A stretch of DNA of 64,000 nucleotides, from the NCBI GenBank assembly GCA_000283575.1, contig AP012044.1, forward strand, positions 310,001 through 374,000, in the 5' to 3' direction. This document shows positions 1-64,000 of this stretch, piece after piece. This DNA comes from Oscillibacter valericigenes Sjm18-20. GTDB taxonomy: Bacteria > Bacillota > Clostridia > Oscillospirales > Oscillospiraceae. Position numbers and translations under genes: made by a program. Under the pieces are notes generated by a model. It was not told the DNA's origin. It made no database searches and saw only the letters and a program-made list of their open reading frames with translations. How positions within the stretch are numbered: position 1 is the stretch's first letter; every line of letters starts with the position of its first letter.

Positions 1-705
1 GCGATTGATCGTGATGGTCTCCTGATCGAAGTTTACATCTGACCACATGAGGCCGAATACCTCGCCCAAGCGGAATCCGCAGCGGTAGGCCAGCAGCAAA
101 GGAATATGTGCCGGGTGTCCTTCCGGAAAACGCTCCATGATTTGCGACCATTCTTCTGCTGTCACAGGGCGTCTCTCTTTCTTTCGGGTGGGCACTACAC
201 CTCTAGCCCGTGATAGAGGCAATTTAATCATAGATGCCGGATTATACTGAATGTACCGTAACGGTTCCACAGCATATCCCAGTGATCCACTCAGCATTGA
301 TTTTAGCACAACGAGTGTATTTCTAGAAAATCCCTGATTGAATTTTTTGTTGAGAAAGCTCTGCAGCACTGAAGGCGTTAAGGCTTTTAGGCGGTATGCA
401 CCTAGTTCCGGGCAAATATAAGCCTCAATTTTCTTCTTGTATGCTTCGACGGTGCTCGCCTTGACATTAATGGAACAGTATTCGTCGAGCCAGATATTCA
501 GATAGTCCGAAAAGCTGATCTCTGATGGTACAAAATACTCTCCGGCCTGATTATATTCAGCAAACGCCTTTGTGCCTGCCTCAAGAGCGTCCTTTTTTGT
601 TCGGAAGCCAGATTTAGAGACTTGCTTTCGTTTCCCCGCAGCGGGAGCCAATTCAAACCGGTATTCCCAGGTATCAGTACGTTTGCGAGCAGTTACATTA
701 GCCAC
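1..705 (-). CDS. int: Tn916-type tyrosine recombinase (integrase), 3' end outside window
   Basis: Site-specific integrase that would catalyse excision and integration of the element on which it sits. I read one open frame of 235 codons running off the left edge. A GTG start at 703-705 is preceded by AAAGGA. The N-terminal part has the DNA-binding fold of Tn916-like integrases (EYRFE, then FRTKKDAL), followed by the SAM-like core-binding domain. The catalytic domain begins at RCGFRLGEVFGLMW, whose first Arg region holds the catalytic arginine; the HxxR and Tyr boxes lie outside the window. The excisionase-like gene at 768-998 lies just upstream on the same strand, the usual xis-int order. Family assignment is firm; which element it mobilises is inference. 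Confidence 0.9.
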   Translation of the reverse strand, partial: MANVTARKRTDTWEYRFELAPAAGKRKQVSKSGFRTKKDALEAGTKAFAEYNQAGEYFVPSEISFSDYLNIWLDEYCSINVKASTVEAYKKKIEAYICPELGAYRLKALTPSVLQSFLNKKFNQGFSRNTLVVLKSMLSGSLGYAVEPLRYIQYNPASMIKLPLSRARGVVPTRKKERRPVTAEEWSQIMERFPEGHPAHIPLLLAYRCGFRLGEVFGLMWSDVNFDQETITINR

Positions 706-767
706 AATTGTAGTCCTTTCTTTGAATAGTGAGGGGACCGGCCTGTGAGCCAGTCCCCATGTTTTGA

Positions 768-998
768 TTAACTCGCCGAATTCAGCAGTCGGATGTTGTC
801 CAGTTCGCTCAGATCATAGCCTTCGTACTTAGCAAGAAAGTCTTCAATTGCGGTCTTGCGGATCTTCAGCGACCCAAGCTTCAATGCTGGGAGTAGTCCC
901 GCTTTGACAAGCTGGTACACGAAGCCAGTATTGATATGTAGCAATACTGAGACTTCCTTGACGGTGTACAATACACATTCGTTTTCACGCAGAGTCAT
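768..998 (-). CDS. xis: Excisionase-like helix-turn-helix protein
   Basis: A 76-residue protein of the excisionase/MerR-like DNA-binding family. Residues about 10-55 form a winged helix-turn-helix (TVKEVSVLLHINTGFVYQLV, then GLLPALKLGSLKIRK). It would direct the neighbouring integrase towards excision by bending attachment-site DNA. It starts at ATG 998 behind a clear GGAGG and ends 63 bp before the integrase start, so the two are probably co-transcribed. The size fits Tn916-type Xis. The function is inferred from fold and position. Confidence 0.8.
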   Translation of the reverse strand: MTLRENECVLYTVKEVSVLLHINTGFVYQLVKAGLLPALKLGSLKIRKTAIEDFLAKYEGYDLSELDNIRLLNSAS

Positions 999-1082
999 GA
1001 TACAGTCCTCCTATGTAATGATTTACATCTTCCAAATTTTAGATTACAATTGACAATATAGTTCTCCTTAGTCAATCCGACA

Positions 1083-1454
1083 TTATTTGCACTTGCTTTC
1101 CCGATTTTTGCTGTTTGTTTCATAGGTAGGGCGCTGAGGAAAGAGATTATTTATTGGAATTGTTAGCTGCCGGATACTCCTGATCTTTCGACTGGACTTA
1201 CCACTGTGGTCTCTACATAGGAGACCTTGTTGGTTTAACGCGGCAGTGACGGACTTGACGGAAAGTTCGGGTCGGTCTGTGATTCCTCTTAAATAATCAG
1301 TGAGAGCATCTGAGCGTATGCAAAGACAACCATCATGAATTTGACATTCAAATCGCCTTTCTTTTGCACCTTTCGCAATAATTGAGCCTAGCTTGATTAA
1401 GTTACGCATATTCAGCTTACTGACTCTTAGTAATGTTTGATTAAAAATATACTG
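1083..1454 (-). pseudogene. C-terminal remnant of an unrecognised protein, cut by IS21
   Basis: The minus strand is open here for roughly 120 residues, ending in a lysine/asparagine-rich tail (stop at 1083). It reads like the C-terminal winged-helix part of a plasmid or ICE replication or primase protein (segments YLRGITDRPELSVKSVTAAL and NQQGLLCRDHSGKSSRK), but I do not recognise it securely. Its 5' part is missing because the terminal repeat of the IS21 element starts at 1455. The open frame continues artificially into the IS, so the apparent start at 1619 is not real. No continuation of this gene is visible on the other side of the IS. Confidence 0.4.
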
Positions 1455-1577
1455 TGTCAGCGCCAGTGATAAAATGCAAGAAAACGCCGGCCAAAAAATG
1501 CAGGTTTGCAGCGGAGAGAAATGCAATATGGTACACTCGAATCCGCCTGCCGTAATGGAGGCGGAAAGGGTGTCAGA

Positions 1578-2789
1578 ATGGAAGGAGCAAACTGGATGGA
1601 TATCCGAAGCGACCGGCAAAAAGGACTGAGCTACACGGAGATCGCGCGCAAGTACAACCTTGACCCGAGGACGGCGAAGAAATACGCCGAGAGCGAGACA
1701 CGGCCGGTATACAGCCTGAGCGCGGCGAAGCCGTCAAAGCTGGACCCGTACAAGGAGCAGATCGCAATATGGCTGGAGGAAGCGCCGTACTCAGCGGAGC
1801 GAATTCCGGAAAAGATCCGGGAGCAGGGCTTTGACGGCGGGCACAGCATCGTGCGAGAATACGTACGCAACAAAAAGGAGCAGCTGGACGAGAAGGAAAC
1901 GGTGCGGTTTGAGACATGCAAGGGCAGATGGACTGGGCATTTTTCGAGGATCACACCGTCATGGAGGGCGGAAAGCTGAAGAAGCTGTACTGCTTTCTGT
2001 TTATTCTCGGATACTCACGGGCACGGTACATAGAGTTTGTGACCGACATGAGCACAAACACACTGATCCGCTGCCATGCCAACGCGTTCCGGTATTTGGG
2101 CGGCTATCCGGAGGAAATCCTGTACGACAACATGAAACAGGTGGTCATCAAACGCCTGCTGAAGCAGGAGGACAGCACCCTGAACCGGCAGTTCGAGGAC
2201 TTTGCCGGGTTCTATGGATTCAAGCCTGTGCTGTGCAAGGCCATACCGGGGCCAGACGAAAGGCAAGGTGGAGCGTACAGTGCAGTTTGTCCGGGATAAT
2301 TTCATGGTGGGCATCAAGTATAGCTCCTTGTATGACCTCAACGGTCAGGCGCTGGCCTGGTGCAGCAAGGTCAATGGAAAGGTGTATGCCACAACAAATG
2401 AGATTCCCTTCGAGAGGCTGAAAAAAGAGGGCCTCAACCCTCTCAAACGTAAATATATCATTGACAAAATTAACTTACGCAGGGTGCAAAAAGACTGCCT
2501 CATCTCACACGGCGGTAATCAGTATTCCGTTCCATCGGAATACGCCGGCAAAGATGTGGCAGTCGTAGCGCTGGACAACCTGCTCGCCGTCTACCACGAA
2601 GGAAAGCAAATCGCCCTGCACCGGATATCCTATCAGAAAAAGGACATGGTCGTCAATGCCCATCACTACCGCAGGCTGACGGTCAAGCAGTCTTTCGACA
2701 TCGAAAACACGCTGCTGGACGGTGACAACGTCATCGATTTTCCCATCCAGCCACATGATTTGAGCCGGTATGACGAGGTATTGTTATGA
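1578..2789 (+). pseudogene. istA: IS21 transposase IstA, two frameshifts
   Basis: DDE transposase of the IS21 family, read in three pieces. The N-terminal helix-turn-helix (GLSYTEIARKYNLDPRTAKKY) runs to about 1915. The frame then shifts, and the catalytic core (QMDWAFFED, then EILYDNMKQVV) runs to about 2250. The frame shifts back for KGKVERTVQF and the C-terminal domain to 2789. The motif positions carry the first Asp, second Asp and Glu of the catalytic triad, but no single frame holds all three. The start at 1578 follows a purine-rich AAAGGG. It overlaps istB by 4 bp. Either a decayed gene or uncorrected indels; the protein as written would not be made. Confidence 0.85.
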
Positions 2790-3583
2790 CGGAACTGACG
2801 ATGGAACGCCTCAGGGAGAACCTTGAAAGCCTGAAAATGAAAAACACGCTGGAGATCCTGGACAATTATCTTGAGAGAGCTGCAAAAGACGAGCTTAACA
2901 TCGTGGAGGTGCTCGATCATATCTTTGCAGAGGAGGCGCTCAGCAAACGGCGGCGCGCCTATGAAAAACAGGTGCAGATGTCGGGCTTTCCCATCAAAAA
3001 GACGTTGGAGGACTTTGATTTCAGTTTTCAGCCCTCCATTGACAAGCGGCAGATCGAGGAACTGGCCACCATGCGTTTTCTGGAGAATGGAGAAAATATC
3101 GTCTTTCTCGGCCCGCCCGGCGTGGGCAAGACCCATCTGGCCTCGGCGCTGGGGATGGTCGCCGCCAGGCATCGATTCTCCACTTACTACATTAACTGCC
3201 ACTCACTGATTGAGCAGCTCAAAAAGGCCCATTTTGAAAACCGTCTTCCAGATAAGCTCAAAGCTCTGGGCAAATACAAGCTGCTCATCATCGACGAAAT
3301 CGGGTATCTCCCAATGGATATTCAGGGGGCGAACCTGTTCTTTCAGCTTATTGCCAGACGGTATGAAAAGGTCTCAACAGTCTTTACCTCCAACAAGACC
3401 TTTTCCCAATGGAACGAGATCTTTGCTGATGTCACCATCGCCTCCGCGATACTCGATCGTGTTCTGCACCACTGTACCGTCGTCAATATCAAGGGCGAAA
3501 GCTACCGGCTAAAAGAACGCAAAGAATATATGAAGCAAAAACAGCACATCGTCAATACCCTCTTCGAGCAGGGACAAAACTAA
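2786..3583 (+). CDS. istB: IS21 helper ATPase IstB
   Basis: AAA+ ATPase of 265 residues, related to DnaC, which assembles on DNA and recruits IstA to target sites. Walker A is GPPGVGKTH (about residue 108) and Walker B is LLIIDEIGYLP (about 167); a sensor region TSNKTFSQWNEIF follows. The length is normal for the family and the frame is intact. Its ATG overlaps the last codon of istA (ATGA), which indicates translational coupling. It lies inside the element, 78 bp from the right inverted repeat. Because its partner istA is frameshifted, it is probably functionless alone. Confidence 0.95.
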   Translation: MTELTMERLRENLESLKMKNTLEILDNYLERAAKDELNIVEVLDHIFAEEALSKRRRAYEKQVQMSGFPIKKTLEDFDFSFQPSIDKRQIEELATMRFLENGENIVFLGPPGVGKTHLASALGMVAARHRFSTYYINCHSLIEQLKKAHFENRLPDKLKALGKYKLLIIDEIGYLPMDIQGANLFFQLIARRYEKVSTVFTSNKTFSQWNEIFADVTIASAILDRVLHHCTVVNIKGESYRLKERKEYMKQKQHIVNTLFEQGQN

Positions 3584-3708
3584 TTTTAGGACATTCCCTC
3601 GCCGCTGTTTTCCTACATTTTTTAACCGGCGAAAAACTGCAAATTCAAATCGGCGTTGACAGTCAATGCTGTATGGAAGTGCTTTTTATGTAACGGAGGT
3701 GAATCAAG

Positions 3709-4161
3709 ATGGCTGATAGGCACCAGGCCCCCTATGTTCCATTTCGCTGTTCACAGGAAACAAGTGCATTGATATCCCAGATCGCAAAGGAACAGCATCG
3801 GACCAAGAGTGAGGTGCTGAGGGATCTTGTAGATAAGGGATTGACTGCCACCGGCGCAAAAATGGAAGACAGTGAGATCTATGCGCTCATCCAACGTGCG
3901 GTAAAAGAGGCATTGCAGCCGCAGGTAGAACGACTGGCGGCTATTTCTGCTAAAGCGATCCATATTTCCGGGGCCGCCTTTTTTATGAGCATTTTTGCCG
4001 CTACGCAGGGCTGGACCCCAGCAGAGCAGCGCCAGATCGAAGAGGCCGCCGGCACAGCGCGGGAGTTAGGCATCCAGTACCTGAAGCTGAAGGATCGCGA
4101 CATTGACGCCTTTATTAAGGAAGAAGCCAAACGAATTACAGATGAATCGGAGGGATCGTAA
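3709..4161 (+). CDS. Hypothetical protein with ribbon-helix-helix-like N-terminus
   Basis: A 150-residue protein with a strong GGAGGTGA site 7 bp before ATG. Residues about 10-47 (RCSQETSALISQIAKEQHRT, then KSEVLRDLVDKG) resemble a ribbon-helix-helix (CopG/Arc-type) DNA-binding or accessory mobilisation protein. A helical, charged remainder follows, with one short hydrophobic stretch (AAFFMSIFAA) near residue 90. It lies 2 bp before the next gene and looks like one operon with it. Genes of this shape are common in conjugative modules of Clostridia, so a role in the integrative element is likely. No specific function is claimed. Confidence 0.65.
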   Translation: MADRHQAPYVPFRCSQETSALISQIAKEQHRTKSEVLRDLVDKGLTATGAKMEDSEIYALIQRAVKEALQPQVERLAAISAKAIHISGAAFFMSIFAATQGWTPAEQRQIEEAAGTARELGIQYLKLKDRDIDAFIKEEAKRITDESEGS

Positions 4162-4163
4162 AC

Positions 4164-4397
4164 ATGGTTATGAAAAGAAAAATTACACAGCAGGGCCGGA
4201 TTAACATTGGAGATGAGGCCCGGGGCAGCACACTGACTGGAAAGGTTACTATCTCTGGCTCCGTGCAGGGTATCCTGATTGCTCCCTATCGAGCTGGAGA
4301 CGAAAACCGCCCGGACTGCAAGGTCACAACCTGGGATGCCGACAACCGAATCGTGCTGCCCCTCCAGTTCCGCCAGGAAGCACAGCTGGAGTTATAG
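4164..4397 (+). CDS. Small hypothetical protein of the integrative element
   Basis: A 77-residue basic-to-neutral protein starting at ATG 4164 behind GGAGGG. It is probably beta-rich (GKVTISGSVQGILIAPYRAG) with no transmembrane segment or recognised motif. It is separated by 2 bp from the preceding ribbon-helix-helix-like gene and is presumably co-transcribed. The IS1182-type element at 4400 inserted just after its stop codon: the 4-bp target duplication AGCA begins one base after the TAG starts to be read, so the coding sequence itself is intact. Function unknown. Confidence 0.6.
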   Translation: MVMKRKITQQGRINIGDEARGSTLTGKVTISGSVQGILIAPYRAGDENRPDCKVTTWDADNRIVLPLQFRQEAQLEL

Positions 4398-4399
4398 CA

Positions 4400-6031
4400 G
4401 AGGCTGTGTGAAAACAGGTCGAATGCTTCAAATAACAGGAATATTATGGTATAATATAAGCAATAAAACAGCAGGGAGTTGACAGCTTTGGAGCGTTATA
4501 TATGCAGTGAAAATCGGAATCAAATCAGTATGCTGCCAATGTGCCTGGATGATATGCTCCAAGAAGACGCCGAAGTAAGAGCTATAGATGCAATCGTTGA
4601 AAAGATGGATATTGCGTCAATGGATTTACATATTCAGAGCCGAAAGAGACTGGTAGAAAGCCATATAGTCCAGTTGATATGTTTAAACTGTATGCATACA
4701 GCTACTTCAACGGAATTCGTTCTTCCCGGAAAATTGAACGAGAATGTTATCGGAACATCGAGGCCATTTGGCTGATAAACGGATTAAGACCTGATTTCAA
4801 AACGATAGCGGACTTTAGGAAGAACAATAAAAAGCCAATAAAGTTAGCCTTTCGAAAATTTAGTATGATCTGTGATGAACTGGATTTGATTGGGAAAGAA
4901 ATGGTTGCCGTGGACGGCAGCAAATTCAGAGCCAGCAACAGCCGATTTGCCTATCACAGCGAAAAGAAGATTCAAAAGAAAATAGAGCATTACAATCAAG
5001 TAGCTGAAGGATATTTGCAGTTGCTTGATGAATATGACGCGCAGGAAACCGGTTGTTGTGTTGCTCAAAAGTTCAGCCGATTGGAGATAGAAAAGAAGAT
5101 TGAAGGCATTAACAAAAGATTATCGGAACTCGGCGAATTGGAAGCGGCGGTGAAAAGAGATGGCACGATTTATGAAACCGACCCTGACTCCAGAATGATG
5201 CAGGCCAATAACAAAGGCTGTGACATATGCCATAATGTACAGATTGCCGTTGATGATAAGAATCATTTGGTCGTAGCCGTAGATGTGACGAGTGAGCCCG
5301 TTGATAAAGAGCAATTACACAGCATAACATTACAGGCTAAAGAAGAACTCGGCGTGGAATCAATTACCGCAATTGCGGATAAAGGATATTATTCGGCACG
5401 GCAGTTTGCAAAATGCAAGGAAGACAACATCGTTCCGATTGTTGCAAAGGCTGATCGTTCCTTTATGGCTGCGACGAAAGGGTATGAAAAGTCACGATTT
5501 AAATATGATGAAGCCCAAGATGGATATATTTGTCCACAAGGCCATCTGCTTAGGCCGTATCAGCACAGAAAGAGCTACCCGCAGGAAGCGGACTTCAAAC
5601 GGTATCAAAACTTTGAAGCGTGCTCAGACTGCCCGGTAAGAGATCAATGCAGTAATGGTGAAAAAGGCAGGACGATACAGGATCGGCCATTTCAAAGAAT
5701 TGCTGATGAAGTAGATCGAAGGACTGAGCAGTTCGCTGATATGTACAAGGTTCGGAAGCAAACGGTAGAGCATCCATGGGGGACAATTAAAAGAGCCATG
5801 GGGTTCTCATATTTTCTGACCAGAAAAACAGAAAATGTGAGGACTGAGTCTTTGCTGCATTTTTGGGTTTACAACATGAAACGAGCAATCAATATCATTG
5901 GAACAGAGCAATTAATTGGGATATTACAGGGGTAATTCCGCTCCTGCAATATCTTGTTTTTGCATTTTTAGCGATTTAGTAAAATCACAAGCTGCCATTT
6001 GTTGTGTTTACACGCGTTTTCACACAGCCTC
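4400..6031. mobile_element. IS1182-family element with 4-bp target duplication
   Basis: Terminal inverted repeats GAGGCTGTGTGAAAAC at both ends (4400-4415 and, reverse-complemented, 6016-6031). They are flanked by AGCA at 4396-4399 and 6032-6035, a clean 4-bp target duplication as expected for IS1182. It carries one transposase frame that is frameshifted near the start. It differs in sequence from the pair of IS1182-family elements at 28.5 and 46.8 kb. The intact ends and duplication suggest a recent insertion followed by loss of the transposase frame. Confidence 0.9.
4479..5935 (+). pseudogene. IS1182-family DDE transposase, single-base frameshift
   Basis: The transposase begins with TTG at 4479 or 4488 (weak AGGGAG upstream) and reads to about 4622. 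One missing G in ATGGATTTACA then shifts the frame. Restoring it joins the N-terminus to FTYSEPKETGRKPYSPVDMF and the long downstream frame to 5935. That frame has the family core: VAVDGSKFRASNSR (first Asp region), ADKGYYSARQFAKC (second Asp), a Cys-rich insert (CPQGH and CSDCPVRDQC), and VEHPWGTIKRAMGF with the catalytic Glu. Without ribosomal or transcriptional slippage the protein is truncated. The family is certain; whether the frameshift is biological is open. Confidence 0.85.
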
Positions 6032-6105
6032 AGCAATACTGCGAGGTTCCGGCCGAGGCGCAATGTGGAAATTATTGGAAGCTCTTGTTGGCAACTAATC
6101 ACATA

Positions 6106-6789
6106 ATGAATGAGCATAATTTGTTGGAGGTTTTAATATGCGTTTACGTATTACTTGTTGAAAGAGAAAGCGATAGGCGATACTTTAAATCCCTTTGTCA
6201 AACTGACCATACTTTAGCGCAAATGATTCAAAACAGAACATTTATTATTGAAAGTATAGGCTCCGCTAACAAAATGGATTATCAAATACGCTTATATAAT
6301 GCTATTGCAGTTTCAACATTAGTAATTCTTGATTCGGACGATAGTGGCATGGAAGCTTATAGGCAACTTATTTCAAAAAAGGCAAAAACCTCTGCGGAAA
6401 TTTTAATGATCAAAAGTGCGGGAATGAAAACGTGTGAACTCGAGGATATTGTAAATATGCAAGAATATTCTGATATTCTCGATGAACAGTACAATATAAA
6501 TGTGGATACGGAAAAGTTCAGAGAAAGAAAAAGGCCGTGGTCTGATAGGCTCTATGAAGTCGCGCGAGTGAGCCCCGGTGCACTTGACGATAAAATTAAG
6601 GCGGAGATTAAGGCCAAAATTGCGGACATTGTGGAGAAAAAAGGCATTGCTGCAATTGCAAGATATGATATCGAATTACATCATAAAATCAATTGCAAAT
6701 TTTGTAAAAAGAACTCAATATACTCGATAAGAGGAGGCACGGGCATTGGCCCATTTTCATTACCTGAAAGCACTGATTTCCATTTTTGA
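6106..6789 (+). pseudogene. TOPRIM-like domain fragment (OLD-family nuclease type)
   Basis: The open frame from about 6106 encodes LLVERESDRRYFKSL near its start and TLVILDSDDSGMEAYRQL about 60 residues later. This Glu followed by an Asp-x-Asp pair is the layout of a TOPRIM metal site as found at the C-terminus of OLD/GajA-type nucleases. The usual glycine after the Glu (VEGxSD) is Arg here. The N-terminal ATPase domain of that family is absent. A good GGAGG lies before an ATG at 6138 in another frame, so the true 5' end may be frameshifted. It sits directly beside the IS1182 copy. Remnant of a defence-type nuclease is an inference; the rest of the protein has no recognised motif. Confidence 0.5.
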
Positions 6790-6909
6790 TTTTTATGACA
6801 GTACTACAGCAATTCCACTCAAGAAAGCGATGGAGGGATATCATAGAAGTGCAGAGGGCAAACACCCCAAAAGTGATAGAATCAAAGGAAGAACAAGGTG
6901 GTGTTTGCA

Positions 6910-7126
6910 ATGCGCAAATATGATAAGGAGTTCAAAGAAGAAGCGGTCAAGCTGTCCGATGAAATCGGCGTGAAGCAGGCGGCGGCACATCGGCAGCGGC
7001 ATTCGCCGCGACGCGCCGCTTTCCGAGAACGAGCGCCGGCTGATGAAGGAAATCACGGAACAGCGGAAAGCCAATGAGATTCTCAAGGATGCGCTGGGCT
7101 TTTTCGCCAAAGACCGGAAACGGTAA
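6910..7126 (+). pseudogene. IS3-family OrfA remnant
   Basis: Begins MRKYDKEFKEEAVKLSDEIG, the typical helix-turn-helix start of an IS3-family OrfA. It loses frame after VKQAAAH, with the middle of the helix-turn-helix missing. It resumes as ENERRLMKEITEQRKANEIL, then KDALGFFAKDRKR and a stop at 7126, the leucine-zipper-like tail of OrfA. It is followed directly by OrfB remains. It is a decayed copy of a different IS3 element from the two complete copies at 7.6 and 16.8 kb. Confidence 0.75.
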
Positions 7127-7128
7127 AG

Positions 7129-7587
7129 CCGGAGCGGTTGTATGAGTACATCACGCTGCGCCGTGAGCGGTTCTGCATTCATACCATGTGTCGGGTTGTG
7201 AAAGTCAGTGAATCCGGGTACTACCGCTCTTTGCAGTCGGCTGGCAAGCCAAAACCGTGGCAGCTGCTTCTGGTCAAAATACGAGAGGTTTATACACAAA
7301 ACCCGGACAATGACAATTATGGCGTTGGCCGAATTCTCCTGGCGCTTATGCAGCGCGGTATTGCGGTAAGCCGCAGCAGCGTACGGCGGGCCATGAAGCG
7401 TGAAGGCCTGCCATCGCGCTCCTCGTCACTCCAACAGTCTGACAAAAGCAGACTTGGCTGCGCAGAAGGCGGAGAACCTGATTCACCGGGATTTTACCGC
7501 AGACGCTCCCAACCGGAAGTGGCTGACAGATATCACGCAGATCCAGTGTCAGGACGGCAAGCTGTACATAGCGGCAGTTCTGGACTG
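7129..7587 (+). pseudogene. IS3-family OrfB transposase fragment, truncated by another IS3 element
   Basis: N-terminal half of an IS3-family integrase-like transposase: LYEYITLRRERFCIHTMCRV, SESGYYRS, then NDNYGVGRILLAL. A frameshift lies near 7430, after which IHRDFTADAPNRKWLTDITQ carries the first catalytic Asp region. The reading frame is cut at 7588 by the left inverted repeat of the IS407-group element. The second Asp and the Glu are missing, so it cannot be active. Confidence 0.75.
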
Positions 7588-7664
7588 TGACCTGAACCCG
7601 AAAAACTTCGTCAATAGGAATGTTAGTCACGATATGCTACAATAGAAAAAATGGAGTGATTGAC

Positions 7665-7928
7665 ATGAAGGTAAGGTTTACAGAAGAACAGATCATCAAG
7701 ATTCTCAAGGAGCACGAGGGTGGCAAGAAGGCAGTGGATATTGTCCGTGAGTACAATATCACAGAACAGACTTTTTACCGTTGGAAAAGCAAATATGGCG
7801 GCATGGACGTTAGTGAAGCCAAGCGTCTGAAACAGCTTGAAGAAGAAAACCGTCGGCTGAAAGAAATGGTCGCCGACTTGTCTTTGGATAATAAGATATT
7901 AAAGGACGTGCTTTCAAAAAACGTCTGA
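7665..7928 (+). CDS. IS3-family OrfA (copy 1)
   Basis: 87-residue DNA-binding Orf[21 protein letters not shown] with a helix-turn-helix ([20 protein letters not shown]) and a coiled coil ([20 protein letters not shown]) ending in LKDVLSKN. The ATG at 7665 is chosen because GGAGTGATTGAC precedes it. An A6C run at about 7914-7921 just before the OrfA stop is a typical site for programmed -1 frameshifting, which would fuse OrfA to OrfB. The protein differs from copy 2 only at the last residue. Confidence 0.9.
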
Positions 7929-8755
7929 AGCCTGCCGTAAAACGCAAAATAGCAGCCGAAGTACAGGAATGCTATGAAATCAGCGAGCGCCGCGCGTGCA
8001 GGCTAATGGGGATCAGCCAGAACAGCAAACGATACAAGCCGACCGATAAAAGCGGGGATACTTTGGTAACAGAACGGCTGAAGGCACTTTCGGTGCGCTG
8101 GAAACGATTTGGTTATCGCCGGTTACATGTCATGCTTCTGCGCGAAGGCTTTGAGATTAACCACAAAAAAACATACAGGCTTTACAAGGATGCAGGATTA
8201 ACCCTTCAGAAGCGAAGCAAAAAGAAGAAATATAAAAAGCGCGGCATGCCGGAACGCACCGCAAAAGAAATGAATGCTCGCTGGTCGATGGATTTTGTCA
8301 GCGACAGAACCAGATATGGCTCAAACATTCGCGTTCTGACCGTAATTGATGAAGTGACGCGGGAATGTCTGGCTCTTGAAGTGGATAGCTCTCTCTCCGG
8401 GCGGAGGGTATCGGCTGTTCTAAACCGGATCGCCTTGTTCCGGGGGCTGCCGAAAGAAATTCTGACCGATAACGGCTCTGAATTTACCAGTAATGTAATG
8501 AATGCCTGGGCGTACGATCACAAAGTGGAACACATTTTTACAGATCCGGGCAAGCCCATGCAAAACGGCTACATAGAAAGCTTCAACGGGAAACTCCGCG
8601 CGGAATGCCTAAACCAACATTGGTTTCAAAGCTTGTCTGAGGCAAGGGAGATAATTGAAAACTGGCGGTTGGAATATAACAGGATCAGGCCGCATTCCTC
8701 TCTCGACAACCTGACGCCGGAAGAATATGCCTTGAAACTTTCAAGTTGTTACTAA
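7919..8755 (+). CDS. IS3-family OrfB transposase (copy 1)
   Basis: rve-type integrase domain transposase read in the -1 frame relative to OrfA. Without frameshifting the first in-frame ATG is at 8006. The coding signal starts upstream as [15 protein letters not shown], supporting an OrfAB fusion. The catalytic residues are visible: Asp in [10 protein letters not shown], Asp in [12 protein letters not shown], Glu in [16 protein letters not shown]. The end ([18 protein letters not shown]) is typical. The frame is intact, so this copy could supply transposase for both copies in the window. Confidence 0.9.
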
Positions 8756-8788
8756 CATTCCCTCTGCGCGAAATCAGGGGGCAGGTCA

Positions 8789-9051
8789 CTCTAAAGAAAA
8801 ACGGCTGGAACGATACCAGTGGAGGTTTATTTGTTGCGCCAAAAAGTATAATTTATCCATTTCACATCCGCCACAATCCTTGATTTGCAAGGCTTTTGGG
8901 GATGCTATACTTGTTGAAAATTAAGCAAGCGAAATTATACTTTCCCCATAGATGGCGGTTTCGTGCTATGGAATTATCCAAACAAAGGCAGTTGAGATTT
9001 TTCTTCTCGGCTGCTTTTTTTGCGCCTTTGCTCGGATAATTTGCTATTCAT
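8789..9051. repeat. IS91-related non-autonomous repeat, 5'-truncated copy A
   Basis: About 263 bp, highly similar to repeats at 11984-12326 and 51583-51924 from CTCTAAAGAAAAACGGCTGG to GCTATTCAT. The left 80 bp is missing because the IS3 element abuts it. The right part has a large hairpin: AATTATCCAAACAAAGGC pairs with GCCTTTGCTCGGATAATT around an inner CAGTTGAGA/TCTCGGCTG stem. The same right end terminates the IS91-like element near 26018. No gene inside. Confidence 0.8.
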
Positions 9052-9115
9052 ACTGTGACATTCAAATAGATCTGCAAGCTTCATGTAGTGTTTAGAGCGC
9101 GGCTACTATGAATAA

Positions 9116-9607
9116 TCAATCTTTGCTTATTTTTTTCAGGAGGCGTAGATGCTCGGAAAATCCCAGCAGAATCGAGCCGAAAAAAGACGCAACGAGCCAA
9201 TATGTCAACGCATGAGTCCAAAGAAAAGTATGATATACCTCACCACTTTGATTATAGCCCGATACTCTGGTGCCGGAGGCAATTCCACCGATAAAACCCA
9301 CACTATACATGATCATGGAGAGTACAAACAAAATTTTATCTACTGGCCATACAGGCCAATTTTTCGGTGGAGTTACGGGTGCAACTTGGCAGATAGATTC
9401 GTATTCTTCCTGCGTTACTTCAATTGGCTTTTTCTTGCAGTATCTTCCATCCTCCATATCAGGAAACTCTTCAGAAAAGCAATTGTCCGGTCCATATTCC
9501 ACATCATATAATCCCAACTCAATTAAATGCGCATACTGACAACTTTTTTCTCGATCAAGTTCCTCTTGTTGAATTTTTTCTATAAAATTTTGAACTTTAG
9601 AATTCAT
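9116..9607 (-). CDS. Hypothetical membrane protein
   Basis: A 163-residue protein with a soluble acidic N-terminal half (about residues 1-85) and two predicted membrane helices (FVLSMIMYSVGFIGGIASG and LTYWLVASFFGSILLGF), ending in a short basic tail. The start ATG at 9607 has AGGAG ideally placed. I do not recognise the family. It is the first of a series of single minus-strand genes, most with a TAAACA-type palindromic site near one end; here the right end of repeat A (CATACTGTGAC) lies downstream of the stop codon. Confidence 0.65.
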   Translation of the reverse strand: MNSKVQNFIEKIQQEELDREKSCQYAHLIELGLYDVEYGPDNCFSEEFPDMEDGRYCKKKPIEVTQEEYESICQVAPVTPPKNWPVWPVDKILFVLSMIMYSVGFIGGIASGTRVSGYNQSGEVYHTFLWTHALTYWLVASFFGSILLGFSEHLRLLKKISKD

Positions 9608-9670
9608 CTCTGTTTCTCCTACACGATCTATAGTATTTTCAGGTCTTATATTGAAACAAATAACCTTCTA

Positions 9671-9690
9671 TAAACATACTGCGAGACTTG
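9671..9690. repeat. Cassette-border site (TAAACA type)
   Basis: TAAACATACTGCGAGACTTG, a variant of the repeated intergenic site TAAACA-N4-CGAAGC. It lies between the zinc-ribbon gene (ends 9875) and the membrane-protein gene. The 180 bp up to 9875 show no other feature. Confidence 0.5.
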
Positions 9691-9874
9691 TATTTGTCTC
9701 CGGCCTACTAAGTATGCTCATTTGACACAGTTAAAGACAAATGTAACCGCTCCAATAGCAGTTAATCCAATTTCTCGGCATTGTAATTTATATCTACAAC
9801 TTCGAGATTAGTTTTATTAACCTGCATAGAGCAGTAGGCTTATCTTACTACCTGCTATTCGAATTACCACAATC

Positions 9875-10054
9875 TTAAACAGATTGTATATCAACATAGA
9901 TATCAACTTTACCACAGTTTGGGCATACTAATATTTTTGGTAAAAATGATTGTAATTCTATATTCCGTTGCTTTTCAATTTTAATTGCTCCGCTTAACCC
10001 TAATCTTAAAACATAGTTGTTTTCCATCTCTGTACCGCAATTTGGACACTTCAT
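9875..10054 (-). CDS. Small zinc-ribbon protein, 59 residues
   Basis: A short gene with ATG at 10052-10054 behind a textbook GGAGGGCTGTAATT spacing and a TAA stop at 9875. The protein starts MKCPNCGTEMENNYV and later reads LVCPNCGKVDIYVDIQSV. Two CPNCG knuckles about 38 residues apart form a rubredoxin-like zinc ribbon. It has no transmembrane segment. Such proteins usually act as adaptors or nucleic-acid-binding accessory factors, but nothing here fixes the role. It sits alone between two cassette-border sites (9671 and 10097), fitting the one-gene-per-unit pattern of this region. Confidence 0.75.
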   Translation of the reverse strand: MKCPNCGTEMENNYVLRLGLSGAIKIEKQRNIELQSFLPKILVCPNCGKVDIYVDIQSV

Positions 10055-10096
10055 AATTACAGCCCTCCAATTATATAAATAATCAGACCTTACTTT

Positions 10097-10125
10097 CTTC
10101 GCACAGTGTAAACATTACACGAAGC
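10097..10125. repeat. Cassette-border site, best-formed copy
   Basis: Reads CTTCGCACAGTGTAAAC then ATTACACGAAGC. It is an imperfect palindrome: CTTC pairs with GAAG and GTGTAA with TTACAC, with an unpaired GCACA. It lies 60 bp beyond the stop codon of the methyltransferase gene. Similar copies flank many genes in the window. Confidence 0.7.
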
Positions 10126-10185
10126 ACGCATTTGCATTTGATTGCTCTATCAAATAGAAATTCTTAATAGGGATGACGTTCTGAG

Positions 10186-10746
10186 CTATTTGTGATAGAT
10201 GCCGCTGAAAGTTCCCTTATCGCGTAAAGAATCAGTTTTTATAAACCCAGCTTCAGACATAAGCTCTTCAATTTCTTCAACAGGCATCCCGTCATTCGCA
10301 CGCTGAGGTTCCTTTATGCAAAGCCGTCCAGATGGTTTGATAATCCTATGGAATTCTTCAATGATGCCTGTCCTTTGGGCTTGTGGCACATCGTGAAGAG
10401 TATAGTGAATATAGATTATATCGAATGAATTATCAAAAAGATGGAGCTCAGTAATCAAATCCGTATAGAAAGTGATGTTTTTATAGTGATGTAGTCGCCT
10501 TTTGGCAACTGAAGTCCAGTAGATTGACGTATCAAGACAGGTGAGAGAACCATTCTTGTTCTGAATTAGTTTTGCCAGATGTTTTGAGCCTGCACCAGAA
10601 CCACTGCCGAAATCTAATATGTTTTCGTTTCCGCTGAGTCCTAATGTTTTGATATAGTTTGTATAAATAAATCCAAACAAATGATTGTTGCCCAAGCTAT
10701 CAATTACTTTATATAAAAATGATGGAGATTCCCATTCATCCGTCAT
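10186..10746 (-). CDS. Class I SAM-dependent methyltransferase
   Basis: About 186 residues, Methyltransf_11 type. Motif I (NILDFGSGSGAGSKHLAKL) binds S-adenosylmethionine. Next come an acidic LTCLDTS loop, a motif IV region (FDIIYIHYTLHDVPQ) and a post-motif PSGRLCIKEP. The protein is cytosolic and the substrate cannot be inferred. I prefer ATG 10746 with AGGTG upstream over the GTG at 10758. It is a stand-alone gene flanked by palindromic border sites at 10097 and 10839, like its neighbours. Length is slightly short but all core motifs are present. Confidence 0.85.
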   Translation of the reverse strand: MTDEWESPSFLYKVIDSLGNNHLFGFIYTNYIKTLGLSGNENILDFGSGSGAGSKHLAKLIQNKNGSLTCLDTSIYWTSVAKRRLHHYKNITFYTDLITELHLFDNSFDIIYIHYTLHDVPQAQRTGIIEEFHRIIKPSGRLCIKEPQRANDGMPVEEIEELMSEAGFIKTDSLRDKGTFSGIYHK

Positions 10747-10838
10747 TACCCACCACACCTTTTTAATAAAACTTCATGCACTCAACATAATAAGCCTATT
10801 TGAAAATTGGATTGCTATTAATAATTGGATCTTGCTTT

Positions 10839-10866
10839 CTTCGCACAATGTAAACACAATGTGAAG
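10839..10866. repeat. Cassette-border site
   Basis: CTTCGCACAATGTAAAC then ACAATGTGAAG; same imperfect palindrome as at 10097, placed 11 bp after the stop of the gene at 10878-11312. The upstream TTTGAAAATTGGATTGCTATTAA also resembles the segment at 26115-26138. Confidence 0.65.
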
Positions 10867-10877
10867 TTCAACTGAAA

Positions 10878-11312
10878 TTATCCATATCCCCACGTTCCAA
10901 TTTCCCATGTATTGCTGCCTTTATCACGGACAAGAATCCACTGCCAACTAGTATATGTCGAATTAGGATTCAGGCTTCCATCTCCACCAGAAGAATCAAC
11001 ATTAAAATTTGATAAAAGAACAATTGCCTCGTCCTTATGATACTGTGCTGCCCATTCATCTGATGAAGAGATACTTGTATCCTCGTCGTACCACAAATCC
11101 GTTAGCGTGCAGCCGCCAAAATCACTTTTAAAATATTTCTCAACAACATCCATCGCATCAGCAATATCCTGTTCGCTATATATATCTGACTGTGGAATCG
11201 TCCTATTTATATCTTTAATACCTTCTCCCTTTTTGAGCCGCAAGAAAAGCAGCACTACTCCAATCATAAATATCACGGCGATAATAACTATTGCTCTAGT
11301 TTTCTTCTGCAT
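10878..11312 (-). CDS. Membrane-anchored hypothetical protein
   Basis: 144 residues with an N-terminal membrane anchor (residues 6-25, AIVIIAVIFMIGVVLLFL) and an extracytoplasmic domain. That domain reads YSEQDIADAMDVVEKYFKSD, GCTLTDLWYD, then IVLLSNFNVDSSGGDGSLNP and a Trp-rich end (TSWQWILVR, WEIGTWGYG). Proteins with this pattern are frequent, uncharacterised lipoprotein or membrane-tethered domains in Clostridia. No catalytic residue is evident. A border site lies directly after the stop codon and another upstream, consistent with a single-gene cassette. Confidence 0.7.
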   Translation of the reverse strand: MQKKTRAIVIIAVIFMIGVVLLFLRLKKGEGIKDINRTIPQSDIYSEQDIADAMDVVEKYFKSDFGGCTLTDLWYDEDTSISSSDEWAAQYHKDEAIVLLSNFNVDSSGGDGSLNPNSTYTSWQWILVRDKGSNTWEIGTWGYG

Positions 11313-11349
11313 TTATTTGCACACCTTCCTCAGGCTTTTGTATAGTTTT

Positions 11350-11407
11350 CTTCGCGCAAACTGCGAAATTCAAACGCTCTGAGAGCTTGCCAAGTTTGCT
11401 TAAAATG
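11350..11407. repeat. Cassette-border site with conserved tail
   Basis: Compact core CTTCGCGCAAACTGCGAAATTC followed about 30 bp later by AAGTTTGCTTAAAAT. The same tail motif (GAGTTTGCTYATAAT) follows the sites at 15799 and 26018. It lies between the stop codon of the GNAT gene and the start of the previous gene. Confidence 0.6.
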
Positions 11408-11418
11408 CGCCATTCAAC

Positions 11419-11910
11419 TTATATAAGGTGATAATAAGGGCAGATGTCCTCATAATGACCGCCTTTCATACGGAATCCACCCGGAATAGTCCCTAGTTGC
11501 TTGAAGCCAAGCCTGTCATATAAATGTCTTGCATGCGTATTTGTTGCAACCACAGCATTAAATTGCATAATTCTGAATCCATGCTGCTTGGCTTTAATAA
11601 GGCAATCCGTTACTACCTTCTCGCCAATATGTAGTCCCCTGCTTTCGGTACTGACTGCATAACTGGCATTACATATATGACCGCATCTTCCCTCATTATT
11701 GGGGTGAAGTATATATAGACCATATATCTTTTTGCTTTCACGATCTTCCGCTACGGCACAATACGTCTGTAAACTAAAAAAGGCATTGCCGGTTTCTAAA
11801 GTCAGCAACTCTTCTTGAGGAAATGCGATTCCCTCCTCAACGACTTCATTCCAGACGTCAATCATTGAGGTGACGTCAGCAGCATTATACGCTCGTATTT
11901 CAATATTCAA
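11419..11910 (-). CDS. GNAT-family N-acetyltransferase
   Basis: About 164 residues transferring an acetyl group from acetyl-CoA to an unknown amine. The fold is clear: IEIRAYNAADVTSMIDVWNE opens beta1-alpha1. The acetyl-CoA loop is in the SYAVSTESRGLHIGEKVVTD region (R-G-x-H-I-G replacing the usual Q/RxxGxG). The C-terminal HARHLYDRLGFKQLGTIPGG is the diagnostic beta5-alpha4 motif. The TTG at 11910 is preferred because AAGGAG lies 8 bp upstream; an ATG at 11931 lacks a site. Single gene between border repeats. Confidence 0.85.
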   Translation of the reverse strand: MNIEIRAYNAADVTSMIDVWNEVVEEGIAFPQEELLTLETGNAFFSLQTYCAVAEDRESKKIYGLYILHPNNEGRCGHICNASYAVSTESRGLHIGEKVVTDCLIKAKQHGFRIMQFNAVVATNTHARHLYDRLGFKQLGTIPGGFRMKGGHYEDICPYYHLI

Positions 11911-11983
11911 TTTAAAATTCTCCTTTTCCATTAAAATTGTAATGACTAATTAAACTTTGCACTTTAGGTAAGTCATAAACATA

Positions 11984-12326
11984 GCACTAAACCGCCTTCG
12001 GCGGTGGTATTGACAGGAATTTCGACTGATGATAAAATAGCGACACAAGATAAACAACGTTGCCTCTAAAGAAAAAGGGCTGGAACGATACCAGTGGAGG
12101 TTTATTTGTTGCACCAAAAAGTATAATTTCTCTATTTTGTATCCGCCGCAATCCTTGATTTGCAAGGCTTTTGCGAATACTATACTTGTCGGAAATTAAG
12201 CAAGAGAAATTATACTTTTCCCATAGATGGCGGTTTCGTGCTATGGAATTATCCAAACAAAGGCAGTTGAGATATTTCTTCTCGACTGCTTTTTTCGCGC
12301 CTTTGTTCGGATAATTTGCTATTCAT
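11984..12326. repeat. IS91-related miniature element, copy B
   Basis: 343 bp beginning GCACTAAACCGCCTTCGGCGG (the left-end hairpin also found, as GCACGAAACCGC, at the IS91-like elements) and ending with the AATTATCC/GGATAATT hairpin and GCTATTCAT. It encodes nothing convincing; an open frame inside (MDNSIARNRHL) recurs in copy C only because the repeat recurs. The left flank is TAAACATA, as at the IS91-like copies. About 90 percent identical by eye to copy C. Confidence 0.8.
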
Positions 12327-12400
12327 ACTGTGAAACTCAAAACACTTATATTATACGCGATTCTCCGCGACAAATAAGAATTTGACGGGATCTTTCGCAT

Positions 12401-13669
12401 TTATAAAACCCAAGACCCCGTGTTTACAATCCGCTGTATCATTTCGGCGGCATTTTGCAGCCCGTTTTCATTCCTGATGAGTTCGCCAAGGACCATTGCC
12501 TTTTCGCGCAGGTTCTGTTCTTCAAACTGCAAAAACATCTTTGCAAGGCTTTCGCCTGTCAGCGAGCTCTCACGGATTGGTGCCGGAGAGACGCCGCTCT
12601 TGTATATGCGCTGTGCCCAAAATGGCTGGTCCACAGAAAACGGCATGAGGAGCTGCGGAATACCGGCGGCCAACGCCGCCGCTGTGGTTCCGGCTCCCCC
12701 ATGATGTATTACCGCGCTTGACCGCGCAAAAAGCAGCGTGTGCGGCGCCTGCCTTTCAATAAAAATTCTCTCGTTTCCGGCGAAATCAATACCGCTGTTT
12801 CCGGTCAAAAGTACCGCCCTGTTTCCGGTCACTTCCAATGCTGTATCCAGTTTCCTAATGAATTCTTGCGGCTTTTTTAGCGGCATGCTACTGAAACTTA
12901 TCGCAATCGGTTTTTCTCCCTCGCCCAAAAAACTGTCCAGCCGGTTAGATAGCTTCTCTTTTGAATCAAGATAGAAAAAGCCAGAGAGATAAACGTGCCC
13001 ATTCCAGCTCGATACGTCATCAAACAGATATTTGCTGACGGGATACAGGATTGGTATTTCTCTGCCGTCAATAGCATATGTGAACTGGCCAACTTTTCTT
13101 TTGGGAAAACCAAGCGCGTGCGCTCTGAAATCGTTGATTGCTTTTATATATCCCGCCTCTGCCTTCTCATTGAACCGATAGGTCAGTTTGTTCATGAACT
13201 TACCGTAATTATTCTTCGGAGAAACTGCGACGCAGGGAAACTCTGCAATTGGATAGGTGATTGGGATTGGCGGCATAGATACGCAGGGAATATCAAGCTT
13301 GAGCGCTATATCTGCGGCAACAAATGCCTTGGGATGATACACTATAACATCGCAGCCCTTTGCCGCCTCATAAAAGTCATCGAATGTCGCTCTGTATCCA
13401 GGCGTAATGACTTCTTTCGATATTTTGAGCGCGAGTGCCATGTTCTTTATCGGTGCTTCCAACACAGCTTTACCTTCCGATGTTGCGGCAACTGCCATCA
13501 GATCAAGGTTTGCTTTTGCGAACAATATGCCTTCGCCTTGAATAAAGTCCCGAAAGCTTTCACTTGTACAAATAACAGCCTCATTACCAAGCAAAGTCAT
13601 TTTTTTGGCAAGCGCAAGGCATGGCTGCACATCGCCCCTGGTGCCAAGTGTCATAAAACAAATTTTCAT
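12401..13669 (-). CDS. UDP-glucuronosyl/UDP-glucosyltransferase-like glycosyltransferase (GT1)
   Basis: A 422-residue GT-B fold enzyme that would glycosylate a lipophilic acceptor such as a macrolide, sterol or lipid. The N-terminal Rossmann domain starts MKICFMTLGTRGDVQPCLAL, the hallmark of this family. The C-terminal nucleotide-sugar site contains FARSSAVIHHGGAGTTAAAL, then GIPQLLMPFSVDQPFWAQRI, matching the plant-type PSPG-like box. Start ATG 13669 follows GGAGG. It sits alone in the array with repeat B beyond its 3' end. Antibiotic inactivation (macrolide-glucosylating type) is possible but not provable from sequence. Confidence 0.85.
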   Translation of the reverse strand: MKICFMTLGTRGDVQPCLALAKKMTLLGNEAVICTSESFRDFIQGEGILFAKANLDLMAVAATSEGKAVLEAPIKNMALALKISKEVITPGYRATFDDFYEAAKGCDVIVYHPKAFVAADIALKLDIPCVSMPPIPITYPIAEFPCVAVSPKNNYGKFMNKLTYRFNEKAEAGYIKAINDFRAHALGFPKRKVGQFTYAIDGREIPILYPVSKYLFDDVSSWNGHVYLSGFFYLDSKEKLSNRLDSFLGEGEKPIAISFSSMPLKKPQEFIRKLDTALEVTGNRAVLLTGNSGIDFAGNERIFIERQAPHTLLFARSSAVIHHGGAGTTAAALAAGIPQLLMPFSVDQPFWAQRIYKSGVSPAPIRESSLTGESLAKMFLQFEEQNLREKAMVLGELIRNENGLQNAAEMIQRIVNTGSWVL

Positions 13670-13770
13670 ATAGATGCCTCCGCTACTTTTATGGGGCTGA
13701 TCATGATCTTTTAAATCAAATTCCGGTTTATCTCCTCATCAAGTTAAGTGTATTTTCTATATATCCATCA

Positions 13771-13787
13771 CAAACAAACTGCGAAGC
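13771..13787. repeat. Cassette-border site
   Basis: CAAACAAACTGCGAAGC. It is preceded by about 55 bp (ATCAAATTCCGGTTTATC onward, 13715-13770) that recur in front of the IS91-like element at 23595-23650. The stretch 13788-14015 contains a minus-strand open tail (KILNQRWCWPEGVSGFEASN) of unknown origin and no confident gene. Confidence 0.6.
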
Positions 13788-14015
13788 GCGGAAAACGCTC
13801 CGGGCTGGCCATCGTGCTCATAAGATTCAAAGAATTGTCAGCATTTGTAGTTCAGTTGCATCAAATTTTTGCCATTGGGCAGCAGCCGTTCTTCTTTCCT
13901 GTCGTTATCCACGTCGTACATGCCCGCTGTGCTGTAATTAGACGCTTCAAATCCAGAAACACCTTCGGGCCAGCACCAGCGCTGGTTCAAAATTTTCTCG
14001 TTTGATTTCGTATGT

Positions 14016-14750
14016 TCATTTGTCTTCCTGCCGTTCCAGATTGCCAGATTTAATTGCTGTTTTCCACGGCCTTTGTTTTCCGTGCCAGCCGCGCTGTTCC
14101 CAATAGGAATAATCAGGCTCAGATCTTTTAAAGTGCTTATGTGCAAACCGTATAGTATAAAACCAGAAACGTCCCTGCACGGATACGCCAGACCTGCCTG
14201 CGTTCCTGTGGATTTTCTCCGCTGTCACATCCGTTTCACGGTGGATTCTTCGCAGAATTTTCTCCGGGATCTGATCGGGACCCGCTGCCCGCACGCCGAA
14301 GCCCAACTGATAGATCTTTGGCACACCCCAGAACAGCAGGCTGTCGTACATGTCCCTATTCGTGCCCTTCGTGCCGCCGCCTGCTGCTGTGGCAACGCAG
14401 ACGCCCTGCTTGCGGAACATCTGCTCTTTCGGACGATGCACCATCCAACAGGTGCCGTAGTGGTCGAGAAAGGACATCATCTGTCCGGGGGCATGGAACA
14501 CATAGACAGGGCTCGCCAGAATGATGGGGTTCGCTTTGTCCATGGCTTCAGTAAGGGGGTTCAGTTTTTCATAGTGTGGACAGCGCGTCATGTCTGTCTT
14601 GAAGCAGCTCCAGCAGCCAAGGCAGGGCTCATCAAAATCGCGGAGCAGGAAGAATTCCGTGATCTCCCCGCCGACCTTTTCTGCCAACTCCCGTGCGATC
14701 ATGCGCGTGCTGCCCTTGTGGTTCTGCCCGTTTATAATGACGATGTTCAT
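14016..14750 (-). CDS. Flavodoxin-fold NAD(P)H-dependent reductase (iron-sulfur flavoprotein type)
   Basis: About 244 residues. The N-terminus MNIVIINGQNHKGSTRMIAR is the FMN-phosphate loop of the NADPH-dependent FMN reductase/flavodoxin family. PCLGCWSCFKTDMTRCPHYE is a CxxCxxC(x7)C cluster-like motif of iron-sulfur flavoproteins. ILASPVYVFHAPGQMMSFLD carries the flavin-contacting SPVY. It likely transfers electrons or reduces quinones or xenobiotics in the cytosol. Start ATG 14750 is favoured by GGGAG. The last 25 residues look aberrant compared with the family (usual end near GWLGKKRPW), so the 3' end may be frameshifted. Confidence 0.8.
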   Translation of the reverse strand: MNIVIINGQNHKGSTRMIARELAEKVGGEITEFFLLRDFDEPCLGCWSCFKTDMTRCPHYEKLNPLTEAMDKANPIILASPVYVFHAPGQMMSFLDHYGTCWMVHRPKEQMFRKQGVCVATAAGGGTKGTNRDMYDSLLFWGVPKIYQLGFGVRAAGPDQIPEKILRRIHRETDVTAEKIHRNAGRSGVSVQGRFWFYTIRFAHKHFKRSEPDYSYWEQRGWHGKQRPWKTAIKSGNLERQEDK

Positions 14751-14823
14751 TTTTGCATCTCCCACCTATTTGCGTCTATTTCTTTTGCATATTGTCAAAA
14801 CTCCTACCAAGGAGTGATAATAT

Positions 14824-15737
14824 ATGCAGTCAGAAAAATTCTGTGCCATTATTGAGCAATATCTCGCATACTTAATAACTGTCAAAGGTCGAAGTCCAAA
14901 TACCATATTGGAATACCGGTTAGATCTACTACAATTCCTTTGCTATGTCGCGGGGACATGCGCATTCCAATTTCAGCTTTGTAGACATTGACTTCATCCG
15001 TTCTATCTGCCTTGGTGATATGTATGCCTTTTTGGCTTATTGCCAGGAGACATTGAATGCAGCGCCTGGCACCAGATACCGAAAGATTGTTTCCATCCGG
15101 CAATTCTGGAAGTATAGTGCACTTAATTGACAACAACATAGCAGAAGAGTTGGAGACACCAAAGTTGCCCAAGCGAAATGTACGGACATTGACATTGGAG
15201 GAGTCTGTACGCCTGCTGATACAAGCAAAATCGTGCTCAGCTCGTGACGATTGTATTATCACTATTTTTCTCAACTGCGCCTTGCGTTTGTCCGAGTTAG
15301 CATCGTTGAATATTGATCAGGTTGACTCCGATGTTATCTCTATTATCGGCAAGGGCAATAAAGAGAGAAAAATTTATTTGACACCCGCCGTTAAACAATC
15401 ACTGGCAAAATGGCTTGCCATCCGTAGTACGCTGAAGGTCGATTGTAATGCACTGTTTATCTCTAGGAACAGAGGCAGGCTTACAACACGTTCCATACAA
15501 AACGTCGTTAAAAAGCATATCATTGCCGCTGGTATCAACCCAGAAAGCTTGTCCACGCATAAGCTTCGTCACACTGCAGCTACACGCATGTACAAGTATG
15601 GGCATGTAGATATTCGATCTCTTCAACAAATCCTTGGACATGAAAGCATTGCTACCACGGAAATTTATACACATGTGGATGACCGCCAGTTGCAAGCCGC
15701 TGTGAATACCAACCCCTTGGCCATGATGTTCAATTGA
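14824..15737 (+). pseudogene. XerC/D-like tyrosine recombinase, two frameshifts
   Basis: Starts MQSEKFCAIIEQYLAYLITV at ATG 14824 behind AAGGAG. It shifts frame near 14955 (continuing VDIDFIRSICLGDMYAFLAY) and again near 15115 (continuing DNNIAEELETPKLPKRNVRT). The third segment holds the catalytic domain: NCALRLSELASLNIDQV (Arg), a Lys-bearing GKGNKERKIYL beta-hairpin, HKLRHTAATRM (HxxR), LGHESIATTEIYTHV (His and the Tyr nucleophile). All catalytic residues are present but not in one frame. It is distinct from the IS91-associated recombinase at 23778. A border site begins 12 bp after its stop codon, so it might once have acted on these sites; that is speculation. Confidence 0.8.
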
Positions 15738-15748
15738 GCATCATGGCT

Positions 15749-15845
15749 TAAACATTACACGAAGCTTATTAGTCCTGCAGAATGTTTTATCAGTACCCTA
15801 ATGCGAAGCTCGTTTAGCCCTTTGGATTGCTGAGTTTGCTCATAA
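15749..15845. repeat. Double cassette-border site
   Basis: Two copies in tandem: TAAACATTACACGAAGC at 15749-15765 and a second half-site ATGCGAAGCTCG at 15801-15812 followed by the conserved tail GAGTTTGCTCATAAT at 15832-15846. Lies between the recombinase remnant and the gene at 15853. Confidence 0.7.
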
Positions 15846-15852
15846 TCTCTGT

Positions 15853-16311
15853 TTATTTTTTATAAGCCCTCATGCTCACAAAACTGGCAACCGCATAAAA
15901 CAGAGCGAGAACAAAAAAGCCGGTCAAAGAAGTCGTATTTACGCCGCAAGCGGTCAAAACTCCATAGCTGACAATGGCAAGTGCAGAAATCATAAATGTA
16001 ATCCATAAGATTCTTTTTTTCATTTTGTCATGTTTCTTGATTGCGGATTCATACGCTCTCCCATCTGTCAGAGAGACTCCGTTTAAATAAAGGTCTGGGA
16101 TTTCGTTTTCCCATACGGCAAAATTACAGCACGCCCCAAACACCGCAATGGCTTCATCAATTCCGCCTCGAGTTCGTTGAAATATTTTCCGATAAACTGT
16201 TTTTATATGCTCGTCATCTGCCCATAGATTATAGGTGTTTTCCTCAAGCTGACAGAGTATCGTGTGATTGGCACCGGCTATTTCCACCATCCAGCTATAT
16301 TCTTTTTTCAT
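15853..16311 (-). CDS. Hypothetical membrane protein
   Basis: 152 residues from ATG 16311, chosen because GGAGGAAAACAG precedes it. The N-terminal half is a soluble beta-rich domain (YSWMVEIAGANHTILCQLEE). Two adjacent transmembrane helices follow near residues 100-150 (ILWITFMISALAIVSYGVL and LTGFFVLALFYAVASFVSM) and a basic end. Not recognised. It lies 35 bp downstream of the gene at 16347-16607, which also encodes a membrane protein, so the two probably form one transcription unit and one cassette between the sites at 15749 and 16660. Confidence 0.65.
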   Translation of the reverse strand: MKKEYSWMVEIAGANHTILCQLEENTYNLWADDEHIKTVYRKIFQRTRGGIDEAIAVFGACCNFAVWENEIPDLYLNGVSLTDGRAYESAIKKHDKMKKRILWITFMISALAIVSYGVLTACGVNTTSLTGFFVLALFYAVASFVSMRAYKK

Positions 16312-16346
16312 CTGTTTTCCTCCGCAGTTCTGCCCCATGAAACCTT

Positions 16347-16607
16347 TTATTTTATCTTTTTATATCGCACACATTCAATAATTGCTTTTGTCAGCCATAT
16401 TGCTGTCCAGATATATCCACCTATTCGTAATGTGCCATAGTCTGCAAAAGCACCCCAAAGTCCAAAACCACCGAAGATAAAGGAAATGATAATGCTGAAT
16501 TTCGAGATTTTATTCCGTTTCAATGCGTCAAAAATGATTGCATAACCACAGCCTGCGTAACACAGAAAAGCAAATATTCCAACTGCAATTTCTACACCTT
16601 TACTCAT
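16347..16607 (-). CDS. Small hypothetical membrane protein
   Basis: 86 residues, start ATG 16607 behind GGAGATCCCG. Three hydrophobic segments cover most of the protein (IAVGIFAFLCYAGCGYAIIF, FSIIISFIFGGFGLWGAF, GGYIWTAIWLTKAIIECV), with a lysine-rich C-terminus. No family recognised. It is first in a two-gene unit with the membrane protein at 15853-16311, which suggests a joint membrane function. Confidence 0.65.
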   Translation of the reverse strand: MSKGVEIAVGIFAFLCYAGCGYAIIFDALKRNKISKFSIIISFIFGGFGLWGAFADYGTLRIGGYIWTAIWLTKAIIECVRYKKIK

Positions 16608-16659
16608 CGGGATCTCCTCATATTATATAGAATACGCGCAGCTTACTACATGACACTAG

Positions 16660-16678
16660 TAAACATTACACGAAGCTC
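16660..16678. repeat. Cassette-border site
   Basis: TAAACATTACACGAAGCTC, identical in core to the copies at 10107 and 15749. The following 150 bp up to the IS3 copy is AT-rich and shows no gene. Confidence 0.7.
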
Positions 16679-16905
16679 GTTCAGTCATTGCAGCTACTTA
16701 TTGTGCTCGCTTTGCAGCGCTATGTTCAATTTTGTGATATAATTTGACAATAAACATTATAGCAAAAAAGATAATAAATTCATTAAATAAAAATCCAAAA
16801 GAATTTATGGACATTGATTTTAGTGGATTGACCTGAACCCGAAAAACTTCGTCAATAGGAATGTTAGTCACGATATGCTACAATAGAAAAAATGGAGTGA
16901 TTGAC

Positions 16906-17169
16906 ATGAAGGTAAGGTTTACAGAAGAACAGATCATCAAGATTCTCAAGGAGCACGAGGGTGGCAAGAAGGCAGTGGATATTGTCCGTGAGTACAATAT
17001 CACAGAACAGACTTTTTACCGTTGGAAAAGCAAATATGGCGGCATGGACGTTAGTGAAGCCAAGCGTCTGAAACAGCTTGAAGAAGAAAACCGTCGGCTG
17101 AAAGAAATGGTCGCCGACTTGTCTTTGGATAATAAGATATTAAAGGACGTACTCTCAAAAAACGGCTAA
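16906..17169 (+). CDS. IS3-family OrfA (copy 2)
   Basis: 87-residue OrfA, the same protein as copy 1 except for the last residue. Start ATG 16906 behind GGAGTGATTGAC. Helix-turn-helix and coiled coil as in copy 1. The A6C slippery run precedes the stop, so an OrfAB fusion by -1 frameshift is expected. Confidence 0.9.
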
Positions 17170-17996
17170 AGCCTGCCGAGAAGCGCAAGATTGCATGTGA
17201 GATACAGGAACAGTACCGTCTCAGCGAGCGCCGCGCGTGCAGGCTTATGAACATATACCGAAGTAGCAAGAGATACAATCCGAGTGGCAAAAGCGAAGAT
17301 GCCGCAATCACAGCTCGACTGACTGCGTTGGCTGCTCGTTGGAAACGGTTCGGCTATCGGCGATTGCATGTTATGCTCCAGCGTGAAGAGATACATATCA
17401 ACCACAAACGAACCTATCGACTCTATAAAGAGGCGGAGTTAGCCTTGAAGAGACGGAACAAGAAGAAAAAATACGAAAAGCGCGGCATGCCGGAACGCAC
17501 CGCAAAAGAAATGAATGCTCGCTGGTCGATGGATTTTGTCAGCGACAGAACCAGATATGGCTCAAACATTCGCGTTCTGACCGTAATTGATGAAGTGACG
17601 CGGGAATGTCTGGCTCTTGAAGTGGATAGCTCTCTCTCCGGGCGGAGGGTATCGGCTGTTCTAAACCGGATTGCCTTGTTCCGGGGGCTGCCGAAAGAAA
17701 TTCTGACCGATAACGGCTCTGAATTTACCAGTAATGTAATGAATGCCTGGGCGTACGATCACAAAGTGGAACACATTTTTACAGATCCGGGCAAGCCCAT
17801 GCAAAACGGCTACATAGAAAGCTTCAACGGGAAACTCCGCGCGGAATGCCTAAACCAACATTGGTTTCAAAGCTTGTCTGAGGCAAGGGAGATAATTGAA
17901 AACTGGCGGTTGGAATATAACAGGATCAGGCCGCATTCCTCTCTCGACAACCTGACGCCGGAAGAATATGCCTTGAAACTTTCAAGTTGTTACTAA
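17160..17996 (+). CDS. IS3-family OrfB transposase (copy 2, mosaic)
   Basis: Integrase-type transposase in the -1 frame relative to OrfA. The first in-frame ATG is at 17247, but coding similarity starts at [15 protein letters not shown]. The N-terminal 105 residues or so differ from copy 1 at many positions (for example [20 protein letters not shown] against [20 protein letters not shown]). The rest, with the DDE residues ([22 protein letters not shown]), is identical. The frame is intact. The N-terminal part of OrfB contacts the inverted repeats in related elements, so the difference could affect end recognition. Confidence 0.9.
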
Positions 17997-18056
17997 CATT
18001 CCCCCTGCGCGAAATCAGGGGGCAGGTCATTCCCATGAACAATTAAATACCAGCTT

Positions 18057-18090
18057 ATAGGCAGGGGCTCTTAATTGAGGCCCTGCCTAT
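18057..18090 (+). terminator. Strong hairpin, probable terminator
   Basis: ATAGGCAGGGGCTC pairs with GAGGCCCTGCCTAT around TTAATT, followed by TTACTT. It lies after the IS3 copy and before the IS91-like left end, and would stop readthrough in either direction. Confidence 0.6.
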
Positions 18091-18118
18091 TTACTTATAT
18101 TGGTATATTATAAACATT

Positions 18119-18710
18119 GCACGAAACCGCTAACGCGGTGGTATCTAAACCCTGAATTTTTCTTCTATAGAACCTGCTGCAGTTGCGGCAGGTTTTCTCT
18201 TTATCCCGTAAAATGGAAGCATCACTTTTAAGGAGATGATTCCATGACAAATGAAGAAGTCTTTGCTCGAGCCTACGATGAGGTGCGGCTGCGAGGCCTG
18301 TCGCCCAAAACAGTTGCGTCATATCTGGGACGGCTCAAGCTGTTCCTAAAGTATTTCAACGATCGTCCCATTGAAGAAATGGGTGAAAGCGAGATTCGCG
18401 AGTACCTGCTGTATCTGTTGAATTCGGGACACAGCGCGGGATCAGTCAATGTTTACAAAAGCGCACTGCGCTTCATTTTCGGTGCAGTCATGGGTCGGAA
18501 TCTCAATTGCCAGCTGATCCACAGGCGGCGCGAGCACCGGGAGTTCCCAGCATTGATGAGCAAAAAAGAGCTTGCGCATTTCTTTTCCAGCATGGACAAC
18601 CTCCGTGACAGAGCCATGTTTGAAACCGTATACGGTGCTGGGCTGCGCCTATCCGAAATAACCCATCTTCGCGTTCAAGACATCGACAGCCAGCAGATTC
18701 TCTACTCATT
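18119..18710. mobile_element. Internally deleted IS91-like element
   Basis: 592 bp with the same left end (GCACGAAACCGC hairpin, then CGGTGGTATC) and the same right end (ATTCTCTACTCATT) as the full element at 23654-26018. It lacks the 3' third of the recombinase gene and the whole transposase. The deletion joins CAGCAG of the recombinase directly to the last 14 bp of the element. The left flank TAAACATT and right flank ATACGAAGCTC are the two halves of a cassette-border site. Confidence 0.85.
18244..18696 (+). pseudogene. Truncated tyrosine recombinase of the IS91-like element
   Basis: First 151 codons match the intact recombinase at 23778 (about 95 percent by eye): TNEEVFARAYDEVRLRGLSP, then AGLRLSEITHLRVQDIDSQQ with the first catalytic Arg. 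The sequence then jumps to the element's right end, and about 18 unrelated residues follow to a stop at 18750. HxxR and the Tyr nucleophile are gone. AAGGAGATGATTCC precedes the ATG. A terminator-like stem (AACCTGC/GCAGGTT) sits in the leader, as in the intact copy. Confidence 0.9.
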
Positions 18711-18891
18711 ATACGAAGCTCATATAAACCGCGGATTACTATGCTCATAATAAGTTGCTTAGCCAGATTAAAGAAACACTTACTAACATTTGATAGCAAT
18801 ATAATTGCAATCTGCGTCATTACTCTTGCATTGGTGTACCGATGACTGTATTCTTAAAAATATACGTTTGCAAATAATGGAGGCAGATGGT

Positions 18892-19599
18892 TTGATTGAA
18901 ATTGCTGTTTGTGATGACGAAGAAATTGTGCTCTCCGAGTTAAGAAACAAAATTAAATCTTATATGGAACATACAAATTTTCTGTGTCAGATATTTGAGT
19001 TTTCAAACGCAGAAAGGTTGCTGAAGAGTCAAGAATTATTTGACATTGTTTTTCTTGATATTCAAATGGATGGTATGACCGGTATGGAAGCAGCTAAAAA
19101 ATTACGACAAGAAGGCTCCGAAAGTTTTTTTGTTTTTGTTACAGTGCTGAAAGAATATGTTTATGATGCCTTTACGGTAGAAGCATCAGACTATTTACTG
19201 AAGCCTATAGAAAATGAACGATTTATAAGTACAATGAATCGGATCCTCGGATACATTGGGGATAGAGAAAAAAACAAGCTGCTTATCCAAAAAGAATCAT
19301 GGTGCAAATCTATTCGGTTTGCGGATATTTTATATTGTGAGGCAATCAACCGAAAAATTTTTGTTCACACCAAGCAGGGTGTTATTAACTACTACTTCAA
19401 AATAGAAGAATTAGAAAAGCAGTTAGGGCCTTGCTTTTTTAGGTGCCATCGCAGTTATCTTGTGAACCTAAAATACGTTTGTGGCTATGAAAACGGCATG
19501 GCAGAACTTGAAAATGGTGAGAGTATTTTAGTCTCAAGACTGCGGCAGCAGGATTTCAAAAAAGCTGTTTTATGCTTCATGAAAGAAAGGCGCAAATAA
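18892..19599 (+). CDS. LytTR-family response regulator (AgrA-like)
   Basis: About 235 residues. The receiver domain begins IEIAVCDDEEIVLSELRNKI with the acidic pocket; the phospho-acceptor Asp is in DIVFLDIQMDGMTG and the conserved Lys in DYLLKPIENERF. The C-terminal LytTR DNA-binding domain spans SIRFADILYCEAINRKIFVH to CHRSYLVNLKYVCGYENGMA. It would control transcription after phosphorylation by the kinase encoded immediately downstream. A TTG start at 18892 is favoured by GGAGG 8 bp upstream; longer starts (ATG 18880, or 18805) lack one. No AgrB/AgrD-type peptide genes are visible beside it. Confidence 0.85.
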   Translation: MIEIAVCDDEEIVLSELRNKIKSYMEHTNFLCQIFEFSNAERLLKSQELFDIVFLDIQMDGMTGMEAAKKLRQEGSESFFVFVTVLKEYVYDAFTVEASDYLLKPIENERFISTMNRILGYIGDREKNKLLIQKESWCKSIRFADILYCEAINRKIFVHTKQGVINYYFKIEELEKQLGPCFFRCHRSYLVNLKYVCGYENGMAELENGESILVSRLRQQDFKKAVLCFMKERRK

Positions 19600-19601
19600 A
19601 T

Positions 19602-20903
19602 ATGGATTGGTTTACCTTATTGACGAAATGGCTTAGCCCCATTTTATGCTTCTGGATTTTAAATGGAAGCCTTGCATGGCTTGAAATGTATTTTTTCGGT
19701 AAGTTCGTAAGACAACCCTTAAAATGGTATCATTATGCCGCTTATATACTTACGATGTACTTTATCTATGGGGCAGAAATACAGATGCGGGTATTATTTC
19801 CGGTTTCAACTCTTTTGGAATTGACCGTACTCTTTATATTTGGGTGTCTCATTTTAAAATGCTCGCCAATATTATCAGCAATTACGACCATCCTTACAAT
19901 AAGTGTTATGCAGGTTTTAAATGGCATTTTTCAATCAATCATCAATCTTGCTTGCACGTTTTTATTTTATCCGCATATACTTGTGCCTGTTTGCGTTATT
20001 CTCACATTGGTAGCAGCCTTTTTTTCTTATCGGTACATCGCAAAATTATTTAGTAAAAAAGCGCCCATAAATTGGTATATGTTAAACCTTCTACTGCCAA
20101 TTCTGTTTATTTTATTAGTAATTCAGCATATTTTTATAATCCACGGAGATCCTACTGCAACGCTATCGACGGGCGATAATTGGTGCATGTTACTAATACA
20201 AATTATAGCCTATTTTTGCCTGTTCTCAGTGCTTTTTGCTTATAGAAAATTGTCAGATCATTATGAATTGCAAATACAGAATGCGTTGTTGGAGCAAGAG
20301 ATTAATATGCAAAAAAATTATATGCAGGAGGTGCAAACCCGTTATGAGAAGACCGCTGCTTTTCGGCATGATATTAAGAATCATTGGGTCGTGTTAATGG
20401 GCCTCTTAAAAAATGGAGAGATTCAAAATGCATTCGAATATTTAAACAAACTGGAGGCTGCATCCGATACATTCTCTTTTTTCTGCCATACAGGGAATAT
20501 CGTAATTGATATGCTTCTTGCCAATAAATTGGGGTTGGCGCAGCAAAATGGAATTAGAGTAGATTGTACCATGAAGCTCCCCGGTGACGATGCAATTGAC
20601 AATATGGATCTTTGTATTGTCTTTGCCAATGCGGTTGATAATGCAATAAAAGCCTGCAACACTGTTAAAGAAGGAGATCAATATATAAGACTCTCCGCGG
20701 TTCAAAAAGGGAAACTTCTTATGGTCGAGATTGAAAACAGCCGCAGTGTAAATGATGTGAAGCGCAAAGGTACAGGCATTGGACTTCAAAATATTAAAGC
20801 TGTTGCCGAAAAGTATAATGGCACAGTGAGTGTGGAATCGAATGAGAAGATTTTTAAACTAAACATCCTTTTTATCATTTCACTACATTCAGATAGCATT
20901 TGA
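19602..20903 (+). CDS. GHKL-domain sensor histidine kinase (AgrC-like)
   Basis: About 433 residues from ATG 19602 (AAAGG upstream), 2 bp after the response regulator stop. The N-terminal half has about six membrane helices for signal perception. A coiled linker (LEQEINMQKNYMQEVQTRYE) leads to the H box AAFRHDIKNHWVVLMGLL with the phosphorylated His. The ATPase domain has the N box FANAVDNAIKAC and the G box GTGIGLQNIKAVAEKYNGTV. It is the cognate partner of the LytTR regulator. The arrangement matches peptide-sensing agr/com systems; the ligand is unknown. The final 20 residues look slightly eroded. Confidence 0.85.
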   Translation: MDWFTLLTKWLSPILCFWILNGSLAWLEMYFFGKFVRQPLKWYHYAAYILTMYFIYGAEIQMRVLFPVSTLLELTVLFIFGCLILKCSPILSAITTILTISVMQVLNGIFQSIINLACTFLFYPHILVPVCVILTLVAAFFSYRYIAKLFSKKAPINWYMLNLLLPILFILLVIQHIFIIHGDPTATLSTGDNWCMLLIQIIAYFCLFSVLFAYRKLSDHYELQIQNALLEQEINMQKNYMQEVQTRYEKTAAFRHDIKNHWVVLMGLLKNGEIQNAFEYLNKLEAASDTFSFFCHTGNIVIDMLLANKLGLAQQNGIRVDCTMKLPGDDAIDNMDLCIVFANAVDNAIKACNTVKEGDQYIRLSAVQKGKLLMVEIENSRSVNDVKRKGTGIGLQNIKAVAEKYNGTVSVESNEKIFKLNILFIISLHSDSI

Positions 20904-20975
20904 CTGCAAATTTATTGAAATAATATATATCATTAAATATAGTTAGTGTATCTTCAAACATAAACAGGAGGTTTT

Positions 20976-21413
20976 ATGATGAGCATTAACGGTATTGGAG
21001 TGCCTTCCCCTCAAAATTCAACCGCGGATCATTCAAAAGACACAGAACAGAAAATTAAATCCTTGGAACAGAAAAAGGCCAAACTCCTGGAGGACAAGGA
21101 GAAAGAAAAGAATCCCTTTGCACTAAAACAAAGCGATGAGTATGCTGCGATCAGCAAAAAAATTCAGGAACTGGACAAACAAATTCAAGTGTTGAATGCT
21201 GAATCATCATCCGCTCCAACAAATGATAAAAATGAAAACACAAATTCGCGGATGCGTCCGTTTGATGAATTTGTAAGCAGTGAGGATCAGCCACAGTCCC
21301 CTTCTTCCGGGGTCTACTGTGTTTCTCCTGATGAAAACGGAAATTCGGTAATCTCTTTTGACCCGCCTCAGGCAGATAATCACGCGTCGAATGAAAAAAG
21401 CCAGCGGCCATAA
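20976..21413 (+). CDS. FlxA-like coiled-coil protein
   Basis: 145 residues, start ATG 20976 behind a perfect AGGAGGTTTT. Residues about 22-75 form a charged coiled coil (KDTEQKIKSLEQKKAKLLED, then KIQELDKQIQVLNAE), characteristic of FlxA-like proteins. A Ser/Pro/Asn-rich disordered tail follows. No signal peptide. It stands downstream of the regulator/kinase pair, 72 bp after it, and might be under its control. Function of this family is not established. Confidence 0.7.
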   Translation: MMSINGIGVPSPQNSTADHSKDTEQKIKSLEQKKAKLLEDKEKEKNPFALKQSDEYAAISKKIQELDKQIQVLNAESSSAPTNDKNENTNSRMRPFDEFVSSEDQPQSPSSGVYCVSPDENGNSVISFDPPQADNHASNEKSQRP

Positions 21414-21535
21414 TATAGGCCATAGGCCATATAATCGAAATACGTGGCTGACGGCAAGGCGAAGTAAAGTTAAAGTGTCTGGCGGTGTACGGTGGTCAAG
21501 ACCGGGGTGTATAGGCTTAGAGCTTAGGCGCGATA

Positions 21536-21718
21536 TAAACATAGCACTAAACCGGCGGCGTGTTGATGCTGAACCGGTAAAATCGTTAATCCGACTCCAT
21601 TAGCTAAAAGTCAATAAAACCGCTTTCAATGCCTTAAAAACGAATTAGCAGGTTCACAAGAAGGACGGCAATGCCGTCCTTCTTGCTTTAGTGGAACAGT
21701 CTAAACATAATGCGCAGT
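21536..21718. repeat. Two degenerate cassette-border sites around a hairpin
   Basis: TAAACATAGCACTAAACCGG at 21536-21555 resembles the left end of the IS91-related repeats. TAAACATAATGCGCAGTG at 21702-21719 resembles the border core. The 417-bp stretch 21414-21830 otherwise holds short repeats (TAGGCCATAGGCCATA) and a terminator, and no gene. Confidence 0.45.
21656..21690 (+). terminator. Probable rho-independent terminator
   Basis: Stem AAGAAGGACGGCA/TGCCGTCCTTCTT with almost no loop, followed by GCTTTAG. The stem is nearly perfect and the T-tract weak; it may end the FlxA-like transcript. Confidence 0.65.
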
Positions 21719-21830
21719 GCAGATCAACGGCTGTGAGGTCGATCTTATATGGATAATGGGCCGTTCATTTTGATGACATTTAATACTATTTGGAGAGAGG
21801 TGTTACAAATTTATAATACCCGCACAAAAG

Positions 21831-22988
21831 CTAATGTGATTTAATAGAGTCAATAAAAGCCGGAGGATTAATGATTTTGTTGCCTGAAGAATCAATATAT
21901 GCGCTATCAAAGAGTAATTTAATTATTTCCTCATTTGTTAGAGATTGATCGACCTGCCAGCCTAGTGCGAGTACACCTGCAGCATATGGTATCCCCCAGC
22001 TCAAACCACCTTGCCCAGTAAATTGATATGAATTATGATTGGCTGAGTACTGCTCGGCAGTAGCCCTAAAAGACGTTGGAACAAAGATGCTACCATCTAA
22101 TTGTATATCAGAAGGCATTGTCGGAAAACCCGTTTTGAAAAGTGTAACATCGTCGGGCTTTTCTGGATCGTAATATCCAGGAGCGATGATACCAGTTTTA
22201 TTATCTTCCCTGCAATCTAGGACCAAAATTCCCTCCGCCTGCGCCTCCGCCACGGCATCGTCCCATTCTTCGAGGTTTTCTTCAAAAGGCGATCCGGTAC
22301 CGGAGGGGGCTGCGGAAACGGAGACAACACGAATTTTTTTCCCTGAGGGCAACCCTCTATTAGTTTTAATGATCCATCTCAATGCTTCTGCGTAGTAATG
22401 GCTATCGCCAGTCCATGATGGAGCGGCTGCGAAATAAAGTTCTGCATCCGGTGCAACGCCGCAACTATTCCCTACTAGTAGACTTGCTACAGCGGGGCCA
22501 TGCATTGAACCTGAATCAACTGGCTGATTCGTACCAAAGTCTTTATACTCTATTATTCTTTCGCTGAATTCGGGATGGAATGGTTGCGCAAGATTTTGGT
22601 CTATTATAGCTACTTTAACTCCCTTGCCAGTGATCCCCTGTTGATGTAATTTGCAGATACCAAGTCCTGGATTTTTGCCGTTTTCGAGAACCTGCGCTGC
22701 CAACTTCTCATTGCCAGGGAAAATCGTATCCATGTTAAAGGTATAGGTTATTATATCCTCTGGCGCATAGTTATCTTCTTCTATCTTTTTAATTTCTGAA
22801 ACAGAACCGGAAAGGACACGAACATCGCTGTATTGTGGAATGTATTCCACGGTGCTATTTGACGCTGATAGTTCCGGAGTACCCGTTTGTGAGGGACGGG
22901 GCGTTTCATTTGTATGAGTACCACCAACGGAACAGGATGCTAGTATGGGAACCACGGCAATCAAGATCAGGGCGATAAGTTTTTTCAT
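21831..22988 (-). CDS. Subtilisin-like serine protease (S8), lipoprotein
   Basis: 385 residues with a lipoprotein signal peptide (lipobox LASC, Cys19) and a threonine/proline-rich linker, so it is exported and tethered to the outer face of the membrane. The S8 triad is recognisable: Asp130 in VKVAIIDQN, His163 in GSMHGPAVASLL, Ser330 in GGLSWGIPYAAGVLALG (usual GTSMAAPHVAG). The serine motif is divergent, so activity is likely but not certain. Single minus-strand gene; ATG 22988 has GGAG about 12 bp upstream. Border sites lie on both sides (21702 and 23027). Confidence 0.85.
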   Translation of the reverse strand: MKKLIALILIAVVPILASCSVGGTHTNETPRPSQTGTPELSASNSTVEYIPQYSDVRVLSGSVSEIKKIEEDNYAPEDIITYTFNMDTIFPGNEKLAAQVLENGKNPGLGICKLHQQGITGKGVKVAIIDQNLAQPFHPEFSERIIEYKDFGTNQPVDSGSMHGPAVASLLVGNSCGVAPDAELYFAAAPSWTGDSHYYAEALRWIIKTNRGLPSGKKIRVVSVSAAPSGTGSPFEENLEEWDDAVAEAQAEGILVLDCREDNKTGIIAPGYYDPEKPDDVTLFKTGFPTMPSDIQLDGSIFVPTSFRATAEQYSANHNSYQFTGQGGLSWGIPYAAGVLALGWQVDQSLTNEEIIKLLFDSAYIDSSGNKIINPPAFIDSIKSH

Positions 22989-23026
22989 TTATAATTACTC
23001 CATTAATTAAACTTTTCTGCAGAGTG

Positions 23027-23045
23027 TAAACAAACTGCGAAGCTC
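23027..23045. repeat. Cassette-border site
   Basis: TAAACAAACTGCGAAGCTC, followed by AAAACACTTAGATTATACTC. The same tail (CAAAACACTTATATTATACGC) follows repeat B at 12337. Confidence 0.7.
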
Positions 23046-23078
23046 AAAACACTTAGATTATACTCGACAAATCCGGGG

Positions 23079-23570
23079 TTATATTTGATTGCTTGAGTGA
23101 ATCGCTTTTCTTCCAAATGGTACAAAAAGAAATGGCGCAAGGTTTGCTGACAGTACAGAAAGGTTAAAACGACCTATTATCTTATATAAACCGGAACTCA
23201 AAATGCTAATCCAGTTCTGGAAGGTCGCCAATTCAACGCTGATGGATGCTGGAAAGTTTGGTAGATATAGTTGCATCAGGGTTAGGGCTAAATAAATGGC
23301 AGAGATAATGGCTGCAGAAACGGCAATCTCTGCTCTTGTCATAGTTCTGAAAGCCCACAAGCCTCCCAATAACAGTACTATCAAAAATAGTCCTCCGTTA
23401 AAAATGGCAGAGCGGAGAGGATCGGCAGAAACTTCAGACACTCCATCAACTCCTACGGTTTTTACTATAAAGAAAAATCTTCCTAAATAAATGGTAAGAT
23501 AAAAGCTAACCCAGCTGGAGACAAGGCAGAAAACTGGCACTCTCCATAAAGTGTTGATTCGTATTTTCAT
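23079..23570 (-). CDS. Hypothetical integral membrane protein
   Basis: 163 residues with four hydrophobic segments (VFCLVSSWVSFYLTIYLGRF, FNGGLFLIVLLLGGLWAF, AVSAAIISAIYLALTLMQLY, and one near the C-terminus) and a short basic tail. No recognised family. The start ATG 23570 follows AAAGGGAAAATCTAT. It is another single minus-strand gene between a border site (23027) and the left end of the IS91-like element (23654). Confidence 0.65.
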   Translation of the reverse strand: MKIRINTLWRVPVFCLVSSWVSFYLTIYLGRFFFIVKTVGVDGVSEVSADPLRSAIFNGGLFLIVLLLGGLWAFRTMTRAEIAVSAAIISAIYLALTLMQLYLPNFPASISVELATFQNWISILSSGLYKIIGRFNLSVLSANLAPFLFVPFGRKAIHSSNQI

Positions 23571-23777
23571 ATAGATTTTCCCTTTCAGTAAACGATCAAA
23601 TTCCGGTTTATCATCAAATTAAGTGAATTTTCTACATGTACATCATAAACATAGCACGAAACCGCTGGCGCGGTGGTATCTAAACCCTGAATTTTTCTTC
23701 TATCGAACCTGCTGCAGTTGCGGCAGGTTTTCTCTTTATCCCGTAAAATGGAAGCATCACTTTTAAGGAGATATTCC

Positions 23778-24593
23778 ATGACAAATGAAGAAGTCTTTTC
23801 TCGAGCCTACGATGAGGTGCGGCTGCGAGGTCTGTCGCCCAAAACAGTTGCGTCGTATCTGGGACGGCTCAAGCTATTCCTCAAATATTTCCATGACCAA
23901 CCCATTGAAGGAATGGGTGAAAGCGAGATTCGCGAGTACCTGCTGTATCTATTGGATTCCGGACACAGCGCGGGATCAGTCAATGCTTACAACAGCGCAC
24001 TGCGTTTCATTTTCGGTGCAGTCATGGGGCAAAACCTAAACTATCAGCTAATCCATCGACGGCGCGAACACCGGGAGTTCGCGGCATTGATGAGCAAAAA
24101 AGAGCTTACGCATTTCTTTTCCAGCATGGACAACCTCCGTGACAGAGCTATGTTTGAAACCGCATACGGCGCGGGATTGCGCCTGTCCGAAATAACTTAC
24201 CTCCGCGTTCAGGACATTGACAGCCAGCAGATGAGGATTTTCATTCACCAAGGAAAAGGCGGCAAAGACAGATATACGCTGCTCTCACAGCGTAATTTAA
24301 AGGTGCTACGTGAGTATTGCAGGACAAATCATCCGGAGGGGTATTTGTTTTATCTCAGAAAGCAGCGGCAAAAAGTATTGACGCCGCGCTCGGTGGCAAA
24401 TGCCTTTCGCAACTGCTGCAAAAATGCTGGCCTGCCGGATACTTACACAGTTCATACGCTGCGCCACTGCTTTGCGACGCACCTCTTGGAATCCGGTGCA
24501 GAAGTCTGCCAAATCAAGGAACTGCTTGGTCATACGTTCATTCAGACAACAGCATTTTATCTTCATATCGGCAACATGAACAAGCAGATTTAA
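23778..24593 (+). CDS. Tyrosine recombinase of the IS91-like element
   Basis: 271 residues from ATG 23778 (AAGGAG upstream). An N-terminal SAM-like DNA-binding domain (LRGLSPKTVASYLGRLKLFL) precedes an XerC/D-type catalytic domain. Catalytic residues visible: Arg in GAGLRLSEITYLRV, Lys in GKGGKDRYTLL, HxxR in VHTLRHCFATHLL, His in ELLGHTFIQTT, and the Tyr nucleophile in TTAFYLHIGN. Complete and in frame, so it is the one recombinase in the window that looks active. It ends 55 bp before the transposase. The two-half border sites flanking its own element and its deletion derivative suggest it, or the transposase, acts at those sites. Confidence 0.92.
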   Translation: MTNEEVFSRAYDEVRLRGLSPKTVASYLGRLKLFLKYFHDQPIEGMGESEIREYLLYLLDSGHSAGSVNAYNSALRFIFGAVMGQNLNYQLIHRRREHREFAALMSKKELTHFFSSMDNLRDRAMFETAYGAGLRLSEITYLRVQDIDSQQMRIFIHQGKGGKDRYTLLSQRNLKVLREYCRTNHPEGYLFYLRKQRQKVLTPRSVANAFRNCCKNAGLPDTYTVHTLRHCFATHLLESGAEVCQIKELLGHTFIQTTAFYLHIGNMNKQI

Positions 24594-24648
24594 AGCCCGT
24601 TGGACTCACTGCCTAAAAAACGGGGCCGCAAACCGAGGGTGTCATCAA

Positions 24649-25743
24649 ATGCCTGAGGTACAAGATATTTTAGAGCAGTATGGTGAAGGTTACCGGCAAA
24701 GTCACCGGCTGCCTATGGCTCAACGCAAGGCAATGAACGCCATTCTCAATTGCCGCACGGCCAAACTTGGAGGCCACATGGATCACTGTCCGGAGTGTGG
24801 ATACCAAAGACCATCCTACAACTCGTGCCGTAACCGGCACTGTCCGAAATGCCAGACACTCTCCAAAGAACGCTGGATTGACGCGCAAAAGGGAAACCTG
24901 CTCAACGTGGGCTCCTGTATCGTCTCAGCTACACAGCGGAAAAGCAGATTGTAACCGCCCTGCTGGTTCCGGTAAATCCATGGATTCAGCTCCTGCGGTA
25001 CGTTGAATACCACATGAAAGTAGCCATCCGCTGACAAGAAATATCTTGGCGCCGCCACCGGCCACACCGCTGTGCTCCATACGTGGGGTCAAAACCTCTG
25101 CTTCCACCCACATATACACTGCATTGTTCCGGGCGGTGGCCTCACCAAGCTGGGCAAATGGCTTCCGTCCAGGAAAAAGTTCTTCCTGCCGGTGAAGGTC
25201 CTGTCCAGGAAATTTCGAGGCAAGTTTTTATCGCTGCTCAAGCAGCGGTTTCCCAGCATAGAACTGTCCGTGCTGAATGAGTGTTATCATAAGGAATGGG
25301 TGGTTTACTGCAAGCCGCCTTTTAAAGACGCCGCCTGCGTGGTGGAGTATCTTGGACGCTACACCCACAGGGTGGCGATCGCCAATAACCGTATTCTAAG
25401 TACAGAGAACAGGCAGGTCTCTTTCAAATGGCGAGACTACCGGGACGGTGGCCGCTGGAAAGAGATGACGTTGAGAGCGGAAGAGTTTATTCGGCGCTTC
25501 CTGATGCACGTCCTGCCAACCGGGTTCATGAAAATTCGGCACTATGGTTTTCTGTCCAGTCGCGGCAAGCAGAAGAAGCTGCACACCTGCAAGGTACAGA
25601 CGGGCACATCACTGAAAAAAAGAGAAAAGCTCTCCACGGAGGCCCTCATCCAAAAGATCCTCGGCAGAAAGCCCTCTCAATGCCCAAGATGCAAATGCCG
25701 CGGTCTGCTTCGAACCGGACTCGCACCACCCACAGCCTGCTAA
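24649..25743 (+). pseudogene. IS91-family HUH transposase disrupted by an internal inversion
   Basis: Rolling-circle (Y2-HUH) transposase. The N-terminal zinc-binding domain reads MDHCPECGYQRPSYNSCRNR then HCPKC. The HUH motif is FHPHIHCIVPGGG and the tyrosine region VVEYLGRYTHRVAIAN. Read forwards, the frame is lost after LLNVG (24909) and resumes at about 25026. The missing middle (YFHVVFNVPQELNPWIYRNQ, then QGGYNLLFRCVAETIQE) lies on the opposite strand between 24910 and 25025. Reversing exactly those 116 bp gives one continuous frame of 364 codons. As sequenced, the protein is truncated or needs restart at GTG 25072. Confidence 0.9.
24910..25025. other. 116-bp inverted segment inside the transposase gene
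   Basis: Bounded by GGCT (24910-24913) and AGCC (25022-25025). The minus strand of this segment encodes the conserved transposase stretch that is absent from the plus strand. Re-inversion restores GTG GGC TAC TTT CAT on the left and GAG CCA TCC GCT on the right, both in frame. Confidence 0.85.
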
Positions 25744-26018
25744 ATTACAAAGCCTTTTTAAGTCTGCTCCAAGGGCAGGCTGGCTTTGCTGCACCCATTT
25801 TACCATAGAAAGAAAAGAATTGATATGACTTTTTCCGGAAACTGTGCTTTTCAGGTATCTGCGCAGCTGTAATTTCAAGAAATAAAAGCGATGCTTTTCC
25901 CATAGCTGCCAGCAAACCGCCCGCGGTTTCGTGCTATGGAATTATCCAAACAAGGGCGACGCAGTTCTTGCTGTGCCGTTCATTTTTTGCGCCCATGCTC
26001 AGATAATTCTCTACTCAT

Positions 26019-26269
26019 TAAACGAAGCTCACATAACCCCTGCTGTTGCTTGAGTTTGCTTATAATGGGACCTCTATCAATAACCATAATCTCGGTTTAT
26101 AAAATTACTTTAATCCTTTGAAAATTGGCATGCTATTAAGACAAAATTATTACAGGATAGGCTGTTCATGTTTGCAGTCAATGCACCTACCGAGTTTGAA
26201 ATTACCTTCTTTTCATAGTGTGAACATTATCCACGGCTATAACGCTTGGAATAAAGCAAAGTACTCCAA
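26019..26269. repeat. Border-site half, conserved tail and gene-free stretch
   Basis: AAACGAAGCTC at 26020-26030 followed by the tail GAGTTTGCTTATAAT at 26052-26066. A degenerate site (CATAGTGTGAACATTATCC, 26214-26232) lies before the protease gene. TTTGAAAATTGGCATGCTATTAA resembles the segment before the site at 10839. No gene seen. Confidence 0.5.
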
Positions 26270-27592
26270 CTACGATTTTTCAATTAAGTTCAGCACTTTA
26301 TTCAGCGCATCTTCCGCTTTAATGTCCGGCACTGTGCCCATCTCCTGATTGCAGCTTCCGTCCGCGTTAAGGCAGTACTCCACGTCGAACTGAACCAAAA
26401 GATGGCTACTAGGCAGTTCAAATAGAATTGGACCACCGCTGTCGGAGCCACCCGTTGTCTGGCCAACCAAAGTAGCAAACCCAGTGCCTTTGCAGAATAC
26501 CGCAAAAGCTTCCGCCGAAGAATACACCGCAGGCCCTACCAACACCCATATTTTCCCGTTAAATAACTTGTCATCTGTATCCGGCTCCGTAGTCTCTAAT
26601 AATTCCCTTGCCAGTGTCAAATCCGCCATATCATCTTTGGACAGCTCACTAAATTTCGTATCGTTTTTGACTGCTTCCGGGCTTAATGTGGAATCCTTGT
26701 ACCCTAGCATGTAGAATTGCCGGGTTAATTCGGTATCTTTCATTAGCCGTACTAGCCGTGAGCTGACGGGTTTGGCAATATTGGGACGGACAAAGGCATT
26801 CTCCCAGTAGTCAGTGTTACCGCCGCCATTCTCCTGAATGTCGATGATCAAATTTTTGTAATCCTTAACCTCCTCTAAAAAGGTTTGAATTTTTGGCAGA
26901 TCGCCATCCATATAGGAATCGTCGAAGGAATTCACCCTGATGTAAGCGGTTTTTGCTTCTTCAATTATTTTTGTTGTCAGGTTTGTACTAGCGAATTTGC
27001 TTTCTTCTTCCGGCTGTTCATTTGTTTTCTCATCATTGGATTCATCGCCGCTCTTATTTTCTATAGAAAGCGTCTGCAGGTAATCGTAATATTTATAAAA
27101 GGAAACGACTTCCGGTTTTTCGATCACGTCAACCCACGGCTGTACCTCCGGCATTTCGTCAGCATACTCCTTATAAACATCTAACCCTTGAAAATAGTTT
27201 GGATTGATAATACTCACATGTCCAACCGTACCGCACACTTCATATAGACTGTTGGCTACAATATATAAGAACTTTTCCATTGCCTCGTCGCTACCCGCTT
27301 CGACGCGTTGAAGCTGCCCGCGATAATCGGAAATGACTGTATCATAGTAGTCTGGATCTTCCGGCTTGCTCCGTGCAAGCACGCCCCAAAAGGGATAGCT
27401 TTTTTTCATGGCTTTCCACATGGTATCATAATCTGAGAGCATTTGTTCATTAGTTAGCTGTGTATTTCCATATAGATCGCTTGAAGTGGAACTGCTTTTT
27501 CCCTCTTGGCTGCCTCTTTGTTCTGATCCGCATGCGAATAGGGAAAAGCTCAGAGTAATGGCTAATATCCCTGCTGCTATTTTTCTTTTCAT
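26270..27592 (-). CDS. S41-family peptidase-like lipoprotein
   Basis: 440 residues. A signal peptide with lipobox SLFACG (Cys about 21) tethers it outside the membrane. The C-terminal half has the tail-specific-protease fold: TAYIRVNSFDDSYMDGDLPK, YKNLIIDIQENGGGNTDYWE, then the nucleophile region VGPAVYSSAEAFAVFCKGTG and LVGQTTGGSDSGGPILFELP. A low-complexity acidic insert (SGDESNDEKTNEQPEEES) sits near residue 185. No PDZ domain is evident. Likely processes or scavenges surface peptides. It stands alone, with a degenerate border site downstream, and is the last gene of the array before IS630 remains. Confidence 0.85.
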   Translation of the reverse strand: MKRKIAAGILAITLSFSLFACGSEQRGSQEGKSSSTSSDLYGNTQLTNEQMLSDYDTMWKAMKKSYPFWGVLARSKPEDPDYYDTVISDYRGQLQRVEAGSDEAMEKFLYIVANSLYEVCGTVGHVSIINPNYFQGLDVYKEYADEMPEVQPWVDVIEKPEVVSFYKYYDYLQTLSIENKSGDESNDEKTNEQPEEESKFASTNLTTKIIEEAKTAYIRVNSFDDSYMDGDLPKIQTFLEEVKDYKNLIIDIQENGGGNTDYWENAFVRPNIAKPVSSRLVRLMKDTELTRQFYMLGYKDSTLSPEAVKNDTKFSELSKDDMADLTLARELLETTEPDTDDKLFNGKIWVLVGPAVYSSAEAFAVFCKGTGFATLVGQTTGGSDSGGPILFELPSSHLLVQFDVEYCLNADGSCNQEMGTVPDIKAEDALNKVLNLIEKS

Positions 27593-27805
27593 GTCACCAA
27601 ACCTTTCGTAACGACCTGTTATTCAACGTACTTTGCATCATAGTGCTTTGCAATATTCCAATTTCTGGTGCCATCTTACTGTTTGTAAGTGCTCCTTGGG
27701 CTTGTCCTATATATACATTTGGCGAAGCTTAACCGGCAGAAGACCTGACAGAATTGTACTACTTTTTTCTAACTAAATAAATATAAGATGTTCCCACTAA
27801 AAGCG

Positions 27806-28069
27806 TCAGTCAATTCCTCCGATTATCGTATTCCATTCCGCTGCGTCGTCGCCCGATGAAAGGCTCAGGGCGTAGGCACATATCCCATCCGTCCAACAAG
27901 CCAGCGTGTAGCATTCGCTGCTGCCCTTGAGTTCGACGGTCGGCGAGCCAACTGTGATTTCCTCCGTGGAAGCATAAACATTGTAATCGCCGGAATTGTG
28001 ATCGCTCCCTGGTGACTTCCTGTAGACTGCGCTCTGACCGTCCGCGCCGGTATAAGCGATTTCGGTCAC
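27806..28069 (-). pseudogene. C-terminal fragment of a DUF4367-like protein
   Basis: 87 residues reading IAYTGADGQSAVYRKSPGSD, then EITVGSPTVELKGSSECYTL and ending SLSSGDDAAEWNTIIGGID. This resembles the C-terminal domain of DUF4367-type membrane-anchored anti-sigma or lipoprotein families of Clostridia. The apparent start Met is an internal residue: the sequence fuses at about 28070 to an IS630 fragment on the same strand. The N-terminal part (anchor and any sigma-binding region) is missing, so it is a remnant. Family assignment is moderate. Confidence 0.55.
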
Positions 28070-28344
28070 ATCGCTCCAATAGGAGCGATGAATTCCTTAA
28101 TTTCTGCAAGAGTAATATCCGGATTTTCAGCGACCATAGCCTTCATTTTTGCTAGCTTTTCCGCCGGTACTTCTAATTGTCTGCCTATGTTTTCATATGA
28201 CGGTTCAATCGTCCCGGTCTTCTTCTTTCCTAGCAGTCTGTAAATTGATGAAATACTGACTCGCACTGCACGGCTGATCGATTGTACTTTCATGCTGTCT
28301 TCGTAATCCGCTACGATAATTTTCCGTATTTCCATTGGTACCAT
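28066..28344 (-). pseudogene. IS630-family transposase N-terminal fragment
   Basis: 92 residues: MEIRKIIVADYEDSMKVQSI, a helix-turn-helix (RAVRVSISSIYRLLGKK) and the second helix-turn-helix start (MVAENPDITLAEIKEF), typical for the N-terminus of IS630/Tc1 transposases. It stops within a 20-bp palindrome (ATCGCTCC-AATA-GGAGCGAT type, 28070-28089) that is also the junction to the DUF4367-like fragment. The DDE catalytic domain is absent. Confidence 0.75.
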
Positions 28345-28499
28345 GTTTTCATCCGCTTATCATTTTTCTTCCATTATATCACTCTGCGCAATCCTTCGTG
28401 GAATTGCTGTAGGTAAGGCGATCGCCTCTCATGCCCATAAGCATAGGCTCCAAACTTGCATGTATAAAAAAGCACAACCATCTTATCTGGATGGTTGTG

Positions 28500-30047
28500 T
28501 CAGCCTGTAGACAAAGTATCAGAGAAATGATGCTTTGTCTTTTTTTAGTGCTTAGAAGATGGTAAAATAGAAGCAGGTGATAAAAGATGGTGAACCAAAA
28601 AGGTGAAGACAGCCGGAAGCAGATCGGCTTTTACTGCATGGAGGATTTGGTTCCAAAAGACCATCTTCTCAGGAAAATCGAAAAAGCAATTGATTTCAGT
28701 TTCATATATGATTTGGTGAAAGGCAGGTACAGCGAAGATACGGGCCGTCCAAGTATTGATCCTGTAGTGCTGTTCAAGATCGTGTTCATCCAGTATCTAT
28801 TTGGAATCCGCAGCATGCGGCAGACGATCAAAGAAATCGAGGTCAATGCGGCATATCGCTGGTTTTTGGGATATGACTGGAACGATCCGATCCCTCATTT
28901 TACGACCTTTGGAAAAAATTATTCCCGGCGGTTTGAGGGCACCGATATTTTTGAGAAAATATTCGCCCGTATCCTGCTGGAAGCGGTGAAGCTGAAGTAT
29001 GTGGACCCGAAGGCGGTGTTCATTGATTCCACGCATATCAAGGCCAGCGCCAACCGAAACAGGAAAATGAAGGTGCAGGTTCAGGAAGAGGCCCGGCATT
29101 ACCAAAAAGAGTTGATGGAGGAAATCAACAAGGACCGGGAGGTTCGTGGGAAAAAGCCATTTGACGATGACGACTCGGGAAAAGGCGGCGGGGCCGGACA
29201 GACTAAAGAGATCGAAAAAAGCACCACCGATCCGGAGTGCGGCATGTTCCACAAAGGGGAGCATGAAAAATGTTTCGCCTACACCGCGCACACAGCCTGC
29301 GACCGGCACAACTTCATCCTTGGCGTAGAACTTTCCCCCGCCAACGTCCATGACAGCGTGATGTTCAAAGCATTTATGACAAAGTAAAGGCCACGTTCCC
29401 TGAAATCAAGTACGTTGTTGCCGACGCTGGTTACAAGATCCCATATATCTGCAAACAGATTCTGGACGACCACCAAATTCCGGTTTTGCCTTACAAAAGG
29501 CCGATGAGCAAAATATGTATACGACCAATATTACGACTGTGTTCTCTGCCCAAACAACCAGGTTCTGCGCTACTCAACCACAAACCGTGACGGATACCGG
29601 GAATACAAAAGCGACCCCAAAATCTGCAAATGCTGTCCGAAACGGGCGCAGTGCACGCAGAGTAGAAACTCTCAGAAAACTGTAACGCGGCATGTATGGG
29701 CGAACGATCTGGACGTCGCGGAAGATTTTCGCCACACACCGCGGGGAAAAGCAATTTACCGGGAGCGTGCGGAAACCATCGAACGGGTTTTCGCCGACGC
29801 AAAAGAAAAACATGGGTTGAGATATACTACCTTACGGGGCAAAGCCAACGTGACGATGCAGGCTTTGCTCACTTTCGCCTGCATGAATCTCAAAAAGCTG
29901 GCAATCTGGAAATCGGAAGGCCCCAGGTTCAAGCCCAAATACGATTTTCCCTTTCTCTTTTTCCTGCTAGTTGTTCCCAATTCGATTATTCGCATGAAAA
30001 ACGCCGCTTGGGTCTGAATCCCAAACGGCGTTTTGTCTACCGGCTGA
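28500..30047. mobile_element. IS1182-family element (pair), copy 1, defective
   Basis: Ends carry TCAGCC(T/G)GTAGACAAA in inverted orientation. The element is 23 bp shorter than copy 2 at 46772-48342, from a 1-bp deletion near 29368 and a 22-bp deletion near 29513. It is flanked on both sides by the 24-bp hairpin beginning CACAACCATCTTATCTGG (28473 and 30049). Opposite orientation to copy 2; together they bracket the metabolic island. Confidence 0.85.
28587..30017 (+). pseudogene. IS1182-family transposase, frameshift plus small deletion
   Basis: Same transposase as the intact 484-residue copy at 46802-48256. The N-terminal domain is intact (VNQKGEDSRKQIGFYCMEDL, DPKAVFIDSTHIKASANRNR with the first catalytic Asp). 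A missing A in the run before GCATTTATGACAAAG (29368) shifts the frame and stops at 29387. A 22-bp deletion near 29513 removes the KKGYFKPYE segment. The downstream Cys-rich region (KICKCCPKRAQC) and the Glu region (ERVFADAKEKHGL) remain readable in another frame to 30017. Inactive as written. Confidence 0.88.
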
Positions 30048-30235
30048 ACACAACCATCTTATCTGGATGGTTTTATTTTCAGATATTAACTTAATGCCAT
30101 TGTACTTGTGGTACACATCAATTCAGCCAGTGGGCGGTTCTTTTCAATTTCCCGCCTGCACCCAGTGGGCTCCCTGAATTTCTAATGAAACGGAAATGGG
30201 TACACCATATAGTGAGATCTCTGAATTATAAAGAA

Positions 30236-31294
30236 TTATTTATACTGTGCGCAGACGTCCTGAACTTCCTGAACCAGATCGGCGCCGATCTCGGAAGAGT
30301 ACTGGTCATAGATGTCCTTCGTCGCGTCGACAAACGCCTGATGCTCGTCGGCAGTCAGCTCGGTCACAGTCACGCCGCTATCCTGCAGATTCTTAATGTA
30401 ATCCTCGCACTGCTGACGGTTGGTATCCTTGTTGACCTGTGCAGCTTCCTGAGCGGCTTCCAGGAAGTAAGCCTGCTGATCCTGGGTCAGAGAGTCAAAC
30501 AGCGCCTTATTCATCAGGAAGTTTTTGGGGCTGTACACATGATTGGTGAGGGTGCAATATTTGTTAACCTCATAGAACTTATTCAGATAAATCGTGGAGA
30601 TGGGATTCTCCTGACCGTCGATTGCGCCGGATTCCAGAGAAGTAAACACCTCGGAAAATGCCATGGGGGTGGGAGCGGCACCCAGAGCCTTCCAGGTTGC
30701 CAGATGGATGGGATTCTCCATCGTACGAATCTTCAAGCCCTTCAGATCATTGGGCGTATGTACGTCAACCTTATTGTTCGTAACCTCGCGGAAACCGTTT
30801 TCAAACCAGGACAAGTTCTTCAGTCCCTGCGACTCGAGCTCTGCAGCAATCTTGTCACCAATTTCGCCGTTGATAACGGCATCGGCTGCTTCATAGTTGG
30901 GGAACAGGAAGGGCAAGTCAAAGACCTTCAGATCGGAACACATTCCGGTCAGCGGAGAGCAGGAGGTAATGACGCACTCCAGATTGCCCATGGCAACGTC
31001 CTGCGTCGCAGAGGTATCGTCGCCAAGCTGCGCATCGGAGTAGCACTGTACGTCGAACTCAGGATACTTTGCCTCGATCAGCTCTTCGAATTTTGAGGCG
31101 CCAGTGGCCTCTGCAGACTGTGCAGACAAACCGAAGGACACCTTGATGATCTTCTTGTCGCCGGAATTGGAAGCTGCGGATGATTGTGCGCTTCCCGCGC
31201 TGCTTGCGCTTCCTGCACTGCTTGCGGTGGAGCCGCACGCAGACAGACTGAACACAGTGCACAGTGAAAGGAACAGGGCCAAAATTTTCTTCAT
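30236..31294 (-). CDS. dctP: TRAP transporter substrate-binding protein DctP
   Basis: 352 residues. Lipoprotein signal (FSLSACG, Cys about 20) followed by a Ser/Ala-rich linker; in a Gram-positive it is tethered outside the membrane. The DctP fold shows FGLSAQSAEATGASKFEELI, DLKGLKIRTMENPIHLATWK (substrate-contacting Arg), FTSLESGAIDGQENPISTIY, and NHVYSPKNFLMNKALFDSLT. It delivers an organic acid to the DctQM membrane subunits. The start ATG at 31294 follows GGAGGTAAGAAAA. It is the last gene of the dctQ-dctM-dctP transcription unit, 31 bp after dctM. The conserved Arg suggests a carboxylate substrate; the exact substrate is unknown. Confidence 0.92.
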   Translation of the reverse strand: MKKILALFLSLCTVFSLSACGSTASSAGSASSAGSAQSSAASNSGDKKIIKVSFGLSAQSAEATGASKFEELIEAKYPEFDVQCYSDAQLGDDTSATQDVAMGNLECVITSCSPLTGMCSDLKVFDLPFLFPNYEAADAVINGEIGDKIAAELESQGLKNLSWFENGFREVTNNKVDVHTPNDLKGLKIRTMENPIHLATWKALGAAPTPMAFSEVFTSLESGAIDGQENPISTIYLNKFYEVNKYCTLTNHVYSPKNFLMNKALFDSLTQDQQAYFLEAAQEAAQVNKDTNRQQCEDYIKNLQDSGVTVTELTADEHQAFVDATKDIYDQYSSEIGADLVQEVQDVCAQYK

Positions 31295-31325
31295 TTTTCT
31301 TACCTCCAAATTTTTTTATGTATGG

Positions 31326-32612
31326 TTAGCTGATCATATTAGGAATCAACATTACCAAATTGGGGAAATAGGAAATGATCATAAGGCAGACGAACATAAT
31401 TGCCATATACTTAAGACTTGGTTTGACTATTCGCATCATGGGCAGCTTCGACAAACCGCAGCCAACATAGAGGACTGTGCCGACAGGGGGAGTGATAATT
31501 CCAATGCACAGGTTGCAAACTATCACAACGCCGAACCAGATCGGATCGAGGCCTAGCTCTACGATTACAGGGATCAGAATCGGGGCCAGAATCAGTAGGG
31601 CAGGCGTTAGATCCATAACGCAGCCGACCAGCAGCAGCAGCAAATTAATCATCAGGATAACGACGTACTTATTGGTTGAAATTGCGAGCAGACCTTTGGT
31701 TAACATATCTGGAATCTGGGCAGTGGTAATGTAGTACGCAGCCAGTGTCGCAGTACCGACGACAAACATCACGGCTGCCGTGCTTTTTGCCGTCTTGACT
31801 AAAATAGGCAACAGGCTTTTGAGTTTCAGCTCGCGGTATACAAACCCGCCGATAATCAGAGCGTAGGCAACGGCTATGACGCCGCATTCGGTGGCGGTGC
31901 AGACGCCGGTAAGAACGCCGCCCAAAATAATTACAGGCAGCAAAATCGCCCAGATCGCGCTCCTGAGTGCTCTTCCTCTTTCTCTCCAGGTTGCTTTCTT
32001 ATGCTTGACGTAAACCGTCGGATTTTTGCGGCAGTGTGTCGCCCAAATTATCATCAGTCCAAAACCGATGATGATTCCCGGAATAATGCCGCCCAGAAAC
32101 AGCTTCGCAACGGATACGCCTGCGCAGCAGCCGTAAATAATCATGGGCATAGAGGGGGGAATCACCGGGCCAATCGTTCCGGCGGAGATGATCAGGGCGG
32201 TGGATTCATCCCGTTCGTAACCGTCGCTTTCCATCAAAGGGAGCATTATGGAGCCGACGGCGGTCGTATCGGCGACGGCCGAACCGGAAATGCCCGCAAA
32301 AAGCATACTCGCGAGGACGGACGTGTAGCCAAGACCACCGCGGACGTGTCCAATAAATGCTTTCGCGAAACCCACGATACGGCTGGAGATGCCGCCCTCG
32401 TTCATAATCTCGCCAGCCAGAACGAAGAAGGGAATTGCCATCAGTGGAAAGCTGTCAACGCCCTTGATAATCTGCTGCGTAACGGTTGCCGCGGAAATGT
32501 CGCCTGTCATCACATACATCAAAACGACACCGGCAAGTGCCAAGCAAAAGCCTACAGGCACGTATAAAAGCAGACTGCCAAACAGTATTGCAAGAAATAA
32601 AACTAGAATCAT
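31326..32612 (-). CDS. dctM: TRAP transporter large permease DctM
   Basis: 428 residues with about 12 membrane helices, the ion-coupled transport subunit. Family signatures include PLMAIPFFVLAGEIMNEGGI, ASMLFAGISGSAVADTTAVG, ESTALIISAGTIGPVIPPSM, GVLTGVCTATECGVIAVAY and LCIGIITPPVGTVLYVGCGL. Full length. The start overlaps the end of dctQ by 4 bp, indicating coupling. With DctQ and DctP it forms a secondary, sodium- or proton-driven high-affinity importer. Confidence 0.95.
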   Translation of the reverse strand: MILVLFLAILFGSLLLYVPVGFCLALAGVVLMYVMTGDISAATVTQQIIKGVDSFPLMAIPFFVLAGEIMNEGGISSRIVGFAKAFIGHVRGGLGYTSVLASMLFAGISGSAVADTTAVGSIMLPLMESDGYERDESTALIISAGTIGPVIPPSMPMIIYGCCAGVSVAKLFLGGIIPGIIIGFGLMIIWATHCRKNPTVYVKHKKATWRERGRALRSAIWAILLPVIILGGVLTGVCTATECGVIAVAYALIIGGFVYRELKLKSLLPILVKTAKSTAAVMFVVGTATLAAYYITTAQIPDMLTKGLLAISTNKYVVILMINLLLLLVGCVMDLTPALLILAPILIPVIVELGLDPIWFGVVIVCNLCIGIITPPVGTVLYVGCGLSKLPMMRIVKPSLKYMAIMFVCLMIISYFPNLVMLIPNMIS

Positions 32613-33145
32613 TTTCCTTCACCCTCCTGTTCCGCAGCCTTAGAATTGACGGGAAGATCTTCATTTTTGATCAAGCTGACGACATGCCAAAAGAGATTAT
32701 TGAATGCAAAAATCAGCATCAGAGCCATGGAGAAAATGACAATGCAGAACTTCCATGAATAAGAAAGTCCGGAAGCAGGAGCTGTCCAACCATGCATGCT
32801 GACAGTCAGCTGAAAACCGCCTTGAAAGATCAGAATCGTCAGATAAATAACAAGAACATCCACAATAACGGCAACAAGGCGCGCCGCCTGTTTTGGCAGT
32901 ACCTTCACCAAAATGTCCAACCCCATGTGGCCATTCTCCCTGTATACTAGGGCTGTACCTATGAACACGGTCCAGATTTGCAAAAAGCGGGAAATCTCCT
33001 CCGACCACGGGATTGAGAAGTGCAATAAATACCGGCATACGACGTTTGTAAATACAAGGCAGCACATCACAGCCAGTAAAATCGCAGCAGCGACCTCGGC
33101 TGCCTTAGCGGTTTTTCGCACAACTTTTTCTAACACTCCATACAT
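32609..33145 (-). CDS. dctQ: TRAP transporter small permease DctQ
   Basis: 178 residues with four membrane helices. The diagnostic DctQ stretch is VNNV-like FTNVVCRYLLHFSIPWSEEI then SRFLQIWTVFIGTALVYREN and GHMGLDILV. It bridges DctP and DctM. First gene of the TRAP operon; GGAAGGAG lies 12 bp before the ATG at 33145. The putative IclR operator 33180-33196 lies 35 bp upstream. A -35/-10 pair (TTGACA at 33266-33271 and TATACA at 33240-33245, minus strand) has a long 20-bp spacer. Confidence 0.93.
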   Translation of the reverse strand: MYGVLEKVVRKTAKAAEVAAAILLAVMCCLVFTNVVCRYLLHFSIPWSEEISRFLQIWTVFIGTALVYRENGHMGLDILVKVLPKQAARLVAVIVDVLVIYLTILIFQGGFQLTVSMHGWTAPASGLSYSWKFCIVIFSMALMLIFAFNNLFWHVVSLIKNEDLPVNSKAAEQEGEGK

Positions 33146-33179
33146 TTGCCATACTCCTTCCTAACACACAAGCATCAAG

Positions 33180-33196
33180 ATTCCGCACAGTGGAAT
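33180..33196. promoter_or_regulatory. Putative IclR operator upstream of dctQ
   Basis: ATTCCGCACAGTGGAAT, an inverted repeat TTCC-N7-GGAA, followed by two further TTCCGC repeats (33199-33212). The same 17-bp pattern lies in front of nifJ (34331) and the ilvD-like gene (44706), each time downstream of the -10 box, a position that fits repression. Confidence 0.7.
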
Positions 33197-33420
33197 CAAG
33201 TTCCGCATTCCGCTTAAAACAAAATGCGTCATGCGCACTTGTATAGTGACATTGTCAGCAAAGATTGTCAAGTTGCTGTCAGTATTTTTGTCTCAATAAA
33301 CAAATATGCGCACAACAAATTAGCAATTAAAACAATTAAAATCATAAAATTAACTCAAAAGGATCTCTCGAATTTTATAACCAGCATTAATGTAACGGGG
33401 GAACTACATACCGGTCACGC

Positions 33421-34185
33421 TCATTTTCGATATCCCATCATATTGGAAACCAACTCCGCCGCCTTTTTAACCGCGGAGATCATTTCCTTCAGATTCTCTT
33501 CCATCCGATAATCCGGGCCAGAAATGCTAACAGCAGCGATAACTCGCTTAGTGGTATCGCGAATGGGGGCAGCTACACAGATCAAACCCTGCTCAATCTC
33601 TCCGTTGTCCAATGCATACCCGTTCAATTTTGCGGCAATGAGTTCATTGCGAAAGCGCACGGAGCCCCTGATTGTATTTCCAGTCAGAGGCTCTTGCTTT
33701 TCCATCCACTCGCAATATTGATCGATGTAAGCATCAGACTGATCTGCCAGCATTACCTTTCCGCCGCTGGTTGCATAGGCAGGAGCCCTGCTTCCAATGC
33801 GCGTGTTGCAGATAATAGAGCGGTGAGTTTCCACCTTGTCCAAGTAAAATATATCGTTCTCAAGCAGAACGCTCAAATTAATAGTCTCCCGGACTGTATT
33901 GGACAGATGCTCCAACTCCGGACGGGCGATCTGCCGCAGATCAGACTGCCCTATAATTGCGCTTGCCAGTAAGAACAGGCGTGGTCCAATATGATAGCTT
34001 TTTCGGACCGGATCCTGTTCCAGATACTCTCGCTCCACCATGGTGGAGACTTGGCGAAATACAGTCGTTGTGGGAATATCAAGGTGATCAACGAGAGCTT
34101 TCAGTGTCCATTCCGTCTTTTGATCCATGAAGCATTCCAAAATCTGAAGTGCCCGAAGGATACTGGAGACTTGTTCTTTTGCCAT
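33421..34185 (-). CDS. IclR-family transcriptional regulator
   Basis: 254 residues. N-terminal winged helix-turn-helix (SILRALQILECFMDQKTEWT, LKALVDHLDIPTTTVFRQVS) and C-terminal effector-binding IclR domain (GPRLFLLASAIIGQSDLRQI, RIGSRAPAYATSGGKVMLA, then ISGPDYRMEENLKEMISAVK). It lies between and divergent from the nifJ operon and downstream of the TRAP operon on the same strand. IclR proteins typically bind short palindromes near their targets and respond to small organic acids. The shared TTCC-N7-GGAA sites at three promoters make it the probable local regulator of uptake and catabolism. Target assignment is inference. Confidence 0.9.
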   Translation of the reverse strand: MAKEQVSSILRALQILECFMDQKTEWTLKALVDHLDIPTTTVFRQVSTMVEREYLEQDPVRKSYHIGPRLFLLASAIIGQSDLRQIARPELEHLSNTVRETINLSVLLENDIFYLDKVETHRSIICNTRIGSRAPAYATSGGKVMLADQSDAYIDQYCEWMEKQEPLTGNTIRGSVRFRNELIAAKLNGYALDNGEIEQGLICVAAPIRDTTKRVIAAVSISGPDYRMEENLKEMISAVKKAAELVSNMMGYRK

Positions 34186-34243
34186 AAAAAATATCTTCCC
34201 TTCTGTGTAAAATTCCTAAAATTTTTTTGCGTGTAAAAATTGC

Positions 34244-34272
34244 TTGACAAGCAAAAAAGAAGTGATTATGCT
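34244..34272 (+). promoter_or_regulatory. Sigma-A promoter of the nifJ operon
   Basis: TTGACA at 34244-34249 and TATGCT at 34267-34272 with an exact 17-bp spacer; expected start near 34279. The operator at 34331-34347 then lies about 50 bp inside the transcript. Confidence 0.75.
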
Positions 34273-34330
34273 AACTATAGCACAAAGTTGACAGCTTGTG
34301 AATTTTTTTTACTTACATTATTGGAATTTG

Positions 34331-34347
34331 ATTTCGTACAGCGGAAT
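34331..34347. promoter_or_regulatory. Putative IclR operator upstream of nifJ
   Basis: ATTTCGTACAGCGGAAT, aligned base for base with the dctQ and ilvD-like sites. It lies 84 bp before the nifJ start codon, within the leader. Confidence 0.65.
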
Positions 34348-34430
34348 AGCAGATATGGCTATCCCTTTTCTTAAGCGCCAACTTTTAAGTGCCGCCGGGA
34401 ATCCCGGCTAAAACGGATTAAAGGAAGGAA

Positions 34431-37400
34431 ATGAGAGTATTGAATAAGAAAAGTGTAGTCATGGACGGCAATACCGCTGCCGCGTACGCCTCGTACGCGT
34501 TTACGGAGGTTGCCGCAATCTTCCCCATCACGCCGTCCTCCGCTATGGCGGAGAAGGTGGACGAATGGGCCGCCAAGGGGAAAAAGAACATCTTCGGGAA
34601 TACTGTGGATGTGATTCAGATGCAGTCCGAAGCCGGCGCCGCCGGTACCTGCCACGGTTCGCTGCAGGCCGGCGCTCTCACCACCACCTACACCGCCTCT
34701 CAGGGCCTGATGCTGATGATTCCGCCCATGTACAAAATCGGCGGCGAGTTTTTGCCCGGCGTGTTCCATGTGGCCTGCCGCACTGTAAGCGCCCATGCAC
34801 TGTCCATTTTTGGCGACCACTCCGATGCAATGACCTGCCGCATGACCGGCTTTGGCATGCTGATGTCCTCCTCCCCTCAGGAGGCTATGGATTTGGGAGC
34901 TGTTGCCCATCTGTCCGCCATTGGAGGCCGGTACGCCTTCATGCACTGCTTTGACGGCTTCCGTACCTCCCATGAGATGCAGCGCATTGAGGCGCTGGAC
35001 TATGAGGATCTTGCCAAGTTGGTGGATTACAGGCAGCTGGAGGCTTTCCGCAAAAACGGCCTGAACCCGGAGCATCCCTCCACCCGCGGCACCACCGTTA
35101 ATCCGGACGTATTCTTCCAGTGCAAGGAGGGCGCCAACGAAAAAATTGCCTCCATTCCCGGCGTTGTGCAGCACTACATGGACGAGGTTAACCGCCTCAC
35201 CGGCCGGGACTACAAACTGTTTAACTACTACGGCGCTCCCGATGCCGAGGAGGTTGCCGTCATCATGTGTTCCGGCGCGGAGACCGTGCGCGACACCGTG
35301 GATTATCTCAATGCCCATGGCCGCAAGGTCGGTATGGTGCAGGTACACTTGTATCGCCCCTTCTCTATTGAGCACTTTGTGGATGCCATCCCCGCTTCCT
35401 GCAAAAAGGTCGCCGTGCTGGACCGCACCAAGGAGTCCGGCTCCGTGGGCGAGCCGCTGTATCTGGATGTGCAGAGTGCACTGCAGCAGGCGGGCCGCGG
35501 CGACATTGCGGTGGTCGGCGGACGCTATGGCCTGGCCTCCAAGGACACCACTCCCGGCCAGATTGCCGCCGTATATACCAACCTGCGCCAGCCCCAGCCG
35601 AAAAGCAACTTTACCATCGGCATTTTGGACGATGTGACCCACACCTCCCTGCCGACTGAGGAGCTGGAGATCAGCTATCCCGGCCAGACAGCCTGTAAGA
35701 TCTGGGGCGTGGGCGGCGACGGAACGGTGGGCGCCAACAAAAACGCCATCACCATTATCGGCCTGACCGCCGATAAGTATGCGCAAGCTTACTTCTCCTA
35801 TGATTCCATGAAGTCCGGCGGTTTGACCCAGTCCCATCTGCGCTTTGGCGACGAGCCCATACACGCTACTTATCTGGTGAACGCAGCAGACTTCGTGGGC
35901 TGCCATGCACCCACCTATGTACATAAGTACGACACCACTGCCGACCTCAAGGACGGCGGCGTATACCTGCTCAACTGCCCCTGGTCCGCCTCGGAGCTGG
36001 ATGCCCATCTGCCGGCCAAGATGAAGCGTGATCTCGCCAACAAACACGCTCAATTCTACATTATGGATGCCACCAAGCTCGCCGGAGAGCTTGGCCTTGG
36101 CAATCGAATCAACACAATTCTGCAATCCGCCTTCTTCCAGCTGACCCAGGTCATTCCCATTGAAATGGCCGTGGCGGAGATGAAGAAGGGCAATTACCAG
36201 AGTTACTTTAAAAAGGGTGGCCAGGAGATTGTCGATCTCAACGACCGGGCCGTGGATGCAGGCGTGAGCGGCATGGTAAAAGTGGAGATTCCCAATTCCT
36301 GGGCCAACGCTCAGGACGGAGCGCCGGAAAGCCTGCAGGGCACCGAGTTCATTAAGGAAATTGTGGTACCCATGGATCGCCAGCATGGCGACGAGTTGCC
36401 GGTCTCCGTGTTTAAAAAGCACAACTGTCTGGACGGTACCTGGGAAAACGCCACCACCACCTACAGCAAGCGCGGCGTGGCCACTCATGTGCCTCACTGG
36501 AATCCCAACGTGTGCATCCAGTGCAACCGCTGCTCCATGTCCTGCCCTCACGCCGCCATTCGCCCCGTGCTGGTGACCGACGAGGAGAAGGCCGGAGCGC
36601 CCGCTTCCTTTGCCACCGTCCCCGCCAAGGGTGCCGGCATGAAGGATTATTCTTTCCGGATGCAGGTCTCCCCCTATGACTGCCTCGGTTGCGGCGTGTG
36701 TCTGACCGCCTGCCCTGCTGAGGGCGCGCTGACCATGGTTGCGATGAAGGACGAGGCCGACCAGCAGGCGAATTTTGACCGCTACGCCATGAATGAAGCG
36801 CTGCTGAAAAAGGACGCCATCAGCGACAAGAACGTGAAGGCGTCTCAGTTTGCCAAACCCTACTTCCAGTTCTCCGCCGCCTGCGCCGGCTGCGCTGAGA
36901 CCACCTATATCAAGCTGGTCACGCAGCTGTTCGGCAGCCGTATGTATGTGGCCAATGCCTCCGGCTGTTCCTCCGCCTACGGCGGCGCCATGCCCATGAC
37001 GCCCTATTCCTGCGACCAACGCGGCTTCGGTCCCTGCTGGGAGCAGTCGCTGTTTGAGGATAATGCCGAGTTTGCCTACGGCTTCCTCCATGCTCACGAC
37101 GCCATTCACAAGGAGCTGATGATTCGCCTGCACGCCCTGCGGGAGCGCGGCGTTGCGACGGAGGCAATTGACGCTTATCTGGCGCAGTGGGAGGATTCTC
37201 AGAAGTCCCGCGAGGTTACCGATGCGCTGCTGGCCGTACTAGAGAAGGCAGACAGCAGTGAGGAAGCGGAATTTGTTCTGAAGAACAGGGAGTACCTGGC
37301 CAAAAAGTCCATCTGGGCCTTTGGCGGAGACGGCTGGGCTTATGACATTGGCTTCGGCGGCATTGACCATGTGCTGGCTCAAAACCGCAATATCAATATG

Positions 37401-37955
37401 CTGGTGATGGATACCGAGGTCTATTCCAACACCGGCGGACAGTCCTCCAAGGCCACGCCCACCGCTGCGGTCGCCAAATTTGCCGCCGGCGGCAAGGCAG
37501 TCAAGAAAAAGGATCTGGGCGCCATCGCCATGAGTTATGGCTATATCTACGTGGCGCAGGTCGCCATGGGCTACGACCAGGCTCAGACGCTGAAGGCCAT
37601 CCGGGAGGCGGAGGCCTATCCCGGTCCTGCCATCGTCATTGCCTACTGCCCATGCCTGGAACACGGCATCAAGGCCGGCATGAGCTGCACGCAGCAGGAG
37701 ATGAAGAAGGCGGTGGAGTGCGGCTACTGGCACCTGTACCGCTATGATCCTCGCCTGACTTCCGAGGGGAAAAACCCCTTCCAGCTGGATTCTCCGGAGC
37801 CGGATTCCAGCAAAATGATGGACTACCTCAAGGGTGAAAATCGCTATTCCTCGCTGAAAATCAACTTCCCTGACCGTGCGGATCGCCTGTATCAGAAGAC
37901 CATTCAGGACGCCAGGGATCGCTACGCCAAATACCGCAAAATGGCAGAAAATTGA
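34431..37955 (+). CDS. nifJ: Pyruvate:ferredoxin (flavodoxin) oxidoreductase
   Basis: 1174 residues, full-length fused PFOR that oxidises pyruvate with CoA to acetyl-CoA and CO2 and reduces ferredoxin. Domain I starts VMDGNTAAAYASYAFTEVAA with FPITPSSAMAE (pyruvate site). A bacterial ferredoxin domain near residues 690-770 has two 4Fe4S motifs (CIQCNRCSMSCPHA and CLGCGVCLTACPAEGA). The C-terminal thiamine diphosphate domain has CAGCAETTY and GDGWAYDIGFGGIDHVL then DTEVYSNTGGQSSKATP. Start ATG behind AAGGAAGG. Heads a seven-gene plus-strand unit up to 44166. High GC and intact, unlike the surroundings. Confidence 0.97.
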   Translation: MRVLNKKSVVMDGNTAAAYASYAFTEVAAIFPITPSSAMAEKVDEWAAKGKKNIFGNTVDVIQMQSEAGAAGTCHGSLQAGALTTTYTASQGLMLMIPPMYKIGGEFLPGVFHVACRTVSAHALSIFGDHSDAMTCRMTGFGMLMSSSPQEAMDLGAVAHLSAIGGRYAFMHCFDGFRTSHEMQRIEALDYEDLAKLVDYRQLEAFRKNGLNPEHPSTRGTTVNPDVFFQCKEGANEKIASIPGVVQHYMDEVNRLTGRDYKLFNYYGAPDAEEVAVIMCSGAETVRDTVDYLNAHGRKVGMVQVHLYRPFSIEHFVDAIPASCKKVAVLDRTKESGSVGEPLYLDVQSALQQAGRGDIAVVGGRYGLASKDTTPGQIAAVYTNLRQPQPKSNFTIGILDDVTHTSLPTEELEISYPGQTACKIWGVGGDGTVGANKNAITIIGLTADKYAQAYFSYDSMKSGGLTQSHLRFGDEPIHATYLVNAADFVGCHAPTYVHKYDTTADLKDGGVYLLNCPWSASELDAHLPAKMKRDLANKHAQFYIMDATKLAGELGLGNRINTILQSAFFQLTQVIPIEMAVAEMKKGNYQSYFKKGGQEIVDLNDRAVDAGVSGMVKVEIPNSWANAQDGAPESLQGTEFIKEIVVPMDRQHGDELPVSVFKKHNCLDGTWENATTTYSKRGVATHVPHWNPNVCIQCNRCSMSCPHAAIRPVLVTDEEKAGAPASFATVPAKGAGMKDYSFRMQVSPYDCLGCGVCLTACPAEGALTMVAMKDEADQQANFDRYAMNEALLKKDAISDKNVKASQFAKPYFQFSAACAGCAETTYIKLVTQLFGSRMYVANASGCSSAYGGAMPMTPYSCDQRGFGPCWEQSLFEDNAEFAYGFLHAHDAIHKELMIRLHALRERGVATEAIDAYLAQWEDSQKSREVTDALLAVLEKADSSEEAEFVLKNREYLAKKSIWAFGGDGWAYDIGFGGIDHVLAQNRNINMLVMDTEVYSNTGGQSSKATPTAAVAKFAAGGKAVKKKDLGAIAMSYGYIYVAQVAMGYDQAQTLKAIREAEAYPGPAIVIAYCPCLEHGIKAGMSCTQQEMKKAVECGYWHLYRYDPRLTSEGKNPFQLDSPEPDSSKMMDYLKGENRYSSLKINFPDRADRLYQKTIQDARDRYAKYRKMAEN

Positions 37956-38011
37956 TCGTTCTTTTTTTAAAAACATATTGATCGGCCGCTTTCCCGAAAC
38001 TTACCTCTCTT

Positions 38012-38048
38012 GGACAATGCCGTATGTGAACTGCATACGGCATTGTCC
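38012..38048 (+). terminator. Perfect 15-bp intercistronic hairpin
   Basis: GGACAATGCCGTATG pairs with CATACGGCATTGTCC around a 7-base loop, in the 121-bp gap between nifJ and the FabZ-like gene. No T-tract follows, so it is more likely an mRNA-stability or attenuation structure than a full terminator. Confidence 0.6.
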
Positions 38049-38076
38049 GCACAGAACCATCGAAAGGATATATCAT

Positions 38077-38508
38077 ATGAAAATGGATCAGGAAGCAATC
38101 CGGCGGGTAATCCCCCACCGGGACCCCATGCTTTTGGTGACCACCGTGGAGGATATGACTCCGGGGGAGCACATTACTACCACATTTTTTGTAGATTCCA
38201 CTCGTGAAATTTTTAAAGGCCATTTCCCAGGCGATCCTGTTTTACCGGGGGTATACTCGGTGGAATGCATGGCTCAGACCGCGGATATTCTGCTGTTGTC
38301 CACCCCGCGGTACGCTGGTAAAACCCCTTTGTTTTTGGGCATCAACAACGTGCGGTTCCTAAAGAAAATTCTTCCCGGAGACACAATTGAAATCCACGCA
38401 GAACTCTTCAGTGAGCGGCCCGAAAAAGCCATTGCTACCTGCGCCGCCAAGATATACAACCATGGCGAACTGGCGGCATCCGGTGAAGTGACGCTGGCTA
38501 TGCGTTGA
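38077..38508 (+). CDS. FabZ-like 3-hydroxyacyl thioester dehydratase
   Basis: 143 residues from ATG 38077 (GAAAGGATATATC upstream). Hot-dog fold enzyme with the FabZ signatures IPHRDPMLLVTTVEDMTPGE, FKGHFPGDPVLPGVYSVECM (catalytic His and Glu) and FLGINNVRFLKKILPGDTIE. It dehydrates a 3-hydroxyacyl-ACP or -CoA. Isolated from fatty-acid-synthesis genes and placed between PFOR and 4-hydroxybutyryl-CoA dehydratase. A CoA-linked substrate in this catabolic operon is therefore more plausible than a role in lipid synthesis; that is inference. Confidence 0.85.
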   Translation: MKMDQEAIRRVIPHRDPMLLVTTVEDMTPGEHITTTFFVDSTREIFKGHFPGDPVLPGVYSVECMAQTADILLLSTPRYAGKTPLFLGINNVRFLKKILPGDTIEIHAELFSERPEKAIATCAAKIYNHGELAASGEVTLAMR

Positions 38509-38547
38509 TCCCGCTGTCCACATACATTTTAAATAAGGAGGAGACAT

Positions 38548-40035
38548 ATGTCCTTAAAAACAGCGAAAGAGTACATAGAGAGCCTGCGGGGGATGAAGAC
38601 GCGGGTGTACATGTTCGGCGAGAAGATCGACAACTGGGTGGACCACCCCATGATCCGGCCCAGCATCAACTGCGTGGCCATGACCTACGGCCTGGCCCAC
38701 GACCCGCGGTACGCGGATCTGATGACGGCCACGTCCAGCCTGACGGGCCGCACCATCAACCGCTTCACCCACCTCCACCAGTCCGCCGAGGATCTTGTGA
38801 AGAAGGTGAAAATGCAGCGCCTGCTTGGCCAGAAGACCGCCAGCTGCTTCCAGCGCTGCGTGGGCATGGACGCCTTCAACGCTGTGTTTTCCACGACGTT
38901 TGAAATCGACGAGGCCCACGGCACCCGCTACCACGAGAACTTCAAGAAGTTCCTCACCATGGTCCAGGACGAGGACCTGACGGTGGACGGGGCCATGACG
39001 GACCCCAAGGGGGACCGGTCCAAAGCCCCCCACCAGCAGGCGGACCCGGACATGTACCTCCACGTGGTGGAGCGCCGGGAGGACGGGATCGTGGTCTGCG
39101 GTGCCAAGTGCCACCAGACCGGCTCCGTCAACTCCCACTGGCACATCTTCATGCCCACCATCGCCATGGGCCCGGAGGATAGGGACTGGGCTGTGTCCTT
39201 CGCCTGCCCCACCGACGCGGAGGGCATCTACCTCATCTACGGCCGCCAGTCCTGCGACACCCGCAAGCTGGAGGAGAACGCCGACATCGACCTTGGCAAC
39301 AAGAAGTTCGGCGGCCAGGAGGCATTGGTGGTGCTGGACCACGTGTTTATTCCCAACGAGTACCTCTTTCTCAACGGCGAATATGAGTTCGCCGGGATGA
39401 TGGTGGAGCGGTTCGCCGGATACCACCGCCAGAGCTACGGCGGGTGCAAGGTGGGCGTGGGCGACGTGGTGATCGGGGCGGCGGCGCTGGCCGCCGAGTA
39501 CAACGGCGTGGAGAAGGCCTCCGCGGTGAAGGACAAGCTCATCGAGATGACCCATCTCAACGAGACGCTCTACTCCTGCGGCATCGCCTGCTCCTGCGAG
39601 GGCTGCCCGACGAAGGCGGGCAACTACCAGATCGATTTGCTGCTTGCCAACGTGTGCAAGCAGAACGTCACCCGCTTTCCCTATGAGATCGTGCGCCTTG
39701 CCGAGGATGTGGCCGGCGGCGCCATGGTTACTTTGCCCTCCGAAAAGGATTTCAAGTCCGACACAGTGGTGGGCAACAGCGGCGAGACCATCGGCGAGAT
39801 CTGCAGCAAATATTTCAAGACCAAGGAGGAGGTTTCCACCGAGGACCGGGCGAGGGTTTTCCGGTTTTTGGAGAACATCTGCCTTGGGTCCGCCGCCGTG
39901 GGCTACCGCACGGAGTCCCTGCACGGCGCGGGTTCGCCCCAGGCCCAGCGCATCATGATCGCCCGGCAGGGAGATTTTCAGGGCAAGAAGGAACTGGCGA
40001 AAAACATCGCCGGCATTCAAGACGAGAAGAAGTAA
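38548..40035 (+). CDS. abfD: 4-Hydroxybutyryl-CoA dehydratase / vinylacetyl-CoA delta-isomerase
   Basis: 495 residues. Belongs to the 4-hydroxyphenylacetate 3-hydroxylase fold but carries the complete set of 4Fe4S ligands of AbfD: Cys100, Cys104 (SCFQRCVGMD), His293 and Cys300 (GYHRQSYGGCKVG). These match, shifted by one, Cys99, Cys103, His292 and Cys299 of the Clostridium aminobutyricum enzyme. It dehydrates 4-hydroxybutyryl-CoA to crotonyl-CoA by a radical mechanism using FAD and the cluster; it is oxygen-sensitive and cytosolic. Strong AAGGAGGAGACAT site. The next genes (acyl-CoA dehydrogenase, EtfBA) would reduce crotonyl-CoA. No CoA-transferase or 4-hydroxybutyrate dehydrogenase gene lies nearby. 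Confidence 0.93.
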   Translation: MSLKTAKEYIESLRGMKTRVYMFGEKIDNWVDHPMIRPSINCVAMTYGLAHDPRYADLMTATSSLTGRTINRFTHLHQSAEDLVKKVKMQRLLGQKTASCFQRCVGMDAFNAVFSTTFEIDEAHGTRYHENFKKFLTMVQDEDLTVDGAMTDPKGDRSKAPHQQADPDMYLHVVERREDGIVVCGAKCHQTGSVNSHWHIFMPTIAMGPEDRDWAVSFACPTDAEGIYLIYGRQSCDTRKLEENADIDLGNKKFGGQEALVVLDHVFIPNEYLFLNGEYEFAGMMVERFAGYHRQSYGGCKVGVGDVVIGAAALAAEYNGVEKASAVKDKLIEMTHLNETLYSCGIACSCEGCPTKAGNYQIDLLLANVCKQNVTRFPYEIVRLAEDVAGGAMVTLPSEKDFKSDTVVGNSGETIGEICSKYFKTKEEVSTEDRARVFRFLENICLGSAAVGYRTESLHGAGSPQAQRIMIARQGDFQGKKELAKNIAGIQDEKK

Positions 40036-40053
40036 AAACATAGGAGGATAACC

Positions 40054-41190
40054 ATGGATTTCGAGCTGACCCAAGAGCAGGAGCTGATCCGCAAGACGAT
40101 GAGTGAATTTACGGAACATGAGATCAAGCCCATCGCCGCCGAGACCGACCGCACCTGCGCCTATCCCAAGGGGACCATCGACCAGCTGTTCCGCTACGGC
40201 ATCATGGGCATGAGCGTGCCGAAGGAGTACGGCGGCTCCGGCGCGGACGACCTGTCCGCCGCCCTTGCCATCGAGGAAATCTCCAAAGCCTGCGCATCCA
40301 CCGGCGACATTGTCGCCACCCACAACGGCCTGTGCTGCGGCCCCATCATCCAAAACGGCACCGAAGAACAGAAGCAAAAATACCTGCGCATGCTCACCGA
40401 AGGCGGCAAGCTGGGTGCTTTCTGCCTCACCGAGCCGGACGCCGGCTCCGATGCCTCCAAGGGCACGACGGTTGCAAAGCTGGAGGGCGACCACTACGTC
40501 CTCAACGGCTCCAAGATCTTCATCACCAACGGCTACGCCGCCGAGGTGTTCGTGGTCTTCGCCATGACCGACCCCTCCAAGGGGACAAAGGGCATCTCCG
40601 CCTTCATTGTGGAGAACACCTTTCCCGGTTTCTCCGTTGGAAAGCATGAGGAGAAGATGGGCCTGCACGGCTCCCCCACCGCCGAGATCGTGTTCACCGA
40701 CTGCATCGTGCCGAAAGAGAACCTGCTGGGCAAAGAGGGCAAGGGCTTCAAGATCGCCATGCAGACCTTGGACGGCGGACGCATCGGCATCGCTGCGCAG
40801 TCCTTGGGCCTGGCGGAGGGTGCCATGGAGGAAGCGGTGAATTACACCAAGAGCCGCGTCCAGTTCGGCCGCCCCATCTCCAAATTCCAGAACACCCAGT
40901 TCCTCTTCGCGGACATGGCCGTGTCCATCGAGGCGGGGAAGCTCCTGACCTATCAGGCTGCCATGCGCAAGACAAAGGGCCAGTCTTTCACCAAGGAGGC
41001 CGCCATGGCCAAGCTGTTCTGCTCCGAGGCCGCCATGCACATCACCACCAAGTCCGTCCAGATGTTTGGCGGTTATGGCTACACAAAGGACTTTCCCATT
41101 GAGCGCATGATGCGCGACGCGAAGATCACCGAGATCTACGAGGGCACCTCCGAGATCCAACGCGTGGTCATTTCCAACCAGATTCTGTAA
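40054..41190 (+). CDS. Acyl-CoA dehydrogenase (butyryl-CoA dehydrogenase type)
   Basis: 378 residues, FAD-dependent. Shows FELTQEQELIRKTMSEFTEH, the FAD/substrate loop FCLTEPDAGSDASKG, the second signature LDGGRIGIAAQSLGLAEGAM, and QMFGGYGYTKDFPIERMMRD then KITEIYEGTSEIQR with the catalytic Glu. With the downstream EtfBA it would reduce crotonyl-CoA to butyryl-CoA; in Clostridia such complexes often bifurcate electrons from NADH to ferredoxin. AGGAGG precedes the start. Gap of 18 bp from abfD and 14 bp to etfB, clearly one operon. Confidence 0.93.
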   Translation: MDFELTQEQELIRKTMSEFTEHEIKPIAAETDRTCAYPKGTIDQLFRYGIMGMSVPKEYGGSGADDLSAALAIEEISKACASTGDIVATHNGLCCGPIIQNGTEEQKQKYLRMLTEGGKLGAFCLTEPDAGSDASKGTTVAKLEGDHYVLNGSKIFITNGYAAEVFVVFAMTDPSKGTKGISAFIVENTFPGFSVGKHEEKMGLHGSPTAEIVFTDCIVPKENLLGKEGKGFKIAMQTLDGGRIGIAAQSLGLAEGAMEEAVNYTKSRVQFGRPISKFQNTQFLFADMAVSIEAGKLLTYQAAMRKTKGQSFTKEAAMAKLFCSEAAMHITTKSVQMFGGYGYTKDFPIERMMRDAKITEIYEGTSEIQRVVISNQIL

Positions 41191-41204
41191 GGAGGTAGAG
41201 AGTC

Positions 41205-42005
41205 ATGAAAATCATTGTAAGTGTAAAGCAGGTACCCGATACCTCCGGAAAGGTGGCGGTGAACCCGGACGGAACGCTGGACCGGGCGTCCATGCAGACC
41301 ATCACCAACCCCGATGACCTGAACGCGGTGGAGGCCGCCCTGAAGCTGAAGGACGAGACGGGCTGCAAGGTCGTCGTCGTCACCATGGGTCCCCCTCCTG
41401 CGGCCGGGATGCTGCGGGAGATCATGGCCCGGGGCGCGGACGAGGGCGTTCTGGTCTCCGCCCGTGAGTTCGGCGGCAGCGATACATACGCCACTTCCCA
41501 GATCCTGGCCGCGGCTATCAGCCGCATCGGGGTGGAGAAGGACGACATCGTGATGTGCGGCCGTCAGGCCATCGACGGCGACACCGCCCAGGTGGGCCCC
41601 CAGATCGCCGAGAAGCTGCACCTGCCCCAGGTGACTTACGCCGCCGACATTCAAAAGACCGGCGACACCATCACCGTCAAGCGCATGCTGGAGGACGGCT
41701 ACATGACCATCAAGGTCAAGACGCCGTGCCTTCTGACCTGCATTAAGGAGCTGAACACCCCCCGTTACATGAGCGTGGGCGGCATTTTCGAGGCTTATGG
41801 CAAGCCGCTTGCGACCTTCGATTACGAGACGCTGAAAAACGATCCCCTGATCGATCCCACCACCATCGGCCTGAAGGGTTCTCCCACCAATATTCTCACA
41901 TCCTTCACGCCGCCCCAGAAGGGCGCGGGCATGATGCTGGAGGGCGCCGACAAAGCGAGCTGCGAGAAGCTGGCGGGGATTCTGACCGCCAAGCACATCA
42001 TCTGA
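41205..42005 (+). CDS. etfB: Electron transfer flavoprotein beta subunit
   Basis: 266 residues. MKIIVSVKQVPDTSGKVAVN, TITNPDDLNAVEAALKLKDE, ARGADEGVLVSAREFGGSDT, DIVMCGRQAIDGDTAQVGPQ (the EtfB signature) and the C-terminal arm KGSPTNILTSFTPPQKGAG are all present. Forms a heterodimer with EtfA. The beta subunit of the clostridial bifurcating type holds the FAD that accepts hydride from NADH. GGAGG start site; 11 bp to etfA. Confidence 0.95.
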   Translation: MKIIVSVKQVPDTSGKVAVNPDGTLDRASMQTITNPDDLNAVEAALKLKDETGCKVVVVTMGPPPAAGMLREIMARGADEGVLVSAREFGGSDTYATSQILAAAISRIGVEKDDIVMCGRQAIDGDTAQVGPQIAEKLHLPQVTYAADIQKTGDTITVKRMLEDGYMTIKVKTPCLLTCIKELNTPRYMSVGGIFEAYGKPLATFDYETLKNDPLIDPTTIGLKGSPTNILTSFTPPQKGAGMMLEGADKASCEKLAGILTAKHII

Positions 42006-42016
42006 GAAAGGGGTAA

Positions 42017-43156
42017 TTGAACATGTCTTTTAACAATACGGATATCGCTGCTTTCAAGGATGTATGGGTGTTCTGCGAGCAGCGTCAGGGCAAGCTGATG
42101 CCCACCGATTTTGAGCTGATCTCCGAAGGACGGAAGCTGGCGGACGAGCTGGGCGTGGATCTGTGCGGCCTGCTGCTGGGCGACAAGGTCGAGGGTCTGG
42201 CCAAAGAGCTTGGCGGCTACGGCGCGGACAAGGTCTATGTCTGCGACAGCCCCATGTTGAAAAACTACACCACCGGCGGCTACACCACGGCAATCTGCCA
42301 GGTGATCGAGGAGCTGAAGCCCGAGGTCATGCTGTTCGGCGCCACCAACATCGGCCGGGACCTGGGCCCCCGCTGCGCCGCCCGCCTGCACACCGGCCTT
42401 TGCGCGGACTGCACGCATCTGGACGTGGATATGCCCATCTACAAGGACTTTCTGCGGGAGGCGTCCACTCTTGCCCCGGAGAAGATCGACGGATTGAACA
42501 CCGCCGTGGTTCTGGGCGAGAAGCACGACGTGTCCCGGGACCTGAAGATGACCCGCCCCGCGTTCGGCGGCCATCTGATGGCCTCCATCATCTGCCCGAG
42601 GTTCCGTCCCGCCATGGCGACGGTGCGTCCGGGCGTGATGAAGAAGAATCCTTTCGACCAGGCCAAGGCGGATGCCTGTGAGATCGTGAAGCCCGCCTTC
42701 ACAGTGACCGAAGATGACGTCCAGACCGAGGTGGTCGAGGTCGTCAAGGCCGCGAAGAAGCTGGTGGATCTGATCGGCGCGGACTTCATCGTCTCCGTCG
42801 GCCGCGGCATCAGCAAGGATGTTGCTGGCGGTATCAAGCTGGCGGAAGAGCTGGCAGCCGAGCTGGGCGGCGTTGTGGGCGGCTCCCGCGCCACCATCGA
42901 CTCCGGGTGGCTGTCCGCGGACCATCAGGTGGGCCAGACGGGCAAGACCGTCCATCCGAAGGTGTACGTCGCTCTGGGCATTTCCGGCGCCATCCAGCAC
43001 AAGGCCGGCATGCAGGATTCCGAGTGCATCATCGCGGTGAACAAGAACGACACCGCCCCCATCTTTGAGATCGCCGACTACGGCATCTGCGGCGACCTCT
43101 TCAAGGTTACCCCCATGCTCACCGAGGCCATTAGAGCCGCCAAGGCTAGCAAATAA
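42017..43156 (+). CDS. etfA: Electron transfer flavoprotein alpha subunit
   Basis: 379 residues. The N-terminal half reads FKDVWVFCEQRQGKLMPTDF and LLGDKVEGLAKELGGYGADK. The C-terminal FAD domain has VGRGISKDVAGGIKLAEELA, GSRATIDSGWLSADHQVGQT (FAD-binding SR/T and QVGQTGK) and ALGISGAIQHKAGMQDSECI. Partner of EtfB, delivering electrons to the acyl-CoA dehydrogenase. Full length. There is no ferredoxin domain fused at the N-terminus. Confidence 0.95.
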   Translation: MNMSFNNTDIAAFKDVWVFCEQRQGKLMPTDFELISEGRKLADELGVDLCGLLLGDKVEGLAKELGGYGADKVYVCDSPMLKNYTTGGYTTAICQVIEELKPEVMLFGATNIGRDLGPRCAARLHTGLCADCTHLDVDMPIYKDFLREASTLAPEKIDGLNTAVVLGEKHDVSRDLKMTRPAFGGHLMASIICPRFRPAMATVRPGVMKKNPFDQAKADACEIVKPAFTVTEDDVQTEVVEVVKAAKKLVDLIGADFIVSVGRGISKDVAGGIKLAEELAAELGGVVGGSRATIDSGWLSADHQVGQTGKTVHPKVYVALGISGAIQHKAGMQDSECIIAVNKNDTAPIFEIADYGICGDLFKVTPMLTEAIRAAKASK

Positions 43157-43203
43157 AAACCGAAATTCAATTTTCAAAATTGATAAGAAAAGGTGAATTT
43201 AAA

Positions 43204-44166
43204 TTGGCAAAGTATAAGGTGTTTGTTACCGATCAACGTCAGCCCAGTTTTGAAATTGAGCGTCATATTCTGGAAGAGTGCGATGCGGAGTTGATCCTGT
43301 GTGACTGTAAAACCTCGGATGATATTATCCGCGAATGTGCTCTCGAAGCAGACGCCATTCTTCTTGATCTGGCTCCCATGGATGGCAAAGCCGTTCGCGC
43401 TTTTAAAAAGTGTAAGGCGATCAGCCGTTATGGCGTTGGAGTCGATAACGTTGATATAAAAGTGGCTACCGAGTGCGGAATTCAGGTAACAAACGTTCCT
43501 GACTATTGCATGGAGGACGTCTCAGATCACGCTGTTGCTATGATGCTTGCGTGCATGAGAAACATTGCCATGCGTGATAGATTGGTTCGCACTGGCCACT
43601 GGAATATTCAGGCTCCCAGCTATCGCCTGAAGGATAAGACGTTAGGTGTGGTCGGCGCAGGCCGTATTGCTAGAGCATTGATCCGCAAGGTCAGCGGGTT
43701 TGGCTTCAAGGAGGTTGTAGCTTATGATCCGTTCATCTCAGCTGAAAACCTGAAAGAGATTGGCGTGCGTAAAGTTGAATTTGATGAGTTGCTGTCTGTT
43801 TCCGATATTATCTCGTTGCATCTGAATCTGACGGATGAGACCAGAGGCATCATAAATGCAGAAGCGATTTCCAAGATGAAGGATACGGCTCTGCTTGTCA
43901 ATGTCAGCCGTGGCGGATTAATTGACGACGGCGCCTTGATCGATGCGCTGAAGAACCATAAGATTATGGGAGCGGGATTGGATACGCACTGCATTGAGCC
44001 GGTTCCCATGAACTCCGAGTATATGAAGCTTGACAGCGTCATTCTTACCGACCATGCGGCGTATAACACCGTTGAAGGCGTTACGGAGCTCAAGACCAAG
44101 GCTGCCAAAAACATTTTGGCTGTCCTGCAAGGCCAGACACCGGCCTATCCGGTCAATAAACTCTGA
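43204..44166 (+). CDS. D-2-hydroxyacid dehydrogenase family protein
   Basis: About 320 residues, NAD(P)-dependent reduction of a 2-keto acid (glyoxylate/hydroxypyruvate/phosphoglycerate dehydrogenase-like). The nucleotide-binding loop is KTLGVVGAGRIARALIRKV. Catalytic Arg is in LLVNVSRGGLIDDGALIDAL, the Glu-His pair region in GLDTHCIEPVPMNSEYMKLD. The TTG start at 43204 is preferred over TTG 43180 because AAAAGGTG lies 8 bp upstream. Base composition is lower in GC than etfA before it, so it may have joined the operon separately. Last gene before the terminator at 44270. Confidence 0.88.
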   Translation: MAKYKVFVTDQRQPSFEIERHILEECDAELILCDCKTSDDIIRECALEADAILLDLAPMDGKAVRAFKKCKAISRYGVGVDNVDIKVATECGIQVTNVPDYCMEDVSDHAVAMMLACMRNIAMRDRLVRTGHWNIQAPSYRLKDKTLGVVGAGRIARALIRKVSGFGFKEVVAYDPFISAENLKEIGVRKVEFDELLSVSDIISLHLNLTDETRGIINAEAISKMKDTALLVNVSRGGLIDDGALIDALKNHKIMGAGLDTHCIEPVPMNSEYMKLDSVILTDHAAYNTVEGVTELKTKAAKNILAVLQGQTPAYPVNKL

Positions 44167-44269
44167 GTAGTCCCTTTCACTTGACGGAAAATGGCAAACA
44201 CCTATATATAATGAATCGAAAAGTGGAATACTACTCCGTCAAGAGAATAATGAAAAAGCGAAAAGATAT

Positions 44270-44302
44270 CCTGCCCGCCGAATCCGGCGGGCAGGGTCTT
44301 TC
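44270..44302 (+). terminator. Rho-independent terminator of the nifJ operon
   Basis: CCTGCCCGCCG and CGGCGGGCAGG form an 11-bp GC-rich stem with an AATC loop, followed by GTCTTTCTAT. It ends the 34431-44166 transcription unit. Confidence 0.8.
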
Positions 44303-44632
44303 TATACAGCCATCCCGAAATAGCGAAAGGACAGTGACGTCATAACGTGCACAATTTTTCTTCTGCTGACCTTTTCCCTCGTAACCGTCAAACCTGAGTA
44401 CGTAAGTAAGCTGGTTACCGTTTCAAATGCCCATCGTTTTTTTGATTATTTTATCAATGCCAGCAATTTAAGAGGAAATTAACGCGATACTAAAAATTAT
44501 TCACGAGAATTGTACAAAAAGCGAATTGGCAAAAGAAACTGGCTCCTAAAATAGTAAGGATATAGAAAACGCAGACTCCTTGCGACGATGGACGTCAATA
44601 TGTGCAGCTATTTAGGTCAGGAACATCCCGGC
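44303..44632. other. Gene-free stretch
   Basis: 330 bp between the terminator and the next promoter. I see no convincing gene on either strand and no strong hairpin or repeat. Confidence 0.5.
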
Positions 44633-44660
44633 TTGACAAATACATTTTTTATCATATAAT
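44633..44660 (+). promoter_or_regulatory. Promoter of the ilvD-like gene
   Basis: TTGACA (44633-44638), 16-bp spacer, TATAAT (44655-44660): near-consensus sigma-A promoter. Expected start near 44667, giving a leader of about 145 bp containing the operator at 44706. Confidence 0.85.
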
Positions 44661-44705
44661 AGAGATATATGTGTAAATATTTTTTACTTTTATAATTGGA
44701 ATACG

Positions 44706-44722
44706 CTTCCTCTCTGCGGAAT
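44706..44722. promoter_or_regulatory. Putative IclR operator upstream of the ilvD-like gene
   Basis: CTTCCTCTCTGCGGAAT, same TTCC-N7-GGAA spacing as at 33180; an additional TTGGAAT lies at 44696. It sits about 40 bp after the predicted transcription start, the same geometry as in front of nifJ. Confidence 0.65.
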
Positions 44723-44812
44723 CGTAGAGTTGGAATGAGGCTGTCGTCAATGTCCTTTATTGATTTCGTATTAAGATAAATTTGGGCAACTTGCCTTTTA
44801 AGGAGATTGAAT

Positions 44813-46534
44813 ATGGAACAGAAAAGTGCAAAAGAAAGACTTCTGTGGGCACAGTTCGACGCGCTGGAAATGGGAAGCGGCTGGGATGATACAGATATCG
44901 TCAAGCCGCAGATCATGATTGAGGATGTTTACGGTGACTCTCACCCAGGAAGCGTCCATCTGCATCAGCTTGCCGAACAGGCCAAGTACGGGGTCTTGGA
45001 GAAGGGTGGCTTTCCCGCCCAATATCATACCACCGACATTTGTGACGGCTGTGCGCAGGGCCACGACGGCATGAACATTGTGTTGGCTTCACGCGAGGCC
45101 ATTGCCAACATGGTGGAGGTCCACGCCTCCGCTGTTCCTTGGGACGGCATGATCCTGTCTGCCAGCTGTGACAAATCCATTCCAGCCCATCTGAAAGCGG
45201 CCGCCCGCATGGACATTCCCTGTATCTTTGTCCCTGGCGGTTCCATGCGCCCCGGCCCCAACATGACCACTTCTCTGGTCGCCGGGGAAATCTCCCTAAG
45301 GGAAAGGCGCAAGGACGCTATTCAACCTCAGGAGATCCGAGACTATAAGCTGACCGGATGTCCTTCCGTGGGGGCCTGTACTTTCCTGGGAACCGCCTCC
45401 ACAATGCAGTGCATGGCGGAGGCCCTCGGTATGACGCTTCCCGGCGCTGCCCTGGTCCCCGCGACGATGCGTGATATTCTGCAGTATGCTCGCTATGCGG
45501 GACGCAAGATCATGGAGTTAGCCAAGAAGAGTATTATTCCCAGTCAGATTATGACCCCCGCTGCTTTCCGCAATGCCATCATCATCCACAGCGCCATTGG
45601 CGGCTCCACCAATGCCACGATCCATCTGCCCTCTATTGCCCGCGAGCTGGGCTACGATCTGCCCATCGAACTGTTTGATGAGATCAACCATCAGGTACCG
45701 CATCTGGGCAATATCAATCCCTCTGGTACGCAGCTGACCGAGTCCTTCTGGTTTGCAGGCGGCATTCCTATGGTGCAATGGATGCTGCGCGATATGTTGG
45801 ATCTGAACGTGATGACCGTTACCGGAAAGACACTGGGCGAAAATCTGGAAGATCTGCGCCGAGACAACTGGTTCAACCGAAACCTTGGGTACCTTGCAAA
45901 CTACCACCTGACGCGTGAGCAAGTCATTTTCCCCATAGAAAAGGTTCCGGAGATGGGCAGCATTGCAATCATGAAGGGCAACATTGCACCTGAAGGCAGC
46001 GTCTTAAAGTACTCCGCCTGCGCCAAGAAACAGCGAGAGGTGGTCAATGCCGTCGCCCGGGTGTTCAACTGTGAGGAGGACGCCCACGACGCAGTCGTCA
46101 ACAATCAGATTAATCCCGGCGAAGTTGTCATCATTCGCTATGAGGGGCCCCGCGGATGCGGTATGCCCGAGATGCTTATGACGACGGAAGCCATTGTTTG
46201 CGACGAGCGCATTAACGGGTCCGTCGCCCTTATTACCGATGGTCGCTTTTCAGGGGCTACACGCGGCGCCGCTATCGGCCATGTAAGTCCTGAGGCCGCA
46301 GCAGGAGGACTCATTGCCTTTATTGAAGAGGGTGACCTAATCTCCTACAGCGTGGAGAATCGCTCTCTCAACATGACCGGCATTCATGGAAAACCCTGTT
46401 TGATTGAGGAAGCCACGGCAGTTCTTAAAGAACGTTCTAAGGCAGGGATTCTTCCCAGAGAACCTCGTAAAGGCTTCTATAAGCTCTATACGGAACACGC
46501 GATCTCCGCAATGAAAGGCGCAGGTTTGGAATAA
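44813..46534 (+). CDS. IlvD/Edd-family dehydratase
   Basis: 573 residues from ATG 44813 (AAGGAG 7 bp upstream). Iron-sulfur-dependent dehydratase of the dihydroxy-acid/sugar-acid family. Cluster and metal residues visible: [51 protein letters not shown]. The C-terminal domain has [19 protein letters not shown] and [20 protein letters not shown]. It would convert a 2,3-dihydroxy acid (branched-chain intermediate or an aldonic acid) to a 2-keto acid. No ilv genes are nearby, and the gene shares an operator with the TRAP importer, so a sugar-acid substrate is favoured. IlvD itself is not excluded. Confidence 0.85.
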
Positions 46535-46771
46535 GCAGCTGCTTCTTTCCGCTAATCCGGATTCGCAGATCCGTTGACAGTAAGTAAAACGACGAGCCGT
46601 TTAAGGCAGCGGCTTCATTTACTTAAGGCATGAGCACAGCCCTCCGGCAGGTAAACAATATGCTACCCTTATTAAGATAAGCTTGTGAGAAACCCCAGCG
46701 GTAGGAAAAATAATGCCGCTGGGGTCGTCGCATAAGCATATAAGAAAAACACGACCATCTTATGGTTGTGT
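46535..46771. other. Gene-free stretch with two hairpins
   Basis: An imperfect stem around GAGCCG/CGGCTTC (about 46590-46615, flanked by AGTAAA/TTTACT) may terminate the dehydratase transcript. A 10-bp stem ACCCCAGCGG/CCGCTGGGGT occupies 46692-46725. The AACCAT-type hairpin next to the IS end is at 46751-46770. Confidence 0.5.
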
Positions 46772-48342
46772 TCAGCCGGTAGACAAAACGCCGTTTGGGA
46801 TTCAGACCCAAGCGGCGTTTTTCATGCGAATAATCGAATTGGGAACAAATAGCAGGAAAAAGAGAAAGGGGAAATCGTATTTGGGCTTGAACCTGGGGTC
46901 TTCCGATTTCCAGATTGCCAGCTTTTTGAGATTCATGCAGGCGAAAGTGAGCAAAGCCTGCATCGTCACGTTGGCTTTGCCCCGTAAGGTAGTATATCTC
47001 AACCCATGTTTTTCTTTTGCGTCGGCGAAAACCCGTTCGATGGTTTCCGCACGCTCCCGGTAAATTGCTTTTCCCCGCGGTGTGTGGCGAAAATCTTCCG
47101 CGACGTCCAGATCGTTCGCCCATACATGCCGCGTTACAGTTTTCTGACAGTTCCTACTCTGCGTGCACTGCGCCCGTTTCGGACAGCATTTGCAGATTTT
47201 GGGGTCGCTTTTGTATTCCCGGTATCCGTCACGGTTTGTGGTTGAGTAGCGCAGAACCTGGTTGTTTGGGCAGAGAACACAGTCGTAATATTGGTCGTAT
47301 ACATATTCGTAGGGCTTGAAATATCCTTTTTTGCTCATCGGCCTTTTGTAAGGCAAAACCGGAATTCGGTGGTCGTCCAGAATCTGTTTGCAGATATATG
47401 GGATCTTGTAACCAGCGTCGGCAACAACGTACTTGATTTCAGGGAACGTGGCCTTTACTTTGTCATAAATGCTTTTGAACATCACGCTGTCATAGACGTT
47501 GGCGGGGGAAAGTTCTACGCCAAGGATGAAGTTGTGCCGGTCGCAGGCTGTGTGCGCGGTGTAGGCGAAACATTTTCCATGCTCCCCTTTGTGGAACATG
47601 CCGCACTCCGGATCGGTGGTGCTTTTTTCGATCTCTTTAGTCTGTCCGGCCCCGCCGCCTTTTCCCGAGTCGTCATCGTCAAATGGCTTTTTCCCATGAA
47701 CCTCCCGGTCCTTGCTGATTTCCTCCATCAGCTCTTTTTGGTAATGCTGGGCCTCTTCCTGAACCTGCACCTTCATTTTCCTGTTTCGGCTGGCGCTGGC
47801 CTTGATATGCCTGGAATCAATGAACACCGCCTTCGGGTCCACATACTTCAGCTTCACCGCTTCCAGCAGGATACGGGCGAATATTTTCTCAAAAATATCG
47901 GTGCCCTCAAACCGCCGGGAATAATTTTTTCCAAAGGTCGTAAAATGAGGGATCGGATCGTTCCAGTCATATCCCAAAAACCAGCGATATGCCGCATTGA
48001 CCTCGATTTCTTTGATCGTCTGCCGCATGCTGCGGATTCCAAATAGATACTGGATGAACACGATCTTGAACAGCACTACAGGATCAATACTTGGACGGCC
48101 CGTATCTTCGCTGTACCTGCCTTTCACCAAATCATATATGAAACTGAAATCAATTGCTTTTTCGATTTTCCTGAGAAGATGGTCTTTTGGAACCAAATCC
48201 TCCATGCAGTAAAAGCCGATCTGCTTCCGGCTGTCTTCACCTTTTTGGTTCACCATCTTTTATCACCTGCTTCTATTTTACCATCTTCTAAGCACTAAAA
48301 AAAGACAAAGCATCATTTCTCTGATACTTTGTCTACAGGCTG
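46772..48342. mobile_element. IS1182-family element (pair), copy 2, intact
   Basis: 1571 bp, inverted relative to copy 1 at 28500. Ends TCAGCCGGTAGACAAA (left) and, reverse-complemented, CAGCCTGTAGACAAAG (right). Nearly identical to copy 1 but without its two deletions. The right end abuts a perfect terminator hairpin (48343-48366). The transposase is intact, so it could mobilise itself and copy 1. Confidence 0.88.
46802..48256 (-). CDS. IS1182-family DDE transposase
   Basis: 484 residues, intact. N-terminal domain VNQKGEDSRKQIGFYCMEDL to FGIRSMRQTIKEIEVNAAYR. Catalytic core: first Asp in DPKAVFIDSRHIKASASRNR, second Asp in IKYVVADAGYKIPYICKQIL, a Cys-rich zinc-like insert (CVLCPNNQVL, CKCCPKRAQC), and Glu in AETIERVFADAKEKHGLRYT. 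An Asp/Gly-rich insert (PFDDDDSGKGGGAGQ) is unusual but shared with copy 1. Start ATG 48256 is preceded by an AGCAGGTG-type site. Confidence 0.93.
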   Translation of the reverse strand: MVNQKGEDSRKQIGFYCMEDLVPKDHLLRKIEKAIDFSFIYDLVKGRYSEDTGRPSIDPVVLFKIVFIQYLFGIRSMRQTIKEIEVNAAYRWFLGYDWNDPIPHFTTFGKNYSRRFEGTDIFEKIFARILLEAVKLKYVDPKAVFIDSRHIKASASRNRKMKVQVQEEAQHYQKELMEEISKDREVHGKKPFDDDDSGKGGGAGQTKEIEKSTTDPECGMFHKGEHGKCFAYTAHTACDRHNFILGVELSPANVYDSVMFKSIYDKVKATFPEIKYVVADAGYKIPYICKQILDDHRIPVLPYKRPMSKKGYFKPYEYVYDQYYDCVLCPNNQVLRYSTTNRDGYREYKSDPKICKCCPKRAQCTQSRNCQKTVTRHVWANDLDVAEDFRHTPRGKAIYRERAETIERVFADAKEKHGLRYTTLRGKANVTMQALLTFACMNLKKLAIWKSEDPRFKPKYDFPFLFFLLFVPNSIIRMKNAAWV

Positions 48343-48373
48343 GGGAGGCTTTTGCAAAAGCCTCCCTTTTTTT
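48343..48373 (+). terminator. Perfect palindromic terminator beside the IS end
   Basis: GGGAGGCTTTTG followed by its exact reverse complement, then TTTTTTT. It directly abuts the right end of the IS1182-family copy. Confidence 0.8.
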
Positions 48374-48405
48374 GGATGATTGGGTTTTGTACTTCAGACA
48401 TGTCA

Positions 48406-48424
48406 TAAACAAACTGCGCATCTC
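48406..48424. repeat. Cassette-border site
   Basis: TAAACAAACTGCGCATCTC, a variant of the border core, placed 3' of the XRE-type gene at 48476. Confidence 0.6.
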
Positions 48425-48475
48425 GATAAACGGGAATTTTAAAGTCTGAATTGTACCCCAAAAAGTAGAGCAGTT

Positions 48476-48985
48476 TTATACTTCCTTCCATGTCAAGAAA
48501 ATTCCAACGATTGCCCCTATAAGGACAATCGGCGCTAACCTGACAAACAGCCATTCAAATGCGTGAAAAGCTACTCCGGCAACGGCGGTTTCAGGGTCAC
48601 TATAATTCCAACCTAAGTAAGGACTATTTAATGCTATTAAGACTGCAGAAATTGTTACTATGACCGCACACAATGAGATAAGTAGCCAATGAAACGTTTT
48701 TCGTCTTGTGGTCTTCCTTTGTGCGAGTTGTAAGTTTATAATCTCCAGTTTTTCGGAAATCACTTTTAAGGCATCAACCTTCGACTCAATAACAGTTTCT
48801 CCAAGCAAAGTGCTTACGGATGTTTCAAGCACCTCTGATATGGAAATCAACATATCAGAATCAGGGACTGACAATCCTTGCTCCCATTTAGAGATTGTTT
48901 GTCGCACCACATTCAGCTTGATAGCAAGCTCTTCTTGCGAAAGTCCTTTTGATTTTCTGATTGCTTTAATGTTTTCATTTAACAT
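48476..48985 (-). CDS. XRE-type helix-turn-helix protein with C-terminal membrane segments
   Basis: 169 residues. N-terminal Cro/C1 helix-turn-helix (IKAIRKSKGLSQEELAIKLN, VVRQTISKWEQGLSVPDSDM). A coiled linker follows, then two membrane helices (FHWLLISLCAVIVTISAVLI and LAPIVLIGAIVGIFLTW). Such membrane-tethered XRE regulators are common in Firmicutes. The start ATG 48985 follows AAGGAGG, with TATAAT just upstream. It lies alone with a border site after its stop codon, like the array genes at 9-27 kb. Confidence 0.85.
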   Translation of the reverse strand: MLNENIKAIRKSKGLSQEELAIKLNVVRQTISKWEQGLSVPDSDMLISISEVLETSVSTLLGETVIESKVDALKVISEKLEIINLQLAQRKTTRRKTFHWLLISLCAVIVTISAVLIALNSPYLGWNYSDPETAVAGVAFHAFEWLFVRLAPIVLIGAIVGIFLTWKEV

Positions 48986-49100
48986 TAGGGATGACCTCCT
49001 TATATTATAGAGTAATAGTTATTAGAGCCCCTTTTCAAGGGCTGTGTGCTACACTGTAAGGGATGCTGAGGATTGGTGAGAACCCGCTGGAGGTTTTGCT

Positions 49101-49528
49101 ATGATTTCTGTTGGAATCGACATCGCCAAGGACAAGCACGACTGCTTCATCGTCTGCTCGGAAGGAGAAGTTCTCGCGGATGTGTTTACCATTTCAAACA
49201 GCATCGATGGCTTTCACTGCCTGCTGCAAAAAATTGGGGACTGTACTTCGCCTCAGGACAAAATAAAAGTAGGACTACATATCAATCCGGGCAACTCAAA
49301 AACTGCTATGCCTGTATGGAAAAACGAGGTTCCAGATACCTGCGTTACGCCATATTCAATGCCACAAAGTATGTCTGCCTTTGGGACCCGACATTTTCTG
49401 CCTACCTTGCAAAGAAACGGGCGGAAGGCAAGCTTTACAATGTCGCTATATCCCATGCCGCCAAGAAGCTGGTGCGGCTGATCTATGCAATGGAGAAATC
49501 CAGAGAGCCCTACCGCTTGGCAGCGTAA
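49101..49528 (+). pseudogene. IS110-family transposase remnant, internally deleted
   Basis: The N-terminal DEDD start MISVGIDIAKDKHDCFIVCS runs to about residue 60 (QDKIKVGLH). It is then joined out of frame to the C-terminal part (MEKRGSRYLRYAIFNATKYV, then KLYNVAISHAAKKLVRLIYA). About two thirds of the protein is missing. A different IS110 type from the one at 53057. Confidence 0.8.
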
Positions 49529-49726
49529 CTTTCACTTAATAGCCCGCCTGGCGTCTCAGCAGACGCCTGCTTTGCTATACCCTTTTTAAACCATCCGTCT
49601 TTTGACCACCATCCTCAGTTTCAGGGTTGACTTTTATTAGTTAATCTTTCTTTCAGTCGTTAACACTATTGTATGAGGAACTGCCCGTTGCTACAAGCAA
49701 CGCATATTAACATTCAAGTTTTATAG

Positions 49727-50008
49727 TCGTGGTATGCTGTTGAGTATGTTGGCGAGGAAGAACTAAAGCCTGGTAAATTGTTCTCGGCATCATCTATTTA
49801 TCCAACGAAAAGACAAACCCCGATTTCCCAGGCCGCGATATTCTCTTTTCTTCAAATCATGAAGGGTGTATCTATTCCAAAAGGTGTCGTTGTGACTGGC
49901 CGGGGAACAGATGATTACACACAATATACAGCTTTGATAAATACAAGCAGCGGAGAATATTTCTTTAATACTTATAAAAATTTGCAAATAAAAAAGGTGA
50001 GCCTTTGA
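49727..50008 (+). pseudogene. C-terminal fragment of a choloylglycine-hydrolase-like enzyme
   Basis: Open from a TAG at 49724, encoding WYAVEYVGEEELKPGKLFSA, then SIYPTKRQTPISQAAIFSFL and ALINTSSGEYFFNTYKNLQI. This matches the C-terminal end of linear amide C-N hydrolases (bile salt hydrolase/penicillin V acylase family). The N-terminal nucleophile Cys domain is absent and no ribosome binding site is present. The gene-free stretch before it (49529-49726) holds no other feature. Confidence 0.6.
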
Positions 50009-50215
50009 GCTCCCGAAACATCTTCCACCGCATTTGTTGATTTGGGAGGGATAATGCAGCCCATGACCTTTGAAAAACTATAACAGATAGAAATTGCCGG
50101 CGGAATGATGACGATTTTTAATCAGCGGTTAAACTATGTACTCTGTCCAAATTGCAAGCATGTTCGAAAACCCAATTCAAACGGACCCGTTTTATAAACA
50201 ATCAGTTTGAGCCTT

Positions 50216-50246
50216 CTTCGCATAGTGTAAACATTATGCCAAGCTC
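50216..50246. repeat. Cassette-border site
   Basis: CTTCGCATAGTGTAAAC then ATTATGCCAAGCTC; same long form as at 10097 and 10839. The preceding 50009-50215 has only a 30-codon open stretch with one CPNC pair (50104-50196), too weak to call. Confidence 0.65.
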
Positions 50247-50324
50247 ATATCAGTCGGCATATATTTGCGGTTTCATCAGAAGCCTGTATTTGCTCTCGAA
50301 CCATTGAGAGGGGGCTTACACGAC

Positions 50325-50353
50325 TTGACGCATTTTTGAGTTTGTGATATATT
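50325..50353 (+). promoter_or_regulatory. Probable promoter for the 50402-50990 gene pair
   Basis: TTGACG at 50325-50330 and TATATT at 50348-50353 with a 17-bp spacer, 48 bp before the first start codon. Confidence 0.6.
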
Positions 50354-50401
50354 TATACCATAAGATACAAACACATCACAAATAACAGAGGGGGAAATTC
50401 T

Positions 50402-50788
50402 ATGCTATCATTCAGTAAAAAGTATCTAATCCAAAAATGTTTAACGGGAGCCACTCTCATTATGCTTGGCTGCGCAAATGCATTTTTTTCGACATCATTG
50501 AGTTGGTTAGTATATTCATTTTTGGTTTTATATGCCGTCGGCATGATCTGGAGCGTTATAATGAAGGGGGAGCCAGAAGATGAGCGTGCTATAGATAATA
50601 TTCGAAAAGCAAAAAGCCATCTATACAATTTGTTTTTGATACTGATAATAACAAACGCGGTATTTTCGCGATGGAATGGAGAATCTTTTGAGTTGACGGG
50701 AAGTGCGCTTCTTATCATGTTTGGCCTTTTACAAATTGGGGAATATTTTCATTTTTTAAGATTTGAAAAGAGCAACTCTAATGAGTAG
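50402..50788 (+). CDS. Hypothetical membrane protein paired with an XRE regulator
   Basis: 128 residues with about four hydrophobic helices (KCLTGATLIMLGCANAFF, LSWLVYSFLVLYAVGMIW, LYNLFLILIITNAVF, ALLIMFGLLQIGEYFHFL). A conserved-looking cytosolic KGEPEDERAIDNIRKAKSH loop resembles DUF2178-type proteins. Start behind GAGGGGGAAATTC. Its stop overlaps the start of the following regulator, so they are translated together; this small pair is widespread in Firmicutes. Function unknown. Confidence 0.7.
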   Translation: MLSFSKKYLIQKCLTGATLIMLGCANAFFSTSLSWLVYSFLVLYAVGMIWSVIMKGEPEDERAIDNIRKAKSHLYNLFLILIITNAVFSRWNGESFELTGSALLIMFGLLQIGEYFHFLRFEKSNSNE

Positions 50789-50990
50789 GCTGAGGACATT
50801 TCTTCCGGTTTATCGCGCCGAAAAAAGTATGAAGCAGGAAGAGCTTGCGGCATTAGTCAAAGTCCGGAGGGAGACGATTAGCCGATTGGAAAAAGGCTTG
50901 TATAATCCTTCCTTGAAACTGGCGATGGATATTGCAAAGGTTTTCGATATGCCAGTGGAAAAATTATTTGAGTTTTATGAAGAAGACTGA
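50781..50990 (+). CDS. XRE-family regulator (YozG/Xre type)
   Basis: 69 residues, almost entirely a Cro/C1 helix-turn-helix: LRTFLPVYRAEKSMKQEELA, LVKVRRETISRLEKGLYNPS, LKLAMDIAKVFDMPVEKLFE. The ATG at 50781 overlaps the stop of the membrane protein gene (ATGAGTAG). It probably represses its own two-gene operon. Short length is normal for this group. Confidence 0.88.
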   Translation: MSRLRTFLPVYRAEKSMKQEELAALVKVRRETISRLEKGLYNPSLKLAMDIAKVFDMPVEKLFEFYEED

Positions 50991-51175
50991 TAATTTGTTA
51001 TAAAACAACAGGCGGGAAATAGTCTGCCACGACTATCTCATCCGCCATCGTGCGGTGTTGCCTTAATTATAAAAGCTTTTATTTGGATCTCTGTCAATTT
51101 CTGGTTAAAACAGAATAACGTGTTCATATCCACTTTTCAACAGAACATTTCTACAAACTAAATAACTCGTTTTCC

Positions 51176-51496
51176 TCAAAAAGCATGGATGGTTCGCGTA
51201 CCCGCTTTGCATCTCCCACCTTGCAGAGTGCCTTTGGGAATATAAATTTCGTCACCTGCATACAAACTCGTTTCTTTTCCATCTATTGTGACAACATATT
51301 CTCCAGATAAACAGTCCATGTATTCATCATAATCATGCATATGTTCTTTTGACGTTCTGTCAGCTAAGCAAGTCCGGAAAGCCATTTGACTTCCGTCTTG
51401 AGCAGTATAATAGTACCCATCGATATCTGGCGTGTTTTGCTGCTGAGTTGGTACTTGATTCTTGTTTCTTTTCATGAAGTCAGGGAAATTATCCAT
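51176..51496 (-). CDS. Cupin-domain protein
   Basis: 106 residues. One cupin barrel: DGSQMAFRTCLADRTSKEHM, HDYDEYMDCLSGEYVVTIDG (motif 1 with two His and Glu), then LYAGDEIYIPKGTLQGGRCK (motif 2; the usual His is replaced, LQGGRCKAG). It would bind a metal or small ligand in the cytosol. The start ATG has AAAGGAGCTTTTA. It lies immediately beside the miniature element C, which forms its upstream flank. Role unknown. Confidence 0.75.
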   Translation of the reverse strand: MDNFPDFMKRNKNQVPTQQQNTPDIDGYYYTAQDGSQMAFRTCLADRTSKEHMHDYDEYMDCLSGEYVVTIDGKETSLYAGDEIYIPKGTLQGGRCKAGTRTIHAF

Positions 51497-51582
51497 TAAA
51501 AGCTCCTTTCATCCATTTGTAGCACTTTATATAAAATACATGCAATTTACAGCAACCCATTATATGGTATGTAGTAAACAAA

Positions 51583-51924
51583 GCACTAACCCCCTTCGGC
51601 GGTGGTATTGACAGGAATTTCGACTGCTGATAAAATAGCGACATAACATAAACAACGTAGCCTCTAAAGAAAAACGGCTGGAACGATACCAGTGGAGGTT
51701 TATTTGTTGCGCCTAAAAGTATAATTTCTCTTTTTCCTATACGCTGCAAACCTTGATTCGCAAGGCTTTTGCGGATACTATACTTGTCAGAAATTAAGCA
51801 AGAGAAATTATACTTTCCCCATAGATGGCGGTTTCGTGCTATGGAATTATCCAAACAAAGGCAGTTGAGATTTTTCTTCTCGACTGCTCTTTTTGTGCCT
51901 TTGCTCGGATAATTTGCTACTCAT
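51583..51924. repeat. IS91-related miniature element, copy C
   Basis: 342 bp, same ends and body as copy B at 11984. Left end GCACTAACCCCCTTCGGCGG, preceded by TAAACAAA. Right end hairpin AATTATCC/GGATAATT then GCTACTCATT, followed by ATACGAAGTTC. It is inserted in or beside the 3' end of the MocR-like gene, supplying its last codons. Confidence 0.82.
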
Positions 51925-53056
51925 TATACGAAGTTCCTAGGTCCCATGGGATCACATGGATACTTCGTGTTTCGGAACTGCCGCTGCGGACAGCGGCCGC
52001 TTCCAAAGAGCTGCTGCTCCAGTCCTCCGGCAGTTCAAGCCAGGCAAACAGATTATCTGGTTGAGGATAATCTGCCAGCTTACTCCGCATAAGATTTGCC
52101 CGCCGTTTAATTTCATTGCGTTTAGCCTCAATGATCTCTCTGGCCAGGCTACTGAAAATACATTTGCACACAATCTCCGCGTTGAGCGTTGGAGCCATCA
52201 TAACAGTGTCCACGACAGCCTGCGAAATCCGGCCGTAAAAACGTGCAGGTGAGACCAAAAACGAAATGCTGAGACCCGAGCAAAACGCCTTGGAAGTCCC
52301 GGCGATATAAAAACTTTGATCTGGCAGAAGCGCCGATAAGGGAGTTGTCCCCTGCGGTGAAAGGAAACCATACAGGTCATCTTCAATTAAAAGCAGGCTA
52401 TGCCGCTGAATGATACGTGCAATCTCCTCTCTCCGCTGCCACGACATTATTGAGTTGGTTGGATTCTGCAGACGCCCAACCGTATAAACACCCTTTATAT
52501 CGCCGTGGGAGCAGACTGGCTCCAAGCTTTCTGGAATTATGCCCTCTCGATCCATTAAAACAGCCTCAAGCCGGATTCCTAAACGTCTCGCCGCCGTCTT
52601 AAAACCCGGATACGTAATGCAGTCCACTGCAATTTTATCACCGGCCTCAAATACAGGGGAGAGGATGCAGTTGAAAGCATGCTGCGTACCGGCTGTTATA
52701 ATAACATGGTCGGCATCGGTATCAACACCAAGCTGTCTAATCCACTCTGTACCGGTTTGCCTATGTTGGTATAAACCCTGCGGCGGTGTATACTTCATAA
52801 AATCCCGCAGATTCCTGTCAGCGATAACCTTGTTTAGCAGCGGTTCAATGTCCGGCTCTATGGAGTACAGGGGCAGCGCGAGTCCCATCTCAATCAGATG
52901 ATTGCTCCCGGTATCCATGTTAATCAGCGCGGGATTTCTGCCCAGATCGGACGTGATAAATGTCCCCTTTCCAACCGTTGCCGTGATTAATCCCCGCTTC
53001 TCTGCTTCCTGATAGGCTCTTGTGACCGTTGTGACATTGACGCCAATGGTCTTTTC
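51917..53056 (-). pseudogene. MocR-type (GntR/aminotransferase) regulator, truncated at both ends
   Basis: Remaining part: the end of a GntR winged helix (IGVNVTTVTRAYQEAEKRGL, ITATVGKGTFITSD) and most of a fold-type-I aminotransferase domain (DHVIITAGTQHAFNCILSPV, KIAVDCITYPGFKTAARRLG, LLIEDDLYGFL, YIAGTSKAFCSGLSISFLVS with the PLP-Lys). The first 50 or so residues are replaced by the IS110 element at 53057. The C-terminal 20 or so are replaced by the end of repeat C, whose bases provide the stop. Full MocR proteins are about 460-480 residues; 380 remain. Confidence 0.85.
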
Positions 53057-54212
53057 CAATATTTAGAGTCGCAATTTTTGCTACACGTGGAGGCTTTCCT
53101 TCGGCTTCTTTCTCTAGCAGAAAATCATAAACCGCTGTATCTCTTGCTGGCTTGACATGCTTTAGAAAGCATTTCACCTCATATCCGGTTTTACGCAAAC
53201 AGGATGAGCCGCGTTTTGAAATATGCCTGTTAGTACCTGTAAATGTTTCAGACTGAAATGGTGGTGCATCCAAGCCAGCATAGGCAACCAACGCGCTGCT
53301 ACTATGAAAGCGTCGCACATCTTCTATTTCAGAAATAAGCCTTGGACTAAGAATATTACCTGCGCCAGGCATCGACATGCCGGTATCATACTCTTTTAAG
53401 CCACTTGCAAGGTCACGCATCTGTGCTAAAATAGACACAAGAATCTTGTCAATCATATATAAAACTCTAACAGATTCCAAAGCGAGCATTTTGGCCGATG
53501 ACATTTTGGTAGACAGCGTTGGGATACCGTTTACAGCCAGAGCATAGATGGTCTTTGCTTTTTGTATGCTGGTGCGGTATCCCTTTCTTTTTGCCTATAA
53601 GTTGTAGTATTCAATAAAATTTTGTTCCGACATACAGGTGATATTATCAAAGTGCCAGTATTCACGCACGAAATCACAGAGTTTATCTCTGTCAGGGACA
53701 TCCCAACGATTCCAAAGCACTGTTTTAATGCCAGGCATTGTCTGGTCTATGAGGTTTGTTATTGTCTGTTTTGCTTTTACGCGCATGGACAGGTAGTTTA
53801 AATATTGCCGGTTCAAATTCTTCAGTTCCTGGTGGATTTCCTCCGTTGGCTCAAAATCGACAAGCCGGAACCAATAGTCGATACCATAGCTTGCAATTTT
53901 AATCGAATCAAGCGGATCCGTCTTGCCTCTACGAATTGCGATCATGGAGTGTTTTTTCATGAGATAGGCATTTACAACACTGACGAAAATCCCATGCTGT
54001 TTGAGAAATGTAAGTATAGGATAGTGGTATGCTCCGGCTCATTCCATAACGACTCGGACTTCGTCATTCAGTCTATGTATTTGTTCTACCAGTTTTAGCA
54101 AATCTTTTTCACAATGCTGAACGTTATATGGAGAAATGAGAACTTCACCATAAGGATGCATAAAACAAACCGTGCTTTTCCCTTTGGAGACATCAACTCC
54201 GACACTAACCAT
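53057..54212 (-). pseudogene. IS110-family transposase with two nonsense codons
   Basis: One continuous frame from ATG 54212 (VSVGVDVSKGKSTVCFMHPY) to about 53060. It is interrupted by TGA at 54039-54041 (after VRVVME) and TAG at 53595-53597 (after IEYYNL). DEDD-domain residues (RRGKTDPLDSIKIASYGIDY) and the Transposase_20 domain (MSMPGAGNILSPRLISEIED, RRFHSSSALVAYAGLDAPPF) are present. Only the last 10 or so residues are missing at the junction with the MocR gene. A decayed insertion within that gene. Confidence 0.85.
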
Positions 54213-54404
54213 TGAATTCTCCCTTCGATTTACATGACGCCCATCCTTGCTTATTACCATTCAGATTGGTTTGTTACACGAAAGCCATATGGTTTCAACC
54301 TGTTAAATCGAATGCTCGTAATAAGGGGGTGGCTGGCGGATTATGTTACGGATGCGAAATCCAATGGGAAGCACGCCAGGCCATGATTCCCCTTATTATA
54401 AAAA

Positions 54405-54447
54405 ATAAGCACAAACACCACCAGTTCAGGTGATTGTTTGTGCTTAT
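54405..54447. terminator. Long hairpin (bidirectional terminator-like)
   Basis: ATAAGCACAAACA pairs with TGTTTGTGCTTAT, with an inner CACC/GGTG stem. Lies between the IS110 remains and a border-site half at 54455 (ATACGAAGCTC). Confidence 0.6.
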
Positions 54448-54465
54448 ATAGTACCAATACGAAGC

Positions 54466-54692
54466 TCATTTGACTATTAGAATGCTACGCTTTGGAATGC
54501 TATGTTGCTGTATATGGACACGTAAATCCAGGTATCCCCAATACTCCTTTGAAAGTGGCACAAATAGAGCCGAGAAAACGGCGGCCGCCATGGAAAGAAC
54601 AGAATCCCTGAGCAAATTTTGCAGTGCCGTTTCGCTTTTTAAGTAGATGCCTTCAATGTCTTTATATCCTTTTTTGTTGTAAGTGTAAATAG
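54466..54692 (-). pseudogene. Fragment of an unknown membrane-associated protein
   Basis: Minus-strand open stretch reading NKKGYKDIEGIYLKSETALQ, then NLLRDSVLSMAAAVFSALFV and WGYLDLRVHIQQHSIPK. One probable membrane helix. There is no start codon or ribosome binding site, and a stop lies directly upstream; another open piece (VEVNGADVIIQGTKKGGHKH) lies just before it in a different frame. The stop codon is formed by the border-site bases GAAGCTCA. Probably a remnant. The stretch 54693-54976 contains only this and the leader of the ABC operon. Confidence 0.4.
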
Positions 54693-54976
54693 CCTATAAA
54701 GTTCGGGTGGTACTATCAGCGTGCTTATGCCCGCCCTTTTTAGTTCCTTGAATTATTACATCAGCACCGTTGACTTCGACACGAGTATACCATAAGAATC
54801 GAAATGAAAAAAGAGTCCAAAAAAGATGGTTTAAATCCTTTTTATTGTTGCTTATGGAACCGGCCAAAGCATCAGTAGATAATATTACGACATTATGCTA
54901 CAATAAATCAAGGATGATGCATTAGCGGCAGTATGTTTTGCAAATCTAACTTAATAATATTTTGAGGAGCAGATTC

Positions 54977-55684
54977 ATGCAATTGGAACTAAGAAACATA
55001 AAAAAATCTTTCGATGACAAGGAGGTTCTCAAAGGTATCCATTTCACATTTGAGCAAGGGAAAATTTACGGACTTCTCGGGCGGAACGGAGCGGGAAAGA
55101 CAACCCTCTTTAACTGCCTAAGCGGTGAGGTAAAAGCGGACGGGGGTGAATCATTTCTTTTAAGCGGGGAGCACAGTTCGCCCATTGATCCGGAGAAAGT
55201 CGGGTATGTTTTTTCAACGCCGATTTTGCCGGAGTTCCTGACAGGATATGAATTTATCAAGTTCTTCATTGACGTCAACAAAGACCGTGTCCTGGCGGGC
55301 AGGACGGTCGATAACTATTTCGACTTCGTGCAGATCGGGCCTGATGACAGGCACCGCCTGATCAAGGGCTATTCACATGGAATGAAGAACAAGCTTCAGA
55401 TGCTCTGCTTTATCATTTCAAAGCCGCCGGTGATTCTTCTTGACGAGCCGCTTACTTCACTTGACGTCGTAGTTGCGCTTGAAATTAAAAAGCTGTTGCG
55501 CGAAATGCGGCAGAATCATATTATCCTTTTTTCAACGCATATCCTGCAGCTTGCCACCGATCTTTGCGACGAGATCGTGCTGCTGAACGACGGAAAACTT
55601 GAACAGGTCGACCATTCTATTATCGGCGATCCGCAGTTTGAAGAAAAGATTATCAGTCTGCTGAAAGATGAAAATGAACTATGA
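54977..55684 (+). CDS. ABC transporter ATP-binding protein
   Basis: 235 residues from ATG 54977 (GAGGAGCAGATTC). Walker A LLGRNGAGKTTLFNCLSGEV; a variant signature YSHGMKNKLQMLCFIISKPP (SHGMK in place of LSGGQ); Walker B VILLDEPLTSLD; H-loop ILFSTHILQLATDLCDEIVL. It powers export or membrane remodelling together with the large membrane protein that follows and overlaps it by 4 bp. The substrate is unknown; the layout is that of small-molecule or peptide/bacteriocin exporters. Promoter elements are not obvious in the AT-rich leader. Confidence 0.92.
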   Translation: MQLELRNIKKSFDDKEVLKGIHFTFEQGKIYGLLGRNGAGKTTLFNCLSGEVKADGGESFLLSGEHSSPIDPEKVGYVFSTPILPEFLTGYEFIKFFIDVNKDRVLAGRTVDNYFDFVQIGPDDRHRLIKGYSHGMKNKLQMLCFIISKPPVILLDEPLTSLDVVVALEIKKLLREMRQNHIILFSTHILQLATDLCDEIVLLNDGKLEQVDHSIIGDPQFEEKIISLLKDENEL

Positions 55685-57285
55685 TGCGAAACACACTCAA
55701 AACTATTTTTAATATCAAGGCGTCGATCAATGCAAATGTGTTTCTCTACTATTTCAAACGCATCCCGTTGATCGGTCGGGTTATTCCATCCGGCATTTTC
55801 GCGAACATTTCCTTGAAACGAAATGTCTCCATCGTGGCCGCCGTTTTTAAAGCCATTTCAAAATTTTTTAGCAAAGCCCTTTATATCGGCCTTTTCTCAG
55901 TTCTAACGGTTATGATTATGGAGAAAAACTCCGACCTGCGGTATACTGCGTATCTCAATGTGTTTTTCTTCCTGAATGTCTTAGGTTCATTCATCACGTC
56001 CTCTGTTTTTGAGGCCGACCGAAATAAATATATCTGCATCCGCCTTATGCATATGAATGCGCGCAATTACATCATCTCAGATCTTTTACTGAATGAACTG
56101 ATGGATTTCATCTCTTTTCTGCCTGCAGTTCTGATTGCAACGGCTCTTATGGGCGGCACTCCTGCGCAGGGTTTCGGGCTTGCCATCATGCTGCCAGTAT
56201 TCAGCCTGACCGCCGAGATGTTCTTCCTGCTAGTCTACTCCGGGAGTGGTATCATGCTCAGCAAGAAAATGCCGTATGTCATCTGTGCCTTCGCACTCTG
56301 TCTGCTTGCCGCATATCTTCCGGTTCTGCTGCATCAGCCTCTTATTCCGAACCATCTGCTTTTCCACCCTGCCTTTTCGTTGCTGCTCTTTCTCATGATG
56401 TGGTGCAGTTTGACGGTAATTCTGAAATACGGCAAATATCATGAACTTGCAATGGAAAGCCTGAAAGCTCCCGATTATTCGATCGATGTCGACAAAGTGG
56501 TCACCGACGCCAAATTTTCAGATGTTGCGGTTCGGGAAAAGGAATTTAATCATGCCGATCTCGACACTCACAGGCTCGAAAACAAAACGGGCTTTGCCTA
56601 TCTGAACGCTATTTTCTTCCGCCGTCACAGACGCATTTTGGTCAAGCCGATACTTATTCGCCTTGTCATCATTGCAATCCTTTTTGCGGTAGCAGTTGTC
56701 GCTTCTGTTTATGAACCGAACGTTAAGTCGCTGGTATCGAGGCCAGACGCAATATTGCCCATGTTTGTCTTTATCATGTACTTTTCCTCGCTTGGGGAAC
56801 GCGTGTGCAAGGCAATGTTCTACAACTGCGATATCAGTCTTCTGCGGTATTCCTTTTATCGCGAGAAAAATGCGGTTTTGTCCAATTTTAAAGTGCGGCT
56901 TCAGCGTGTGGCCGGACTAAACTTGGTGATTGCTTTTTCTCTTTTTGCCGCCGTCTTCGGCCTGACTCTTGTTTTTGGTTCGAACTGGCCGGTTATCGAC
57001 ACGGTCGCATTTGCGCTTTCTATCCTGTCTTTGTCGTTGTTCTTCTCACTGCATCACTTGTTCTTGTATTATGTGTTTCAACCGTATACCACAGAACTTG
57101 AGATGAAGAACCCGGCTTATAATGCAATCAATTACGGCGTTTACTTTATTTGTTTTTTTTGCACGAAAATTAAAAGCCCACCGTCTTATTTTACACTCAT
57201 TGTACTTGCATCTACCTGTCTTTATATTGTAGTGGCTCTGATCCTTGTTTATCGGTATGCGCCTAAGACATTCCATGTAAAATAG
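55681..57285 (+). CDS. ABC transporter permease-like membrane protein
   Basis: 534 residues with about 12 hydrophobic segments in two groups (for example ALYIGLFSVLTVMIMEKN, YVICAFALCLLAAYLPVLLH, LVIIAILFAVAVVASVY) separated by a cytosolic stretch (VDKVVTDAKFSDVAVREKEF). It shares a 4-bp overlap with the ATPase gene, so the two form one exporter. I do not recognise a specific family. A strong terminator follows at 57374. Confidence 0.8.
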   Translation: MMRNTLKTIFNIKASINANVFLYYFKRIPLIGRVIPSGIFANISLKRNVSIVAAVFKAISKFFSKALYIGLFSVLTVMIMEKNSDLRYTAYLNVFFFLNVLGSFITSSVFEADRNKYICIRLMHMNARNYIISDLLLNELMDFISFLPAVLIATALMGGTPAQGFGLAIMLPVFSLTAEMFFLLVYSGSGIMLSKKMPYVICAFALCLLAAYLPVLLHQPLIPNHLLFHPAFSLLLFLMMWCSLTVILKYGKYHELAMESLKAPDYSIDVDKVVTDAKFSDVAVREKEFNHADLDTHRLENKTGFAYLNAIFFRRHRRILVKPILIRLVIIAILFAVAVVASVYEPNVKSLVSRPDAILPMFVFIMYFSSLGERVCKAMFYNCDISLLRYSFYREKNAVLSNFKVRLQRVAGLNLVIAFSLFAAVFGLTLVFGSNWPVIDTVAFALSILSLSLFFSLHHLFLYYVFQPYTTELEMKNPAYNAINYGVYFICFFCTKIKSPPSYFTLIVLASTCLYIVVALILVYRYAPKTFHVK

Positions 57286-57373
57286 TCAGATTTTCACATT
57301 GAGACCGGGCAACCACGAACTGGTGTCATCGCCGGAGTATGAACGTAGGCTTTTGCGGGATATACTTAATCAC

Positions 57374-57408
57374 AGAAAACTCCTTCAATCGAGGGAGTTT
57401 TCTTTTTT
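57374..57408 (+). terminator. Rho-independent terminator of the ABC operon
   Basis: AGAAAACTCC pairs with GGAGTTTTCT, followed by TTTTT. It overlaps the last codons of the convergent marR-like gene. Confidence 0.85.
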
Positions 57409-57822
57409 ATTCATTTGAATGATGCGTATGAGAGTCTTTGAAAGCAAGTCCTTTTCATCATCTGAAAGATTGGCCATAAAGTGCTGGTTCATATCCTTTA
57501 CAATTTTTTCAACTGGTTGGCGTAATTCGTCGGCTTTCTTTGTTGTAGTAACAAGAATCGCTCGCCTATTATCAGGATGTATGCTGCGGTTTACTAAATC
57601 GTTTTTCTGCATACGGTCAAGGATTCCAGAGGTAGAAGATGCTTCTAACACGAGCAGTTCACCAATTTGTTTGGGTGTGAGTTCTCCGTGATTCCAAAGG
57701 CAATTCAGCACACCATACTGTGCTGGCGTAACATTATACGGTGACAGCTTTTGATTAAAATATTGGAACACAACATTTTGTGCCGAACTAAGTAAAAAGT
57801 TAATGCACTTATCCAACTCCAT
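57385..57822 (-). CDS. MarR-family transcriptional regulator
   Basis: 145 residues. Winged helix in NVTPAQYGVLNCLWNHGELT, PKQIGELLVLEASSTSGILD, RMQKNDLVNRSIHPDNRRAI, with dimerisation helices at both ends. Start behind GGAGGG. Divergent from the oxidoreductase gene at 57931. A perfect palindrome lies right after the promoter between them and is its likely operator, so it probably represses the oxidoreductase and is released by a reactive or phenolic compound. Confidence 0.9.
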   Translation of the reverse strand: MELDKCINFLLSSAQNVVFQYFNQKLSPYNVTPAQYGVLNCLWNHGELTPKQIGELLVLEASSTSGILDRMQKNDLVNRSIHPDNRRAILVTTTKKADELRQPVEKIVKDMNQHFMANLSDDEKDLLSKTLIRIIQMNKKENSLD

Positions 57823-57840
57823 AAAAACCCTCCATATCTA

Positions 57841-57869
57841 TTGACAGTATATCATATTGCTGTTATTAT
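57841..57869 (+). promoter_or_regulatory. Promoter of the oxidoreductase gene
   Basis: TTGACA (57841-57846), 17-bp spacer, TATTAT (57864-57869), 61 bp before the start codon at 57931. Confidence 0.8.
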
Positions 57870-57875
57870 TCAAGC

Positions 57876-57892
57876 ATAAGAACAGTTCTTAT
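57876..57892. promoter_or_regulatory. Probable MarR operator
   Basis: ATAAGAAC-A-GTTCTTAT, a perfect 17-bp palindrome covering the expected transcription start just after the -10 box. Confidence 0.8.
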
Positions 57893-57930
57893 TGCGAAAT
57901 ATTCATAACAAGTAAAATGGAGGATAAAAC

Positions 57931-58923
57931 ATGGAATCTTTTCGAGCTTGCGTTGTGCGAGAACAAAATCAGGAAGTATCTTATTCAGTAGAAAACACCT
58001 ATCCCGACCTCTTATCCAAAGGCAATGTAATCATTCAAACGGCATATTCTTCCGTCAATTACAAAGACCATTTGGCAGTGAAGGCTAAGGGTGGCGTTAT
58101 TCGCAATTATCCGATGATACCGGGAATTGATGTTAGCGGAACCGTTGTATCTTCCAACACAGACGCATTTCAAGTGGGCCAAGAGGTTTTGGTGACTGGC
58201 TTTGAGATGGGCATGACACATACTGGCGGTTTTTCTGAGTATGTACAAGTTCCCGAAGAATGGATTGTCCCGCTGCCAAAAGGGCTTTCTTTGCGTGACG
58301 CAATGGTAATCGGCACAGCAGGCTTTACCGCTGCCCTTTCCATTGATGCTCTGGAAAATATGGGAATGACGAAATCCGAACAGCCTGAAATTTTGGTAAC
58401 CGGCGCTTCTGGTGGCGTGGGAAGTGTGGCAATTCGGCTTTTATCGCAAAGCGGCTACGCAAAAATTACTGCACTAAGCCGTAAAAAGCAAGAGGAAAAG
58501 CTGCTTTTATCGCTTGGCGCGAAAGAGGTTTTGTACCCGGAAGATGTGATACCTGAAAAGTTAAAACCTTTGGGGAAACAGCGGTTCCAGTATGTGCTTG
58601 ATACGGTTGGCGGCAATGTGGCATCTGCACTCATTCCACAAATATTCTATGGCGGAAGCATCAGTATGTGTGGCAATGCCGGGGGAATTAAAATGGAAAC
58701 GACTGTGCTGCCGTTTATACTCCGTGGCGTTAATATACTTGGAATTGATTCCGTAAATTACCCTATCGAAAAACGCTCTCGCATATGGGAACGGTTTGCG
58801 AATGAATGGCATATCATGGACTCATTATGCACTCATGAAATCGGCTTAGATGAATTAGGAAAGACCTTTTCCGCAATTGAACAGGGAACACATGTCGGGA
58901 GAGCTATTGTCAAAATCAAGTAG
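57931..58923 (+). CDS. YhdH/YhfP-family quinone oxidoreductase (AcuI-like)
   Basis: 330 residues of the zinc-free medium-chain reductase superfamily. The N-terminal GroES-like domain (SVNYKDHLAVKAKGGVIRNY, PMIPGIDVSGTVVSSNTDAF) is followed by the nucleotide domain with ILVTGASGGVGSVAIRLLSQ and the NADPH-selecting ALSRKKQEEKLLLSLGAKEV. Close relatives reduce acrylyl-CoA or quinones/enones with NADPH. Start behind GGAGGATAAAAC. Likely controlled by the divergent MarR regulator as a stress-inducible detoxification gene. Monocistronic, with a terminator at 58957. Confidence 0.9.
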   Translation: MESFRACVVREQNQEVSYSVENTYPDLLSKGNVIIQTAYSSVNYKDHLAVKAKGGVIRNYPMIPGIDVSGTVVSSNTDAFQVGQEVLVTGFEMGMTHTGGFSEYVQVPEEWIVPLPKGLSLRDAMVIGTAGFTAALSIDALENMGMTKSEQPEILVTGASGGVGSVAIRLLSQSGYAKITALSRKKQEEKLLLSLGAKEVLYPEDVIPEKLKPLGKQRFQYVLDTVGGNVASALIPQIFYGGSISMCGNAGGIKMETTVLPFILRGVNILGIDSVNYPIEKRSRIWERFANEWHIMDSLCTHEIGLDELGKTFSAIEQGTHVGRAIVKIK

Positions 58924-58956
58924 CTATTGGTAAGCCATCGATGCACAAAACCAAAC

Positions 58957-58997
58957 AAAAACAGGCGTTGCACGTTGCCGAGTCACGCCTGTTTTTG
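58957..58997 (+). terminator. Rho-independent terminator
   Basis: AAAACAGGCGT pairs with ACGCCTGTTTTT across an 18-base loop region, ending in a T-run; ends the oxidoreductase transcript. Confidence 0.8.
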
Positions 58998-59561
58998 ACT
59001 AAAATTATGCTGTCCAGTCCGCTTTTATAGGCTCATTTTTCGGCAAGCTGCTCAAGGGAATAAACACGCCTTTGGCAATATCCTCGGCGCGGATGGCTTC
59101 TTTTTAGGCGTCTATCTCGGCCTTTTTCCCTGCCTTGATTATACGTTAATGAGATTAAGACACAGCTGAGAGAAAACAGTGTTACGTCCAGCGAGTTGAG
59201 TAATTTAAGTGTAGATGAATTACTGTTGGAGGATGAACAATTGTCTGAAGATAATTCTAGTACTAATGATCAACCACACCATGCCCGGAACGCTTCGACT
59301 CTCTGTAGGCCAGCCCCATTTCACACGCTGCCTTTCGCCAGGATGCAGTCCGCCACCTTCTGATATCCCGCTTCAGTGTCATTCTTCGGGCCGCTCCAAG
59401 ACGGCTTTACCGTATACACCCTTTTTCACGATGACTCCGTCAGTGGATTGCTATAATGATGAGAATTTAGGAACAATTATGGGAATAATCAGATATTAAT
59501 GATCCCTTAAAATGCCTTTGTTTTCAATGCGTTATCCATTTTTAAAAACTGTTTCCTTTTA
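58998..59561. other. Degenerate stretch with coding remnants
   Basis: Minus strand 59005-59105 reads KEAIRAEDIAKGVFIPLSSL then PKNEPIKADWTA, a plausible C-terminal tail of an element-borne protein. Plus strand 59145-59270 reads TQLRENSVTSSELSNLSVDE then LLLEDEQLSEDNSS, another tail-like piece. No complete gene. Both look like leftovers of a mobile element end. Confidence 0.4.
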
Positions 59562-59600
59562 AGAAGTGGGTCCGGGGTTCGAATCCCCGCCGGGTCACCA
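59562..59600 (+). tRNA. 3' fragment of a tRNA gene (probably tRNA-Lys), possible att site
   Basis: The T arm is perfect (CGGGG-TTCGAAT-CCCCG). It is followed by acceptor strand CCGGGTC, discriminator A and encoded CCA. No D arm, anticodon arm or 5' acceptor strand precedes it, so only the 3' end exists. The acceptor matches tRNA-Lys of Firmicutes (5' GACCCG...). Such 3' tRNA pieces are left at one end when an integrative element recombines into a tRNA gene. Confidence 0.7.
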
Positions 59601-59689
59601 ATTAGAGACTTATCCGAACACATACGGTTTATTTTTGTTATCGGCCTTTTCGGCTGCGAGATAAACCGCGAGTAACGGGTAAGCCAAAA

Positions 59690-59720
59690 CCACTCGTCCT
59701 AGCAGGGCGAGTGGCTTTCT
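59690..59720 (+). terminator. Terminator hairpin
   Basis: CCACTCGTCCT pairs with AGGGCGAGTGG, followed by CTTTCT. Placed about 90 bp after the tRNA fragment, as expected for a tRNA operon terminator. The following 59721-60105 holds no recognised gene. Confidence 0.75.
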
Positions 59721-60105
59721 ATATCCTTTTTTATCCTTATAAATTGGCCTTCTTCCGCAAAAATAGGAGTGTTTATAACATTATTCTTTTGGCAGCGGGT
59801 GAAGAATTCGAGCCCTAACAGACGGAGTCAGAGTCCGGCGTGCTAAAAGCTTGTAATGATTGATGTATAAGCAAGAAAGAAAGCACTAAATTATAATTGC
59901 AACATGCTTTGCAACAATAGGCCGCGAATAGCAATTAAGCCAGGATGTGCCGGGGTACTTATCCTTACCAAGATGTCTATGTTAAGTACGCATGCAAGGT
60001 ATTCCAGCAACTCCAAACTCTTTATGCGTAATGATGATACACATAGTGCCACATTTGAGGAAAATGACAAAATCCGCTGTCTCCGGCTGATACTGGAAAA
60101 CCGGA

Positions 60106-61235
60106 TCAGATTGGCTTTTTCGATGGCCGGGAGACCGTCTTCGGTGCTCCGCCGAGGTGGATTCCTTTTCGGGTATAAACTAACGTGGCCAGCACAACAG
60201 TAGCGGGGACACTCAAAATGATGCCAAAGCTGCCGGAGAGGCCTTGCATTACAGCAATGCCGATATTGTTGGAGTTGATAATTTGCAGCCATGGCAGGTC
60301 ATAGGCGTAGTCCAGCACCAGCATGGAGGCGCTAGACCCGGCAAAGGCCAGGATTAGGGTGTTGGAGTCTGTACCCATCATGTCCCGACCCACCCGCATT
60401 CCGGCCCGCAGCAATTCTCCCCGGGTAATGGATGGTCGCTGGGTACACAGCTCGTCCATGGCGCTACTGATGGACATGGCCACATCCATTACAGCCCCCA
60501 GAGAGGAGATCAGAAGCCCGGAGAACAGCAGTCCGCCAGCCTGGATATCATTGACTTCTCAGAGCGTGAGCAGGTTTTCAATGTCCGACACATTCCAGCC
60601 CGAAACGCCGGAGGAAGCAGAAAATACTGTGGCGGCTATCCCTGCGATTACAACGCCCGACAGTGTCCCTCCGGTGGCCGCCAGCGTTTTGCGGGTTGGA
60701 CCACCGATCAGATACAGCGTTACCACCGTGGTCAGGGCGCAGATCAGCACCGCCGTCCAGAAGGGGGAAAATCCTCGGCAGATCATGGGCAGATAGACAT
60801 AGATGATGCTGGCAAACGTAAAGATCAGCCCCAGAGCTCCTCGCACGCCCTGTTCCCCCCCACCAGGCACAGCGCCAGCAGATAGAGCGCCGCAAAGACC
60901 AGCAGCACCGATCCCCGGTCCCTGGAATAGATGCTGGTGACGGCGGTGTCTCCAGCCAGACTCTGAAGCACCACCACTTTCATCCCCACCGTACAGGCTG
61001 CGCCGAAAAGATAGCCTGCAGAGCTGGTGGTGGTCAGCCCTTCGCCCTCTTTCTCACCGCTGGTCATCCGCACCACCACGGTCTGTTGCCCCACACGGGT
61101 GCCATCTTCCTGTATGTTGTCCTGTAAAATTCGCGTCACCACACCGGTTTCAAAGGCCTGACCCGTACGGTTAACCAGCTCCGTATTCTCCCCCCGGTTC
61201 AGGTAAAATACCGCCACGGCAAAGACGGCCAGCAA
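60106..61235 (-). pseudogene. YibE/F-family membrane protein, frameshift and nonsense codon
   Basis: Three readable pieces on the minus strand. N-terminus: LAVFAVAVFYLNRGENTELV and an extracytoplasmic domain. After a frameshift in a run of six G at about 60855 come membrane helices FTFASIIYVYLPMICRGFSP and LICALTTVVTLYLIGGPT. An in-frame TGA follows at 60559, after which the YibE/F signature continues (LLISSLGAVMDVAMSISSAM, DELCTQRP, GRDMMGTDSNTLILAFAGSS). The family has about seven membrane helices and unknown function. The upstream start lies near 61300 but no in-frame ATG is seen. Homopolymer-run errors could explain one lesion. Confidence 0.8.
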
Positions 61236-61317
61236 GAGAAAGGGAATTCCCCACCTGACCGCGATGTGATCGCTTCGGTTTTTTCGTATGCCTGTTCCTC
61301 CGCATTTTCTGAAATCC

Positions 61318-61360
61318 GGCGTCTCCCCGCATCCACGGGGAGACGCCGGGCTTTTGGTTT
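61318..61360. terminator. GC-rich hairpin between convergent/tandem genes
   Basis: GGCGTCTCCCCG pairs with CGGGGAGACGCC around CATCCA; T-rich on the plus side (CTTTTGGTTTT). Located just after the stop of the phosphoesterase gene (minus strand). Confidence 0.7.
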
Positions 61361-61389
61361 TATAAAGAGGTTAACCAGAGTCCCGTGGC

Positions 61390-63395
61390 TCAGCGGTTAG
61401 TCAGCTTTGTCAGCGCATAGTCCGCGTCCTTGACCGTGACGGAACCAGAGGCGTTGACCTTGGTGCCGGTCATCAGCCCGGCGTCCATGGCAAACTTCAG
61501 GGCGGGTTTAACGTCCGCGGGCACGGAGGCTGCATCGGTGCAGGCCGCAAACGCGCTGCCGCTCACATTGGTGGAAACGCCCTGTATCCCGGCATAGCGG
61601 TACAGGAAGGAGGCCAGTTGGGCGCGCGTGATGGGCTGGTCGGGTTTAAAGCTGCCGTCGGCGTAGCCTTTCGTCAGGCCCATGGATTTCGCCCAGGCGG
61701 CCGCCTTGGCATATTCCGCGGCCGCAGACACGTCGGAGAAGGAAGATGATGCCGCGGCGGGCGTCCCGGCGGCGTTGTAGATACGCTCCAGCGCTCCTCC
61801 ACGGGTCAAAATGGCAGCGGTGGAGACGGTGCTCCCCGTTTTTTCAATGGTGAACGGCTGATCAATGGCCTCCACCTTGCCGGTGTCGGTGATCTGATAG
61901 GTCACGATGGAGAAGCTGGTGCCCGTCATGGAGATGATCGAGTAGCTGGGCAGCCAGTTTTGGCTGCGCTGGGCGATATATGCCTGCTGCGGGTTGATCA
62001 GCTCATAGAACTTGGAGCCGGAGGCGGAGTTGGCCGTCATGTACAGCGTGCCAACGGGGTTTGTCACGGTGCTTCCGGAAGTGCTTTCAATCGTATAGCA
62101 GTTGTTGTCGGCGGAGAACGCGGCAAGGGCCGCCTTTCCGTTTGTATCTGCGGCATCGGGAGACAGGGGAATCTTGGAATTATTTGCGGTGTTATACGCG
62201 TTATCCCAGTCGTAATCGGTACCCTCTGCGTTGAGCTGGAATTCATAGGCGCCATGAGTCTGGCCATCGCCATAGAGCAGCTTGGAACGGCTGTAGGTGC
62301 GGTCATGGCCCTGAAGCACTACATCAATATTGTATTTGTCAAAGATCGGGGTCAGTTGGGTACGCAGGATCATACCGTCCGTGTCGGAGTGATCCAGACC
62401 GGAGCCGTAGATGTCCTGGTGGATGGTCACAACGCGCCACGCCGCGGCAGGGTATGCGGCCACAGCCTGGGCAATGGTGTTCTCATGCTCGGCTACGTTA
62501 TAATTGTTAGTGTTGAGCACGATGAACAAACCCGCGCCGTAGGAGTAATAATAATCCCCGCCGGCGGCTGTCCTGCCGTTTTCAGTGGCGTTGGGGTTGT
62601 TGAAATGATAGGAGTAATCGGGGTTCAGAGAGTCGTGGTTGCCGATGGTGGTGGCCTCGGTCAAAGAGGTCAACACGCCGGCGGAGAGATACCCCGCGTA
62701 TTCCTCCTCCTTGGGCTTTCCGGTCTTATTCACCTGGTCGCCGGCGGAGATCATGAAATTCAGGTCGGGATTCTGAGCCGTGGCGGCAGATAGCGTGCGG
62801 TTCCATGCGAAGCTGTCGTTGCGGGCGGCCGTATTGGCGCTGCCGCTGTCGGCAGCCAGCTTTTCGCCGTTTTGCGTCTGCCCTTTGGAGGCGCCGATCT
62901 GGGGATCGCCCACAAACAGGATCTTGACGTTTTCAAAGCTTCCGGTCTTATATGTCTCAACGGCCGTCTGCTCGCCGTTTTTCTCCACGGTATAATAATA
63001 GGCAGTGTTCTCTTTCAGGCCGGTGACCGTCGTATGGTTGTAAACATAGGCCGTGTCCCCGGTGAGGGAGGCATCCACCGCCGCAGAGGTGCCGGTGTAC
63101 GGCTTCAGAGCGGATTTGCTGGTCCCAAAATGAACGACAGGCGTGGCTTTCCCCTCGTCCTTGCTATACCAGGCAAAGTTAAGCTGCGTCGCGTCTTTTC
63201 CGGGCGTCAGGGAGACCTTGGTGTAGTCCGCAGAGGTCTGCTCCCAGGAATTGACCCAGGCCGTCCATTCGGCAGAGGCACCAGTCACGCTGGAATCGTT
63301 GTAGTGTACGGTGGCCGCCATGGCAAGCTGTCCGGTTCCCAGCAGCAGCACCGCAGCCAGGGTCCCCGTCAGGATTTTGCGGTTTTATGCATCAT
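61390..63395 (-). CDS. Secreted purple-acid-phosphatase-like metallophosphoesterase with SLH domain
   Basis: About 668 residues including the signal peptide (core LAAVLLLGTGQLAMA). A fibronectin-like purple acid phosphatase N-domain (residues about 25-130) precedes the calcineurin-like domain. Metal ligands are in KILFVGDPQIG, MISAGDQVN, TIGNHDSLN, RVVTIHQDIYG and VVLQGHDRTYSRS. The C-terminal S-layer homology domain (FSDVSAAAEYAKAAAWAKSM, KGYADGSFKPDQPITRAQLA) anchors it to the cell wall. It would release phosphate or cleave phosphodiesters outside the cell. The ATG pair at 63395/63392 with AAGGAAGG is out of frame by one base (A4 where A5 would fit) relative to the rest; the intact frame runs 61390-63351. 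Confidence 0.85.
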
Positions 63396-63443
63396 GCATC
63401 CTTCCTTCTCTCATAATTTTCTTGATTCCGCAATATCTTGCAG

Positions 63444-64000
63444 CTATCTGCTGCCGTCTATGCCGTTTTCAAGAAAAGTATATCTGCCATGCAGAGGCAA
63501 TTCAATGTACTTTCCCAAGGTTTTCCAAACTGTTAAACTGCCTTTAACATAGAAGGAAACCGCTCTGCCATTCAGAGCTGCCTGTGCTTGCTTTTTTTCT
63601 TGGCCACAGCAACCGCCTGGGAGAGCTCCTCCATGCCTAGCGAAGGTTTTCCCGCAGTTGGTGACTACGGCGATGGAGAGCGTGGCAATGGGAAAATTCT
63701 CCGTAAAGCCGTGGCGGTTTTGGGAGATGATATATCCCCGGTTCCAATCCTCTTCGTTATATAACGAGCGGATGGATTCGCCGAAGGTAAATACGATCCG
63801 GTCACACAACGCCCGCACGGCATCTGCCCGGCAGAGAGCCGAGACAATCACAAAATCGTCCCCGCCGATATGTCCTTTCAGGTCGTCGTCGCGACAGCAG
63901 GTACGGATGGTATCCGCCACCGTCTTGATCATCCGGTCGCCGTTGGGAAAACCGTAAGCGTCGTTGTACGCTTTAAAATTGTCCAGATCCAGATAGATGA
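63444..64000 (-). CDS. GGDEF-domain protein (diguanylate cyclase type), 5' end outside window
   Basis: C-terminal part of a GGDEF domain entering from the right edge: IYLDLDNFKAYNDAYGFPNG, DRMIKTVADTIRTCCRDDDL, then HIGGDDFVIV (active-site GGDDF variant, catalytically acceptable) and IATLSIAVVTNCGKTFARH. It would make cyclic di-GMP from GTP. After TFARH the frame seems to slip: another frame reads EELSQAVAVAKKKSKHRQL and a stop, as in typical GGDEF ends, whereas the long frame continues to 63444. So one extra G near 63640 is likely. Sensory domains lie outside the window. Confidence 0.8.
   Translation of the reverse strand, partial: IYLDLDNFKAYNDAYGFPNGDRMIKTVADTIRTCCRDDDLKGHIGGDDFVIVSALCRADAVRALCDRIVFTFGESIRSLYNEEDWNRGYIISQNRHGFTENFPIATLSIAVVTNCGKTFARHGGALPGGCCGQEKKQAQAALNGRAVSFYVKGSLTVWKTLGKYIELPLHGRYTFLENGIDGSR

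Follow-up and report, generated by a model that had tools for sequence, protein, structure and literature searches.

Insertion sequences of the IS91 family insert at GAAC or CAAG targets next to the ori end, and some members carry a recombinase gene (ISfinder). The IS1111-attC group of insertion sequences targets the recombination sites of integron cassettes; to our knowledge its members have neither an HUH protein nor a tyrosine recombinase, and we know of no HUH transposase in the strand-biased circularizing integrative elements. A circular single-stranded intermediate has been reported for IS91 (PMC5714925), a DEDD transposase and a seekRNA are described for the IS1111-attC group (PMC11187229), and strand-biased circularizing integrative elements, with tyrosine recombinases and a strand-biased circular form, are reported from Vibrio and other Gammaproteobacteria (PMC9345347, PMC10214605). 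For Firmicutes, integrons are reported to be very rare, a single complete case and a few attC clusters being on record (PMC9024848). Among the matches listed from the open literature (5.39 million papers; subscription papers and preprints lie outside it) there is no IS91-type element with a recombinase that inserts at cassette or attC sites, and no description of the recombinase gene in IS91 members.

The window analyzed here, a 64,000-nucleotide stretch of the Oscillibacter valericigenes chromosome, contains an element of the IS91 family (Y2-HUH type) that carries an IntI/XerA-like recombinase of its own and probably inserts site-specifically at sites between gene cassettes. The genome has 11 element copies or large pieces, that is, 10 besides the full copy in the window. 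The element and its derivatives in the window are:

8789-9065, forward strand: left-truncated small derivative (extent of the matched part)
11980-12323, forward strand: small non-autonomous derivative whose ends are those of the element; element-free partners exist elsewhere for each of its two flanks
18111-18116, forward strand: TAAACA left half-site of the deleted copy
18115-18706, forward strand: copy with an internal deletion that ends the recombinase after 158 residues and removes the transposase together with most of the right hairpin
18709-18721, forward strand: right half-site TTATACGAAGCTC of the deleted copy (position matrix, p=1.5e-5)
23646-23651, forward strand: TAAACA, left half of the target site of the full copy; the neighbouring cassette's sequence, outside the element
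23650-26015, forward strand: full IS91-type element, ends good to about 2 bases either way, from the 11 genome copies or large pieces and the O. ruminantium empty site
23661-23674, forward strand: small left-end hairpin ACCGC-TGGC-GCGGT; a similar type is present in distant relatives
23778-24593, forward strand: intact tyrosine recombinase gene, 271 aa, IntI/XerA-like (PF00589, PF13495), catalytic motifs present
24649-25743, forward strand: Y2-HUH IS91 transposase gene, broken here (NF033538, PF14319, PF04986; HPHIH and YxxxY motifs)
24912-25025, reverse strand: inverted 114-bp segment that breaks the transposase gene; the O. ruminantium copy and the 8 other genome copies covering this segment have it in the opposite orientation
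25923-26015, forward strand: long right-end hairpin, whose outer arm (25923-25938) is an inverted copy of the left end CATAGCACGAAACCGC
26018-26030, forward strand: right half of the target site (TTAAACGAAGCTC) of the full copy (position matrix, p=6.3e-5)
51579-51921, forward strand: second small non-autonomous derivative

Judged by its transposase, the element is a Y2-HUH IS91 relative. The C-terminal piece of that protein scores 270.6 bits against NF033538 (cut-off 125), and HPHIH and YxxxY are both found in nine of the ten copies that retain a transposase frame, O. ruminantium counted; the copy at 3006411, which is cut, has HPHIH only. Four copies are intact, with a transposase of 364 residues. 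We note that the "full element" of the window has no intact HUH gene, a point that the initial annotation missed.

The gene at 23778 is the sole intact recombinase gene of its kind in the window, as the initial annotation had it; the two other matches, a truncated copy at 18232-18747 and an Xer-like gene in three pieces at 14821-15734, are defective. From its structure matches the encoded enzyme appears about equally close to the integron integrase IntI4 (2a3v, E 2.2e-31) and to a XerA/XerC-like enzyme (4a8e, 3.7e-31). It falls below the cut-offs of both the NCBIfam integron-integrase model (164.7 bits, cut-off 265) and the XerA_Arch model (180, cut-off 220), and the IntI-specific extra region is absent, IntI4 residues 180-246 being skipped against 26 query residues in the alignment. 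Relatives of this recombinase lie without an IS91 transposase nearby at 19 of 25 loci, some of them ended by contig ends, and the recombinase and IS91 transposase gene pair is also found in other genomes of the class.

The cassette arrays of the window, with the sites that separate their genes, comprise the following features:

10109-10127, forward strand: array site TAAACATTACACGAAGCAC
10851-10869, forward strand: array site TAAACACAATGTGAAGTTC
11357-11983, reverse strand: acetyltransferase (GNAT) cassette, 96.5% identical to O. ruminantium, with homology stopping inside the sites (family taken from the O. ruminantium copy)
13771-13789, forward strand: array site CAAACAAACTGCGAAGCGC, whose left flank is that of the full element, element absent
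14821-15737, forward strand: Xer-like recombinase gene reaching an array site, broken here in three pieces and open in O. ruminantium
15749-15767, forward strand: array site TAAACATTACACGAAGCTT, the empty counterpart of those holding the O. ruminantium element and a small derivative at genome position 2996164
16660-16678, forward strand: array site TAAACATTACACGAAGCTC
23027-23045, forward strand: array site TAAACAAACTGCGAAGCTC
23027-23652, reverse strand: cassette adjoining the element's left, 92.6% identical to O. ruminantium
50228-50246, forward strand: array site TAAACATTATGCCAAGCTC

Judged from sequence comparison, cassettes do move at these sites. The element may be what moves them, but a second, Xer-like recombinase gene is also present in the arrays. 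The window has a third stretch in common with O. ruminantium (49826-50227, 91.8%), which stops just before TAAACA; its other end is off-site, and O. ruminantium has no site at that place. The idea that the Oscillibacter array sites are classical attC sites was rejected, since as a group they fold no better than random places (26 sites, median z -0.40 vs -0.56, p=0.46; 31% of sites vs 18% of random places below z -2). An integron-integrase search gave no match in 7 genomes, and the control genomes were equally without a match.

The full element and the deleted copy occupy array sites of the form TAAACA-N6-GAAGYTC. The full copy has the left junction TAAACATAGCACGAAACC (TAAACA at 23646-23651) and the right junction CTCTACTCATTAAACGAAGCTC (TACTCA at 26012-26017), and the deleted copy has TAAACATTGCACGAAACC (18111-18116) and CTCTACTCATTATACGAAGCTC (18703-18708). 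Both junction pairs are present as first described, and the limits given then, 23654-26018 and 18119-18710, move to about 23650-26015 and 18115-18706. No target duplication is seen when the insertions of the various copies are compared. The exchange point is not fixed to the base; the best reading places it between TAAA and CAT on the left and between CTACT and CAT on the right. With up to 3 mismatches, TAAACATTACACGAAGCTC has 7 matches in the window vs 0.02 expected, two of which are the right junctions of the full and deleted copies. The pattern TAAACAN5CGAAGYTC is found 7 times in the whole genome (reversed control, 0) and in two of 59 relatives, four times in O. ruminantium and once in another genome; the latter match carries no meaning, because the reversed control also occurs in two of the 59, once each. 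A similar pattern with one mismatch allowed is noisy (31 matches vs 16 for the control).

TAAACA is present at 14 of the 15 tabulated Oscillibacter left ends, the exception being the divergent copy at 3317340 (TAATTA); this count omits the copy at 2998914, whose left end is truncated, and a remnant at window position 21536, whose inclusion would be circular as it was found by the TAAACA scan itself. All 14 right flanks resemble the right half of independent array sites (p 1.3e-5 to 4.3e-4) by a position matrix trained on 25 element-free sites, although the GAA of the motif is missing in four of them (801528, 995101, 3308195 and the derivative ending at 319051). The right-end count omits the copies at 3006411 and 3317340, which have no right end, and the row at 3421365, which was found by the site scan and so would be circular. 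In this test and in the flank-recurrence search the junctions were set from comparison of the copies, with no scan.

Eight of 14 left flanks recur elsewhere free of the element, six of them with a complete array site, at four distinct empty places, so TAAACA lies outside the element. The recurrence search left out full-length exact matches; this probably explains the lack of a partner for the left flanks at 801528 and 3308195, which agree with each other. For the derivative at 11976 it took the right flank one base off, and in the sequence covered only one of 13 right flanks has an unoccupied partner. A search of genome contigs found O. ruminantium GH1 as the only relative, and a search of viral contigs found none. 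O. ruminantium has a plain site where the full element of the window sits, the same left flank being followed by TAAACATTAAGCGAAGTC with the element absent, and its own copy sits at the counterpart of the window's plain site at 15749. The initial annotation had read the junctions as insertion at array sites, and setting empty against occupied sites, both in this genome and in comparison with O. ruminantium, bears this out. The support for such site-specific insertion is strong and comes from these sites, from the right flanks and from the position of some distant relatives at attC-like sites.

Among these distant relatives, nine elements have a left end that could be placed (G396, G430, G364b, G354, G158, G364a, G095, G379 and G225; the left end alone in G354, G379 and G225), and L173, L176, L179, L181 and L183 were set aside with a left end that is at or beyond the end of the sequence available for them or unrecognised. 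The left flank is attC-like, as called from folding and layout with no attC model, in four of the nine: clearly so in G396, G430 and G364b (z -6.9, -4.6 and -3.8 against dinucleotide shuffles), and by layout in G354, since its z of -2.7 is no stronger than that of G225. Such a flank is missing in G158, G364a, G095, G379 and G225, and TAAACA is at the left junction of none of the nine. Rebuilt empty sites give z values of -6.5 for G396, -3.2 for G430 and -2.2 for G364b against mononucleotide shuffles; those of G364a, G095 and G158 are unfolded. Some distant relatives appear to adjoin the R' box of attC-like sites, the place of IntI exchange. The expectation that relatives would not lie at unrelated sites fails for five of the nine distant elements and holds within Oscillibacter, with TAAACA at 14 of 15 left ends and GAAC/CAAG at none of 14 right flanks.

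The outer arm of the right hairpin is the inverted left end, so in Oscillibacter the joined ends of the element would take an attC-like fold; there the left end can pair with an arm within the right end, a complementarity that is weaker in distant relatives from other genomes. In an anchored test with windows placed by hand, the junction arm stands at the expected position in eight of nine elements (p<0.02), and an element's own arm is best or tied in five of nine, so covariation is not established; part of the pairing may come from shared ancestry. An unanchored duplex test puts four of nine junction arms above shuffles (0 to 3 of 300, against 38 to 170 of 300 for the rest) and ranks the own right end first for four of nine left ends. 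In the minimum-energy fold, judged by eye and for a window junction that contains two doubled bases, the left end and the expected arm are joined in eight of ten junctions, the exceptions being G396 and G430.

At array sites, TAAACA and GAAGYTC come to lie apart through insertion; there is a single exchange point, near the boundary between TAAA and CA, and the left half-site pre-exists. In the model that we favor, the HUH protein would yield a circular, probably single-stranded, form of the element, whose joined ends would fold into an attC-like hairpin; strand exchange with the array site, carried out by the recombinase, would involve just one strand of the hairpin, as in the action of IntI on attC, and the host would complete the second strand. 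The junctions expected from such a cycle are TAAACAT(A/T)GCAC and CATTACACGAAGC. The initial annotation held that the element's own recombinase recognises the array sites. Site-specific insertion stands, and the element's own recombinase is the best reading of the enzyme responsible, because it is IntI/XerA-like with all catalytic motifs, the core-site signature is two-sided and GAAC/CAAG is absent; we infer which enzyme cleaves, which strand is used and what part, if any, the element has in moving cassettes. An element of this kind would account for the retention of an HUH transposase beside a tyrosine recombinase. Tentatively, and with rather less confidence, the element can be viewed as a self-mobile integron cassette, in which an HUH-made single-stranded circle has attC-like joined ends and a compact IntI-like recombinase without the IntI-specific region inserts the hairpin; some Clostridia would then offer it attC-like targets, and Oscillibacter a simple site that does not fold. 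If true, rolling-circle transposition and integron recombination would be two halves of one cycle, and the element's recombinase could also shuffle cassettes.

The HUH transposase might instead pick its target alone by cassette-site sequence, with the recombinase merely resolving or circularising copies. IS91 elements do have a target preference (GAAC/CAAG beside the ori end), and the right end bears a hairpin as HUH origins can, but we consider this unlikely: GAAC, CAAG, as we know the motif, and their complements are found in none of the 14 right flanks (first eight bases, both strands), on which ground canonical IS91 targeting was rejected, the conserved signature is two-sided and several bases off the junction, like recombinase arms, and some relatives adjoin the R' box of attC-like sites. 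That the Xer-like recombinase of the arrays moves both cassettes and element, the latter just imitating a cassette end, would agree with the position of its gene, whose end coincides with a TAAACA site at three loci (window 15749, genome 2996164 and O. ruminantium 14009) and which is distinct from the chromosomal Xer-type gene present in most relatives, and with the longest array sites, which by eye resemble an 11-6-11 arm-spacer-arm Xer site. Yet in this genome that gene is broken at one locus and matched by only its 3' half at the other, while the element, with 10 copies or large pieces beyond the full one of the window, supplies its own recombinase, which makes this explanation distinctly unlikely.

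It is very improbable that the element itself includes TAAACA and the GAAGCTC-like right end and that the arrays are old remnants of it. TAAACA does accompany nearly all copies, but as an element part it was rejected because the same flanks recur element-free in eight of 14 cases and O. ruminantium cassettes have full sites with the element absent. The right flanks, moreover, vary among copies; the left side of this explanation is refuted, and on the right the unoccupied partner of one flank in 13 bears on it. The preferred reading, site-specific insertion by the element's own recombinase, touches on how cassettes spread without an integron integrase, which is an open question: the element is predicted to offer a mobile source of integrase activity, and its compact enzyme and defined site pair would allow single-strand recombination to be tested directly in a setting other than the classical integron.

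Compared with described systems, the element shares with the IS91 family a transposase above the NCBIfam cut-off, zinc-binding and Y2_Tnp domains, HxH and YxxxY motifs, hairpins at both ends and no visible target duplication; it differs in the IntI/XerA-like recombinase directly upstream, in its cassette-site targets and in having no adjoining GAAC/CAAG. Targeting of cassette sites is common to it and the IS1111-attC group, from which its HUH protein and tyrosine recombinase set it apart. With the strand-biased circularizing integrative elements it has in common a tyrosine recombinase and, in the favored model, a circular form biased to one strand, and its HUH transposase is the difference. 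The arrays resemble Xer-dependent dif modules (pdif) in having genes between short recombination sites, 11-6-11-like longest sites and an Xer-like gene, but the array-site sequence departs from the dif consensus as we know it. Unlike an integron, the element has a recombinase under the integron-integrase cut-off that lacks the region between the two IntI4-matched stretches, and the Oscillibacter array sites are unfolded as a group; like one, it has a recombinase related to IntI4 (about equally to a XerC-like protein), attC-like joined ends (in Oscillibacter), one exchange point and cassette-array targets, and some of its distant relatives lie at attC-like sites. The comparison suggests that two separate DNA-mobility systems have merged in one element.

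The 4.47 Mb genome of Oscillibacter valericigenes Sjm18-20 (99.99% complete) carries eleven copies or large pieces of the 2.37 kb, two-gene element, including the one at about 23650-26015 of the window; the nearest named genome that carries it is Oscillibacter ruminantium GH1. In the window copy the recombinase is intact, and it is, as the initial annotation stated, the only intact one in the window, the two other recombinase genes there being broken. Its transposase gene is disrupted by an inverted 114-bp segment; the transposase is kept at 364 residues in four other copies and at 321 residues in three more. On the other strand the segment is 99% identical to four of the eight other copies that span it, no long inverted repeats were found at its borders, and the inversion could be either a real event or an assembly fault. 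Non-autonomous derivatives of about 345 bp form a family with the same ends as the element, and TAAACA precedes all four that have a left end.

Features of the element, its derivatives and its neighbourhood
First gene of the element: tyrosine recombinase, 271 residues, PF00589 with N-terminal PF13495
Second gene of the element: Y2-HUH transposase, IS91 family
Window 24912-25025: 114-bp segment in the transposase gene, opposite in orientation to eight other genomic copies spanning it
Window 11980-12323, 51579-51921 and 8789-9065; genome 2981142-2981444 and 2995814-2996164: derivatives of about 345 bp
Window 14821-15737 (broken); 13059-13994 of L111 in O. ruminantium (open); genome near 2996164 (only the 3' half matched): Xer-like gene with a hairpin at its end, then a TAAACA site
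Window 13715-13776 and 23597-23651; loci L059 11362-11421 and L148 7892-7951: examples of TAAACA-side flank families
Window 15837-15846, 18742-18751 and 26057-26066, plus strand: TGCTYATAAT

The element lies in an array of small genes, often in minus orientation, with TAAACA-N6-GAAGYTC sites between them; 10 of the 12 window matches (TAAACA or CAAACA core, element ends left out) share one direction. Additional sites occur near 1.64, 2.58, 3.0 and 3.31 Mb of the genome, in stretches picked for their element copies or site matches. Two cassettes, one encoding an acetyltransferase (96.5% identity) and a second at 92.6% identity, are common to the window and O. ruminantium. Because the homology of both ends inside the sites and the neighbours beyond differ between the genomes, the array sites are places of exchange, whichever enzyme acts. 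The O. ruminantium acetyltransferase cassette is followed by TAAACATA with no recognisable right half after it, and a third common stretch stops just short of TAAACA.

Several other features of the array are recorded here. The TAAACA-side flanks of the sites, 50-60 bases long, group into families that recur in cassettes with different genes. TGCTYATAAT, similar to a -10 box or to the end signal of a cassette, occurs three times, each time about 30-35 bases past a site on its GAAGCTC side. Between two array sites, at 16861-17996, lie paired IS3-type transposase genes with rve domains; a second copy is represented by its end at 8600-8754.

The element occupies pre-existing cassette sites. The cassette to the left of the window element is also present in O. 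ruminantium, and where the window has TAAACAT followed by AGCACGAAACC, O. ruminantium has an ordinary site, TAAACATTAAGCGAAGTC. Conversely, the O. ruminantium element adjoins the end of the Xer-like gene, whose window counterpart is followed by an empty site (15749). Left flanks were compared for 14 elements and derivatives: eight recur elsewhere with TAAACA and no element, six of them with a recognisable right half as well (four distinct empty places); no partner was shown for the other six. The initial annotation had held that the element is bordered by halves of the cassette site and had proposed comparing empty and occupied sites in related genomes; both the two-way comparison and the recurring flanks bear it out. 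They also counter the idea that the half-sites are the element's own ends. Of 15 tabulated left ends, 14 have TAAACA, and the exception is a divergent copy at 3317340. All 14 right flanks score p <= 4.3e-4 against an array-site matrix trained on 25 sites without an element; GAA is missing in four of the 14, and the sequences compared gave an unoccupied partner for only one of 13. The counts leave out two circular rows, a left flank and a right flank that the site scan itself had picked up.

At left junctions a constant TAAACA is followed by two variable bases and GCAC, and at right junctions a constant CTACTCA or CTATTCA precedes the same two variable positions and a target-derived stretch. 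The two bases can differ between sides (in the window copy, TA on the left but TT on the right), and no target duplication was seen at the element junctions. A single integron-like exchange near TAAA|CA, its exact base not fixed, fits these sequences better than would a classical exchange, in which both partners share the spacer.

The right end of the element contains a long hairpin. Its outer arm, GCGGTTTCGTGCTATG (25923-25938), repeats the left end, CATAGCACGAAACCGC, in inverted orientation. When joined, the two ends of the window element are predicted to fold into a single long imperfect hairpin in which some seven bases immediately ahead of the junction stay unpaired, which would give it the look of an attC site. 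Read by eye, 8 of 10 folded junctions show the expected pairing of left end and arm (exceptions G396 and G430, distant relatives). Complementarity between the left end and the arm at the expected position reaches p<0.02 in 8 of 9 elements (0.085 in G430); an element's own arm ranks first or ties for first in only five of nine in this anchored test, which did not demonstrate compensatory change between left end and arm among the nine, and an unanchored pairing test singles out four of nine. End pairing is thus well supported in Oscillibacter and one G364 element (G364b), and suggestive in the others.

Other genomes of the class carry the same gene pair; at 19 of 25 loci, some of which are cut by contig ends, recombinase relatives have no transposase in the stretch examined. 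Among six distant elements whose flanks were joined to rebuild the empty site, three sites are folded (z with mononucleotide shuffles: G396 -6.5, G430 -3.2, G364b -2.2) and those of G364a, G095 and G158 are not. With dinucleotide shuffles of nine distant elements, left flanks are folded adjoining the junction in G396 (-6.9), G430 (-4.6), G364b (-3.8) and G354 (-2.7); positions drawn at random from the same loci match these values in 0, 2, 3 and 5 of 40 draws, respectively. The G225 left flank (-2.9; 5 of 40 draws) has its hairpin far from the junction, and those of G158, G364a, G095 and G379 are unfolded. In the rebuilt G396 site, CGCATCTGCG/CGCAGATG form the inner stem and TATAAC/GTTATA pair outside it. 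The parts run R''-L''-L'-R' and the element sits at GTT, an arrangement that we read as a putative attC layout. The stretches of G396 and G364 examined hold more attC-like repeats. An integron-integrase search of seven genomes (not G354) gave no hits, and none in its control genomes either.

attC-like repeats or sites near IS91-plus-recombinase elements (G364, G396, G354)
L143: 8432-8558, 9479-9605
L147: 3981-4011, 6973-7003
L181 and L185

The best solved relatives of the element recombinase are the integron integrase IntI4 (2.2e-31) and the XerC-like protein 4a8e (3.7e-31). At 164.7 bits it scores below the integron-integrase cut-off of 265 and so lies outside the IntI family as defined, though it may work in the IntI manner.

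IS91 is reported to have a circular single-stranded intermediate (PMC5714925). The HUH protein of the element would likewise make such a form, its joined ends would fold, the recombinase would exchange one hairpin strand with a cassette site, and replication would then complete the insert. We consider this model probable; the cleavage, the strand and the intermediates are proposed parts of it, and a part played by the element in moving cassettes would be a further conjecture. That the element is a self-mobile integron cassette, combining an HUH circle, an attC-like hairpin and an IntI-like recombinase, is a more tentative idea, somewhat less likely than not. The main rival is that the HUH protein alone picks the target. 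The IS91 target motif is GAAC/CAAG, and its absence at all 14 right flanks, together with the attC-like targets of some relatives, disfavours this. Alternatively, the cassettes themselves might be moved by the array Xer-like gene, which at three loci terminates in an array site and is open in O. ruminantium; most relatives have a chromosomal Xer-type gene about 38-49% identical to it (matches in 47 of 60 genomes).

A recombinase gene is present in some members of the IS91 family, and IS1111-attC elements target attC. Among the matches listed, the open-access literature gave no account of such an element at cassette sites, and the bringing together of an HUH transposase, an integron-like recombinase, ends that resemble attC when joined, and cassette-site insertion appears to be new, its parts being known. 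The element would resemble integrons in its single exchange near TAAA|CA and attC sites in the predicted long imperfect hairpin with unpaired bases; the alignment of its recombinase to IntI4 breaks at IntI's extra residues.
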